Source of the DNA: Membranipora membranacea | Taxonomy: Eukaryota > Bryozoa > Gymnolaemata > Cheilostomatida > Membraniporidae | DNA: 64,000 nt | Assembly (NCBI GenBank): GCA_914767715.1 | Contig: OU612075.1 | Coordinates: 2,912,001 to 2,976,000 of the forward strand | Direction: 5' to 3' | Part shown: positions 1 through 64,000 of the stretch, in pieces | How the letters are laid out: each line of letters begins with the position of its first letter | Numbering within the stretch: the stretch's first letter is position 1 | Translations under genes and position numbers: made by a program | The notes under the pieces: model-generated | The model's database searches: none | The model's input: the letters and a program-made list of their open reading frames with translations, nothing else | What the model was told of the DNA's origin: nothing

Positions 1-19
1 CATTTTTCCTTACTTGTAG

Positions 20-3000
20 GCTATGATCCGATGGCTACAGCTTCACCCAAACCCGAGATACCAGGTAGGTTCATTTATATATTAAACCTATTACATGTGA
101 AAATTATGTTAACCCAAGTTACATGGAGTCATTTTGGTTACCCCATATGACATCATGTCTGATATTCATATGGTTCCTGACATGGGTAACTTCATATCAG
201 CAGTACATTTTGGTTCATAGTATATCAAATCAGTTGGCTTAGCTACTAACTAAAGTAATTCTAACTCAAAGATATTCTATCTCTCGTAGTTATGCAAATA
301 ATCTATTTCTTTTTTAACTTATCTTCATTCTCAAGCTTCCTTTTTTTCCATTTTCTTTTTTTAATTTTGGCACTATTCGGAAAACATCCCGCTACTGGAA
401 TGAAATAGACTGCCAATAAAAGTGTTGAGAAAAATGTCAGGCCTGTTTTAGCAGTTGACAGTGACAAGCATCTAGTTTTTCAATGGATTATGGTGCAGCA
501 CCAAACATTGCCTATTTATACTGTTGCAGCGTATGCTGGAGATTCCACCGTTTAAACTGAAGTATGATGGAAGTAAGAAAGATCCTCTCTCAGAGAAACT
601 CAAGAGTGCTTACTTCTGTGAGGTAAGTGTGTAACTATATTTGTTCATTAAAGACTACCCAAAGACCCATGCATGTTATAGTCAGGCAGTTACTTGAGAT
701 AAAGTTATGTCAGATTTGCATGGTTAACAAATTCAATGCTCTACTTGGCTTGAATTATTGATGTTGGAAATACTACCTCCATAAGGGAAGGTAACTCCCA
801 TTCTCTGCATTATGATGTCACTATCAACAGGATGTGCCATACAAGACACAAGCACTTCCTGCCCATGCAAATCTGACATAACTTTATCATAAGTAACTAA
901 GACAATAACATCTATTGGTGTTTGGGTAGTTTTTGATATTTAATTGATGCCAATGGCAGCTAGCGCGCAAAAAAGTTTTTCTACAACATTGAAGGTTGGC
1001 CGAAGTGAAAACATTGGTTCTGGATCAAGTAACTTAATGTACACCAAGTGATAAGTGGTTCGATATGTGGAAAAAATGGCCAAATTTGTGGGAAGTGAGT
1101 GAAATGGGTCATGATATTGAGTGATGGTATATGTTTTTATGTGGTTTAGATGTTGTTAATATTTTTTAGATATGTGAGGTACCAGCAGGCTATTGTAAGA
1201 AGGTCTACAAACATCACATGAAGGAGCCAGATCACATCAACAAACAAATGGTTAGTTTTGCAACGGTTGATCATAATGGTGATGATGCGTCTTGTTCAGT
1301 TGAAGTATTCTATGCATGCAGGGAAATCAAGTTTATAAGAGTTTAAAGTGCAACCAAGGTTTCAACCAACTTCTCATTGATGGCTATTGATTAATAGCAG
1401 ATTGCACCTTCTGCATGGGGAAAAAGACAAAATATAATTCAGATGATTATTCAGCCAGAATTCTTGTGAAACATTTCTTCCATCAGGTACTCAAACTCAG
1501 CTAAAAGAGAATACCACATAGCAGTTTCCTGTTCCTGTTATTATTTAGCCTGTGCTCTATAATTATTACAGCAAAGTCTTGGAACCTCCCCTAAACTGAA
1601 GTGTTACCCAGCTTAGAGTCAGCAACTACTTTGAGTTTTGCATCGCGTAATGCACAAAGCTGATGCTGCCCAGCACATTATTTGCTACCCATTAATGCGT
1701 TGCCGCGAAACCTTGGTTGCCCTTTAAAGACGTCAGAGATGGTTTTAATGAGTACTTCCTTTTTCTGTTGTTGTTATGTTTCCAATATCCACCAATCTGT
1801 AATGCAGCTGTCTTTGACATACATAGCAAGCAAAAGCCACCAACCTTAGCCAATGAAATAAAGTGTGAGATAGAAACAGACAGCTTGTCATGTAATGACA
1901 AGAGTCTTGACAAGTGATTAGTTGCAAATTACAACAATGAATACATTTTAAGTTTTATTTACAGAAGCTGACAAACGCTCTCAAGAAAAAGAAGAAGCGC
2001 TCCAAGCCTAAAGAACTGGTAGGTTTGAGCCGTTCTATTTTTAGCCCATTAATGTTCACATACTGTATCTAGATACAAGTTAATACAAATATCATAGCTC
2101 GGGTATTTCTCAACATTTGCGTACAACTAACGTCATCATTTTAAGTGATAATTGGCTGCTTCTGGAGCCAACATAATTATTTCCCCAGATGACTAGGAGA
2201 ACACAACATCCTTGTCTCATCAGGAGGATTGTCCTATACTCCCTGATCTCTTGTGATACATGAATAAATTGATCAGGGTGTTTGTAGTAAGGAGTTACAT
2301 TGGAATGATTGTATAATTTGGTTTTATATACTTGTAGAAAGATGTAGAGTATCTGTTACTTCCCCAGAGAATGCCAAAACTAACCAAGGATAAAAATAGA
2401 TACAAGACATTTCCCTGCCAGGTGGGTTGCTGATAGACTTCACTTTGATATTCATACTAAATTGTTCATCAATTTAAGCCTTTCTTGATAACCATCATGA
2501 AGTGACACTAAAGACCCAAAATAAACCGGAAGACCAAACAGACAGATTTATTTCTCATCAAAATATTAGTATTATTACAAAGATGAAATTTGTGGGATGT
2601 ACAATTAAACTGAAGCAGCTTTTGATATTGCGCTAATATGTTTACATATTTGCAATATCGCTATTCACGCCGGTGTTAATTATCTGTAGGTGTGCGCCGT
2701 AGCAGCTAATGATTTAGGAGATCTATGTTTTGATAACTGGATAGAACACATTACTACCCCGTTTCACATGTCTGTACTGTATGACTGGATGGCTAGAGTA
2801 AAGGCTCCTGGATCTGTCCATTATCAGGTAAGGGCTGCTAGCAGAATATACCATATATAACATATATATGTACAAGATCACGGATTCCATGAACATAGAT
2901 GTTGAATCCGAGTCAATTTTCATACTTGATAACACTTCTTATCTAATTCACTTAATACTTACCTGAGTTGTGCCTTCATGAAGCTGCAGGGGACGACTAA

Positions 3001-6000
3001 GTTCATCCTATGAATAATACAACCAGAGGAGACAACTCCGCATATTATTGCATCCATGAAACACTTAATTCTGCTATAGGGTTAGGATGTATTAAAGGAT
3101 TGAAAGCCTTGCATAACAACTTTCTGTCATATTATTTTAGCACTTCCTCAGATTTAAAGCTTCTAATATCGGTGAGAAGAATGATCCACACTACTTCTGT
3201 GAGGTAAGCAAATATGTGTAAATGTAAAATATTATAATATCATATTACTTCCTTATATTAAGAATAGGCATGTAACTTTTTTTATTGCTGTTTTATGAAA
3301 CCAGACTGTAAGAATGATCTACCATTTTAGCTTTGAGAGAATTCTATTCGGCTTCCAATCGTACATCACTGGGCTAATTCAACATTGAATACATAATACA
3401 AATTAGTTTCAAGTTTCACTCAAAGCAATGATATTACAATATTACAATGCAATTACTCCACTGATGTCTCATTCTAGATCTGCCTGAGGAAAGTGGAACA
3501 CGAGGATCAGTATATCGAGTCTCACCTGACTAATGAGAAACACTGCAAGAAACTGGCTGTGAGTTTAATATGCTTGTCGAATGTCAGTGGCACTTGCCAT
3601 GATGTGTCCGTCAAGCCCCTTCAGTTAACCTTTGGGCTGGGGTTTACATGATGACATGTTAAGTTCGCTCCTTTTTTATCATATGGGTTTGGGAAGAATA
3701 CTCTACTTTCTTTCATGTGTATAGACAAGCTGAAGACAGAAACGTTCATTGAATATTCTTCATAGTCTTCATTAAATACTTAACCCATTGTTGCAGATGT
3801 TGAGAGCAAACCTTGATGACAGTCTAAGTGGAGGTCCCGTAACTCGTATCCTTACAGATGAGGAGGATGGTGACCTGGATCCATGTCCTGATGATCTAGA
3901 GGTTAACTGGGTACATCCAGCTACTGCCAGGCTCAATGAGGCTGAGGACGGGGTAAGTACTACCACTACGACCATTCCATGGAGTTTAGAAAGAGTCCTA
4001 TGTAAAAATTGTTTATTACTTGCAAGCACTGTCTCGATCAATGCTGGAGTTATTGTTATGGAGAGAGAGAGAGAAAAAGAGAGATCGTTTTTTTGTGTAT
4101 CATCAATGGTGAAGCAAAATTATGGAAACTGTAAGAAGGTGTTGTCATTTAGGTGTCTGATACTAAAAGGTATGAAATTGTTTGAAGAAACGAGTTGTGC
4201 GCCACTTAGCTGATAAAATTGTTTTCCTACCTGGAACATAATGTTTGTTAAAAATATGCTGTTTGTCATTAATAAAATTGACACAACCGTATGTATGTAT
4301 GCTTCTTATAAATAATTATTTTACAGGCACGACCAGATGTTGCTGTTGCAGTGCAGCCTCCCATCCAGCAGCATTTGGGAGGTCCTCATAATCAGCAGCC
4401 ATTCCAACCTCAGAATCAGATGCCACCTATGGACATGCAGCAGCCACTTCAATTCGGCAATCAGAATGGTCCAGGACCTGGACCACAAAAAGGGCCATTT
4501 GATCAGAGTAATATGCCTATGGGACAGATGATGCCGCAGGGTATGATCCTGCCCAACATGGGTCCACAGAATATGGGTCCACAGAATATGGGACCTCAAA
4601 ATATGGGACCTGGAAACATGGGATCTGGAAACATGGGACCTGGAAACATGGGACCTGGAAACATGGGACCTGGAAACATGGGACCTGGAAACATGGGACC
4701 TGGTAACATGGGACCTCGAAATATGGGACCTCAAAACATGGGACCTCAAAACATGGGACAACAAAACATGGGACCCATGGGTGTGGGACCTATGAATATT
4801 GGACCCATGGGTATGGGACCAATGAATATGGGACCACAAAACACGGGATCTCAGAACAAGGGACCACAGAACATGGGACTGCCTAACATGGGACTGCCAA
4901 ACATGGGACTGCCTAACATGGGACTGCCTAACATTGGACAGCCTAACATTGGACTGCCTAATATGGGGCTACAGAATATGGGACCTAATATGGGCAAAGG
5001 TCCTCAAATGGTGAGTTTCTGTCAATGATTTTAAGCCGTGACATCCTTGTCATAAACCACTTAGTCAAACAGTTATAGTGGGATACTAGTTCAAATTTTG
5101 CTTCGTGGCGTCATAAAGTTTTAAGATGTTCACCTGAAGTATATCATTTATAGGCCCTGCAGTTGTGTGATTGTGAAATTTTTTATTTAAATAACAATGA
5201 GCCACCATGTTGCAACAGAAAACAATATGAAGATCACTGTGGGTACAACATTGATGAATATTTTTTTATAGATGAATATGGGCACACTTATGAATGGTCA
5301 AGGTGGACCTATGAACATGCCCGGCGGACCAATGAACATGCCTGGTGGTCCCAACCCTATGGGTATGCCTGGTGGAGGACCTATGAATATGGGTAGGGGA
5401 CCTATGCAGCAGATGGGCCAAGGAGGACCTATGTCTGATGATCGATCTGATAGGACTGAGGAGCGGGGTATGAGTAGAGATCAGAGAAGGAGAGAGAGAG
5501 AAGAGAGACATGAGAGAAAACATCAGAGGAGGGACGAGGACCGGAAACGTAGAGAAGAGGATAACAGGAGACGACAGATGGAGGAGGCACAGAGGGTAAG
5601 CTTCTCTATATTGCATGATGATTTGTTGTTAGGCCTATGTGGAAACATGGACTTTGAATACTCAGAATAGTAACATTTGAAATCTGTAAGGCTGAATGTT
5701 TAAAAGGTTTCTGTCTCATGTCCATTATGTGAATTCAGATCTGGCATTTTTTATATGGATACTAACAGATAATATGATATGGTGACAGTAATATTACGGT
5801 TCTAAGGAACATAATAGATATTAGTTAAAATGTTATAATATTTGTTTTATTTTATCAATTTGATGATGTTTGTTTAACTAATATCACTAGGTGATAGTGG
5901 GGAATGTAAAAAAAAAAAGAAAAATTGTTAATTGAATCATATCTGGCTTTTGTTGGTGTAGAACATGTGGCTTTACAGCGAGAATACATTCTACATTCAA

Positions 6001-9000
6001 TCAAAAATTTTATTTTTATTAATTTTGTTATTTTATATGATAGCGAGAAATTGACAGACAGCGAGCCATTCAGAGAGATCGTGAGGATCTGAGACATCGT
6101 CAGCAGCAGGAGAGGCTGAAGAGAGAGGCGGAGCTTAGAGAGAAGAGAGAGATGAGACAGAGAGAGAAAGAGAAACTAGATAATAATCAGACGCCGTCAG
6201 CTGATCAGGGCACCTCTGATCAGACGATGAGCACGTCAGCTGCTAACGGGCAGCCGGAAGGTAAGTGTACTTATCACTATGGTGTACCCTAGGGCAGTTA
6301 AGATTCGATAGACTTAAATCTATATGTAGTGTGGCGGGGCTTAATGTTGGCTGGAACCAATTTTAGCTAGCTTAGTATTTTAGAATGCATCACAACATGC
6401 GGCCCCCTTTAGTCCAAACAATTATTGTTTTTTGCCTGAACAAATAGCGTCCAATAAGCTAATGGGCAACCAGATGGTAAGTGTACTTTAGTAGTAGATG
6501 TACCCTAAATACTTGCTAGAGTCTAGTTAAGCCAGTTTGGTGGGGGGGGGGCCTAATTTTGGCTGGAACAAATTGTAGCAAACTAAGTCTTTTAGGACGG
6601 ATCACAGCCCCAGCGAATTCTTAATTTTTTTCTGGCAAATAGCGCCAAATAAATCTAGAATTAATAAAGCAATTGTCTCCTCAAAGTTCTTCCTGAGGAC
6701 AACTTAACAACCAGCATGACCAACTATTCTTCTCATGTTCTATGACTGATCATACATATTATTTGACGTCTCTCTTTAGCCAAGCTAGCTGCTAACCCTT
6801 CAGAACAGAAGAAAAACTACAACCTCGGACAACTGAATATTGTCTTCAGTAACGCCGCTACCAAAGCTCCCAATGCTGAACAAGAGAATGATACTGTTAA
6901 AACAGCTCCCACCAATGAACCAGCCGCCCAATCAAATACCACACAGGTAGAACTAGAAATCATAAATGTGAATATTAATTAATTTTGTTATTGTGCTTTA
7001 TTATATGCTTTCGATCTGAAATCTTCCCATTTTCGCATGCCCCTCAATGACAGCATCAGTAACTGCACCGTATTGGTCGATATTGAGTAAAGAACCTAAT
7101 AAAAATCTGCCAAAGCATCCACAACAGTGTGAATAAGGCATTTCAAAATAAGATAAATTTGATTCTGGTCGGGTTCCGTGTTGCTAAATCTGTATGATTA
7201 CATCTTGTAGAGTAATCCAGAACCATCAACGGCTAGCAGAAAACAATCCACTGAGTCCCCCTCTGAGTGGATACCTCAGAATCAATCCATCGGGCGTCCA
7301 GGTCAGGGCCCCCCTAATCAGGGACCTCCTAACCAGATACCGAGTCTACTGTCTCTGTCTGTTAGTCCAGTAGTTCCGCCACCGCAGCGTAGTAACTCTC
7401 GCCCCTCTCAAGCTGCGCCACAGGTGTTACCTCCAGGAGTACAGAGACTGGGCGGATCACCACAGGTAAGATCCGGGTTGTTGCGGTTAGTTTTGAAATG
7501 AGATTGCAGTATCTAGTCATATTATATGAAGCGTACAGCTGTTAACAATTATAGACCTCAACCTGAATCTCAGACCAGTTTTAGTTTGATTGCTATAAAA
7601 AATTAAAATTAAAAATTTGGTGAACTTATTCTATGTAGACAATGATTTAATCATAACTAATATGAGTTATAGTTACCAGTCCCTCACAGCTCAGCGAAAG
7701 AAACTTTGTGATTTCTATTGTATTATTTAACACATTACAATGTACTAACCAATTGCACACCAAATAAGTCATTGTGTCACTTTGTGTTTGTAGGAATATA
7801 TGCTGTTTCAGAAGATTTTACTAGTTCTGGCTGACAGGCCGGGCTTTCCTTCTGGTGCTCACTGTCAGGTATGTCAGCTACACAACTTAATTAGCCTGTA
7901 TTTTCATGCCACACTGACATCGAGACTACACTATTATCATGTGTATCTCTGATCGTTACGGTCAATTTAGTACGAGAACCTAACATTTTCCGCCCCTAAG
8001 TACTGAAATATATTGCAGTCGTCCCACCAAGTTTCTTCTGGTGGTACTCTTGCTAAATGAAGTAATTCACTCTCTATCGATCAGAGACATACATGCAATA
8101 GTATATCTCGCCATCAGTGTGCTTACATGCTCAGTCCATTGAGGGGGAGGGGGAATGGAGTTTGTCTACTGTTGCATTTGAGCCAGCAAGAGAAGAGATG
8201 TTCCCTCAAAGTGTGTTCCCATGGTTTCTGTGTTTGTGTTTATTTTCTCCGTATCAGGTTTTACCCTATAAAACACTAGGTTCATTGAGCAGACACCCCA
8301 ATGTTCCAACAACAAAGAAAGCTTGTTAGACAGACCAAACACCAGCGGTAGCATAATTAGAAGTTATAATTTTGCATCTGTTGACGGATAGCCATGGTTT
8401 GTCTACAGGTGGCATTCATCCAAATAAAGTAGGACAACTGCCATTTTACCACATGTGTGTGGCTAACCATTATGAAATGTGACTTGTTTTTATTTTAGGT
8501 GTGTCCATCTTTGCCAAAGTTTAATAATATCGTGGAGTGGGGCCGACACATCAATACTTTGTCTCATATGAATGTAAGTCTGATATATATAAGCAATTCC
8601 AATGATTGAATCAAGAGTTTGAGAGTTTATAACTACGGCAAGCTCTTTCAAAATATTGCTAAGGATAATACTCCCGGGTGTTCCTTTGATATTCTCCTCA
8701 GTCTCCGAGTCTCTCTTGAGTTAAAGTTGCCAATGTAGAGTGAAGTTCACATAATTCAAAACTCTGATGACCACAAAACCTTGTCCTCATTAAGCAGAGT
8801 TGGAATTAGGTGATATTAGAATGCATCGAGATCTAGCTGAAAGGACCAATTTTCCTTGTCTGAATTAACAGGACTTGTGAATTATGAAGTTCGAATTAAC
8901 CAACTTACACTGTACAAGATCATATGTCTAATGGTTTATGCCATTGGATTTTTGATGGAGGAGGAAGTCCAATCATATTGATCACTGTATTTTTATAACC

Positions 9001-12000
9001 ACGCCTTAATTCATGCTGTTGTTTGTTGTTGTAGGCCATGTATCGGTTGGTGAGAGATGGCAAAGGAGAAACATTTCGAATTCTTAATGTAAGTCCTCAC
9101 TGCTAATATGTTAATATGTTCGCTGCCTTTTCGTTTTATAGTTCATGATGGTTTTAATTTAGGACAGTTCCTCTTTACAATATAAATTATTTCGTCTCCC
9201 CTTTTTTTAAAGAAATTATATGTTGGTAATTAATGAATGATGTTGGGCATTGTTTATGTGGTCCACCAACAATGCGCCACTGCGGGTATAGACAACTTGC
9301 GAAAAAATCCTAATAGAATCTGCCGCCGATCAGACTCAGGCCATCCCATGGCTAGCTTACTGCTAACTCAAATACATGTGCGCAACCGATAAGAAAAATC
9401 TGTCCTTCTTTTGTATTATAGAAGCAGTTTGTGCTGCCGAATCATGAAAAACAGAACTCGGACAGCTCTTTGTTCTTCTTCTGTGAGGTACGGTCATGAT
9501 GACTTATTGAGAAATATTTCTGAAAAAATTGCATTATGGGATATTTAATATCGTAGAATGCAATTTTTTTGCAATGATAACAATTATTTGTTCACGCTGT
9601 CCTATTCTCTCTATGGGAATTCCCGGCATATGCGGCATTGTAGGAATACCTATTGCTCATATAGCAGCTGCATATGTCCTGAATTCAGTGTGTGGCTCTT
9701 TAACGTTCTGCTTACAGGATTGAAATTTTTTTTCGCTCATAGTAATTGACAACATCGAAAACAGAGTGTTCAATGAGATGACTGACTATTTCATAGGCTA
9801 GGCACTGTAATAGTGACATAAGATAATTATCCTACTTGGTAACATTTTGTAGGTTTGTGAGTACATCGGAAAAGAAAAGAACATGCTCGCTCATCTCGCC
9901 GGCAAAAAGCACATACAAGTCCTAAAGGTAAGCACAACGTAGCAAGGTAATGGTTGGACACATTGATTTGTTGGGCTATACTGGGGTTAATTTGACTCTT
10001 CTCTCAGAGTTACATTGCTAGTAGTCAGTGTGTGGTTCTGTTAGTCGAAGTGGTCAGGCATTTGATGATAGTTTAGTGGATTGGATCGGATCGAGATAGA
10101 AGATTTGGCACCAAAATAGAACATCAGTATAAATCACATAGCGATCAATTCTATGCAGTTTTCAATTTGTTTCGTACTCTGCTCTGTACGAATATGAGGG
10201 GACGTAGTCTGAGCCCCCCAGACTTTGCCCCCTGTCCGACGGCCCCCCCGGAGGGGACGGAGGGGACGTGTTTTGAAGCAAATAAATTTTTTAATTTGAT
10301 TCTGTTATATAGAGTATGACTATGTGTATGAAGGATATGTGTAGATGGATGAAGGAATTCCTCAATCATAACAGACATGACATCTGGACACCTCAGGTAA
10401 TTTATGAATTAAATATTCTTGACATGAAATTATTCAGACTCACTCTCAAATTTGAGCGTGTAGTGAAAAATGTACTCCTCTTGAGAATCACCTTCCTGCC
10501 TTCAAGCTTACTATGCAATAACTAAATGGCTGAATTTGTGTTTGACTTGGAGAATTCGATTAAAACACAAAACACAACACACCTTGATGACATAAAGCCG
10601 TGTATGTCTATGATCTAACAAGACCGCTTTGATGTCCTTATACTCTAGAGTCTAGAAGATAGCAATATATATCACTATTTCGAGTGTGCACACAATGGCG
10701 AACCTCTCATACTTAACTCTTCAAGGATATATATACTGTATGAGTATTTCAGTTAATGTGAAGCATCAAAAGAGTTGGGAGTTCCACCTTGTGTCTTCAT
10801 AACACTGAGTATTGTCTGTTACAGCCAGAGGCTAAAGCAGCTCGAGTTGAGCAACAGCAGTTAAGTAAGAGTTTACAGGGACAGCCATCGGGTTATAATG
10901 AGAAACAGGCAAAGAAACATCCAGAAACAATGAGTAAGCCAGCAGAAAAAGAGCCAGAATCACCGAGCCAATCAGAGAAGAAGACAGCGGAGACAGAGAA
11001 AGATCAGACGGTGATAGAGCAGGCTAGTGGGGACACCGCACTCAGTCTGGTGAGATTTATGATTCAGAATTTCATGGTGATTGTGTTGCTCGATGTTAGG
11101 GTTTTATCATTCTATGATCTAGTTCAAAATATGGAGTTGTCTGCCATTCTGTTCGAATCTGATATCTGTAATAATATTGGATTACTTAGTTATTTTGATA
11201 TTTCACCATTGATACATATCATTGCTAGCTTTGCTGAAATCTATTGTAAGGTGTACATCTCACTGTTTGTTGCTCTGCTGTTTTTAGTTTGACCTGGATG
11301 ATCCTCACATGAAGTTCTTACATGAAGTGTTAGAAGGCATTCTGTCTCTGTCCTCATATAAGAATATTAAGGTAAGCTAATGAATGATCGGGTGTTTCAC
11401 CTACCTATCATCACATAACTGGATGAAACAATAATGGAATCTAGTTGATAAAATAACACTATCCATTTCAGGGAATCCCTTCAGCAAAATCCTTTTTCAA
11501 AGAATCCCGACATTTGTTGTTGAAGAAATTCTTTCCACCTTCCTATTTCTCTTACAGTGAGTTTCATTTTCATCATATTAGTGATTATTTAAATCCCAAT
11601 CATATAAATCAAATAGAAAATTATTAAAATGAAATGTGCGTTATTGTTTGCACTATTACTGATACATGGTAGAGATGTAACTAATTTTCTTTTCACAGGA
11701 CAAGGCGTCGATCGATGCAGCGACTCAAAAGAAGATCGCTGATACTCAGATAGCTATGGTTAAGAAGATGTGCACCACTAACGGCCATCTTACTATCAGT
11801 ATAGCTAGGTAAATAAGTAATAAGATAAATATGTATATTGTGAATGTTATAAGCTCTGTGTGACTCAATTAGTTAGGATTATCTTTGTAGTATTTGGATT
11901 CCGGATGGCTGCTTATGATTATGATTTGTCTCCCTTTGCACAGCCGGGATAAAGTCCGAGTTTGATTAATGTTTGAATAGATTTGCCTGTATTTGAAGTT

Positions 12001-12389
12001 GCTCCTCAAGCTCACACTGATCATGTGATATATTAATGTATGTATTAGTATATCTCTGATCGATGGAGAGTGAATTAATTCACTTAACATGAATACCATC
12101 AGAGGGAATTTGGTGTGACTACCTGACGTCAGTTTCATTAATTGGGGCAGAGAAGAAATGGGGCAAATGGACCCTATCCCACTTATCAATCATAAACTGT
12201 ATTTGTTAAGTCTTTTTTTTTTATATTTCATTCCTATTCAGGAGAGTGACTGAGAAAGAAGAGAAGGATAAAATACTGGAATATTATCCTGAAGTGAAAC
12301 CTCCTCTGGTCGACCTCATCGCAGGACTCAAACCTGATATACTGGCGTTGATAGCGGGTACTCCTCTTCTTGACAGCCCACCTGTATAA
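20..12389 (+). CDS. Multi-zinc-finger protein (matrin/U1-type), 5' end outside window
   Basis: Spliced model, 24 exons: 20-64, 530-622, 1170-1250, 1965-2018, 2338-2421, 2690-2827, 3141-3203, 3478-3558, 3797-3952, 4327-5010, 5272-5595, 6044-6260, 6780-6946, 7211-7465, 7794-7868, 8499-8573, 9035-9088, 9422-9487, 9853-9927, 10313-10396, 10825-11049, 11288-11371, 11699-11808, 12242-12389. All phases agree, giving 1145 visible residues. Five C-x2-C...H-x5-H fingers lie near residues 45-68, 118-145, 185-208, 838-862 and 903-924. This spacing is typical of matrin/U1-type fingers that bind RNA or DNA in nuclear proteins. Between fingers 3 and 4 lie a Met/Gly/Pro/Asn-rich tandem repeat (about residues 330-530), a long Arg/Glu-rich charged helix (about 545-650) and a Pro/Ser-rich stretch. 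A second charged linker follows finger 5. Resembles splicing or chromatin-associated zinc-finger proteins in general; no specific orthologue recognised. The true start is upstream. Confidence 0.85.
4555..5000 (+). repeat. In-frame repeat coding for Asn-Met-Gly-Pro units
   Basis: Inside one exon of the zinc-finger gene. About 35 copies of a 12-15 bp unit built on 'aacatggga' encode alternating NMGP, NMGL and NMGQ tetrads. The frame stays open throughout. It is probably a disordered linker. The long open frame on the other strand here is only the shadow of this repeat. Confidence 0.9.
7910..8121 (+). mobile_element. MITE-like element, family A, copy 1
   Basis: Lies in an intron of the zinc-finger gene. 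The ends are imperfect inverted repeats: CACACTGACATCGAGA on the left, and the complement of tctcgccatcagtgtg on the right. It is clearly similar over its length to 27810-28009 and, inverted, to 12013-12122. No coding capacity. No clean target-site duplication was found. Confidence 0.65.
12013..12122 (-). mobile_element. MITE-like element, family A, truncated inverted copy
   Basis: Begins with cacactga and matches the reverse complement of the distal half of the copies at 7910-8121 and 27810-28009, including the motif around 'ctctgatcgatggagagtga'. The other half is missing. It sits in the last intron of the zinc-finger gene. Confidence 0.55.
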
Positions 12390-12654
12390 TGTGGTGCCAC
12401 TGCAGACCACCCATGATGCGCTTTTTCTGAGTGACCAATCAACAAGCAGAATAACGTACTGTCAACAAGAGACCACCAATCAAGTATTGAGAGGGGCTGG
12501 CATGGTTAGACCACCCAACAAAGGTAGTGTCACTGCAATATATTTTGACCACAACGCCGTTGTAATAATGTACTGACATTATTGGAACTGTGGAGAATGT
12601 TGAAATAGTGTCTATAAGCAAGACGGGCCGTAGTTGCCCTGTGTCAAACAATCC

Positions 12655-12660
12655 AATAAA
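12655..12660 (+). other. Polyadenylation signal of the zinc-finger gene
   Basis: AATAAA 266 bp after the stop codon at 12387-12389. It is the first canonical signal downstream. A second AATAAA lies near 12992. Confidence 0.6.
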
Positions 12661-13613
12661 GTTTTATACCATTATACCATTAGCCAAATGTTACATCAAA
12701 GTACGATCAAAGCTAGTCATGATATACAAGCCTTTGTAAATAGTATAACATTTTATAAACAAAATATTAGGGCCAGTGCATGAATTGGATGGAAAGCTTT
12801 GGTGAGAAATGAATTAAAAGTGTGAGCAGTTTAAAAAGCTGGAATATGCCTATAATATTTCCATTTTACTTTGCTAAACCCGTCATTTAATCATTCCGTT
12901 GGATGTTCCGTATACGTTATATGTTCTCGTCAAGTTTTGTATTATATTTTACTTTCAAAAATGATTTTACATACATCACATCTTCACTTTAAATAAAGTT
13001 ACGATAAAGTAAAATTGGTCCCGTGTCTCAGTTATCCATTTTTCCGCAGACGCTACTCCACTATTGTCAGATTTTAGTATAGCCTGGGAACCTCTAGGAA
13101 ATAATTGACGTTTCAAAGTTCTCATGATGAACACTCGGCCAGGGGTGAGGACTGGAAGCTAAGTGTTGCAAGCAGTCAATTCATATAGTGTCACTTATAT
13201 TTCGGCCTCTTTCTCAATGCCGTTGTTTTCCTACTATCAGTCCAATGCCACTTGTCCTTGCTGTCTATTACATGTTATTGCATACTCTGTCTCCAAAATG
13301 CCCATCGTGTGAAAATACTACTACCGTAAGTGAGCGTAAGCGAGTGATAGGCATAAGATAAGATAAAAGGACACAGTGAAAATTGCATGCTACTGCTACT
13401 GCATGCTACTGATATGGGACATGAGTTTACATAAGCATCAGTTTATCTGTGCAGATTAGTAAGGTTACAAGGCTGAGTTGAACAGAATGCGATAAAACAT
13501 CATAGAGGGTTGAAAACACTGGGTAGATGCATAGACAATATTTTATAAGATAGCAGTAATAGCAGTTTAACTTTATTCGCTGCACAATCACTGGAATTTC
13601 ATCGGACACTACC
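12661..13613. other. Intergenic spacer
   Basis: About 950 bp between the zinc-finger gene and the dehydrogenase start. It must contain the promoter of the downstream gene, but no TATA box or other clear element stands out. No coding or RNA feature seen. Confidence 0.5.
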
Positions 13614-16600
13614 ATGATGGCGGATGAGAAATCAAGCTTATTACATTCTGGCAGTCAGAGGGTTGTCTTTGCGAGAAAGCTGATATTACTAACTGGTGGG
13701 AATTCTGGTATCGGACTTCAGGCGTGTAAAGTTCTGTGTTCTAAAGGTCACAAGGTCATCACAACAGTCAGGTCTGAAGAGAAAGGTCAGCATTGCTTGA
13801 GGTGAGTCTGTACTTCCAATATCTGAGAAAAATACCATATGTTAGCCGATATGTATATAGCTTTTTTTCAATCATGTCACCAAACTTGTCATAGTTGATA
13901 GTATTTTTGCTATAACATTAATAGATTGCGTTAGTTGGCTTGAGCCGAGATAATTTTAGATAGTATTGGAGTGACTTAATGGCAGCAAGCACCATGTTTC
14001 TCTAGCTCTTGAGGGAGTGTATGATGAAATTAGATTGAGTAGATGTCAGCTAGCCATAAATTCCCGAGTTCAAGCCTGCGTAAATGACCATCTTTTCTCT
14101 TACGATTACTTCCGATAGGATAGGGTATCTTAAATCGATATTACATACAATATTTTCATTGCAGAGAGGTGAGGCATATATACCCACAGGCAGATATACA
14201 CTACATGTTGTGTGAGCTTGCTGATCCTAACTCTATCAAACAGTTTGTGGACAAGTTCAGATCAACCTGGTCAGTTAAATTCACATTTAGCAAAATCCCA
14301 CTGCACAAAGCTACCTTCATACTCAAATATATGATATGATGTTTATGTTTGTCCAATTTTTGTCACTCCAGTCGGTGGTATCGCAGGATTGCCAAAGTGT
14401 TGCTGTGACTCTTACAACATTCTGCTGCTAAAAGACAGGAATGAAACGATCAAAATTTTGGCAGCGAGAAAAGAAGATGAGTTTTAAAGTCATGATCAAT
14501 TTTTCTTTATATAGCCTCACAAAATGTTCAAATATTTTTTATTCGTATTATTGTTACAATACTCTCTATATTTTCTAGGCTGACCGATGGGGAAATGTTA
14601 GATGTTTTAGTAAACAATGCTGGAGTATCCCCTCCTAACTCACCTGAGAGGACAATGAATCCATACGATGAACAACGGGAGATCTCCATGTCAGTAAACT
14701 GTATCGCTCCTATTCTACTAACAGACCTACTACTACATGATCTAAAACAGACCGTCCGTAAGAAGGTGAGGATTATTTAGAAACCATCATCTTGAGGTCT
14801 TGACAAAAGTTTGTTAAATCAAGTGCAGCTAAGTTAGCTGCACTTGATTTAACAAATGTATTGATCTAAATGTACCTCCTGGTAAAGGAAAGCACTGCAC
14901 TATGCCTATATTCACGTCTGTCTGAGTCTTGAATATGATTTGTCCCACTTAGAGTCATTCATGTATAGCTATGCTCTGCTTGGTGTAAAAAAATCATTCA
15001 AATTCGAAACTTGGTTGATGTTTGAAGAATACCCTGGAGGAGTTATGTACTCACAGTAGTGAAGTTACCTTTCTACCATCTACCTATACTCATTACTCCC
15101 ATTTAAGTTTGTGAAAATTCGGGCTAGCAAGCTTTGACCCAACTTAGCCTGGGCAGGCTGTCGTGTCGGGGGTGGGGAGGGGAACCCACCCATCCCCGAC
15201 ACGACAGCCTGCCCAGGCTAGACCCAACGCCAGTTAGTATTTAATCCATAATTAAGTTTATTTTATCTGCAGGGAGAGGCCAGAGTTGTTATGGTGAATA
15301 GTGGTATTATTCTACAGGATATATTCCTACCTTACTACACACATCCGGAGGATCCTATGCTAACTAAACCTGGAGCTTATATCCACGGTGGACAAGCATA
15401 CAAAAACTCCAAAGTATTCATATTTCTGTAATTGCCCTGAGGCAATGCATTCAATAGATATGGCAAAGAGTAACTGCACAGTCATGCTTGATTCCAGTAT
15501 ATTGTCCGGGAATAATGTCTATAGTCTCTGATATTGTTTTGAGTGAACATGCGGATTAGGAGTTGTCCACTTAATAATCATAGCAGGATAACTCCTATAG
15601 TTGTGAGTTAAAACCTGGAGGGCTGTCATCAGGGAGTGTAATCTAACTTCAAATCCAGAGTGAATTTTACAACTTTTAAATGACTGAGAAAATGATGATA
15701 GACCTGTCCATCTTTATAAACGCCTCGACTTGTTTAAGCTAACACCTGTGGCTTTTAACATTTTAGGCTGCACTTATGATGTGTACATTAGCAATGGCTG
15801 ATGAGTTGAGCGGCTCTGGAGTGACGATTAACTCTCTCTGTCCTGGTGAAGTCTTTAGCACAAATATCTCTAGGCATCTCACATCATGTGAAAGGTAGGT
15901 TTCCCTTTCTGGGATTAAATTTAGCCCCTCAAAAAATCTAAATATTCAATTTAAAAAAGGAAAATCTAAAAACAGCAAAGCTTGCTCTAATCATTTTAGT
16001 AGAGGTTTTGCTGTTTTTGATCCATGATATAAAAATATCTATTTATTATAGAAATATGGGGGGGGGGGGGAGAGGGACTCTAGTTAATCACCTACTGTTG
16101 GTTTATTGTTTGCAGATAATAACTAAATAAAAATGAAATGTCTTTGTCTCTAGTATGTTGGGGGAACCAAGAGTTTGCTAGTAGAAGACATCCTTCCATT
16201 GCCAACTGACTCTATTGTTTAGTTTTCTCTCATGTTGTTCAAGAGTTACTCAATTGTAGTCAGATGTGTGAGGGTAAAGAATATGCTGTCTCTTTTCCCA
16301 GGTGTTTCTTCAGATGTATGTTCGGATGCTTTTTGCGGTGCTGCATGCAACCGCAAGACATTCACCAGGGCGGCGGCCATGTTGTAGCACTCACTGTTGG
16401 GGAAAAAGGCGAAAGTCATGGACTGTTTTTTGTTAAAGGAGATATGAAACAACCTTCGCCTCAATGCATGGACAAAAAAAATCAAATAAATATGTTGAAA
16501 GTTATCAGAGATTATACACAAGACCAACGGTCTTGATGTTTATCTTTGTTGACATTTTTTAGTAAATTATTCAATAATTTTAAGGATTTTGAAAGATGAG

Positions 16601-16699
16601 ATATTATTTATTGCGAAAAAGTATGAACTGGATTATAATCATTTTGTTCCTCTTTACATCGTGTTGGCAGCACCCTGTGTGGCAGCAAGTAAGGATTGA
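13614..16699 (+). CDS. Short-chain dehydrogenase/reductase (SDR)
   Basis: Six exons: 13614-13801, 14165-14269, 14579-14765, 15273-15413, 15767-15894, 16585-16699. All phases agree; 287 residues, the usual size for classical SDRs. The Rossmann dinucleotide motif TGGNSGIG is at residues 27-34, followed by an NNAG motif at 110-113. The catalytic set is Ser170 in VNSG, Tyr203 and Lys207 in YKNSK, then the family's NSLCPG loop near 225-230. The N-terminus has no signal peptide. Overall it resembles the retinol-dehydrogenase/WWOX-like branch, which oxidises or reduces lipid or retinoid substrates with NAD(P); the exact substrate cannot be read. ATG is doubled at 13614 and 13617. The 3' end is less certain: GTAAGG at 16689 could act as a donor and extend the protein. 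The stop lies only 100 bp before the next gene's ATG. Confidence 0.88.
14810..14856. repeat. Perfect 23-bp-arm hairpin in SDR intron
   Basis: Two 23-bp arms, tttgttaaatcaagtgcag... and its exact reverse complement, separated by one base. No coding. Possibly a small foldback element, or a very recent inverted duplication. Confidence 0.8.
15144..15220. mobile_element. 77-bp foldback element with 8-bp target duplication
   Basis: Long near-perfect hairpin with ends TTAGCCTGGGCAGG and CCTGCCCAGGCTA. It is flanked by the direct repeat gacccaac at 15136-15143 and 15221-15228. An 8-bp duplication is typical of hAT-type transposition. A relative with the same TAGCCTG ends is at 32109-32185. Sits in the SDR intron between exons 3 and 4. 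Confidence 0.75.
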
Positions 16700-16798
16700 A
16701 GTCTAGTTTGAATCATCAAAATATTTACTATCTCACAGCTTGTGTTTGCAATCGCAATCAGTTAACCCTTTTGGAGAGGCAAAAAGTGTTATACTAAG

Positions 16799-19700
16799 AT
16801 GATTACCAAAATAGATCCAAAGCAGAGACTTTGCTTAGTCATATTACTGGTATATCTGCCTTCAATGGTTGTCTCACAAGCCACACCTGATGAAGGTAGG
16901 TGTTTAACATCCCCACTCACTCAAACATGAACATGGACTTAAGTAAATCCAAGTGCTCGGTTTGTCAGGATATTGAAATGTAGCAACGTAAAGTCCCTGT
17001 TAAAACCTAATTTGCACTGAGTAGCCTTCCTGCTTTGAATGATTCTCCTCACTTTGATTCCATTGGTTACATGTAGTTCGCTGGTGGTGAGTAAGCACCA
17101 CAGTCTGAACAGACACCATAGGCCAGTAATTGAGGATTTAGTACTCTAACTATCTACGGTTTTTGTCCTGTTGTGACTGAACTCCCCACTCTAGTCTATG
17201 TCGGTTGACGTGAGATTCAGAAAATATGAGTGTTTTTTAATTGCCACGCTCCTTATTGTCTCATAATCGAGATAATTCCCAGAGACACCAGAGCAATCAA
17301 CACTAATGTATTAGAGTTCATTGTAAGTTTGCTTATTCTAGAGGTGAAGCTTCCTCCAGTACCATTTAGCCTGAGGTGTGAGGATGTCAATGGCACTCAG
17401 GGGTGGTTTCCCGTCGGCACCGACCATGATGGACAGAAGAAGATAGGGCTATGTTACTTTGAGCCTCCTGAGCTTGAGGGCAATGATACATTTGGCTGGA
17501 AGGAGGCTCAAGAATACTGTGAGGAGCTGAACGTTCCAGAAGGTACCCCCAAAGCCGACTTACCTAAAATGATATACGATGACTTCATCGGTGAGTTCAT
17601 GAAAATATTACTCCAAAAACATAGCTAATAACATAGGAAGCAGAGCTATACTCTGGGAACCCTGGCTAACTTATTATAGGCTGGCATCATATCAATGCAC
17701 TTTGAGAATTATCAAGATGAATTGCCTTGGCAAAATGTGAAAGGTGGTGATCAGGTTTTTTTAAATTTTTTTAAGTGGCTATCGCTAGTATTTATGGTGA
17801 CATCAAAAAGTTAGTCTTGTCAGTAATAGTGATTTGGGTAGCTTTGTATATATTCGCATGCAGGAAACTAAACCCTCCCTCCCTGTTAATGTAGAGGACA
17901 AACTGTTCTGTGCTCTGACACTCAAAGCTTCGGACACCAATATCTCGAGGAATCTACCAAAACACTATAAGTATGTCCCCGGCTGGTATTAACCAAGAAG
18001 AGATTTTAATTTAATTACAGAATCCCTGCTTCCACTAACAGTCAAACCGGGGATGGAGAATAGTACTGGTATGCTCACCATACCGTTAGCGGCTTACGGA
18101 CATAGAACAGACCTCGGCAGGCTGAGATTTAAGTGGCTCAATCCAGAAAAAAATGATGCACCAGAGTTTTACAACTTGGAGAAATGGTTCAGCAATGGAG
18201 GGTATGCCGTTATCAATTTTCCCTTAATGCATTTTCTCCTTGAGCTTCTTAGAAAATGAACATATCAGTCTAATAGGATTAATCTTATCTAACCGGAAAT
18301 TCCAGCAAATCGCTATGGGAGGTTCTCATTAACTTACCCAACAGATCGCATCTCATCACATTATTGTTAACCTCAGGTAGTTCATAGCACAAGTCTCGTT
18401 CTGAAGCACTGGTAACAACTCTCTGATTGTTATTTAAGGAACTTCTCCAGCTTCGATGAAGGCATAGATAGAATTGAGGAATACAGAGGTTATCTACAGA
18501 TAGATCTCGCTGAAGTCGGGCCAGAATACAAGCCAGAGATACATGCTTACAAATACTACAATGAGAGGACCACCAGTAAGATTTCCTCTTATCAGATCTA
18601 AATCTAAAATGATTAATGCTTTATCAATACATAGCATTCCCTTATCAAAAACTCGGCTGTGATTGATTGTGGAATGACACTACCAGCAATCCACGGCCAC
18701 CCAGGCAGAGTTTGAGCGCATATACCACAGACAAATCTGCAGTATTTTTTTCTATGGATTGAATTATGATCATTTCGAACTTGGTGAGAGATCTGAGCAA
18801 GTTATCTCAATATTTGCAACACTAGTCAACCAATAGCCTGGCCAATCATTGCAACCCTCAAGCAAACATTCCTCAGTTTATCCATAGACATTGATACACA
18901 GAAGCCTAATCAGTATTTGCGGTTTTTGTTATTACTGGTTAACCACAATCAGTGGTAGGGATAGCCTGTTATCTCAATGAATTTCAGGGTCAAGAAAAAA
19001 ATCCTGTTACACCCAGATACTAGTAAGGATGGTGGGTTAGCTAGCCCATCTAATTCATTCTTGAAAGAAACCCGACCACTGATTTTGTATATACAGGCGA
19101 TCGGCGAATGCGGGACGACTCCCAAGATCGGTCTAGGTTTCTATTGGCTCTATTTCTATGGTTTTATTACATTTCAGCACCTCCACCAACGACTACCACA
19201 CCGACGACTACCACTCCTCGTCCTAAAACTAAAACTATCGAGGAGATCGTAGTCAGTATAATTGCAAAATATATTAACTACACAACCACTACCCCTACAA
19301 CTACAACGCGAGATCCGAACGATACAGCTCCGGTGAGTGAACCCAGTGAATCAGTTACTGCGGCTGTTTGTGTGAATGCAGGCCCGTAGCTCTGCCTCCC
19401 CTAGAGTTCTTTATGGAGTGGCCTCAAAATGCTATAATTAAATATGCCATGTCCATGTCATGTTAAAACGCTTTAGAGACTGGGGACAGGGAACCCGGGA
19501 TGATGTTACAATACCCAACCTTGTGTTATTTTACACCCTCAAGGATTTTTGTCTCCCCTACCAATTTTCCTAAACTACCGTCCTGGAACGTGATGATGTC
19601 ACTATATAATCAGCGACTTATTGGCTAAGATCAGCAAAGTGTCACTGTCAATGTGTGACTAGTGACTGCCTCAGTTGATGGCAGCTTGCTTCACACTCTA

Positions 19701-22700
19701 AGAGGTCTTTATAGCGCTTCAATTAAGACCTCGGCATCAGAGTCTAAATGTCATCCGATCTATCGGCTTGCTAGAATAAATCGTTTTTATGGTGAAAAGC
19801 GAATATTGACAAGGAAAGTTTCATAAGCATCACTTGATTTTTCAGAGTATAACAAACAATGTGAAGGGGTTGTGTAGTCACCTCTCTTCCTGCTCTTAAT
19901 TGGTAGGATTCTGTCTATGTTAAATGAGATTGTCATAATAACATGAGGTAATAGTCGACACACCATTAATAATATTTCTATTTTTGTTTAGACACCGCCA
20001 CCCACAACTACAACAACTACACCCACAACTACCACCACAACACCAACCACAACAACCACACCTACCACAACACCAACAACAACACCTCCGACCACGACAC
20101 CACCCCCACCAGAACCGTTCCCTAATATCACACTGGTTCTTTGTGTCAAGTTTATAGAGAAGGAAAGTGTGTGTCCAGAGAAACAACTTTATTCTCCCTT
20201 CTATGTGAGTGTGTGCAACAGAAACTATTCTTGTTTAAGGTTGACCTGTCCAACTGTGGGACTCCCACAACAAAGCTTGGCAACTCTTACAAACGAGCTC
20301 ACTAGAAGAGAGTTGTCCCCTCATTAAAATCGGGAGAAAACTCTCCTAAAATCATGGAAATGAGTTGACAACCTTTGACTTTTTCCCTCACCCCCCCCCC
20401 TCAAAAACAAAGTTGGTCATGATAGGCTAAAATTGGGTATAACCCTAACCCTACACATATGTATAAAGTATTAATATGTTTGATGTCAGGTTGATTGTAA
20501 ATATTAATCACGAGAATGAACATGAAAAATATATTAATATGATGGGTGAATTTTAAATTTCTGAACTTCACGTCCAATTTCCAGAACCAATTATGCCCTA
20601 ATTTTGTTTTGACATGGATGTTAGTTGGCAGAGAGAAAATTTGGCAACATGCGTATCAGCTAAAACCTTTTTTAACAGATACTGTCCCAGATTGATCCAG
20701 ACATTGTGATTGTGTCATTTTCACGTTCACATTGACTTGGATAGCTATCTGGGATCACTCTGCGCATGTGCGAACTGTTGAGGCATACGTTTGTCTCTGC
20801 AGCACTGGGTTTGAACTAATTCACCTAGTCTGAGTACCCAATAAAAACAATAGAAACCCATAATTTAGAAATATTAGGGCCTACATTGAACACTGGCTTT
20901 GAGATCTCATAACCTTGAACACTGAGAGTTGCCTTTATTGATGGAAGGCAGCGCCACCACCACTGTGCTGCAGAGATAGACTATGCCACAAGGCTATCCT
21001 ACAAGCAGAGTGATCTGGGATAGCCGTCTGGGACAATTTGCACCAGCCATTATACTTCAAGAGCTGGAAATGAGATTTTGTGATGTTCATTTATGGATCT
21101 TCCATCCTTACGTTTATATTACTTTTGCATATGAATACCACTTACATCCCTCTTGCATTCTTTGGTTTGCTGATACTACTTCAACCCATTACATATCAGT
21201 TTTAAAGTGTCTCAATGGCTCACATAGTATATTATTCCTTATTTCAGTATAACCAGCATCACGCAACCACTAAAGGATTGAAGACGACAGCGACTGTATA
21301 TTATCCGAAAACCCTAAAAATCAGTGACTTCTTATATCCCGAGTACCGAGCTTTAGACAACCACAGTGCGGAGTATAACTCTACCAACCCCAGGGGAACA
21401 ATAGATGGTTAGAGCCTTTATATTTTCTTAATCATTTGTCTTCCATTGAGGTACGGGGCAATATTGTGTTACTGCTGCAGATACCAATTCTTATTATAAA
21501 CTCAATATGAATATGAATATTGCACTTTCACGCAATTCACGATGAAATGCCTGTTCGGGTGGGTCGCCTCCGATGCTCAATAATTGACTGCCATCTATCT
21601 GCCTATTACTCTGACTCCGTCTTATACAAGGACAAACTACCAATACTTTACTAATACTAATAATAATAAGTTATTTACTAATCCTAATACTAACACAAAT
21701 AATTTAACACTAATACTAACGCTTTGTTAGTCAAGCCGGGTAACATTGTGGAACTATTAAGTTACACGGACATTCAAAGTTTTACCTTTACCAGTGCCAC
21801 AATGTATAGCTTGTATTCTCTCATATTTTACAAGAAATAGAAGGGCTGGAGGCAACTCTGGTTTACCCTTTTGATCTGGTGAATTATGAGTGTGCATCGC
21901 ATTTCGAGATCGTGGAACCGACAAAGCAAATAAGTGGGAGAGGCACAACTACAACAGCAGCTGCTACCAGGAGGCTACTAACCAAGTGAGTTATCATTCT
22001 GTGGTACATTCTGTGCAGGTGCAGCCGTGTGGCATGAGGTGAAGTCTTAAAACTAGAGGGTCGGAATTTTCAAACCATATGATGGTGGTCAGGATGGCTT
22101 GCATGATAGGTTCATAGTGTTATATTCATACATATAGTAGAGTTTGAACTACACTTTTGAGTTTGAGTCCCATAGCGGAGCATTCAATATTGATTGTTCC
22201 ATTCAAACCCTTAGCACCCTCGGGTGTGTATACCTTTTAGAACATAGATATACAGATATACTCCACTTTTTCAATCCTTTGGGTACCACTAGGTCCTAAA
22301 TAATTAAGTGGCTTGTTTGGCACCTATTATAAATGAAGTTGTGTTATCATATTTTCCCTATCACTGTCCCTTGGGTGATTGTAATTAAATATGCTGGGCA
22401 GGATTATATATTATTATTCATTTGCCAGGGGATAGCGCGAACGCAGTCCCCCACTACCAAAAATTACGCACCCGAGTTACCCACATTTGGGGCAATCGCA
22501 AGCGCCAGCCAAACCGAAGTGCAATGGTAAGGCCTCTTGCCCAACCTGTTTTAATACAATCATCTTAGGACTGTTGATGGAAAATATGATAACACAACTT
22601 CATCTTTGCAATAAGTGATGAACATATCAATTCAATGATATAAGATTTTAAGTTTGAAACATATTGTTTGTTGGGCATGGCAAGTTTTTTCTTTCTCCTA

Positions 22701-25700
22701 GCCATGTTACTGAGCTGTCTGGATTCCTAAAAGTGCTTGTATTTCCATGATGTCTGTTATAAAAATCCATGCCCTAATATATTGATATATATATATATAC
22801 GTATATGACAAACTGTTCTTGTAGATCTGCTGTTTGCCACACAAATCTGTCACTAACAGACAGCATTCGTAAGAAGTTTTGTACGCCGATAAACATATGT
22901 GTATTAGAGCCGTGCCTTAACGACGGAGAATGTACTTATCTGGAAGATAAGAGATTCGAATGTAAATGTAAAGTACCCAACTTTGGGGACAGGTAGGACA
23001 CGTTCTACATATTATCCAGTTGCTGTTTGCTAAGAAACAGAAGATTGGGCTGCCCCGAAAGAGGGACGCAAGGTGCCCTAATCCTCATACTGAGAATGTG
23101 ATACATTCTAGAAAACTAGAATGCATCCTAGAGGTGAGGCCATAGAGGACCTCCTAATCATAAGTGTGCAGCAAGCTGCCAAAACTGAACTGGTACTAAT
23201 CGGCCATTGGCAGTGACACTTTGATCTTAGCCAATAGGCCGAGAAGCGATCCAGTTGCCTTTGGTTATTTATATCAATAGCAAGCATATAGGTGTACATA
23301 CTGACAAGAAGTATTTAAAAAAAAATTCAAACAAATGGCGGCCTTCTGACGAGGTTTCCTTTATATTCAGTCCATGCCATTTTAACATATATAAAGAGTT
23401 TAGGAGTTATGTCTCCTCTCCTGTTTCCTCCTTGGTATAGACAAGGAGTGAGACCAAGTTTGATCCATTTGTATTGCCTGAGATTGAGTCACACTGCAGG
23501 AGGGGAGCGACTCCTAATGTAGGCAAATGGATCAAACTTCATCCTGCATCATCTACCAAGGAGTAATTCTAGCTACCGTTTGGTTTAGAGTTTAGTATAG
23601 CTAGAGTTAATATAGTCCATGGGTTACTAAATGCTAGCTAAGATTTTAATTTTGGTAGCTGAGGTCAGAGCGTGAAGTTTAGAGTTTTATTTTAGAGTGA
23701 GCTATTTTTACCACTTGCAAACTTTTCTTTTCGCGAATACTTTACTCCTGTAGGATTATGAGGCACGCCCATTACTTTGTCTGGGATTGATTGATTGTCC
23801 GGGTACATGACAAAAAATATCCCGGACGCAAATTGTATTGCTGCTGAGCCCTGGATCAAGTTTAATATTTTTGCCAGTGTTGGAGTTGCCCCCTCTACTA
23901 CCACACAAAACTCAAAAAGTCTTTTTACCTTTGGCGTTTCAGTTGAGGGGTATGGGGCATTTAAATGACACTGGATCTGGAACATAGACATAATAATAAT
24001 TATTATGTCTATGCACTGGAAAGAGTAAAATGCATAAACTGCCCTATTGTGATGTCTCTCCCTATCCCCCTATTCTTTGTTCACTTCTTGTGGCATAGAA
24101 GCCGATTAACTCAAATATTCCGAGTATTGTGAAAACAATTAAAACATGTAGTTTGGAAATATTTTGGCTTCAGTGGAACACTCATTTCGATATCTCTTAT
24201 AATCTTGTCTTTCCTGATGGAAGGCAGCGCCACGATCGCTGTTCTGCAGGATAGTCTATGTCATAATATTTTCCTGCAGAATGAAATTAGAGAGCTCCTT
24301 TTTATTGTAGATGTGAGTATACAAAGTGCAATTATAATAAAAACACAGAGAGAGTGGGAGTTGATTGGACAGTTATCCCCAATATGGCCTCAGAGTTACA
24401 ACGTGGTCAATACTGCGTACATGGAGTTTGTACGGGGGACCGCGCACAGCCCTGTGAGTGTACAGCATCTGGAGGTATGGTACTCATACTTTTAGTAACT
24501 AGTTATTTAGCGCAACAGACATGGCTTGTTGTCAGAGAAGGTAACAAAGGATATGAATGTTATAATCGATAATGTCGTGTTGAATTTGACCAAGGAGTTG
24601 TCACTAACTCCTTTATTTTGAAGAATTTGTTAGCCGCATAGCAGGGTAGAAGGGGCGTGGCTTGAGATACAACATACAGTGGTGCGCGTACCACTGCACT
24701 ACACACAGGTCTTCAGCTAGATACCATGAGTCAAACGCTGTTTCGAGGCCTTCTCTAGTACAACCTCCTCATGGCCGGCCCCAGCAGCATGAAGCCACCC
24801 CTGTGTGTTGCTGAGCATCTCAATCAATCTCATCGATCCCTCAGTGCATTTTGTAAGTTTCGGGGGTTTGACATAATTGGTGTGTTTACGCTGTTGCGCA
24901 ACCAGGGAGGCTGTCAACTCTTCATTGTTTCAGTGCAACAATCGCCCCATCACTCTCATGCTTATACTCTAAGCCAAACCAGTGCAGGGAGGTTTGCTTT
25001 CCATCAACTCATCGGCGCAAAGTCGCTATCGTCAAGGCATCCGCCCCTCGTGCCACTCGTTCACTACTCAAATTCACCACATTGAGCATAGTACAACTCA
25101 TACACAAGTCAGAGAGTCAATTTCGCTACAGCCAGTGGGCTGACTGTGATTTCCTGTCTCGCTCTGCCTGCCTTTTATGCGAGGGCCAAGCTTTTAATCC
25201 TATGTTTGTAATGCCTTAGATCTAACACAGACTCACTTTGGTTTTTCACCCTGCAGAGATTAAACTACTTTAATTTGAGTATTAAAGGCATAATCTTGCT
25301 TAGCCTTCTACCCCAAGCAGTTTGCTTATCATCATTCGTATCTTGTCAGTTTTCTCTCATGCGCGTATGAGAGATTTTCTTCCCAAGGCACCGTCAATTC
25401 CATCAGTATTAGTGTTTTTTCTTTGTCAGACCAAACAATTAAGTCTGGTCTGATTATGAGAGTAAAGACAACTCCCTATTTTCTATATATATATATTGAC
25501 ACAAATTAATGTAATGTAATTTCAGATGTTTTGATGTTCTTTCATCACAGATTTGATGGTTTCGATGTAGGTATTGTTGCTGCAAAGCTTAGAATAACTG
25601 ACAATACCTCTTGGAGACCTAAATCAAAGCGCAGTCGGTTGTTGCTAAAGTCACAAGGATCTAAAATATATACATCAGTTTGTTCCCTCTGTGGTGGAGG

Positions 25701-28700
25701 GATATCCCTCTGCGACCACAGAGGGAACAAACTTGTTCTACAACATTTATATTCAAATATGGTAAATGCGAACTCTTAGTTGAATATATCTGCAGCTATT
25801 TGCTCCCATCATTCAACAGCAGTGGTGTCTCATTGATAACCTCAATATTTGCGACAGCACCATCGAACGTTGTAATCTATTATTAAATGCAAGTAAGGTA
25901 GCACTTGCCGCAACTTAAATAAAAACATATCGAGGCTGCAAAATGCAAAGAATATTCAGCATCCTCTGAGACCATGTTTGTGCAGTTTTTAATGAGGCTA
26001 CTAGGATGATTAATAAGGTACTAACCAAAATTCAGCTCACTAAGTGATGTTTTCATTTGCTTTGTCGAGTTGTTATTTGCGATATAAAGTCTAACACTAG
26101 CTTGAATGTTGGAATTAGTAAATGTTTAAGTGAAGTTTGAAGTTTGTTTACTGCCTTATTTCTAATATCCATCCTGTAATTGGTTGATAGCATCGATAGT
26201 ACGGCACATAAGTAAAACAAAATAAAAGGAGTCTGAGCTACATTAGTTGAAAAATCGTAATAGCATTCAAAAAGGTGTTTTCTCTCTTGGTGGTTTTACA
26301 TTGGATGGCTGGTATTTATCTATCTTTGCTCTTCAAGCATATTTTCTGTTTGTATTTTATTTTAATGCGGGAGTTCAGGGGGTGTGGTGATCTTAGCTGG
26401 CTATTATAGTGAAGTGTCAGAGGCATACATCATATAAGCATATATTATAGAATGTAATTGTAGTATTAGTAAGGCACTACATCTATAAAATACATCTAAT
26501 ATAACCATGTGCTTTCACAATGTTTGTATACAAATAAGTAAACCAATGAAACAAGAGTATCAGGCCACGCCCCTTCTACCCTGCTATATGGCTAACAAAT
26601 TCTTCTGATTTGACACACTTTATACAGTTTGAGGCTGAGTTATTCAGCCAATCAATATAAAGCAATGAACTGCCTCATTGGCCGTTCATAGATTGTGAGC
26701 ATTAGTAAATAAACCTGTGTATGGATAATTGAATGCTTCAGCGCACATATTCATTATTAATGTTTATGAAGCTAAACTAATTGCCCACTAATCATCAAGC
26801 TGTGATGGCCGAGTGGTTAAGGCGTTGGACTCGAAATCCAATGGGATCTTCCCGCGTAGGTTCAAATCCTACTCACAGCGCGACTCTTTTTCCTGCACAA
26901 ATTATTTAACCATTGTCTTGCATCCTGCAAAACATGTTTAGTATGATTTTATATAGTGGAATCATTGCTTTAAAATGTTTGGTAATAATTTATGCTTTTG
27001 TATGTACCTTCATTTTTCGGTCATTATTATTATGAAGCCTTTCCCTTGCACCGATCCTAGTAAAAGTAGCCCCTTTGTATGCCATTTTTATACTTGTGCT
27101 CGGCTTTAAGCTGAAACGACATGAGCTAACGACTCAATGTTTAGCTGACAGATCTTCCACAAAATACACAGCTATAAATTAACTATGAAAAATCTAATGA
27201 ATCAACTACAGCAGACTATCAAACTATAATACATTATAATACAATATAATACATTATAATACTAGATAATACAATAGAAAACAATTCTATTGGCTTTAGT
27301 CTTTGAATGCATTTTTTGTAGCTATAATGAAGCCTCGGGTCGACTTGATGATCCGTATTTTGTATTGCTCTTCTTTCTCACATGGGAACTGATGCAACCG
27401 CGGACATTCTGCCACGAACGACCGGTTTCATTTCCCCTAGAAAATGTAAAGTATTCGAAGGAGATAGAGTTTGACATAACGCAAAGTTTAAAAAAGGGGC
27501 AGCCCCCCACCTAAGATATTGAAAGTTGGTGCTAGCTAAAATTAACTCACCCTCATACTAACTATCATTAAGGCTAGCTAATATTTATTCCTCCTCTGTA
27601 TTGTTTTGTAGGACCAAAGTGTGCACACGACTTCAATGATTGTTGGAAGGATGATTGTAGGAACGACGGGGTCTGTGTGGACCAGAGGCTCTACAGCAGC
27701 TGTATATGTGAGTCCATATCATATTATATTATTTACATTATATTTATATATATTATATTTATATAGAACTTATATCAATGGTGAGTTCATATTGTGTAGT
27801 ATCACAATCCACACTGACATTGAGACTACACCATTATCATGTGTATTTTTGATCGTAAGTACCTAACATAAACCCGCCCGTTATTAGTAAAATTGAACTT
27901 TGGTTGTCACACCGAATTCCTTGTGAGAGTACTTTTCATGCTAAGTGAAAGAGTTCACTCTCTATTGATGAGAAATATACATGCAATAGTGTATCACGTC
28001 GTCAGCGTGATCAGAAAAAGAACTCCCAGCAGAGTAATCTATTGCATTGCATTGTTGAATTTGATGTGAATTCGGATGTGAATTTGATCCACATCCACTA
28101 TTAGAGGTCTTATTCAATGATCTTTCTGGTTAACATTGCTGACAAAGCCCCTCTGTAATTGTATTTTGGGACAATTAATAGTGAACCTAAAGTAATTGTA
28201 AAAACAGCTTTCACCTAACTTACCAATAATTTGTGTCACACGTTACAGAAATACTGGCTATAGTCACAGTTCGCGTTTGATAAGTTAATTGCGGGTCAAA
28301 TTCGACTCGGGATTCAATTCAGCAAATGAGAGTTAGCTACTCAGGTTGGGTGAACAAACAACTCCATACAACAACAAACCAAAACCCATCAGCCAATCGA
28401 AACAAAACACATGGACACGTGCACATGGGACAATTCAAAAATGGACAATAGTGTTACATTACATGAGTAGATAACACCACAGAAGCAATTATATCCAAGA
28501 CAACCAAGAATACAGACAAGGCCCCATTGATTGCCTGAATCCCAGGCTAGGGTTAAAAGCAAACTAGAACGAATCACATACTAGCAATAGAAGAGAGATG
28601 AACCTGTAATGAATACAGATCATATCCACCATAACACCTGATGACTTGTTGAGTTGTGGTTCTGGCCGTGATGTGTTTCAACTTTTTTATTTCTTTTTTT

Positions 28701-31044
28701 TTAATACTTTATTAGCATAATTTTCATTCTCAAGAATGTTTTACAATATTAGCCATGAAAAGAAAATGAAAAAAAAGGCTTTAATAGTAGATTGACAGGA
28801 AAACTATTATCATGCTATCTGTGAAAAATAATGTTTGGAAGAATGAATTTTGAATAAACTGACAACCGTAATGGCACGCAAGATTGAAGGTAAGTTGTTA
28901 TAACAGGAAGCTATAATATTATCCAAACTGTGTAGCAATACTGTTTATTTACACTGTTTCTGTTTCAGGTAGAGTAGGATTCTTCGGACAGGACTGCAGT
29001 TCTGCGCACAATCAATGTGCTGGAAAACCGTGTAAAAATGGCGGAAAATGTCTGCAAACCTTCTCCGGGTGAGACATAAACAGACTTTACTGTGTGTGGT
29101 TTTGATTGATTAGCTGTAATTAAGAACTGTGGGAAAATCTTTGCGTTGGACTTGTCTGTACGTTTGGGATTATTCATTCATGGTGTGAGGATTTGCAGAA
29201 CTATCTTGAAAGAGCACCCATAGTTGTGATTAGCAGTTACAGTTACAGTTACAGTTACAGTTACAGTTACAGTTACAGTTACAGTTACAGTTACAGTTAC
29301 AGTTACAGTTACAGTTACATTTACAGTTACAGTTACAGTTACAGTTACAGGAAGATCAAATTCTCCTTTTCTCTCTCATGACCGATTCTAAGCTAGACCA
29401 AGTTTGGTCTATTTGTCTGCATTCAGAGTTGCTGCCCCTCTACTGGTCACGTGGCGTGACTGGTGGAAGGGAGCAACTGGAATGCAAGCAATTGAATTAA
29501 ATTTGATCTAATTCTAAGCTCACAGCTATTTGCTGAGTGGGCAGCAGGTTTATATTTATCAACAAATTCTCAGTCTGTATATTTGCTCAATTTTGGCGAG
29601 GAAAACTTCTGACATTATTGTTCACTATATTTCAATGACCCTGATGATATAAAAGCAGTACTCTCACAGAAAATGCACCACAAAGAATAGTACTGCAGGT
29701 GATGTGCATCGAACAGCATATCTCAGTCCATGTGTTTACAGATATGTTTTATTGTGTACACCTTTCTTGGTTTTGGCCGTCTTAGACAGTTAGATATCGC
29801 AGCTCATGGTGCAAAGAGTGTTTTTTGAGCCAAATGTGCATCCACTTAATGAGATTCCTTTTCACAAAAAAAAGTTCCATACACTAGTAGCAAGCTCTTT
29901 TTATGAGAAAATATTGGCATCTTTTTTACGCAACACTTAATGTTTGTGATATCAATCAACCAACCATCCGACCATCCGACCGACCAACCGACCGACCGAC
30001 AGACAGACAGACAGACCGACCAACCAACCAATGAATAGTGACTCAGTATAATTTTAATAAAATTAGTCAGGTTTCTCTGCTCGTGTAAAGTGACTTAGTT
30101 CGTTTTTATTCTCAGGTTTCTCTGCTCGTGTATAGATAAGTGGTACGGTCTAACATGTGAGGAGAGACCAAGTACTACCACAGAGACTGTCGGTATCTCT
30201 CTCGCTGTCAGCTGTGCGGCCATCTTCTTCTTTACTGGTTGCTGCACAACTCTCACCAGACTGAGGCTAAAGGATAGGCGTTATGGTGAGCTAGCCAAAT
30301 CTTAAGGGCAAATTATTTGAACTCCCTGAGTGCAAAGTATCAAGTTAGGCGTTCAAATCATATTTTTGATGTCCGGACTACACTGTGTCTCACCAAGACA
30401 GATATTTTGACGGTAACTTTTGAACCGATGGTCCTATCCAGACGATTCAAACGCCTGAAATGCTGTTCAAACATGCAACAATGTTATTAGGGTGAGATGA
30501 GCGTTATGGTGAGTAAGCTCTGCTGGGATGTAAATGTAGGAGTCTTCAGCCTATCATTGAAGTTGGGGTATGGGTATATCAACTTTGATCCGTTTGCCTC
30601 CATTTTGGAGTTGCTCCCCCTCCACTGGTAATGCCTAATGCAGGCAAATGGATCCAACCTTGGTCGACCAAATACTTCTGCAATTGACATAAATTTCTGG
30701 TAATAGTTTTAGAAATGGTACCCTTAATGGTAAGGGCAATTATGAGCAGAAAGGAGAAGTACTGAAAGTTGAAATATTGAAAGCATGAAATGTTAAATCA
30801 TTGAAGAGTAGAAATATTAAATAGTTAATATGTTGCTCGAAACGATGAGAAATATTCTGCTTCTCTTTAAGCCCAGATTGCGAGGATGGAGGACGACATA
30901 GCCCTATTATTTGAGCTTGCAGAGAAGAAGTATGGGGAGGGTAACTGGTTCCCTCAAGAGAAGTATGTGGACTTCATATATAATGAGACTAATGTCATAC
31001 AGGAAGTAGACGCTCTGGACCGGCTGCTCATTGGTGAAGAGTAG
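16799..31044 (+). CDS. Type I membrane protein with Thr-rich stalk and EGF-like repeats
   Basis: Fourteen exons: 16799-16895, 17342-17590, 18021-18201, 18439-18575, 19178-19332, 19992-20204, 21248-21407, 21835-21985, 22825-22992, 24353-24474, 27612-27707, 28969-29068, 30116-30285, 30872-31044. Phases agree throughout; 723 residues. A hydrophobic signal peptide ends near residue 26. Next is a Cys-containing ectodomain whose start (GWFPVG, then CYF, then WKEAQEYC) recalls a C-type lectin-like fold, but this is unproven. Two Thr/Pro-rich mucin-like segments follow (exons at 19178 and 19992). Three or four EGF-like modules span about residues 455-625, including ECKCKVPNFGDR and PCKNGGKC patterns. 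One membrane segment lies near 635-655, then an acidic tail of about 65 residues. Likely a cell-surface adhesion or receptor protein; ligand unknown. The exon start at 24353 is the least certain boundary. Confidence 0.82.
19609..19715 (+). repeat. U2-snRNA-like repeat, copy 1 (degenerate)
   Basis: Shares TATTGGCTAAGATCA, a 15-base match to the 5' region of U2 snRNA with small changes, followed by a non-U2 body (aaagtgtcactg..., ggcagcttgct, cacac). The same body follows the U2 match at 23138-23250. Its 5' end is more eroded than copy 2. Lies in an intron of the EGF protein gene. Confidence 0.6.
20868..20983 (+). repeat. Dispersed repeat, copy 1
   Basis: The stretch around gatggaaggcagcgccac and the following ctgcag...atag...ctatg is similar to 24148-24261, also in this gene's introns and in the same orientation. 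Class unknown. Confidence 0.45.
22050..22240 (+). repeat. Degenerate SINE-A tail fragment
   Basis: Contains 'ttgattgttcc' and 'agcaccctcgggtgtgtat', matching the body of the duplicated SINE-like units at 55415-56213. The tRNA-like head is eroded. Located in an intron of the EGF gene. Confidence 0.55.
23138..23250 (-). repeat. U2-snRNA-headed repeat, copy 2
   Basis: Read on the minus strand from 23250, it starts ATCGCTTCTCGGCC, then TATTGGCTAAGATCA. This matches the first 30 or so bases of U2 snRNA with about two differences. It then continues into a body unlike U2 that is shared with 19609-19715. This fits a U2-derived retroposon or SINE rather than an intact U2 gene. The later U2 parts (branch-point pairing region, Sm site) are not seen. 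Confidence 0.65.
23451..23564. mobile_element. Foldback MITE, family B, copy
   Basis: Starts agaccaagtttgatcc and ends with a mirrored ggatcaaact region, with inward arms around 'gggagcgactcc'. Related to the complete copy at 29395-29510. Flanks carry similar aaggagt stretches that may be the target duplication. Intronic. Confidence 0.6.
23852..23906. mobile_element. Foldback MITE, family B, half copy
   Basis: Shows the left half only: gatcaagttta..., then ttgccag...ggagttgcccc. It matches the left arms of the copies at 29395, 30577 and 32487. The right arm is missing. Confidence 0.5.
23987..24014. repeat. Short AT-rich palindrome
   Basis: tagacataataat followed by its complement attattatgtcta, with almost no spacer, in an intron of the EGF gene. 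Function unknown. Confidence 0.7.
24148..24261 (+). repeat. Dispersed repeat, copy 2
   Basis: Similar to 20868-20983 around the shared gatggaaggcagcgccac core. Lies just upstream of the EGF exon at 24353. Confidence 0.45.
24620..26605. mobile_element. About 2-kb element with 50-bp terminal inverted repeats
   Basis: The left end (GAAGAATTTGTTAGCC, then ATAGCAGGGTAGAAGGGG, then cgtggc) reappears as its reverse complement at 26558-26605 with about 90% identity over roughly 50 bp. The interior has no transposase-like frame, so it looks like a non-autonomous DNA transposon. It sits in a large intron of the EGF gene. No clear target duplication at the ends. Confidence 0.65.
25678..25732. repeat. 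Hairpin with 18-bp perfect arms
   Basis: gtttgttccctctgtggt and its exact complement flank a short spacer that itself holds the palindrome gagggatatccctc. Lies inside the 2-kb inverted-repeat element. Confidence 0.75.
26799..26880 (+). tRNA. tRNA-Ser (CGA)
   Basis: The acceptor stem GCTGTGA pairs with TCACAGC at 26873-26879, and G at 26880 is the discriminator. The A box is tggccgagtggttaaggc. The anticodon loop reads CTCGAAA, so the anticodon is CGA. A long variable arm (a class II feature, as in Ser tRNAs) follows, and the B box is GGTTCAAATCC. A TTTTT run starts at 26886 as a Pol III stop. Located in an intron of the EGF protein gene on the same strand. All arms look intact, so it is probably functional. 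Confidence 0.93.
27228..27287. repeat. AT-rich tandem repeat
   Basis: Repeated 'aatacattat' and 'aatacaatat' units, about 10 bp each. Low complexity, intronic. Confidence 0.6.
27810..28009 (+). mobile_element. MITE-like element, family A, copy 2
   Basis: Starts CACACTGACATTGAG and ends gtcagcgtg. Similar over its length to 7910-8121. It begins about 100 bp after the EGF exon at 27612-27707. Confidence 0.65.
29238..29350. repeat. Hexamer microsatellite (CAGTTA)n
   Basis: About 19 near-perfect copies of cagtta with one change (cattta). Intronic. The Ser-Tyr open frame it creates is not a gene. Confidence 0.95.
29395..29510. mobile_element. Complete 116-bp foldback MITE, family B, with 10-bp target duplication
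   Basis: The left arm (agaccaagtttggtct... gcattcagagttgct) and right arm (agcaactggaatgc... aaatttgatcta) are mirror images of about 50 bp each. The direct repeat attctaagct flanks it exactly at 29385-29394 and 29511-29520. A 9-11 bp duplication suggests Mutator-like transposition. Other copies or fragments are at 23451, 23852, 30577, 31710, 32487 and 34037. Confidence 0.8.
29955..30033. repeat. Tetranucleotide low-complexity tract
   Basis: Runs of accg, accaa and acag units in an intron of the EGF gene. Confidence 0.8.
30577..30668. mobile_element. Foldback MITE, family B, copy
   Basis: Begins atcaactttgatcc, contains gagttgctccccctcc, and ends caggcaaatggatccaacc followed by ttggtcg. Both arms are recognisable but shortened. 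Confidence 0.6.
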
Positions 31045-31311
31045 ACCCAATCTAGTTATCTATCGTTTGATTGGCTGATGTTTTCCACAGCTGAAACTGG
31101 AAGATTCAACTACACAAGGCATCGTTGGTGTCTGATGTATACAATCTCAACCTATGACTGGCAAGATCCCCACTGATTTACATGAGCGATATCTGTAAAT
31201 CCCCTTGTTACTTCTGTTTGGATGGCAAAATACATAAACATAACAGCTCTAGAGCATTTACACTTTATACATGAATTTTGAGCCGGGATATCTAGTAGTG
31301 CTTTGTATCTT

Positions 31312-31317
31312 AATAAA
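31312..31317 (+). other. Polyadenylation signal of the EGF membrane protein gene
   Basis: AATAAA 268 bp after the stop codon at 31042-31044, the first canonical signal downstream. Confidence 0.6.
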
Positions 31318-31709
31318 TCAAACTTAAAAAGTATGCTGCATTTTTACCTATAATCATAAACAAATATCGCAATGATCTATAAAACATGTGTTTCCCTGCT
31401 GTATCATTCACTCAGCTATCATCTCGTCAGACAATTATCTACCTATATATTACTCCTAACTGGTCATATCTTGGATTAGATAGCGTCCTTATCTAGATTG
31501 CTTTACGCAGCCATTATCTGTACTTGCTGGATGTGATCGTTATACTATTAAGATTTTAGAGAATGACTATCAAACAAGGCTTCATCCCAATTTAAGTAGT
31601 GTCAGAAAAGATCAGAGCTCCCATGAGAAGACGTTTATCCTGTTATGTTATGCGGGTTATCCCCTCTTAGAAGCAAAGTTGTATCAATGAACCTAGCAGA
31701 GGTGTGCCT

Positions 31710-31780
31710 AGAACTAGTTTGGTTCAGTTTGTCTGCATGCTATTGGCTTCCCTTCCACTGGTCACCCCGCAGGCAAAAAT
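31710..31780. mobile_element. Foldback MITE, family B, fragment
   Basis: Matches the left arm and centre of family B (agaactagtttggttc, tctgcatgc, ccttccactggtcac). The right arm is incomplete. Confidence 0.45.
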
Positions 31781-32108
31781 CCTGCGTTGTGATCATATTC
31801 ATTATCTCTTGGAACAGTTTTTTTTTATCTTCACATACAGATAAGTGTTTACTGGGGTCTTTTTAAAATGACTTTTAGATCGACTTGTCTCATTGATTCT
31901 GCTGTATTGAGGAATAAGAAATGATAGATGGATACTTAATGACACTACTGTCAGGTCACGATGGTGCTGTGACAGTTTGTAACCTGCCGAAGAGTAGACT
32001 GTAGAATAGATGTTTTTTTCTGGTTTAATAGCAAAGATACTGATAGGCCATAAGAAGACAAAAGAATGCAATAATATGACAAGTGACAACTGAACGATGA
32101 GGCCTGGA

Positions 32109-32185
32109 TAGCCTGTCTTGACATGCTTTGTTTGAGGGGGATTTGATGTTCTCCCCCACCCATCAAAGCTTGTCAAGACAGGCTA
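32109..32185. mobile_element. TAGCCTG foldback element, second copy
   Basis: Ends tagcctgtcttgac and gtcaagacaggcta, with the arms folding over a gggggattt...cccccaccc centre. Flanks ggcctgga and ggccctgga are near-identical, as expected for an aged 8-bp target duplication. Same end motif and layout as 15144-15220. Confidence 0.65.
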
Positions 32186-32486
32186 GGCCCTGGATGGCTG
32201 AACAAAGAAGACCCTTACCAACTATATCCTGTCACAGCTGTGAGGAAATATGCATTATAAAAATATGGGGGACCCTGAAATACGCTCATAAGATTAGTTG
32301 CAAAAGATCAACATGCTACCTGTAGAAACTATATTAGCAGTATTAAATACAAGTAACACATGGCTGGTTCCTTGAAATAATCTGCACCACATTAATGCTA
32401 TTGGCCATTCCAGAGCACCAATATTCTTGTTTACACTCATTTGCACACATATGTACTCATCTTGTTTATGTTCCTACGTCCTATCT

Positions 32487-32545
32487 AGATCAAGTTTGAT
32501 CAATTTTGCCAGCGCTGGAATTGTCCCCCTCTATTGACAGGCGTT
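32487..32545. mobile_element. Foldback MITE, family B, fragment
   Basis: agatcaagtttgatc, then gccagcgctggaattgtcccc. Left-arm fragment only. Confidence 0.45.
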
Positions 32546-34036
32546 ATTCAAGAACAGGTTGGTATAATTTTAAATTTGCTTTCCATAATACATCAATACA
32601 AGAAGTAGGCTTGAAAGTTAAGTTGCATAACTTAAAAGACAGATATTGTTTGTTAAACAGGGTAACTGGATTCAAGATCTCTCACAAATATACCCTTGAG
32701 GGAATATATTACAGAATCCATCATCATATCCGAACATCTCGTGTTCAGCGACTGGATGTTTGAAGGTCCAGTGACTCCTGTTAGAGATCAGTGTAATACA
32801 TCATTGCAGACCAGCGTAGTTATCCGGCTCACCCGTTATCCAGGGGAGTACTGTTATAGCCTTGGCTATGCTACCTTTACTCCAGTACCAGATACCACCC
32901 AGCCTCCGATAGACATGTCTACCTTTCTATTTGGGTGATTCTGTGAAGATTTCAACAAATAATTAGCTATGGCAATTAACAGTTTGTCTATATCTTTGTG
33001 TCATACTTTCTAAAGTACACGTATTTTCATATTTTGGGTTGTGGCCCCAGCATTTAAAAACATAAAAATGAGTGTAGCGTTGTAGCAAACAAATCAGATA
33101 CTGTGCATTATATATAAAATGTACTTTTATTGCATTAATTGCATTATTGAATTTACTGCATTATTGCATTTATTGCATTACGCCTACTGCAGGGTGCATC
33201 ACACATGTACAATCAGTGTTCAACAATCGTTGTTACCAGAGCTGCAGCTCTCTCAACATGAATATTTACTTTATTTGGTTAAACCCAACCATCAATCATA
33301 CTAAAACAGAGAACTGAGAGAAATTTACATAATTTGATTGAACATCGAAATTGTATTTCTGAGGAACAACGTATTTATTCGCTACAAACTCCAACTCTAA
33401 AACTCCCTGGCCACAGACAAAACTGCTTTCACTTTATATTTTTAATCTTGTCAATAATTTTTGCAATCATTCAGAGCTTGTTCATAACCCAGTTTTCCAT
33501 GGTTATTATAGACCAACAATCCGTTCACCTTGACAGAGCATCGCCACCAGAGTGGCACAATGTGACAAAATAGACAGCATGTTGTACAGCCATAATCAAA
33601 TTAAGCTTCTTGTTTTGTGTGATATTTTTATTGTATATATCCCTTGTTTATTTGTATAATAAAAATTGTTGGATGAGCAGTTAAAAAAAGTTATAGATGA
33701 GATAGCATCCTTATGAATTAGACGTTGGTTGTAGATAGTCTCACAGAGTAAAGATATACAGTGATAATAATTCCTTAAAATCAAATTTTAATTTTGATTA
33801 AATCAAAATTAATTATTAAAATCAGAATTATATAATTTTATAATGAGAATACACAGAATGTGTAGGAACCTGTAATAGGATAATATTAGTCACAGTATAT
33901 TTCTATTTGTAGCTGTTTATATTGATTATCATTGTACAGGGATGTTTATAATCACTGGTCATACCAGAGGGGGGGGGGGGGTTCTTTAAATTAAAATGAT
34001 TCCTCGTTTATTTCTTATTGAAAGACCCCCCACCCT

Positions 34037-34143
34037 AGCTCAAGTTTAATCCAATCACATGCATTCCAGTTGCTCCTTTCCACTTGTCACGCCGGTGTAT
34101 CGAGAGCAACTCTGAATGCAGGCAAATGGACCAATCTTGGTCT
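34037..34143. mobile_element. Foldback MITE, family B, nearly complete copy
   Basis: Left arm agctcaagtttaatcc...gcattccagttgctcc, right arm gagcaactctgaatgc...aatcttggtct. Both arms and the tcacgcc centre are present. The flanks are C-rich on both sides, consistent with an aged target duplication. Confidence 0.7.
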
Positions 34144-34879
34144 ACCCCGCCCTGATCAAAGTAGCCATTATTGGACACGATACCATTGTACTGGCAGAGT
34201 GCTATCATTATCCCTCCACCGAGCGATGTGAGGGGATCATCAGTCGGCGGCTATCTCTAAGAGGCACATCCCAACATCTTTTGATTAGGACTTTGCCCCC
34301 AAATTCTATGTTACACGTTACACATTCACTGCCTACACCCCTCCCCAACTACATACATTTTACTCCTTACTGCATGTCTACACCCTCACCTAGCACAACA
34401 CAGACTGAGTTTCCTAATCATTATTACAATGCTTTAAGTTAGGGTTAAAATCTTATCCCCTCAGAAAGTGCTTATCCTTTTTTCATTATCCTCACACTTG
34501 AAAAACAGTTAGCCACAGGTTATTAGAATGTCTCTTTGCTTTTTTTCATTTAAATTTCTACTGCATATTATTTACATGCTGATTTTAACTTTTTCCTACC
34601 TATTTGGATTGCACTATTTATGTTCTAAATATTATTGTTGTTAGCAATAATCAATCATTAATACTATTATTTAATCATTTTTAGTGATATAATTGAGACA
34701 AATAAATGAAAATACCATGAAGTACTAATATTATAATTTTTTATTATATTATCTATATAGAGCAATACAAAGATAAACCTAAAAGATCCAATCCGAGCGG
34801 CCCGTAATGCTTAGACCCCAAGTGTATAGGTCACAAATACTACGCTCTTTAATCATATCTAGCTTACAACCAGACTAAA

Positions 34880-35735
34880 ACGCATACTAGGTTACATACT
34901 GACCAGACTTCATACTAACAAGACTACAACACTACCCAGGGTACAATGCTAACCAGACTGATGCGCTAACCAGACTACAGTGCTAACCAGACTACAGCGC
35001 TAACCCGACTACATACTGACCAGACTACAATGCTATCCAGACTACAAACTGACCAGACTACATACTGACAAGACTACAATGCTATCCAGACTGCAATGCT
35101 TTCCAGACTACAATGCTCACCAGACTACAATGCTATCCAGACTACAATGCTCACCAGACTACAATGCTCACCAGACTACAAACTGACCAGACTACATACT
35201 GACAAGACTGCAATGCTATCCAGACTGCAATGCTTTCCAGACTACAATGCTCACCAGACTACAATGCTATCCAGACTACAATGCTCACTATGATCTCACT
35301 TGTTAACCTCAGACACGACCAGTTGTACAGGATGCTATAAAGCGCTAAGACCGTACATCACTCAGATTCTTGCAGACATGAGATGCTCATGTCAGTATGA
35401 ACATCACTCACGACCCGTGACACAGGATACTGAAACTCAGTGCTAAGCTGTGCCTCACTCAATAATCTGCGATCATGTGAAGCTCCAAGTGATATCTTAC
35501 CAGACTACAGCACTAACCAGACTACGTACCGCCCACAGTACAACGCTTACCAGACTTCAATGCTAACCAGACTACAGCGCCAACCAGACTACATACTGTC
35601 CAGGCTACAACGCTTACCAGACTACAACGCTTACCAGACTACAACGCTTACCAGACTACAGCGCCAACCAGACTACATACTGTCCAGGCTACAACGCTTA
35701 CCAGACTAAGACGCCAACCAGACTACAGTAGCAAA
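34880..35735. repeat. Minisatellite built on CCAGACTACAATGCT
   Basis: Two blocks (about 34880-35300 and 35495-35735) of an imperfect unit of about 16 bp, ccagactacaatgcta and variants. About 200 bp of unrelated sequence separates them. The open frames inside are by-products of the repeat. Confidence 0.9.
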
Positions 35736-38700
35736 AGCGAAGCCCTGGGGCTATAAAAACAACGGAGGCAAGAAGTTCAACTTGAAGTTCAAGTTCACAG
35801 TCTTCAAGTTGATCTTTATAACAGCAGAGTAATCTCACAGCATCTGGTAGTCTTACTGCTACTAATCCAGCCCAGAGCATTAGGCATACACCAACAGTTA
35901 CAAGCAAACAGCTTAGAGTTACTCTAGAGAAAGAAGTCCTCATCACACCTGCAGACCGTTAATAAATATCTTCAACAAACAGAAATGTCGCCTAAATACA
36001 TCAAAACTCCTGAAGAGATTGTTGTTTTTTAAACAGCTCTGTTATCATTGATATTACAGCTTATGGAGTAATTTCCTTATGTAAGATTGTAAAATTACTA
36101 AGAGACAAGGATTTAATCATAGATAGCATAGCAATGTACCCAATAATCCTGTGCACTTGAAAAAACCTGTGTGCTAGCTATGAATGAACACTACGCAACT
36201 ACACCAATACTTCCGTTAGCTACTTGTCACATTTTCTACTTGTATGCTATTGTTACTTATAAACACAAGGCAGTAAAGATGGGCACAACTTGCTACGAGA
36301 ACAGCAGCAGCAAAGACTATAAAGTCATTGGCAGCAGCTTCTAAGCAGATATCAAATTAGGCATTTCATAGCCGGTGCTGCTTCAGCTCATCCAATCAGT
36401 GAAGCCAAAAGTATAAGCCAGACCACATTGTAATCATTGAATATATATCGATGATTGTAATTAATCTGATGCCTACTATAACAATAGATCACTTGTTTTC
36501 ACAGAGTAAGGATAAATTAGGAGTTCTCTTTTGTTGCAATAAAGTTGTGATTATTAAAATCATGTTCTATAGACGGCCTATGCAGTGATATCAATTCATG
36601 GATTAGTGGTAAAATACCCAGTATGACGATTTGTGAAGAAATTACATCATTGTATAATTTTGTGTCAGTAATTGGATCCTGCCAAAATTAACGTAATGCA
36701 TAGTCTGATTATACCAGTAACAAGCTTTTAAAACTCAGGCAAATGTTTACAAGGGGTTGGCGGTAGCATTACTGAACTTCTGGACCAATAAAAGACGAGA
36801 AATTGTTTCCAGCAATCAAGCATAAATTGCCATGTGCTTGTTCAGGGTCAGATATGTTCCCCTTATCCATGAATACATATCAGTGGGCCTATGACTTTGA
36901 TCGATTGTCAGTCCTACTATATTGAAAGGCATCATGGCAAGAGAATCACCAAGAAGACTTTGTCCGTCCTGGTGTAATAGTGGAGGGATATGGCACAAGT
37001 AAGGACATCAACGCAACAGCAATAGCTTTCCTTCGCTTAATCTCTCCACCACCGAGCCCCAGGGAGAGTAGATACAGTGAACTGAATTTCAGATCTAAAA
37101 AAAAATTGAGCAAAGAGCTGGGAAGCAGGAGATAATGTAGACTGAAATGAAGAGAATGAAGTAAAAGTATCAATGTTGAATAGAATGGATGCTTTTAGCC
37201 ATCTGTACATGTAAAATTGTGACTTGAAACTGAACCTTGAAAACTTGTATCTGCATGTACGATATTCGTACATCATCCAGGTTCTATTTACAAGTCAAGG
37301 GAGAAGAAAGCCAACTGTATGATTTCTTATGTATATACCATGATCTTTATTATATCCAACTTTGTATTCAGACGATGTAGATGGTCAGAAAATAAAGAAG
37401 CTCCTCAATCAATATGGTCTGCTTACTCCAGCTTACTTTCAAAAAAACATTTTTGGCGCAAGGCCCTATAATTCTAAAGCAATCGTGGACTAGTGAGAAC
37501 ATGTTAATAATGAAAAATTTAAATTTAAAATCTAGGTATTATTATATTAAAGCCCCATTAATTTGGTAATAGTCTACAATAGAACAACAACATAGACCTG
37601 TTGGGTAATAATATTAGCTATAGTTTTGTTTAGCTAGTTTGGGTGTGACTTTACAACTTTCACCCGATAACCTGCTAATTTTTATACAGTGATTAGGTTA
37701 AGTAATAAATGATAGCTAGTATTATTATTTCCAGCCTGTGCGAGATAATGAGTTTTGCCTACTACGAAAACTTAATTTAAGGAGAAAACTTTCTATTCAT
37801 TACCCAATTTCATAAACCCTTATAATTTTAAGAAATTCATTATTGGTAGCGAATAAGCTTCTAGGCATTCCTCTGGTAGTTTAATATTAGACAGCCAAAA
37901 ATATTCATCTGCAAAACACCTGAAACCAAGAAGTTAAGGATATATAAGCTCCCTGCTAAAAGTTAGTATTGAATAATGGATTGGAGTAGAAGTTGCCCTC
38001 TCTTATTACATGGTCAGATAACTTTTTTTAGATACAGCTATCGGAGAAAACAGTTGTATTTTTGAGCCAAAAACAGTTAAGGATAGAAGTGTTGAATGCG
38101 TTCGGATAGATCTAATACCGCACAAGAAGAGCAAAGCTACAACGTGGTTATGCAAGGTAGTCCGCCTATCCTTTTGTTGATCCTGAAGTTGATATCGCCA
38201 CAAAAATGATGTGCTGGTTGACATCAATATTATAGGGTATTATATGGGTTCGCTCTTCCGATCCAATCTGGGAAACATAAACTTTAAAAATATCAAAACA
38301 ATATCATGTCTGATGGTTTGATCACAAAACCTGCTAGCACTAAAATAGCTATAAAGAAACTGTGATTGATTGGTCGTTTCTAGACTCGCCAATATTTGAA
38401 TACCAGCTGCGGGATTATAAAAGTACCAGGTATTTACAGATTGGAGGAAATAAATTACAGATTATGAGTACAAGTTTGTATCATCGATCATATCGAAATG
38501 TTGACTGGGGCGCATTATTGTAGGGACACAACGACATACAGTAGCACTACGGTTCACTCACTCACTCAAGTTCATTGATTTGCAGCCAACAGTCTGGGTG
38601 TAATGATGATAAATCGAGCAATTAGGATCGGTATCTGAATCTAAATATTGCAAACTGCCTAAATTTTTTAAAGAATTTGAAATTTCAAACTGATGGCAGT

Positions 38701-40156
38701 CTAGACTGCAACTCTAACTCTCCCTTGGAGTATTTCTTGTTAAAGTTATTTAAGATTAACATTGGCTATGAGTCGATTGAGTGACTCAAATGAGGAGCAA
38801 TAACACAACGTCACAATAGCTGTACTGAAAGAACGCATACAACAAACCAAAATTATTCTGACATTGATCCCTTATCAAAATATTAAATAATTAAGAAGAA
38901 TGCTTTGCCTGAAGACGAATGCCCCTCCTCTCTAGCGCAAGTTATTTAGCAGAAATGTACACTTGGAACTTTGGAGTTATCCTACTGATGATTATGAGGA
39001 AATAACTCTTAAACTGTAGTTTCCTATTGACAGGTTTTCTATAGGGATTCTAAGAGTGTTGCTAGCCTCGAAAATATAGTCTCAAACAAAACCAGTCTAA
39101 TATTATTCTATGGGGAAATCCCAAGCTGCAAGTAGTAAAGAAACTTCTTCTGAGGAGAATATCTATATCTGTTGATTGTTGAGGATGTGATGTAATTGGG
39201 CCCACTCCCTGAACTTTCTTCTAAAACAGAAGAAGCACCTTTTGTCTTGGCAGATCAAAGAATAAGATCTATTGTCACTTTCACATATTTATTAACTAGC
39301 CAAGTTCAGGTAGTAGTTTTCTACTTTTACTCACTGTTTGTAAATTGTAGTACCAACCACAGGGGAGTGAGCTAGTAATCAGTCCAATGTTAATGCAACA
39401 AGGACAACTTCTCATTGGTTTTAGCCTATGAATCTGGTATGCATAAGCCGTAAAAGACCATGTAGGTGGTCTTAGAGCTTAGGCCTATAACTTTAAATAT
39501 TAATAACTTTTATAGCTCACTGCAATTAACTGTACTTCTATTCCATTATATTCAAATCACAACCATCATTCTCCCTGCAACCATGGCTTGGCTCACTTTG
39601 ACAGCAAGTGAAGTTAGCCAAGATAGTGTGCCATTTTCTCTGCAAGCATTGACAGACATTTCTATAAACATGCTAAGCAGCGTCAGCTTTGTGCGTAGCA
39701 CTATACAATCAGCTGAATCTACACTGAACAGAATATCGGTTTATGGTGTCTTGAAGACATCGCAATGACAGAGCACGAAACCTGAAACTTTTTGTGTCAA
39801 TTCTTTCTTAGTTAAGTGTGTGCAACTTATAGCCCCTGATTGGTGACATATAACTCTGATTATCTCACTGAATACTTCTATGATTTAAGTCATGTTTTGG
39901 TCGGCATGCTTAAGATCCAATCTGCTGTTGATCGACAAAACCTTCTCTAGAGCCCGGGTCGGCCCATAGCGATGTTGCCATTTCCCGATCGCATTGTTCC
40001 ACTTTACTATTCCCATGCTTCCTTGAGTTTTTACAGCTCAAGATTCTCTTAGTTTGTAATGAATGAAAGAAGTTGGGTATGTTACAGGTTGGAGCAACAA
40101 CTAGTGATTTCAAGTATATTCAGGTTTATCTATACCAAGTAGTCCATAGTGATACC

Positions 40157-43100
40157 ATGAGTAAGAGGAGGGGAAACCCAGACGGAAACCCACCAATGTG
40201 TGTTAAGCAGGCTAAGACAGACAAACCAACCAGAGCCAGTCAGCGTAAGTGTCAAAAGGTTACACAATTTGTAAAGCTTACGAATAGTTTTAGTCCATAA
40301 TGCTAGTGAGTTGATGCTGACAAATGAAGGCAATGAATGGCTAATGGCTTAGGCTTGGTGCCCAATTTTAGGAGTTGCATGACCCTTGCAGTGGTACACC
40401 ATGTAAATCACAAAATAGTGCAATCACTATGTGATACCTATCTTAAGATTCCAGCAGTGTCAGAATTCTACGACTCTACGAGTAACATTTTGGGCTAAAG
40501 TCTAATTGTGAACATGAATCGCTTTTGCTAGTGGATGACCTGTATATTAGGATTTCCTTCCAGATTTCATTCCTGCATGTAGCAGTCAGTAAATCCTTCA
40601 TACACCATATATATTCAGAGTTATACATCTCATAAAACAGCTCTGTTATCAGAAAGATGCTTTTTAATGGCATGTCTTCAATTGAAAAATAAGAGTTCAA
40701 TAATAAAAAATATTTTCGTATCAGCCACTTAAATTTACCCTTGTTACACAGTTTATAGTTTTAGCACAAATAAATAACTGGTATATCAATGCTAAGATGA
40801 CTGAGGAGTTATAAAAATAGTGTGTGTGATGTTTTACCAACATACTGTACCATATCAGTTGGCTCCTAGTCTTAATTTGACAGGCTGGTGTTTCATAATA
40901 CCTTGAATATTTATTTTGTGGTATACTCCAGGCTATACAATTGGTTACCAGACAAATCTCAATCTAACACCGGGCAGTAAACAATTTCCAGAGATCAAAA
41001 CGGAGCACGTCACTGTAGATGAGTTGATTGCAGCTTCAAGAGGAATGGAAATATCATATATGTGTATTGATGGAGATATTCCACCTCAAATGGACACCAT
41101 AGCACCGAATCTTCAGTGGCTAGAACTTAGATCTCTATCTCACAATGCAGAGCTACAAAGGTTTGTAATATAATCGTTGGACGTTTATAGCAATATTGAT
41201 GATTTTTGGATTTTTTAAGAGAGTTGTCTTCCCATGGCGTGATTTCTGAGCGATTTTAGAGATTTTTCAGAAAATAAAATGTTGGCGACTTTTAAAAACG
41301 TTCAGAAACTTCGCATTACAAGGCAGCTATTCAAAAACGTTGACACTGCTAAAAGCGTACAGAAAAACGTCCTAGTGTAAACTCACCTTAACAGAGGGAG
41401 AATCGGGGCTATACGTTTCTAAATTAAACAATTCACTTTCCATAAGAAAACAATTTCATATTGGTTGGTACACAAGTATTTCAAAGGGTTGTCTTTTCTT
41501 GTTCAAAAAGAAGACAACATACTACTAATTATGCGGGTTAGAAAAATGTGGGTTAAAATCTCAAGTTCTGTCTCTGTCCGAAGACTGAGAAATAATGGTG
41601 CCCTAAAGACTTACTTTGCAGCTGCAATTTTGTATCACATCTTATTATCCATATTTTATTCTATCATGTGAGCGATTTCCAGCTTTAGAAGCCAAATATT
41701 GACGAAGTTATGGTCTCTCAAACCTTCAAGCTGATGACCTTCAATTGGCATTGGGAATCAGCGGGCAATCCTTGTGGGACGTCACAACCGTCCTACTTAT
41801 TATGATATACTAGTAGATCGGATGATGATCAAAACACTCAGAGATTTAGAGGGTCTTGAACCCCGGTCCAAATGGCCCAGCAACGCAACGGTAGCCATCG
41901 GCGTTGCCTGCTGGTATAAAGGACCCGGGTTCGAGTACCACCGAGGTCTGAATTTTGATCATCATCTTATTTGTTGGGTTATTAATATAATAGGTATGAT
42001 GCGTTGTGACGTCCCACAAGGATTGCCTGCTGATTCTTAATGTCGATTGACTGCCGTCACTTTGAAAGTTTGAGAGACCACAACTTTCGCAATATTTGGA
42101 TTCTACAGCTGGAAATCGCGTTCATGATAGAATTGAATATGGAGAATAAGATGTGGTACAAAATAGCAGCCTCATAGTAAGTCGTTAAACTTCCACTCAT
42201 GCAAATTTGTGCTCATTGAATTCTGCATAGCTTCGAGATAATTAATTGGGACTTTAATCTTATAATTGTCACCTAATGGGCATATAATTTGCACAAACTG
42301 ATATTCAAAATCAGGGCATGAAATCTACACACCAGCTGATGACGTGTACAATTTGCACTAGTAAGACGGTAACTTTATCACCTGTTGAGGTAGATAATTA
42401 ATTTCATACCCTAAATTTGACGATAAGTTTGTGCAAATTATTTACTCATTAGTTTTGAGCTATACAGAATTCTATAAGCACACATTTGGCTGTGTGGCAG
42501 CAGTGGTTTAAGGGCACTACCACCATGTTTGGCGCCAAGTTGCTTTCAGTTTGCAAGGAAAACAGTGTGTACCTGGGGCATCGATTGAACCCAGTAGTCA
42601 GTGATTCGAACCCTGGACCTCTATAAAATATCCCTTAAAAACCTGATAATCATAGAGACCCTTGAAAAGTGCGAATCATTATTCGGAAAACATTCAAATA
42701 TGTAAGATTCACTAACAAGGTCGTTATAAAACTGTTTATGAAGTATGCTTATTGTTACAGTATCAAAGCACTGACCAGACTCTCCACTATGATTATCAGC
42801 GAAAAAAAGATTCAACATACTACCATCCCTGAGAGCATCGGTCAGCTGACTAATCTCACCTCACTGAGTATCAGCGGCGACTCACTCACTACCATCCCTG
42901 AGAGCATCGGTCAGCTGACTAATCTCACCTCACTGAGTATCAGCGGCGACTCACTCACTACTATCCCTGAGAGCATCGGTCAGCTGACTAATCTCACCTC
43001 ACTGAGTATCAGCGGCGACTCACTCACTACCATCTCTGAGAGCATCGGTCAGCTGACTAATCTCACCTCACTGAGTATCAGTGGCTCCTCACTTACTACC

Positions 43101-46100
43101 ATCCCTGAGAGCATCGGTCAGCTGAGTAATCTCACCTCACTGAGTATCAGCGGCGACTCACTCACTACCATCCCTGAGAGCATCGGTCAGCTGACTAATC
43201 TCACCTCACTAAGTATCAGTGGCTCCTCACTTACTACCATCCCTGAGAGCATCGGTCAGCTGAGTAATCTCACCTCACTGAGTATCAGCGGCGACTCACT
43301 CACTACCATCCCTGAGAGCATCAGTCAGCTGACTAATCTCACCTCACTGAGTATCAGCGGCGACTCACTCACTACTATCCCTGAGAGCATCGGTCAGCTG
43401 ACTAATCTCACCTCGCTGAGTATCAGCGGCGACTCACTCACTACCATCCCTGAGAGCATCGGTCAGCTGACTAATCTCACCTCACTGAGTATCAGCGGCG
43501 ACTCACTCACTACCATACCTGAGAGCATCGGTCAGCTGACTAATCTCACCACAGTGAGTATCAGCTGCTACTCACACACTGTCATGCCTGAGAGCATCGG
43601 TCAGCTGACTAATCTCACCTCACTGAGTATCAGCGGCAACTCACTCACTACCATCCCTGAGAGCATCGGTCAGCTGACTAATCTCACCTCACTGCGTATC
43701 CGGAATGACTCACTCACTACCATACCTGAGAGCATCGGTCAGCTGACTAATCTCACCTCACTGAGTATCGACGGCCCCTCACTTACTACCATCCCTGAGA
43801 GCATCGGTCAGCTGACTAATCTCACCTCACTGAGTATCAGTGGCTTCTCACTTACTACCATCCCTGAGAGCATCGGTCAGCTGACTAATCTCACCTCACT
43901 GCGTATCCGGAATGACTCACTCACTACCATACCTGAGAGCATCGGTCAGCTGATTAATCTCACCACACTGAGTATCAGCGGCGACTCACTCACTACCATC
44001 CCTGAGAGCATCGGTCAGCTGACTAATCTCACCTCACTGCGTATCCGGAATTACTCACTCACTACCATACCTGAGAGCATCGGTCAGCTGACTAATCTCA
44101 CCTCACTGAGTATCAGCGGCAACTCACTCACTACCATCCCTGAGAGCATCGGTCAGCTGACTAATCTCACCTCACTGCGTATCCGGAATGACTCACTCAC
44201 TACCATACCTGAGAGCATCGGTCAGCTGACTAATCTCACCTCACTGAGTATCGACGGCCCCTCACTTACTACCATCCCTGAGAGCATCGGTCAGCTGACT
44301 AATCTCACCTCACTGAGTATCAGTGGCTTCTCACTTACTACCATCCCTGAGAGCATCGGTCAGCTGACTAATCTCACCTCACTGCGTATCCGGAATGACT
44401 CACTCACTACCATACCTGAGAGCATCGGTCAGCTGATTAATCTCACCACACTGAGTATCAGCGGCGACTCACTCACTACCATACCTGAGAGCATCGGTCA
44501 GCTGACTAATCTCCCCTCACTGCGTATCCGGAATGACTCACTCACTACCATACCTGAGAGCATCGGTCAGCTGACTAATCTCACCTCACTGACTATCGAC
44601 GGCCCCTCACTCACTACCATACCTGAGAGCATCGGTCAGCTGACTAATCTCACCACACTGAGTATCAGCGGCGACTCACTCACTACCATACCTGAGAGCA
44701 TCGGTCAGCTGACTAATCTCACCTCACTGGATATCAGCGGAAACTCACTTACTACCATACCTGAGAGCATCGGTCAGCTGATTAATCTCACCACACTGAG
44801 TATCAGCGGCGACTCACTCACTACCATACCTGAGAGCATCGGTCAGCTGACTAATCTCACCACACTGAGTATCAGCGGCAGCTCACTCACTACCATACCT
44901 GTGAGCATCGGTCAGCTGACTAATCTCACCTCACAGGATATCAGCAGAAACTCACTTACTACCATACCTGAGAGCATTGGTCAGCTGACTAATCTCACCT
45001 CACTGAGTATCTACGGCTACTCACTCACTACCATACCTGAGAGCATCGGTCAGCTGACTAATCTCACCTCACTGAGTATCAGTGGCTTCTCACTTACTAC
45101 CATCCCTGAGAGCATCGGTCAGCTGACTAATCTCACCTCACTGAATATCAGCGGAAACTCACTTACTACCATACCTGAGAGCATTGGTCAGCTGACTAAT
45201 CTCACCTCACTGAGTATCTACGGCTACTCACTCACTACCATACCTGAGAGCATCGGTCAGCTGACTAATCTCACCTCACTGAGTATCCACGGCCCCTCAC
45301 TCACTACCATACCTGAGAGCATCGGTCAGCTGACTAATCTCACCTCACTGGATATCAGCGGCAACTCATTTACTACCATCCCTGATGGCATCGGTCAGCT
45401 GACTAATCTCACCTCACTGGATATCAGCGGAAACTCACTTACTACCATCCCTGAGAGCATCGGTCAGCTGACTAATCTCACCTCACTGAGTATCAGCGGC
45501 GACTCACTCACTACCATCTCTGAGAGCATCGGTCAGCTGACTAATCTCACCTCACTGAGTATCAGTGGCTCCTCACTTACTACCATCCCTGAGAGCATCG
45601 GTCAGCTGAGTAATCTCACCTCACTGAGTATCAGCGGCGACTCACTCACTACCATCCCTGAGAGCATCGGTCAGCTGACTAATCTCACCTCACTAAGTAT
45701 CAGTGGCTCCTCACTTACTACCATCCCTGAGAGCATCGGTCAGCTGAGTAATCTCACCTCACTGAGTATCAGCGGCGACTCACTCACTACCATCCCTGAG
45801 AGCATCAGTCAGCTGACTAATCTCACCACACTGAGTATCAGCTGCTTCTCACTCACTACCATCCCTGAGAGCATCGGTCAGCTGACTAATCTCACCTCAC
45901 TGAGTATCAGTGGCTACTCACTCTCTACCATACCTGAGAGCATCGGTCAGCTGACTAATCTCACCTCACTGAGTATCAAAGGCCCCTCACTCACTACCAT
46001 ACCAGAAAACATCTTCAACATTATGACACTACAACAGCTCAGATGTCATGGCTGTTTATCTCTAACATCACCACCTCGAGAGGTCTGTGCTCAGGGCCTT

Positions 46101-49100
46101 TTTGCTGTTAGAAGGTACTTCAATGACATGCACTTGGAGAGAGGGCGTAACCAGCGACTTATACCTGTTACGGTTATTGGGAATAGCAAAGCAGGGAAAA
46201 CAAGTCTGGTGTTGAGTGTTCAACAAAATAAAAGAGTATTAACTGAACGGTATCCTGCTGAAAACAAATTGGATGAGGCAACAAGAGTCTTCAAAGTATG
46301 CGAGGCAGAGGTCACTAACACTTCTAAATTGGTATTTTCTGACTTTGGAGGGCAAAAGATTTACAATTTTTCATACCAATTAAGCTTCAAAGCCCGATGT
46401 CTGCCGCTACTTGTAATAGATATTGCAGAATTTGACAGATTAGCCTCAAGAGATGGGGAGGAAGCTGCATGCCAAGAAGTCTGTATTAAGTGGCTGACAC
46501 ACTTATATCTCTCATGTCCGAGTCTCGGCCGACCGACAATAGTCCTTACACATTGTGATAGAGTTACTGATCAATGCCTACAAGATCGAATGCAACAGCT
46601 TGTGAACACTACAGAAACTTTACGTATGAGGATCATCAAGGAAGAGAACAGAGTAGGATCTACATTGAGCCCATTCTTTATCATGGCTAGCTTCGCAGAT
46701 ATCACTGAACCGTTTGTAAGGACAGAAAACATTGCCAACCTCTCAAAGACCTCTAATCTAGCTGACATTGAGAAACTTAAACTATTCCTTGAAGCTGCAG
46801 GATCTAAGATTATCACTGAATTACCAGCAAGCTGGTACCGAATACTCATCAAAATAACGAGTGACAAAGACAAGCCGTTCTTCACACTATCTGAGATAGA
46901 TGAGCTCTTTCCTGATGACACTGATCATGTCGCACTTCAGTATCTTCATGATTCAGGCCGAATTATGTGGTTCAAGAGTGTCAAAGGTCTCTCCTCCTTC
47001 ATTTTCCATCGTCCTGAGGTTCTCACTGCTCTTATTGAGACACTGTATAATCACACTCAAGATGTCGCCTGGGTTACACGATTAGCTAACTTTACCTCAT
47101 ATATGTGGGCTGGAAAGACAATCGAGACTAGCAAATATACGGAGATGGTCAATCAGTTTCAATCGACAGGTGTTATGGAAGCTGCATTGCTCCATAATAT
47201 ACTAGAACAAGAATCAGAGCTTCACCCTGACACTGGAATTGAAGTCCTGAAAACTTTCCACCTTATACACAAGTTCGCAGACAAATGTATCATCCCTTAC
47301 TTTGCTACCAGGAAAATCTCTATTCCTGCCATTCATACTCATCTCATCCCACTTAAAGTAGATCTGTTTCTGCGAGGTCTACCTGTCCCCACGTATGTCT
47401 ACTCACTCATCACGGCGGCATATCTAGACATCAATGTGAACCCAGTCAATCATGTCGAGGCTGGAAGGAATGGCGCTACTGTCACAGAGATCATCGGCCT
47501 GTTCAAATACCTTGTTCACGATGAATCTGCAAGACGTGTGACATTGATTATCCTCAGCCCAGCAACGAGAATCTGTGAGGCATGGAGGGATCAATTGGAC
47601 ACGTTGAGCAAACTAACAACTGAATTGAAAACTGTGTGGAAGGCTGTCCGTTATGAAAGTGTTTTCTATTGCTCACATTGTCTGCTGAACAACATACAAA
47701 ACCCAACTACACATGTCGATCCTGCTTGGCTCGAGCAGCCAACACTACTAGAGAGAAGATTCTCAGGGGATGAGACATGCTACTGCCGACATAGGAAGAA
47801 TAGTGAGGCTGAGCAATCGATTCCACTCCCGCTCATGTATCCATGTAAGAAGATAAGCTGGAAAAATCGTTGCCTTTTTAAGACATATTCAGATCACTTT
47901 TGATTTGCGATCATTGCGCTTCTTTGACAGCTCATCTCAATCCCTTTTATGGCAAGACGTTGTTCCCAAACTATGATTTTAAAGCATTCTAATTGTGAAA
48001 TTATTGAACAATAGTATTTACTGAATCTTTTCATGTAGAAATCTAGTTTCAGGTTTTTTGACAGAGATGTTGGGTTGAAATCACATTTTATGCTTACAAA
48101 TTTTGGTCAAAGCAGATTTAAAAAGAAGGGTATAAAATAATGATAGAGTTTATTTGGTTTATTATACTTGCTGTTCTCATTACAGGTTTGACCAGCAGCG
48201 AGCAAGGACATGATAGATTACAAGACTACGTGACAAATCTCACAGCTCTGTCAGGTAAGACAGATAAGTCAGCTCCGACAGGGCTTCATAATAATTCAAT
48301 CTAACCATGGATTACGATTAAAATCCTCTTAGACTACAAGAAATGTTCAGAACAATGCAATATTGAATACTTATTCGCAGGCTGCATGTTAGGTTAAGAA
48401 AATTGAAAAAAAAATTTTAATTGAATCCAATTTAAAGCAACTCGATACAAATGGAAGAAACTGCATTATAAAGCTGGTTGAATTGCTTTAAAATATAGCG
48501 TTTAATCTGTTTATTCCCATTTTCGTGCATAGCTTAAGCATCGTTGTAGCAGTTATTACCACTAAAACTACATTAATTTATTTTCATAGATAAGTCGCAA
48601 GTGATGAAGCTGCTTATGGAAAAGTATCCACTGGACACGAGCGACATCAGACTGTTATGTGATCTTAGTGATCAGTACATCATACCCTATACACAAACCC
48701 ATGTGAAACGATGTGGGCTCGTGCTATTCAACAAAGATGGTAGAGTTAACGCGCTAGAGGAGGCCTATACTATAGAAGATGGCCTCACAAGTGCAGGCAT
48801 TGAGACGAAGAAGACGGAATGGTCTAGTGCTATACAGCTATTTGACTCGATAAAAACTCAAATCACAGAACTGGTCTCATGTGGACTGTCCCTACTCGTG
48901 ATGTCCATCATGTCACATGGTATAGCTGGAATGCTAACAGGAAGTGACCACACACAGGCAATCATTTCTGACATCCTCAAAGAAACAGAAAAACAGCTAC
49001 CAGAACACATACCTTTGGTAAGAAGAGCTATTAATATCTTGTTCCCTTATGTCATTTTTGGGATAGTTTCACAGGGTTTACATTAGATCTACCAGTACGA

Positions 49101-49771
49101 GTCATGTGTCCTCATCCGCCATTGTAACTTTCTGCAAAAATGATGATATGAGTTAGTCTGAGAACAAACACAACACTAGGATGATGATGTGGAACGCAAA
49201 GAAATTCAAACTTTGCATCCACTCCACACGTTATCAGCTTGTAATGGGTATCAATTACAATTCTCAAACAAGCTCATGTATGTATGTAACCTGTCCCTGC
49301 ACTGTTACATAAAACATGATGATTTGTAGTTGTATTCTATTGTTGTAGATAATTATAATCCAGGCCTGTCAGGGTGAACATGAAGCTTCTGGATCAACCT
49401 CTACAAACAGCCTAAGAGATGCCCAGGGCTCAACAGCAAAGGATAACCAGCATATAAATCTGAAGAGGCCTCACACCTTGTTACAAATGTCTACAGTACA
49501 TGGAGGGATGTCTGTCAGAGGGGCGTTCACTGGAGCTATCGCGAGACAGATAGCTAAAGCTGATGGTAAGACTACTATAGAAGAGATGGTGACTAAGGCT
49601 AATATAGATCTAAAGAAGAACGAACCAGATCAGTACAATCAGACACCAATACTAAGAAGTACACTTCAGAAGAGTCTAGTACTTCCACCAGGAGAGCAGA
49701 AATCTGATTCTCTACAAAGCCTGAATAAACCATCTAAAATCAGTCTTCTCAAAAAGCTTGGTGTTCTTTAG
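40157..49771 (+). CDS. LRR-Roc-COR-caspase fusion protein
   Basis: Six exons: 40157-40244, 40932-41160, 42761-47844, 48186-48254, 48590-49017, 49349-49771. All phases agree and the total of 6321 nt is divisible by 3, giving 2106 residues. Order: N-terminal segment with degenerate LRRs (1-127); 46 LRRs of 23 residues (128-1185); Roc GTPase with P-loop GNSKAGKTS (about 1246), DFGGQ (about 1300) and THCD (about 1369); COR domain starting near LPASWYR (about 1460) and running to about 1800; short linker; caspase p20 with SHG (His1933) and QACQG (Cys1973); then p10 with SVRG. Roc-COR acts as a GTP-dependent dimerising switch, and caspases are cytosolic Cys proteases cleaving after Asp. Inference: a single-chain sensor-switch-protease for cell death or immunity. 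There is no signal peptide or membrane segment. The ATG at 40157 was chosen because its exon joins in phase. If the donor at 47845 is not used, translation stops at 47903 without the caspase. Confidence 0.85.
41604..42190. mobile_element. Large foldback element with tRNA-like centre
   Basis: About 190 bp at 41604-41795 recur inverted at 42000-42190 with roughly 85% identity (for example gattgcctgctgattc against gaatcagcgggcaatc). The unique centre contains A-box-like tggcccagcaacgcaacgg and B-box-like gggttcgagtacc around 41873-41942. It lies in intron 2 of the LRR-Roc-COR-caspase gene. No protein coding. Confidence 0.75.
42488..42625 (-). repeat. Possible tRNA-derived SINE fragment
   Basis: On the minus strand ccagggttcgaatcac resembles a Pol III B box. 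On the plus strand tggcagcagtggtttaag is A-box-like. The orientation conflict leaves the class uncertain. Intronic. Confidence 0.3.
42825..45998 (+). repeat. 46-copy 69-bp tandem array encoding leucine-rich repeats
   Basis: Exactly 46 x 69 bp with no indel, all inside one exon. Each unit encodes a 23-residue LRR that begins IPESIGQLTNL and ends SLTT. Variation is concentrated in the seven residues between TSL and SLTT (SISGD, SISGS, RIRND, SIDGP, SISGF, SIYGY, SIHGP, SIKGP and others). Nucleotide identity between units is very high. Larger duplicated blocks are visible: repeats 12-17 recur as 19-24, and 3-8 recur closely as 39-44. Confidence 0.97.
47845..47903 (+). promoter_or_regulatory. Splice donor that decides caspase inclusion
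   Basis: Donor gtaaga at 47845. Splicing to 48186 adds the caspase. Retention adds 19 codons and reaches a TGA at 47901-47903, leaving an LRR-Roc-COR protein. Confidence 0.55.
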
Positions 49772-52700
49772 AATGCAAACACATAACAATCTCTCTCATT
49801 CATTACCATATTTTATTTCTGTATTATATTCAATACAACAAATACATCCTACACTTATTACACTATGTGATACTACCGAGAATGTTTATTTAAATGATAG
49901 ATTGATAAGACAATTATCAGTGCAAACAACACTTGCCTGTCTGACAAGCTATATTTCAGGGGGGGGGGGGGGTAAGGGGTGGTAGGATAAAGCTTGACAA
50001 CTTTCAATAACAAAGTTGGTTTAGAAGTACAAAAGTGTCAACGTTTCGGCTCTTGCCAACAACTTCACAATTTTCTTGAACAAAAATTTCCATTGATAAC
50101 AATTTATTTCATGGGTAGATGGATAATCACATAGTTTTAGCTAGGTATAGCAGCTTGAAGTTTTAAGATCTACAACAAATAGTGTACTGTATTTTTAAGT
50201 TGTTTTCCCCTTTCCGGCATGTGAAACTAACCTTCAATACATCTGTGATAATATTGCGATTAACCTGGACACATGTAACAGTAGCTAACTTTGTACAAGG
50301 GAACTTGTAAATATTCAATGGTATGATATTACAAACGCATGGTCTTAGATTAGAAAAATCGACAGGGGAGGCAACAGTATGAAGAGCAGATGCGCCGGTG
50401 AGAAGATGACACTGAGTGGGCATTGTAAGCTGTATCTATGATTTGCTGGAACTAAACTCAGTCGTTGGTACTTACCCCTGACCTTGTAAACAGAATCTGG
50501 ATGTAGACTCGCAATATCACTTGGTCTCTGCTCTGCCATTATTAGCGGCTAAGTTTTACTGTATATCGTCTATCTGTATTTCGCTGTTTGTGCATATCTT
50601 ATCCAAAATATGCCTTATTCTGACTATTCCAAATCTCTCCAATTTATAGTGACTATACTTGGCCGTATGTGTGCCTCTGTCCTTGTCTGCAAAATCTTAT
50701 CTATGTGCAGTAAGTCTGTCTCCCGACGCCCACACTATTTACTTTTATTGAGCTCAAAGCGGCCTTGTCTTTTATTCAGGTTTTTCAGAGCTTTTGTAGC
50801 TTTGCATATTGATTACTTTGTATTATGACATCTGTTAAAATTTTAGCTTTGTAAGTTTTAAACTTCTATTTTAAATATTTAGAATTTTACTGATAACAAT
50901 GTTTAATTTTGCAGATTGGTCTTGCTGATGTATGGCTATGGTATGGTATGGCCTTCACTTAACTAGCCACTCCAGATGTGATGCGCGTAACTCCTTTCGC
51001 TAAAGAATGGTCTGGCAGGGTCGAGGCAGATCCTTGTGTAAAGAAAGACCTCACCGGTCGACCCGACCCCAATTTATATATTTGTCGGAGTTGTCTTGCA
51101 TCGGATTATTTTTAGATCTGTCAAGCAGCAGTCAGTATTTCTCTCAATAATCTGAGTTGTCATCCAATACATGCACTTTTTGTGATAGAGCTGGATAGAC
51201 CAATTTATGATTTTAGGTACCCTAGCTACCTAAGCATTGTGTTTACTAATTCATTTTTATTTTTGATGTTGTTCTAGTAATGTGTTCGCGTTTTGACTTG
51301 GCGAAGGATTTAGATTTAATAAGCCTATCAATGTATCATAGCAAGCATATCACTTACTGTCGATAGGTTTGATGTTGGTATTAAAAGTGAGTAGACTTTG
51401 CTTTCCGTGTTTCTTGTTAATCGGTTTAAATCGGGAGGTGTGTGCTCAAGCTATTGTTACAGGTGGTTTTCTATCGCTAGGTTTTCAAATTTTAGCCAAG
51501 CAAAACAAACCTTGCAAAGCTATAATTTGCCTGCACCCCAACCGCTCAGACTAAATAAATAATTCTTTAAGGTTGTGAGGTGATATATGGCCATATATTA
51601 TTAATCCTTATGTTAGTGGATTGTAGATTTACTACTACAGCACTATATCAATCTAACAGAGACCCAATAATAGCAGAACAGGTTTTTAGTTGAATACCCA
51701 CAATGCAACTCCAAGTAAAACTTTAAAACTATAGTTACACTGGAACCAATGCGCTACACACTTTAAAGGAGTAGGAGGTGGCTCAGATAGTTAGAGCGCG
51801 TCCTTCTGCATGCAGTGTTTAAGGTCGTGGGTTTGAATTGAATCCATCTGCAGTTCACTGAATACTGGGACATGTTGGTGTGCTACGACCTGCCTTCAAA
51901 CTGAGAGGAATTTGGCGCAGACATTGGCGCCTAGCCCCTAAGGCACCCACTATGTTGCTGCCCATTCATAAGAATTGAAACAAAATTTTCAACCAACATT
52001 TAATTGACTCCCTGTAAGGTTACTTTAGCCTCTAGACGCAATATTCTCGTCAGCAATCTGAAAATTACAATTCATTCGCACCAAATGAATTATATGATTT
52101 TATTTACAATCTCTACGATGGAAGGCCCAGTATTAATGAGCTACTGTCCCAGGTCAGCCTGTGCTCATAAATTCAAGCCAGTTATCTTTGCACCATAGTG
52201 ACTGAACTTGTTAAAAGGCGCTTGAGTCTCTGACCTGAGAATTCATTCCCGCAATTCGGAGGTTAAACGATGTTCTCATGAGGTGTAAACTAACATGTGA
52301 TTGTCATGGGTCATGGTGTCTCCTTGAAAGTTTTGTCCTGTGATCCTGTGTAAGGTTTATTATCCTCCACTTTGTGCTCATCCCAGCAAGGAGTTACTCC
52401 TCGGTCCCAGCAATAATTGGCCAACTTCACTCACATGAAGGGGCAACTCCGAATATGTGCTATCCCATGCAGTCATCGAGGTTAAATGGAACATAGCAAC
52501 ATAGAACATAACAACTCTTCTGTTACCATCGTGAAGACCCTACATCAACTGGATTGTCATAAAAGAGTTTTGATCTCGTTGACAGGCCTGATAGGGCGTA
52601 AAAAGACACATAAAATTAGTAAAATTTATTTACCCGACATATCCATTTATAGCTTGGCCGATTCTAAAACAATGTCCAGTGAATAATTTTGGTAGGCCTA

Positions 52701-53396
52701 TTGAGTTTGTTTCTACATTATGTTATTTGTGGCTTTCATAAAGACTGTTTCAAATTCACGAGTATTCCTTACCATACTCATCAATCTGTAAATCATCATG
52801 ATATGTATGATACCCATGTATACTGGGTAGGCAATAATCCGACCCTACAAATCCGGGTCCAATACTTTGCTCTGTCTCTAATAGTTAGAATTATTGTAAT
52901 TTGGATTTGAACTCAGACTATAAAATGACAGTCTTTGTCACTGCTACATTTAAACTTTGCATGTCGTCACAGATATTAGTTACTCTACTTTGGTATCGCT
53001 GGATAAACAAACACACTATTTAACTGGTTAAATCTGGTCACCGTAGCCTCCCGGTACACACTCCTATCCAACATACACAAACTCCTGTTACTCTATTTCA
53101 ACACACTGAAATAAGATTTGATACACATATAGGGAATATTTTCAGTTGAGTGTATAAATTTAAATACATTGAATTAATTTAAGACTTGGATTACATTATA
53201 AGAAAGAAAAGAAGTGATAGACAACTCCTATTCGATAAAATATACTTCAATGTTTTATAAAATACTGCAGCCTACACGGAACTCTATTAATGCTTCATCA
53301 AAAACCTCTCAAAAGCCTCAATACCAAGATCATCATGACAAATAGACCTAGATGTACGCATGCGCGTAGAGAGAGGTGGCTATAACAAGCTGAGCA
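49772..53396. other. Intergenic region with a SINE copy and no confident gene
   Basis: Contains a G12 run near 49960 and a SINE-B copy at 51768-51950. A possible minus-strand first coding exon at about 50471-50539 starts with a good ATG context and ends at a GTAAGT donor, but no convincing continuation was found. No AATAAA appears soon after the caspase stop, so that gene's 3' end is undefined. Confidence 0.4.
51768..51950 (+). mobile_element. tRNA-derived SINE, family SINE-B
   Basis: tRNA-like head: A box tggctcagatagttagagc, B-box-like gggtttgaatt. The body contains aatttggcgcagacattgg followed by ctaaggcaccca. The same body is found in reverse at 58758-58910, defining a family. Confidence 0.75.
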
Positions 53397-53725
53397 ACTC
53401 ACGGCCACTCACGGCCACTCACGGCCACTCACGGCCACTCACGGCCACTCACGGCCACTCACGGCCACTCACGGCCACTCACGGCCACTCACGGCCACTC
53501 ACGGCCACTCACGGCCACTCACGGCCACTCACGGCCACTCACGGCCACTCACGGCCACTCACGGCCACTCACGGCCACTCACGGCCACTCACGGCCACTC
53601 ACGGCCACTCACGGCCACTCACGGCCACTCACGGCCACTCACGGCCACTCACGGCCACTCACGGCCACTCACGGCCACTCACGGCCACTCACGGCCACTC
53701 ACGGCCACTCACGGCCACTCACGGC
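53397..53725. repeat. Perfect 10-bp minisatellite (ACTCACGGCC)n
   Basis: About 33 uninterrupted, identical copies. With a 10-bp unit it is open in several frames (a 30-bp protein period), but flanking sequence gives no gene. Copy number may be collapsed in assembly. Confidence 0.98.
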
Positions 53726-54224
53726 TGAAAATTAAATAATTAACTTAGAAGATGAAAGTCATAAACCCATCTTGAGTTATGGCAATGGCGCTGGATATGG
53801 CTTGTTTTCCTGAATGGTGTTATGTCCAACCTGACTTTGATTTCACTGGGCTCTTGACTCTTGCCACAACTGGGGTTTTTTCCCGAATTCTTATTTGGGC
53901 CTCGGCATATTGATGAGTGGTGTCGGGACATATGGTATTTTGCTTTGTGTTTTTTTGTGTTGTGTTGTGTTGGGACATATGGCATATGGTATTTTGGCAT
54001 TGGCATATCATGTTCTCTGCGCATTTTATCCTGATGGTATTTTGACGACGGCATTATGGCCAGTACTGCACTCACGCTGAATACCCCAACACATGTTTGA
54101 CAATAATGACTGAACTGAAAAAAACACACTTCAACAATTACTCATGTTGTGGTTTTCAATGAAATGGTCTGTCATCATTACTGTGCAGTACTTGTACTCA
54201 TTACAGATTGGAGAGATCATAAAT

Positions 54225-57200
54225 AAAAACACTGTGGGTTATTTGATGAAGTTTTATTGTTTTATAGTTAAAATTATGATAGATAATGATGTGTTCAAAG
54301 GAATTCATCATTATTCGTAGGTCAGAAGGTAATTGTGAAGTACTTGTGCAGCTTGTCCGTTCTGGTGATAGGGGATGTATCAAATACCTAAAAAACACAA
54401 TTAAGAATATATTTTAGTGCATTTGACAAAGCTAAGAAAGCAGTTTTGCTGCTATCACAAGTTCGTGTGTAAATTATTTAATTTAAGTCACAGTCTCGCC
54501 ATCATACTGTTTGTTATTGTTTTGAAGTTCTCTGTCTAATTTTATGCGCATTGGTTCAACTTAGTTACGTATTGGTTTGTGTTCCCTCGTTCGATTAGGG
54601 CAATCCCTTTGTCTTGGAGCTGCGTGACTGAGCAGAGTGGAGAGCATCAAAGACCGGTTCAATTCCCGGCTGTGGTAGACCTTTTTGAACTGTTTTTAAG
54701 TATCCCATTTCAGATTGAAAGGGATTCACTTCATTTTAAGTTCCAATCAATGCATGGGAACTTTGCCTAAGAGATCATCTTCCCTAATATAATAAAGGGT
54801 TGTTGCTGACAGAGACCAACATAGACTCTTGCCACCCCCATTGTCCGACGCCGTCCCCTCCCCCTATATTGTAATCAAAAAAGAGATCTGAGTCATGGTA
54901 ATCAAAGAGAGAGAGTCATCAGTGATTCCAGAGAGTCAGAATTATATTAAATTATAAAGATTAAGAAACAAAAATATACTTTTGTTCATAATTGGAGACA
55001 GCGTACTTAATGATTGGACACCACGTTCTTAAGACACTCTAGAGTCTAGACCATCGAAATTTTGAAACCTCATTGCCCTGGAATCAGTCATAGTCAGTCA
55101 GTCATGTTAGACCCTTGGGTATATACTATCGGTTAGAGCAAATCTTCATAGTTGTAATCTCCTGAATGGGCAACATATGGAGATAACAAAATATTGAAAC
55201 TTTAAAATACTTACTCTTAGTTGTAGTTACAAATCCAATCAGGCATACAAACATTAACTTTGCAAGCTGTACGGCAGTAGCTATTACTGTTGCCATAGCT
55301 CTTGCAGTCTCTACTTCGCACGCACTGTTCACCACCCTCAGTGTCATATCCCTCGCATTCAGCTTTTGTGACAGCAGCAACTGAAAAATTAAAAGATTTT
55401 AATGAGCATTTAAACGGGCTATCAAATTAACGCCATCGACCCATTCTTTTTTGGGGATGGTGAGATGGCGCAATCGATTAGCGCGCTTGCTATTCACTGC
55501 CGCATGAGTTGTGGGTTCGAGCCCCACTGGAGGAGCTTTCATTGTTGATTGTTCCAGCCCCCAGCACCCTCGGGTGTATACCTCTCCTGTGTACTTGTCT
55601 ACTGACTGACTCATGGAAAGACATGTGACAGCATGGAAAGACATGCTGACAAGCTGGAAAGACAGCCAAACCTACTACAAAGGGTCCCAGCAATGGGCCA
55701 TGTAAGGCCAATATCCCTAACACGTACGCTGTGTTTCATAGGGTGGCAATGGTGGATTGGAATGTGCTGTGGGATGAGAGAACTCAACTCCGAGTAGTGG
55801 GTAGCGGGCTATCTAATTAGCGCCATCAATCCATTCTTTTTTGGTGATGTGAGATGGCACAATCGGTTAGCGCGCTTGCTATTCACTGCCAGGCGATAAG
55901 TGCCGCAGGAGTTGTGAGTTCAAACCCCACTGGGGGAGCTTTCATTGTTGATTGTTCCAGCCCCCAGCACCCTCGGGTGTATACCTCTCCTGTGTACTTG
56001 TCTACTGACTGATTCATGGAAAGACAGGTGACAGCATGGAAAGACATGCTGACAAGCTGGAAAGACAGCTAAACCTACTACAAAGGGTCCCAGCAATGGG
56101 CCATGTAAGGCCAATATCCCTAACACGTACGCTGTGTTTCATAGGGTGGCAATGGTGGATTGGAATGTGCTGTGGGATGAGAGAACACAACTCCGAGTAG
56201 TGAATAGCTGATTTAGATGATGACTGTGTTGAGCCTGCAAAACCAGCTTATATAGTGCACAATATCCCGCATCACAAGGCCATGTGTCAATTATTGGATA
56301 TCCATCAATTAGGCTTCAGTGTTGTATTCATTTTCTTATGATCACTGTTGATAAAGCTAGTTATTATAGTTATTTTGTGAATAATCAATTTTTGTATATT
56401 ATGGAAGGAATAATTAACGCTTGCCTAACTTGTAAAACTATGGGAAACTGCAACTGTCTCGCAAGAGGTTTGATGGTTGCAGTTTTCCATATTTTAGGTG
56501 TTGTTTCAGAATCTAGAGAATTGTTGAATAGTCTGGTAATGATGGCGGCTAATTGATCGGTCACCATTCTGTGCATGCTCAGCTGATCTCTGCAAAATTG
56601 AGTCTCGGAATTCCGAAGCCATCTGATTGGCTACCTGCTCTGGTGGCACACTCTCAAATGCGTGCGAAATTGTTAGAAAGAGTTATCTTCTATTGTCACT
56701 ATTAGCTAAATTTGACTGGCAATTTATGCAGGGGGTGTCCTCTCTCCCCAGACCAAAATTGCAATTAGAACCCAGACTAAACTCATTGTTCTTGCACATG
56801 CGCAAATTCAAGTCACGCATGATACATACTTAGCCTTACGACATTCTCTTTGTGGTAATGATAGCCTAGTTTATCAGTGATCTACATGCCCAGTCAGATC
56901 ACGAGAGTCAGTATGATCGGTCACAGCTTGATAACCTTGGGATGAGTCCATCAGAGCCGGCACCTTTTCTTGAATTCAGCCGCTTCAATTGTTTGACGGC
57001 AGCATCTTCAGTTATATTCAATGTTGGCGCACTTGGGTTTGGTTCAGCTGGAGGAGGAGAGGTAATATCTGTCTTTTCAAATCTGGCAAAGAAAGAGTTT
57101 AGTTCATCTGGGCTAAAGCTAGTGTCAGTAGGCTGGTTAGAGTATTTTGGTGGTAATCCAGTGAGCTTTTCTATGTCATTCCAGGCATTGGCCGGGTCGT

Positions 57201-59040
57201 CCGCCAGGTGTTCTTGGATTTTATGGGTGTATTTGGCCCGAGATTTGTTCAGGTTGGTAATGAGAACATTAATTATACTGATGGGCAAAGTCAGTTGGAT
57301 GTCCTATCCGTACTAGGTAGTATAATGGTCCTGGTATTACAAGGCATGACCAGAAAATAACCGTTTAAATTCTTTCTCAAACAATAGCTACATCATCAAA
57401 ATTGAAAAGGTCTTGTAGAGTTTGCAACCAAGTGGCAAGGTTGACCACAAAAAAATATGCATCACCAAGTTTTTCATTTAGACCGATCGCCTCAAAGGCA
57501 AGCAGACTGAGACCACAGCTAGCAGGCACAACTATAATTGTTCTCAAGTTTGTCGTATAGAGTAAATACTATAATGAAATCAAAAACTTGTAATTTTGTT
57601 TTTTTCTAAATTATATACTGTTAGCTACTATTTTTTTCTTCTGATGTCCTATGATCAACTATGTTCGAGAGAACTTGACCCTATATGCTTTTAACGGTAA
57701 GTCATTTGCAGTCATCTAAAAACTCCTCAGCATTGAATGTAAATTGAATTGAACGGAATCAAACCAAGACCAAAAATTGGCAAATAAATTGTACAAATAT
57801 CTGGAATATATTGAATAACACTATAATCAATAAAACATGTTAAAAAGTAAAACCAGTGGTTTGCATTTGCCTTGTTATTATAACACGTTGATACAACACC
57901 TCATTATATTAACACTGACTGTATTTAGACACAGATTAAATTTAGTTGAGATTCTGATCGTAAGCTTACACAAGGTTGGGGTCGCTAGCTATTATAGCCT
58001 TTGATCCAGAAGAACTCATTCCATGTCTCGATAGCTGCCAGCTCCAGATTTTCAGGTCAGTATACTCAAACCAATAACACTGATTGTTAATACCCTGTAC
58101 CCATCCGGTAGGGCATCCTGTGGTTTAATATTAACCATAGACTTAATAATAGTTAATATATTGGATATAATATATATTATTAAGTCTACCGGATAACAAC
58201 AGTGAAAATCGCAGGGCGTAAGCTGAATTATGTCTAATTATTGGAATAGATTCTTGCTTTTTCAAAAATGTAACAATGATATTCTTTATTTTAAGAACAA
58301 TATTGTACCCAACTTCCCATTGGGTCTGGGCTTATCACTACTCATTACTGACAAACTGATGATGGGATTACATGATTTTGACAAGCGTGGTAAGTTCGGC
58401 CAAACAGTTTTTTGTATTGGTGATAGTTCATGTTAATAGCATAGTAGCAATGCTGCAATAACCATAAATGTTTTTGAGGTAGACCAACAATCAATTCCTA
58501 ATAATCACTGTTTTGCACAATAAAGTATAAAATTTTACCTTCGCCATAGTATTCTAAGTAAACACATTTAGCTAAAGCTCAATTTAGCTAATTCGAGGTT
58601 GAGATTTTGCGAGCTAGCACCGAGCTAGCACCGAGCTAGCACCGAGTTAGCACCGAGCTAGCACCGATATAGCTAGCCATAAGTTTCACTATATCAAGTC
58701 TGCGCTAGGAGGTTGATTAAAAAGGTTGATTATCACTCGCCACATCCCGAATCATGGGCGGCGAAAATTTAGTGCCTTAGTGGCAAGGCCGCAATATCTG
58801 CGCCAAATTGCTCTCTGCTCCCAGTAGGATTTGAACTAAGAATCTTCAACATTTGCATGCATTGCAAGGAACGGCGCTCTAACCAACCGACCCACCTCCT
58901 ACTCCTAATATAAGTTTCATCGAGGGAGAGTGATGTTTGTGCCTGTGTGTGTTCTCACCTTCTGATAGAGCAGGTGTCCAAATGGAAACAAAGACAACCA
59001 GAAGAAGAATAGACGATGTACCATTCTGTTCTGCCAGCAT
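54225..59040 (-). CDS. Small secreted cysteine-rich peptide
   Basis: Minus strand. Coding exon 1 is 59040-58959 (27 codons plus one base). Coding exon 2 is 55380-55217, ending in TAA. A 3' untranslated exon runs from 54387 to about 54225, and AATAAA is read on the minus strand near 54250. The 81-residue product starts with a clear signal peptide (hydrophobic ILLLVVFVSIW core, cleavage near residue 26). The mature part of about 55 residues has seven Cys in the pattern x-C-x10-C-x5-C-x9-C-x3-C-x4-C-x5-C and no membrane segment. The phase-1 join puts the signal peptide exactly in frame with the Cys-rich exon. The TAA lies two bases before a GTAAGT donor. Resembles disulfide-rich defence, signalling or venom-like peptides in general; family not recognised. 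The odd Cys number may mean dimerisation or a free thiol. Confidence 0.65.
54590..54680 (+). repeat. Possible tRNA-like SINE head
   Basis: tgactgagcagagtggagagc (A-box-like) is followed by ggttcaattcccg (B-box-like). Too short and degenerate for a tRNA gene. Intronic to the Cys-rich gene. Confidence 0.3.
55415..56213 (+). repeat. Tandem duplication of a 390-400 bp SINE-A unit
   Basis: Unit 1 (55415-55804) and unit 2 (55805-56213) are nearly identical. Each begins cgggctat, then carries a tRNA-like head (A box gagatggcgcaatcg, B box gggttcgagcccc or gagttcaaacccc) and a body with agcaccctcgggtgtatac. Unit 2 has a short insert (aggcgataagtgccg) in the head. Open frames here are by-products. 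Lies in the intron of the Cys-rich gene. Confidence 0.8.
56395..57300 (-). pseudogene. LINE reverse transcriptase fragment, interrupted
   Basis: Minus strand. 57288-56914 reads as the linker and start of a non-LTR retrotransposon reverse transcriptase: WNDIEKLTG, ELNSFFARFE, then QLKRLNSRKGAGSDGLIPR. The next part (FNNSL, then PKIWKTATIKPL) continues at 56553-56455. The two pieces are separated by the insertion at 56565-56913 and differ in frame. No start, endonuclease or catalytic YADD region is present, so it is dead. Jockey/CR1/L2-like in style; the clade is not certain. Confidence 0.75.
56565..56913. mobile_element. 349-bp insertion inside the LINE fragment, 11-bp target duplication
   Basis: The 11-mer tgatcggtcac occurs at 56554-56564 and again at 56914-56924, exactly where the LINE homology breaks. 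The inserted DNA has no coding content and no obvious terminal inverted repeat. The duplication length fits a Mutator-like or a retroposed element. Confidence 0.65.
58136..58186. repeat. AT-rich inverted repeat
   Basis: tagacttaataat and attattaagtcta face each other around an AT-rich spacer. Small foldback or chance palindrome in AT-rich sequence. Confidence 0.5.
58613..58680. repeat. Short tandem repeat of gagctagcacc
   Basis: Five copies of an 11-13 bp unit, one with a base change. Confidence 0.9.
58758..58910 (-). mobile_element. tRNA-derived SINE-B, inverted copy
   Basis: Read on the minus strand: ggaggtgggtcggttggtta (A-box region), gttcaaatcc (B box), then aatttggcgcagatattg and ctaaggcac. 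Matches 51768-51950. Adjacent to the first coding exon of the Cys-rich peptide. Confidence 0.75.
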
Positions 59041-62000
59041 CTTAAATAATTATTGCATCAAATTAATACAATTTGCTTAAGATTGATACTACCAATAAAA
59101 CTGCATATTAGCGCTCTGAAAAATAAATTTAATAATATATATTTATTATGTAAATATATATTTATTATATAAATATATATATTTATTATATGAATATAAT
59201 TGAAAATATTTCTTTTCTTACTATTCTAGATGGTATCAATATCATTTTGTTGAAATGATTTTGTACCACATTAAACCGGAGAAAAAGAACGCAATTTGTG
59301 AGATGACAAGATTTTGGAAAAATATAATTATGAGACTCTGTCTAAGTTCATTATGTGTAATTGTATACGGATGGAAAATCCTGGTACACCATGAGCTCTC
59401 TCTCTACTGCAATCAAACCAATCAGCATTCTTCTTCTCCAACCAGTCGATGCAATGCTTATTATTATGGCAGACAGAAATGTATCATAATGTTTTGTTTT
59501 GAAGAAGTAAGTTGGACAGCTGTGGGCTGTGGTCAGGTCTGTGCAGTGTGGTGGGAGGGCATTAGCATGTAACACATAGTGTGCACATTTCTTGATCATT
59601 ATATTGCATGGGCGGCTAGATATTGTGGTTAAATGACAGTGGGCTTGCTGGTGTGATATGGCTAAAATCTGTGTTTTGTTTCCTAAATTAATCCAGGCCT
59701 GTTCACCAACAAGCCACGTGGTTACAATACGCGACCTTACGGTATATATATACTAAGAATTCAGCACCAATGGGTTATCAATCTATGTCTATGTGAATGA
59801 GTAAAAGGAATTTAGCGGTTCACCAAAGAGCATAACATGATGGTCATTGGAAGACGTTGTCATGGTAATCAGAGAATTTCTCCACAGAATCTTTTAACAG
59901 CATTGCGCTAATTATCATAAGACTGGGGTGGATTCCAGTAAGACAAAGAGGCTGAATATAAACTAGTTATAGTATTAGTGATAGTTTAGATGTAAAATGG
60001 AAAAATTGTAATTAAAATTTGTAATCGACTAGAAGAAAGAGCAATCATGGCAAAATGGCAAAAGTAAAGAAAACGATAGAAATACTAAAACATAACTCTA
60101 TTCAAAAATATCGTTGAAGGTCAGTATAAATTACAATAAAATTCATGATGTTGTTATGTTTACATCATAATATATATATTCCATTTTTTTCTATTCTGGA
60201 GAAGAATAAGTCCTTGTACCAAGAACATTGTTTGCACAATTAAATGCATCCAGATTGCAGAAAAACATATGAGAAAAATGTTTGTCAATGTGGAGCACAT
60301 GTATGTATAAATATTATGTATACATATTATGTATTCAATATTAAATGCTACAATGTTAAACTATAACAATTCAATCATTTTTTTGTGTGTCAACTTTTTT
60401 GTTTCTTTTTTAATGACACTTTCGAAAAACATTTTCCTGAAAATGATATAGATGCCTTAATAGCATTAAAAAATTTCTTTAGTTTTTTTGTGAAATGTTA
60501 AATTTCTTATTTTCAGTGTCCATGTGAGTGTGTAAAAATTTGTAAAAAAGTGTATGCTTACTTTGGTCAATGAAACCTCCCACAGAAAGACAAAATACCC
60601 AACATTTGTATTACCTTATAAGACAATACATTAACTACCGAAGGTTTGATTGTTTTGCAACACCAAGCTGTTTAGCTACCTTTACTGTCTTTGACTAATT
60701 TAAACTACATTTACCTTGTTTTTTGGTAATTCCAATGTTAGGATGAAAAAATGGCGGACACATCTCCATTGAACAACATAAACATGGTCAAAATGTTTAT
60801 GCTGGCGAATGTTCATCGATCAGTGGCTATAGATGATGACTATGCAGTGTTGATCTTTATTCTAGCTTGGTCTGTGTGTTGGATTGAAATCTTGACAATC
60901 AGTTGCCTGATTGGTGGATTTGGTGGAAGATGATCGAGGCAATGGTGACTACAACAATAGAGAAATATACTATTTGAAAATGAAAACCTGATTACAGGGG
61001 GTGTCGGAAATTATTTAAGCCAACTAGTATCATTCCCTAATGAGTGCAACCTCTCAAATAATACTTCAATCTTGTGTCCATCTTTTTGATCGTTTTGATA
61101 CTTTAACTCTAGAAATACTTATATTTTTATTGTTCGAAGAATTTGGATAAATAAATAGTATGAAGGTAAATATCCGAAAACTTTTATGGAAAATGAGAAT
61201 GGAAGTCCTTTCAGATTCAGGTATAACCAATGAACTAAACCTTAGGTTTAGTTCATTGGTATAACAGTATCTACCATCACTCATTGTTGTCCATTGTGGA
61301 CCGCAAGTGCAATTCTAACTTTTGAGATTCTCCTGATTTTTTTTCATCAATGGTATCAACTTGCAACCATACAAATTATGTGGTGCTGACAGCTGAGCAT
61401 GGTTAAGCCAGATAGCTTGTGATATTCCTTAGCTGAATATAGTTCAAGTTTGGCATCGCCCCTCCCCCTCCACCAGAAATATGGGTTTTTGAGAACTTAA
61501 TGTAGGTGGAATAGTTAAAGGCCCACAAAACTTTCCAATGATGTATTTCTTAGAATTTTGGAGGATGTTTAACCGCTATTGGCACAAGTAGATAGAAGTA
61601 CATTAGCTTTTATGTCTGACGTCTTCTCCAAATACAAGAATTACAAGGACAATGGTGGTGAATAGCTGCATGAGCTTTTGACCAACTGGCTGAGGGTTAG
61701 TAAGAGTATAAAACTAGGTTGTGGGAAGAATCTTTCTGAGAGCTCCGGCTCTATATGTCATAACCACTGATATATATTCATGGATAAAGGGAAATATCTG
61801 ACCATGAACAAGCGTATGGCAATTTATGGAGGATTGCTGTAAATGATTTCTCATCGTTGATTGGTCCATAAATTTAGTGATGCTACAGCTGACCGTTAAC
61901 TTTTGTCAAGTAGCTTGTCTGAGTTGTTAAAGCTCGTTACTGGGATGTCAGTCAATCCATAAAGTTAAAACTGCCAGAATTCAAGCTAGATCTAATTACT

Positions 62001-62097
62001 GACAAAAAACTTATATACTGATGTAATTTCTCCACAAATAGCCATGCTGTGTATTTTACCACTAATCCATGAATTCATATCAATGGTCATAACAATC
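59041..62097. other. Intergenic region, AT-rich
   Basis: Contains AT dyads at about 59130-59195 (repeated atatatttattat), and a perfect 17-bp-arm hairpin at 61226-61260 (accaatgaactaaacct, one base, complement). No convincing exon on either strand. It should hold the promoter of the Cys-rich gene and the 3' flank of the Mab-21 gene. Confidence 0.5.
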
Positions 62098-63612
62098 TTA
62101 CTCACCGATGAGAACAAGCATTGACAGGAAGAATCTAAGCTTAGCATTGATAAACTGCCTCTCAAACTTAGTCACCCACAGAGCAGGATGTTTTTGTATC
62201 TTTCTTAAGATCTCTGTAGCTCTTTTGATTTCCCTATCAGTTTTATCCTGTGCTTCTTCCAGCATGTTCCGATCACTAAAAACAACAACTAGATCCTCAT
62301 ACTTTGTCGACAATATCTGTTGCAACTTGCTTGTAAAATTATCATGAAATCTGATATCTTATAAAGCTTTTCTTCTGCTGATTAGAAGTAGCTTTCTTTT
62401 TTTGTAACAGATTATTAAAGGCCATTAATGTGCCTTGATAAAAAACTCATAGATTTGTTACAAACAATCGACCTGTTCTCTTTTAGGGATGGTGAGACTG
62501 CTGCCAGGTGATTGGTGCCGCAGGTGTTGATTGTGGCAGCATATCTATATATTTACCTGATAAAGTAATTAGGTAGATGCCTATCGTGTAGATACTGGAT
62601 GTACTCACTCAGCATATGTATAAATACACTGCCGAGTGAACGATTCCCTTGTATATTGTAATAGTCCATATTTTGACCAGGTTCCTAAAAAAAGAAACAA
62701 ATATTGATAAAAAATGTTTTTGCCACTCACTGCCAGGCGCTTGGTGCTACAGGGGTTTTGGGTTCAGGTCATTATGAGAGCATGATGTATCCATATGCAT
62801 CAACCTCAATATGTATCTACCTCCATAGAAAACATTGACAAATGAATTCAATAAAATGTATTGGCAAATTTGTTTTTGGTACCTGGTTGAAACATTGATG
62901 GCGATGAATATTGAACCAGTCCTACCTTTTCAGCCATCCATAAAAAGACAGTCTTAAGTAAATAAGATCTATGCATCTTGTAGTGGCCCCCTTCCTCTTG
63001 GTCTTCTCCCCTTACATGTTCACAGTCTGTATCCACCTGTTGGTCGTCACCATTATCTCCAGTGACACTGGCTGCTACATTCTGCAGTAGCTAAAAATAG
63101 GATCACAAATGAGAATCTTGGTCCTAACTCACTACATAACAGACCGAGAACTGAAAGTACACTACGCTAACACAGCTTGAATTAGATGAAACCTTGATTT
63201 TAAGATGAAACCTTGCATTTAAGATTAAACTTCGCATTTAAGAGGAAACTTCGAATTAACTATGCTATAAGCGGTGTTGCGGAATACTAATGATGGATGA
63301 AACAGTTTTCTACAGATGTATTGTGTTTGTCACTATCTATCGTTGTTGAATGTGTACCTGTGCGATATGCCGTCCCTTTGGTTCTTCACTCTTAGAAATT
63401 TTCAGCAGAAACTTGAGAACAACATAAGCGAGTTTCAGAGCTCTCTTGTCGCTGTGGTAGTGAAATAGGTCGGCCTCAGCAGCAGCAAATGTCAGCCTCC
63501 AGTCTGTCTCGTGGTCATGTCCAGGTTGATGTGCTGTGAAATATGGATGCATGATCACTGAAATTGGTCCTCTTGTTGCATTCAAAAGAAGGAGAACACT
63601 GAAATGAGTTGT
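62098..63612 (-). CDS. Mab-21 domain protein, C-terminal part
   Basis: Minus strand exons: from about 63612-63540 down to 63358; 63090-62926; 62684-62557; 62329-62106, continuing to a stop at 62098-62100 if the donor at 62105 is not used. Phases agree across all four. Signatures: DWRLTFAAAEADL in the first exon (the family's WRLSF motif) and then a long helix; SYLLKTVFLWMAEK (the family's SYhLKT element); LGSVFIHML and LPNYF in the third. These belong to the C-terminal half of the Mab-21 fold, shared with cGAS-like nucleotidyltransferases. The N-terminal catalytic half is not visible, so enzymatic activity cannot be judged. The 5' end is uncertain because the minisatellite at 63622-64000 begins directly upstream. 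Confidence 0.7.
62480..62550 (+). repeat. SINE-A head remnant
   Basis: gggatggtgaga...ctgccaggtgattggtgccgcagg resembles the head of the SINE-A unit at 55805. Intronic to the Mab-21 gene. A second remnant is at 62728-62790. Confidence 0.4.
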
Positions 63613-63621
63613 AGCACTCAC

Positions 63622-64000
63622 GACTTGGCCACTGGTCTACTTGGCAACTGGTCTCCTAGACCACTGGTCTACTGGACCACTGGTCTACTGGACCACTGGT
63701 CTACTTGGCCGCTGGTCTACTGGACCACTGGACCACTGGACCACTGGTCTACTGGACCACTGGTCTTCTAGACCACTGGTCTACTGGACCACTGGTCTAC
63801 TTGGCCACTGGTCCACTGGACGGCTGGGCCACTGCACCACTATTCCACTAGACCACTGGTCCACTGGACCACTGGTCTACTTGGCCGCTGGTCTACTGGA
63901 CCACTGGACCACTGGTCTACTGGACCACTGGTCTACTAGACCACTGGTCTACTGGACCACTGGTCTACTTGGCCACTGGTCCACTGGACGGCTGGCCCAC
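63622..64000. repeat. Minisatellite of ctactggaccactggt units
   Basis: Imperfect 16-bp units (with 11- and 22-bp variants) running to the end of the window. Directly abuts the most upstream recognised Mab-21 sequence. Confidence 0.92.

Follow-up and report, generated by a model that had tools for sequence, protein, structure and literature searches.

A candidate LRR-Roc-COR-caspase protein and its gene family in the bryozoan Membranipora membranacea

The DNA investigated here, referred to as the window, is a stretch of 64,000 nucleotides from Membranipora membranacea (contig OU612075.1). The first-pass annotation had proposed in it a single six-exon, phase-consistent gene joining a Roco GTPase to a caspase. 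This model was rebuilt with GT-AG borders and consistent phases, and translates into 2106 aa with no internal stop. The predicted protein comprises, in this order, leucine-rich repeats (LRRs), Roc, COR, a short linker and a caspase carrying the SHG and QAC motifs. The features are as follows.

40157..40244, + strand: exon 1, a short N-terminal stretch beginning with the start codon (GT donor; phase matches exon 2)
40932..41160, + strand: exon 2, conserved N-terminal piece (phases match)
42761..47844, + strand: exon 3, LRR array, Roc and COR (gene model; Pfam)
42819..45998, ends approximate, + strand: 46 LRR units of 69 nt / 23 aa each (unit alignment)
46098..47843, + strand: Roc-COR stretch with P-loop GNSKAGKTS, DFGGQ and THCD (Pfam below cut-off; Foldseek 3dpu; alignment of 15 relatives)
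48186..48254, + strand: exon 4, the linker (both borders in phase 1)
48590..49017, + strand: exon 5, caspase p20 half with SHG (profile, model, Foldseek, aligned copies)
49349..49771, + strand: exon 6, QACQG, caspase p10 half and stop codon (Peptidase_C14, 1.7e-10)

The ATG of exon 1 is present in both of the two copies compared, a retention that is weak evidence because the flanks of both copies are also about 94% alike. Exon 2 matches no Pfam family up to E 1 and has 106 homologous places across the genome, one of which (C11:3041596) lies upstream of the second copy. The domain search suggested in the first-pass annotation was carried out with Pfam on five pieces of the gene, taken from exons 2, 3, 5 and 6: LRR_14 is matched, Peptidase_C14 passes its cut-off, and Roc and COR-A are found in the expected order with scores below theirs. 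The 46 LRRs announced earlier are borne out by the count of units, each exactly 23 aa long and followed by one divergent final unit, and by the LRR_14 match (1.1e-213). Positions 17, 19, 20 and 21 of the unit are the most variable, with pN/pS of 0.99 and 1.37 versus 0.43 and 0.31 at the other positions, descriptive values that pool non-independent pairs. The variation is concentrated at four positions that are expected to lie on the concave face. The length of the array differs among copies.

The Roc motifs and the COR domain, also part of the initial proposal, are matched by Pfam below its cut-offs and by structure comparison. Roc scores 26.4 bits in Pfam (8.8e-6, cut-off 27) and COR-A 26.3 bits (7.9e-6, cut-off 35.3); in the paralogue L019, Roc passes the cut-off with 35.4 and COR-A fails with 25.8. 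The structure model of the stretch has a pLDDT of 70.5 and a pTM of 0.52, and its top Foldseek match is the Roc-COR tandem of the C. tepidum Roco protein (3dpu, E 1.1e-13), with low TM-scores of 0.32/0.36. Roc is followed directly by COR, an arrangement that assigns the protein to the Roco family even if both Pfam scores are below cut-off, and the N-terminal LRRs place it in the LRR-Roco group. In the scanned exons Pfam detects no kinase family up to E 1, unlike in the LRRK kinases, where one follows COR, and in exons 2, 3, 5 and 6 it finds neither the kinase before Roc nor the death domain after COR that mark the DAPK1 group. The NACHT or NB-ARC ATPase of NLR/STAND receptors is likewise missing from the Pfam matches (E up to 1) of the five pieces, and the switch piece matches Roc.

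The claimed caspase was examined for each half separately. Exon 6 matches Peptidase_C14 with 41.4 bits, which exceeds the Pfam cut-off. Taken alone, the p20 exon matches no Pfam family up to E 1, and sequence searches of the PDB return a single irrelevant match at 1.1 for the p20 exon and none up to E 1 for the p10 exon. A p20 profile built from eight copies matches caspases (best 7.9e-4), and the p20 model (pLDDT 81.5) retrieves caspases in all of the best 50 Foldseek rows, the top one at 1.5e-5. The QAC cysteine is residue 1973, as predicted, 40 residues past the SHG histidine. The His motif is SHG or THG in 9/9 aligned copies and QACQ is kept in 10/10, so that a His-Cys dyad in p20 followed by p10 assigns the domain to C14A. 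Arg51 of p20, which aligns with the Arg of the caspase 'TRNGTD' motif, is invariant in 8/8 copies, and the Arg of 'RG' in p10 is kept in 10/10; these two are candidates for the P1-Asp pocket residues of caspases. An Asp-Ala pair lies between p20 and p10 in nine of ten aligned copies.

The 339 Mb assembly containing the window was searched for paralogues, and 131 Roc-COR loci were listed on nine contigs. For the 75 loci best matched by the Roc-COR exon of the window, a same-strand caspase exon was found within 5 kb downstream in 72 and within 10 kb in 74; that of the last locus was found by direct reading. The controls, same-strand upstream at 5 kb and opposite strand, both gave zero, and chance adjacency is ruled out by this difference. 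All 15 Cys codons found are TGT, with gtaag following in 8, gtgag in 5 and gtatg in 2. These two regularities are the informative part, as any TGT codon by construction has GT after its first base. Only caspases were found as effectors behind the copies examined. L018 and L019 are near-identical paralogues. Among the matches listed, at least 150 p10-type relatives are present in the genome; no listed Roc-COR precedes 98 of the 150 p10-type matches or 83 of the 145 caspase matches from Pfam, and caspases of this kind may therefore also act on their own.

In the animals studied best, adaptor domains bring initiator caspases to their sensor platforms. In the inflammasome and the apoptosome, the switch is a STAND ATPase and a separate caspase is recruited via CARD, PYD or DED. 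The predicted protein would resemble them in combining an LRR or other sensor, an NTP switch and a proximity-activated caspase, and differ in using a Roco GTPase and a caspase of the same chain. The literature search found no animal LRR-Roc-COR-caspase protein, in agreement with the earlier statement that no such animal fusion was described; the architecture itself is not new to biology, as available passages of PMC8195603 describe bacterial LRR-AP-GTPase(Roc)-COR proteins with at least 24 different C-terminal domains, caspase being one of them. These share the order LRR, Roc, COR, caspase, the many copies and the exchangeable C-terminal effectors, whereas they are prokaryotic, belong to conflict systems as inferred in the same passages, and carry those at least 24 kinds of effector instead of caspases only. 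PMC6337361 groups the animal LRR-Roco proteins (LRRK1/2, MFHAS1) and DAPK1. All have Roc-COR, and LRRK1/2 and MFHAS1 have LRRs, but they carry a kinase, a death domain or no effector, and no caspase. The list of animal Roco types given previously was incomplete: according to parts of PMC9334734, Aplysia joins ROCO domains to TIR in Toll-like and MyD88-like proteins, another case of animal Roc-COR attached to an immune signalling domain, but with TIR, once with a MyD88-like death-like domain, and no caspase described there. The brown-algal ROCO genes, as presented in portions of PMC11378527, likewise have 23-aa LRR units with four selected concave-face sites, but use one exon per LRR and comprise LRR-ROC-COR only.

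Pattern scans of viral contigs (119 matches) and, with two short peptide patterns, of prokaryote genomes (125 matches) confirmed no relative. Four pieces of the gene searched against PADLOC matched no family at E 0.01 or better. Metagenomes contained 13 Roc-COR and 25 p10 proteins, none joining both parts. The Roc-COR protein P0001 and the p10 protein P0028 are both from JGI, with a longest contig of 5183 bases, and perhaps from the same one. P0014 shares 99% identity with the window, and by eye P0001, P0006 and P0028 look very close to genome copies L031 and L032; these proteins may come from the same or a near species, and the fusion is not claimed for other species.

A sensor, a switch and a death protease in one predicted protein of a large family may constitute a receptor carrying its own executioner. 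The reading that we consider rather probable is a single polypeptide in which an LRR sensor and a Roc-COR switch control a proximity-activated caspase, the family forming a receptor repertoire. The protein is probably intracellular and its role probably immune or in cell death. The single-chain counterpart of the apoptosome or inflammasome suggested in the first-pass annotation would fit this domain layout. As for the mechanism, we infer that the LRR array would bind a ligand and that this would shift Roc-COR from one nucleotide-dependent state to another; the caspase units, being tethered, would be brought together and activated by proximity, possibly aided by self-cleavage at the Asp-Ala site between p20 and p10; substrates would then be cut after Asp, leading to cell death or an alarm response. 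Together, the genes would supply a germline-encoded set of receptors, each with its executioner attached. The Roco dimer of C. tepidum comes apart upon GTP binding, and the proposed switch may run in either direction.

Such a fusion could be mimicked by two neighbours duplicated together, of which one, a Roco gene, would end near 47903 and the other would encode the caspase. The Roc-COR frame, if unspliced, does run on to a stop at 47903, and the gene model is drawn from sequence only. In addition, exons of the other caspase type, type B, have a conserved ATG, a few bases past the acceptor in most copies read, which would permit their separate translation, and no Roc-COR match occurs within the stretches L009 and L010, where three type B caspases lie. 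Against this arrangement, frames and phases agree across exons 3 to 6, and 12 of the 22 scanned copies have a homologue of the linker exon directly behind an acceptor. In the p20 type of the window, a start Met is absent from all seven copies read, and an AG acceptor directly precedes the exon (ag|AT in six, ag|GT in L035), restoring the phase-1 codon. A caspase gene with its own ATG, which the first-pass annotation had set against the fusion, is rejected for the window type on the basis of the missing Met, the acceptor and the recurring linker exon, and the two-gene arrangement is very unlikely. The fusion itself is supported far outside the window by many paralogues, by that linker exon and by an intact second copy.

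This second copy, 91 kb distant and 95% identical, is open through the compared exons, as is the window copy, and between the two dN/dS is 0.45 for Roc-COR and 0.36 for exons 4-6, on small counts of 27 and 14.5 non-synonymous changes, respectively. These values, along with the catalytic dyad in aligned copies, make a copy in decay, or a caspase that serves as a non-catalytic regulator, improbable, even if the LRR-Roc-COR paralogue C3:14209909 has a stop within the matched stretch and the second caspase unit of L018 has lost both SHG and QAC. Bacterial contamination or an assembly artefact is hardly credible: the same architecture is reported in passages of PMC8195603 for bacteria, but the gene has introns, its relatives are spread over nine contigs of an assembly that also contains wnt genes, which mark the host as an animal, and the scan with two short peptide patterns confirmed no prokaryote relative. 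A real caspase-output receptor could also serve recognition of other individuals or the control of developmental cell turnover. The rapid change of the LRRs and the large clusters would also be in keeping with self/non-self recognition among individuals, and the data do not separate it from an immune role; we regard this use as a minority possibility.

The LRR-Roc-COR-caspase receptor can be placed in a wider frame, to which we give an even chance: an animal intracellular receptor system of more than 100 genes, with a Roco GTPase switch replacing the STAND ATPase, a homogenising LRR reader of changing length, a joined caspase output, and effectors swapped at the intron that follows an unchanging linker exon (L018 versus L019 being an example). 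The inflammasome and the apoptosome would then be joined by a third animal solution, on a plan resembling that of bacterial conflict systems. If true, one animal chain would unite a sensor, a GTPase and a caspase, and a single protein would suffice to test how a ligand triggers caspase activation. The family would be the animal counterpart of the bacterial LRR-Roc-COR-effector proteins and would reveal what an animal Roco switch can drive, a question relevant to LRRK2, and its LRR arrays would trace how repeat turnover diversifies a recognition surface.

The first-pass annotation had proposed a single gene joining a leucine-rich-repeat (LRR) Roc-COR GTPase to a complete caspase, and its six-exon model is correct in substance. 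All introns are GT-AG, the phases agree at every exon border and the joined frame runs over 2106 aa to a stop codon. In window coordinates, the exons are:

40157-40244, + strand: exon 1, GT-AG border, frame fits
40932-41160, + strand: exon 2, GT-AG borders, frame fits
42761-47844, + strand: exon 3 (LRR array and Roc-COR), GT-AG borders, frame fits
48186-48254, + strand: exon 4 (linker), GT-AG borders, frame fits
48590-49017, + strand: exon 5 (caspase p20 half), GT-AG borders, frame fits
49349-49771, + strand: exon 6 (QACQG and p10 half), GT-AG border, frame closes on a stop

Intron 2 holds an inverted repeat (window 41604-42187; 185-nt arms with 84% complementarity, separated by 214 nt) that resembles a short mobile element. 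Outside the gene, a 238-aa open frame with NMGPQNMGP-type repeats lies at window 4312-5028.

Pfam recognizes the LRRs (best model 1.1e-213) and, on exon 6, Peptidase_C14 (1.7e-10); Roc (8.8e-6) and COR-A (7.9e-6) were found in the window copy, both below Pfam's own cut-offs. In the paralogue L019, Roc exceeds its cut-off and COR-A does not. In Foldseek, the AlphaFold2 model of Roc-COR (16 sequences, pLDDT 70.5, pTM 0.52) matched best with 3dpu, the Roc-COR tandem of Chlorobium tepidum Roco (E 1.1e-13, with TM-scores of only 0.32/0.36), and next with LRRK1. The p20 exon alone is without a Pfam match, and its identity was therefore sought with a multi-copy profile and a structure model. An eight-copy p20 profile matched caspases in the PDB (best 7.9e-4), and caspases constituted all of the best 50 of 1770 Foldseek rows for the model of this profile (pLDDT 81.5).

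All nine aligned p20 exons have the His of SHG/THG (the L034 exon was recovered only in part, and the L033 exon was not found by pattern), and QACQ and the Arg of 'RG' are each present in 10/10 aligned p10 exons. Arg51 of p20, invariant in 8/8 copies, aligns with the 'TRNGTD' Arg of ancestral caspase-3/6/7. We take the His and Cys motifs to be the catalytic dyad; the two Arg residues would form the P1-Asp pocket. An Asp-Ala pair between p20 and p10, found in nine of ten copies (absent in L035), is, judging from the sequence, a plausible self-cleavage site. In the p10 exon of L033 (frame f0 1669-2223, reverse complement), a hydrophobic tail is visible by eye at the extreme C-terminus and is possibly a membrane anchor of that caspase copy.

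The host assembly (339 Mb, 18 contigs) contains 47 exon-level wnt matches and is therefore an animal genome. At least 75 matches, 49-100% identical, were obtained with the window Roc-COR exon (75 scored of 227 candidates), at least 73 with a more distant Roc-COR copy (73 scored of 232) and nine in a COR-A family search. Pooled, they define at least 131 distinct Roc-COR loci on nine contigs, a low estimate because some candidates were left unscored. Homologues of exon 2 stand at 106 places in the genome, including one upstream of the second copy of the window gene, in stretch L011.

Caspase exons lie where a fusion predicts them, downstream of these Roc-COR exons. The Pfam caspase family gave at least 145 matches (140 scored of 515 candidates) and the window p10 exon at least 150 (of 260). 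For 23/75 Roc-COR exons, a Pfam caspase match lies on the same strand less than 5 kb downstream, against none upstream or on the opposite strand in that range and 0, 0 and 1 after moving the positions by 20, 50 and 100 kb. When Pfam and p10 matches are pooled, a caspase is found downstream of 72/75 exons within 5 kb and 74/75 within 10 kb; the p10 controls gave none upstream at 5 kb, 3 upstream at 10 kb and none on the opposite strand up to 10 kb. Direct reading of the last exon (L037) revealed a caspase exon. Among the 47 copies unique to the distant query, 31 have a Pfam caspase within 5 kb (0 upstream, 0 on the opposite strand), and L038, the one copy read from the other 16, has a caspase too. 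Six of the nine COR-A places have a caspase, and L021 is a seventh via a weak match (6.1e-8); ordinary Rocos may account for at least two of the nine, those at C11:7341465 and C11:16351571. Stretch L039 (C11:7341400-7345400), with COR-A above the Pfam cut-off and no caspase match in the 4 kb downstream, is possibly an ordinary animal Roco. At C5:4.1-7.6 Mb, the first caspase match lies exactly 722 bases downstream in each of 13 Roc-COR copies, which are recent duplicates of one unit.

In the converse direction, a listed Roc-COR precedes only 62/145 Pfam caspase matches within 5 kb, and 98/150 window-type p10 matches are without one within 10 kb upstream. Such caspases may thus also exist elsewhere, behind other receptors, or behind unlisted Roc-COR copies. 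Three caspases of the second type defined below (type B) lie about 3 kb apart at C11:2.80 Mb (L009:5075-8820 and L010:1357-1922), with no Roc-COR match within these stretches.

The joint itself recurs. The Roc-COR exon end was located by pattern in 15/22 copies, always at a TGT Cys codon, followed in the exon's frame by gtaag in eight copies, gtgag in five and gtatg in two; the GT follows from TGT itself, so that the informative points are the 15/15 TGT and the donor-like letters after it, and the seven unmatched copies are uninformative either way. A second scan, on partly different copies, found a linker exon like window exon 4 after an acceptor in 12/22, an exon tail without linker in 3/22 and neither in 7/22. 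The window-type p20 exon is directly preceded by an acceptor in all seven copies read (ag|AT in six, ag|GT in L035), and a start Met was found there in 0/7.

Two caspase types can be distinguished: type A (window, L011, L029-L035) has SHG or THG plus QACQ, and type B (L004, L014, L019 and others) has SHG plus QACAG, the best PDB matches of the L004 caspase being CED-3 and caspase-2. Type B copies have a conserved ATG at the start of the unit, located a few bases past an acceptor in most of those read, so that separate translation is possible in this type. Stretches L018 and L019 share 92-97% DNA identity across Roc-COR and the linker exon, up to L018:6180 / L019:4270. Past this break, L019 has a single type B caspase, and L018 has two units behind one Roc-COR (L018:7459-9494; C10:22182000-22191500), a type A caspase and then a type B unit in which STGTE and QSVEG replace the catalytic motifs. 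The break looks like an effector exchange at the intron after the linker.

The L011 copy, 91 kb downstream, is 93% identical to the window gene over 7.1 kb of aligned DNA, keeps the splice borders and has open joined exons. The two differ by 27 and 17 changes in Roc-COR (dN/dS 0.45) and by 14.5 and 11.5 in exons 4-6 (dN/dS 0.36). The window array is built of 46 units, each exactly 23 aa long, plus a divergent last one, in an open frame of 1745 aa; the L011 open frame reaches 2462 aa, with 60 units in the part examined. Variability is highest at positions 17, 19, 20 and 21 (entropy 0.95-2.29 bits; next 0.77 and 0.62), which we assume to be the concave face under the LxxLxLxxN scheme. There, pN/pS is 0.99 (window) and 1.37 (L011), against 0.43 and 0.31 at other positions, values that are descriptive only because pooled pairs of distinct units are non-independent. 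No identical 69-nt unit is common to the two arrays; for 31/46 window units there is an L011 unit that differs by 1-3 changes, and 25/46 have an identical twin within their own array. The array thus seems to homogenize inside a gene and to diverge between genes. Brown-algal ROCO genes likewise have 23-aa repeats, with four positively selected concave sites (PMC11378527).

Roco proteins have been grouped into LRR-only, kinase and DAPK types (PMC6337361). Bacterial LRR-AP-GTPase-COR proteins end in one of at least 24 domains, including a caspase as in the window gene, and DAP kinase is named as their metazoan counterpart (PMC8195603). Aplysia has ROCO-TIR proteins (PMC9334734), whereas the partner here is a caspase. 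The domain abbreviations in a figure legend of a Dysidea avara NLR paper include CASc and COR, and section 3.3 of its text describes no joint CASc-COR protein (PMC12909245). Literature searches, covering the main text of mostly open-access articles, found no animal Roc-COR-caspase protein among the entries listed. The most likely working mode of the window protein would begin with a putative ligand on the LRR array altering the Roc-COR state; the tethered caspases would then meet and activate one another, and a cut between the caspase halves would stabilize the enzyme. The predicted output would be cell death or an alarm reaction.
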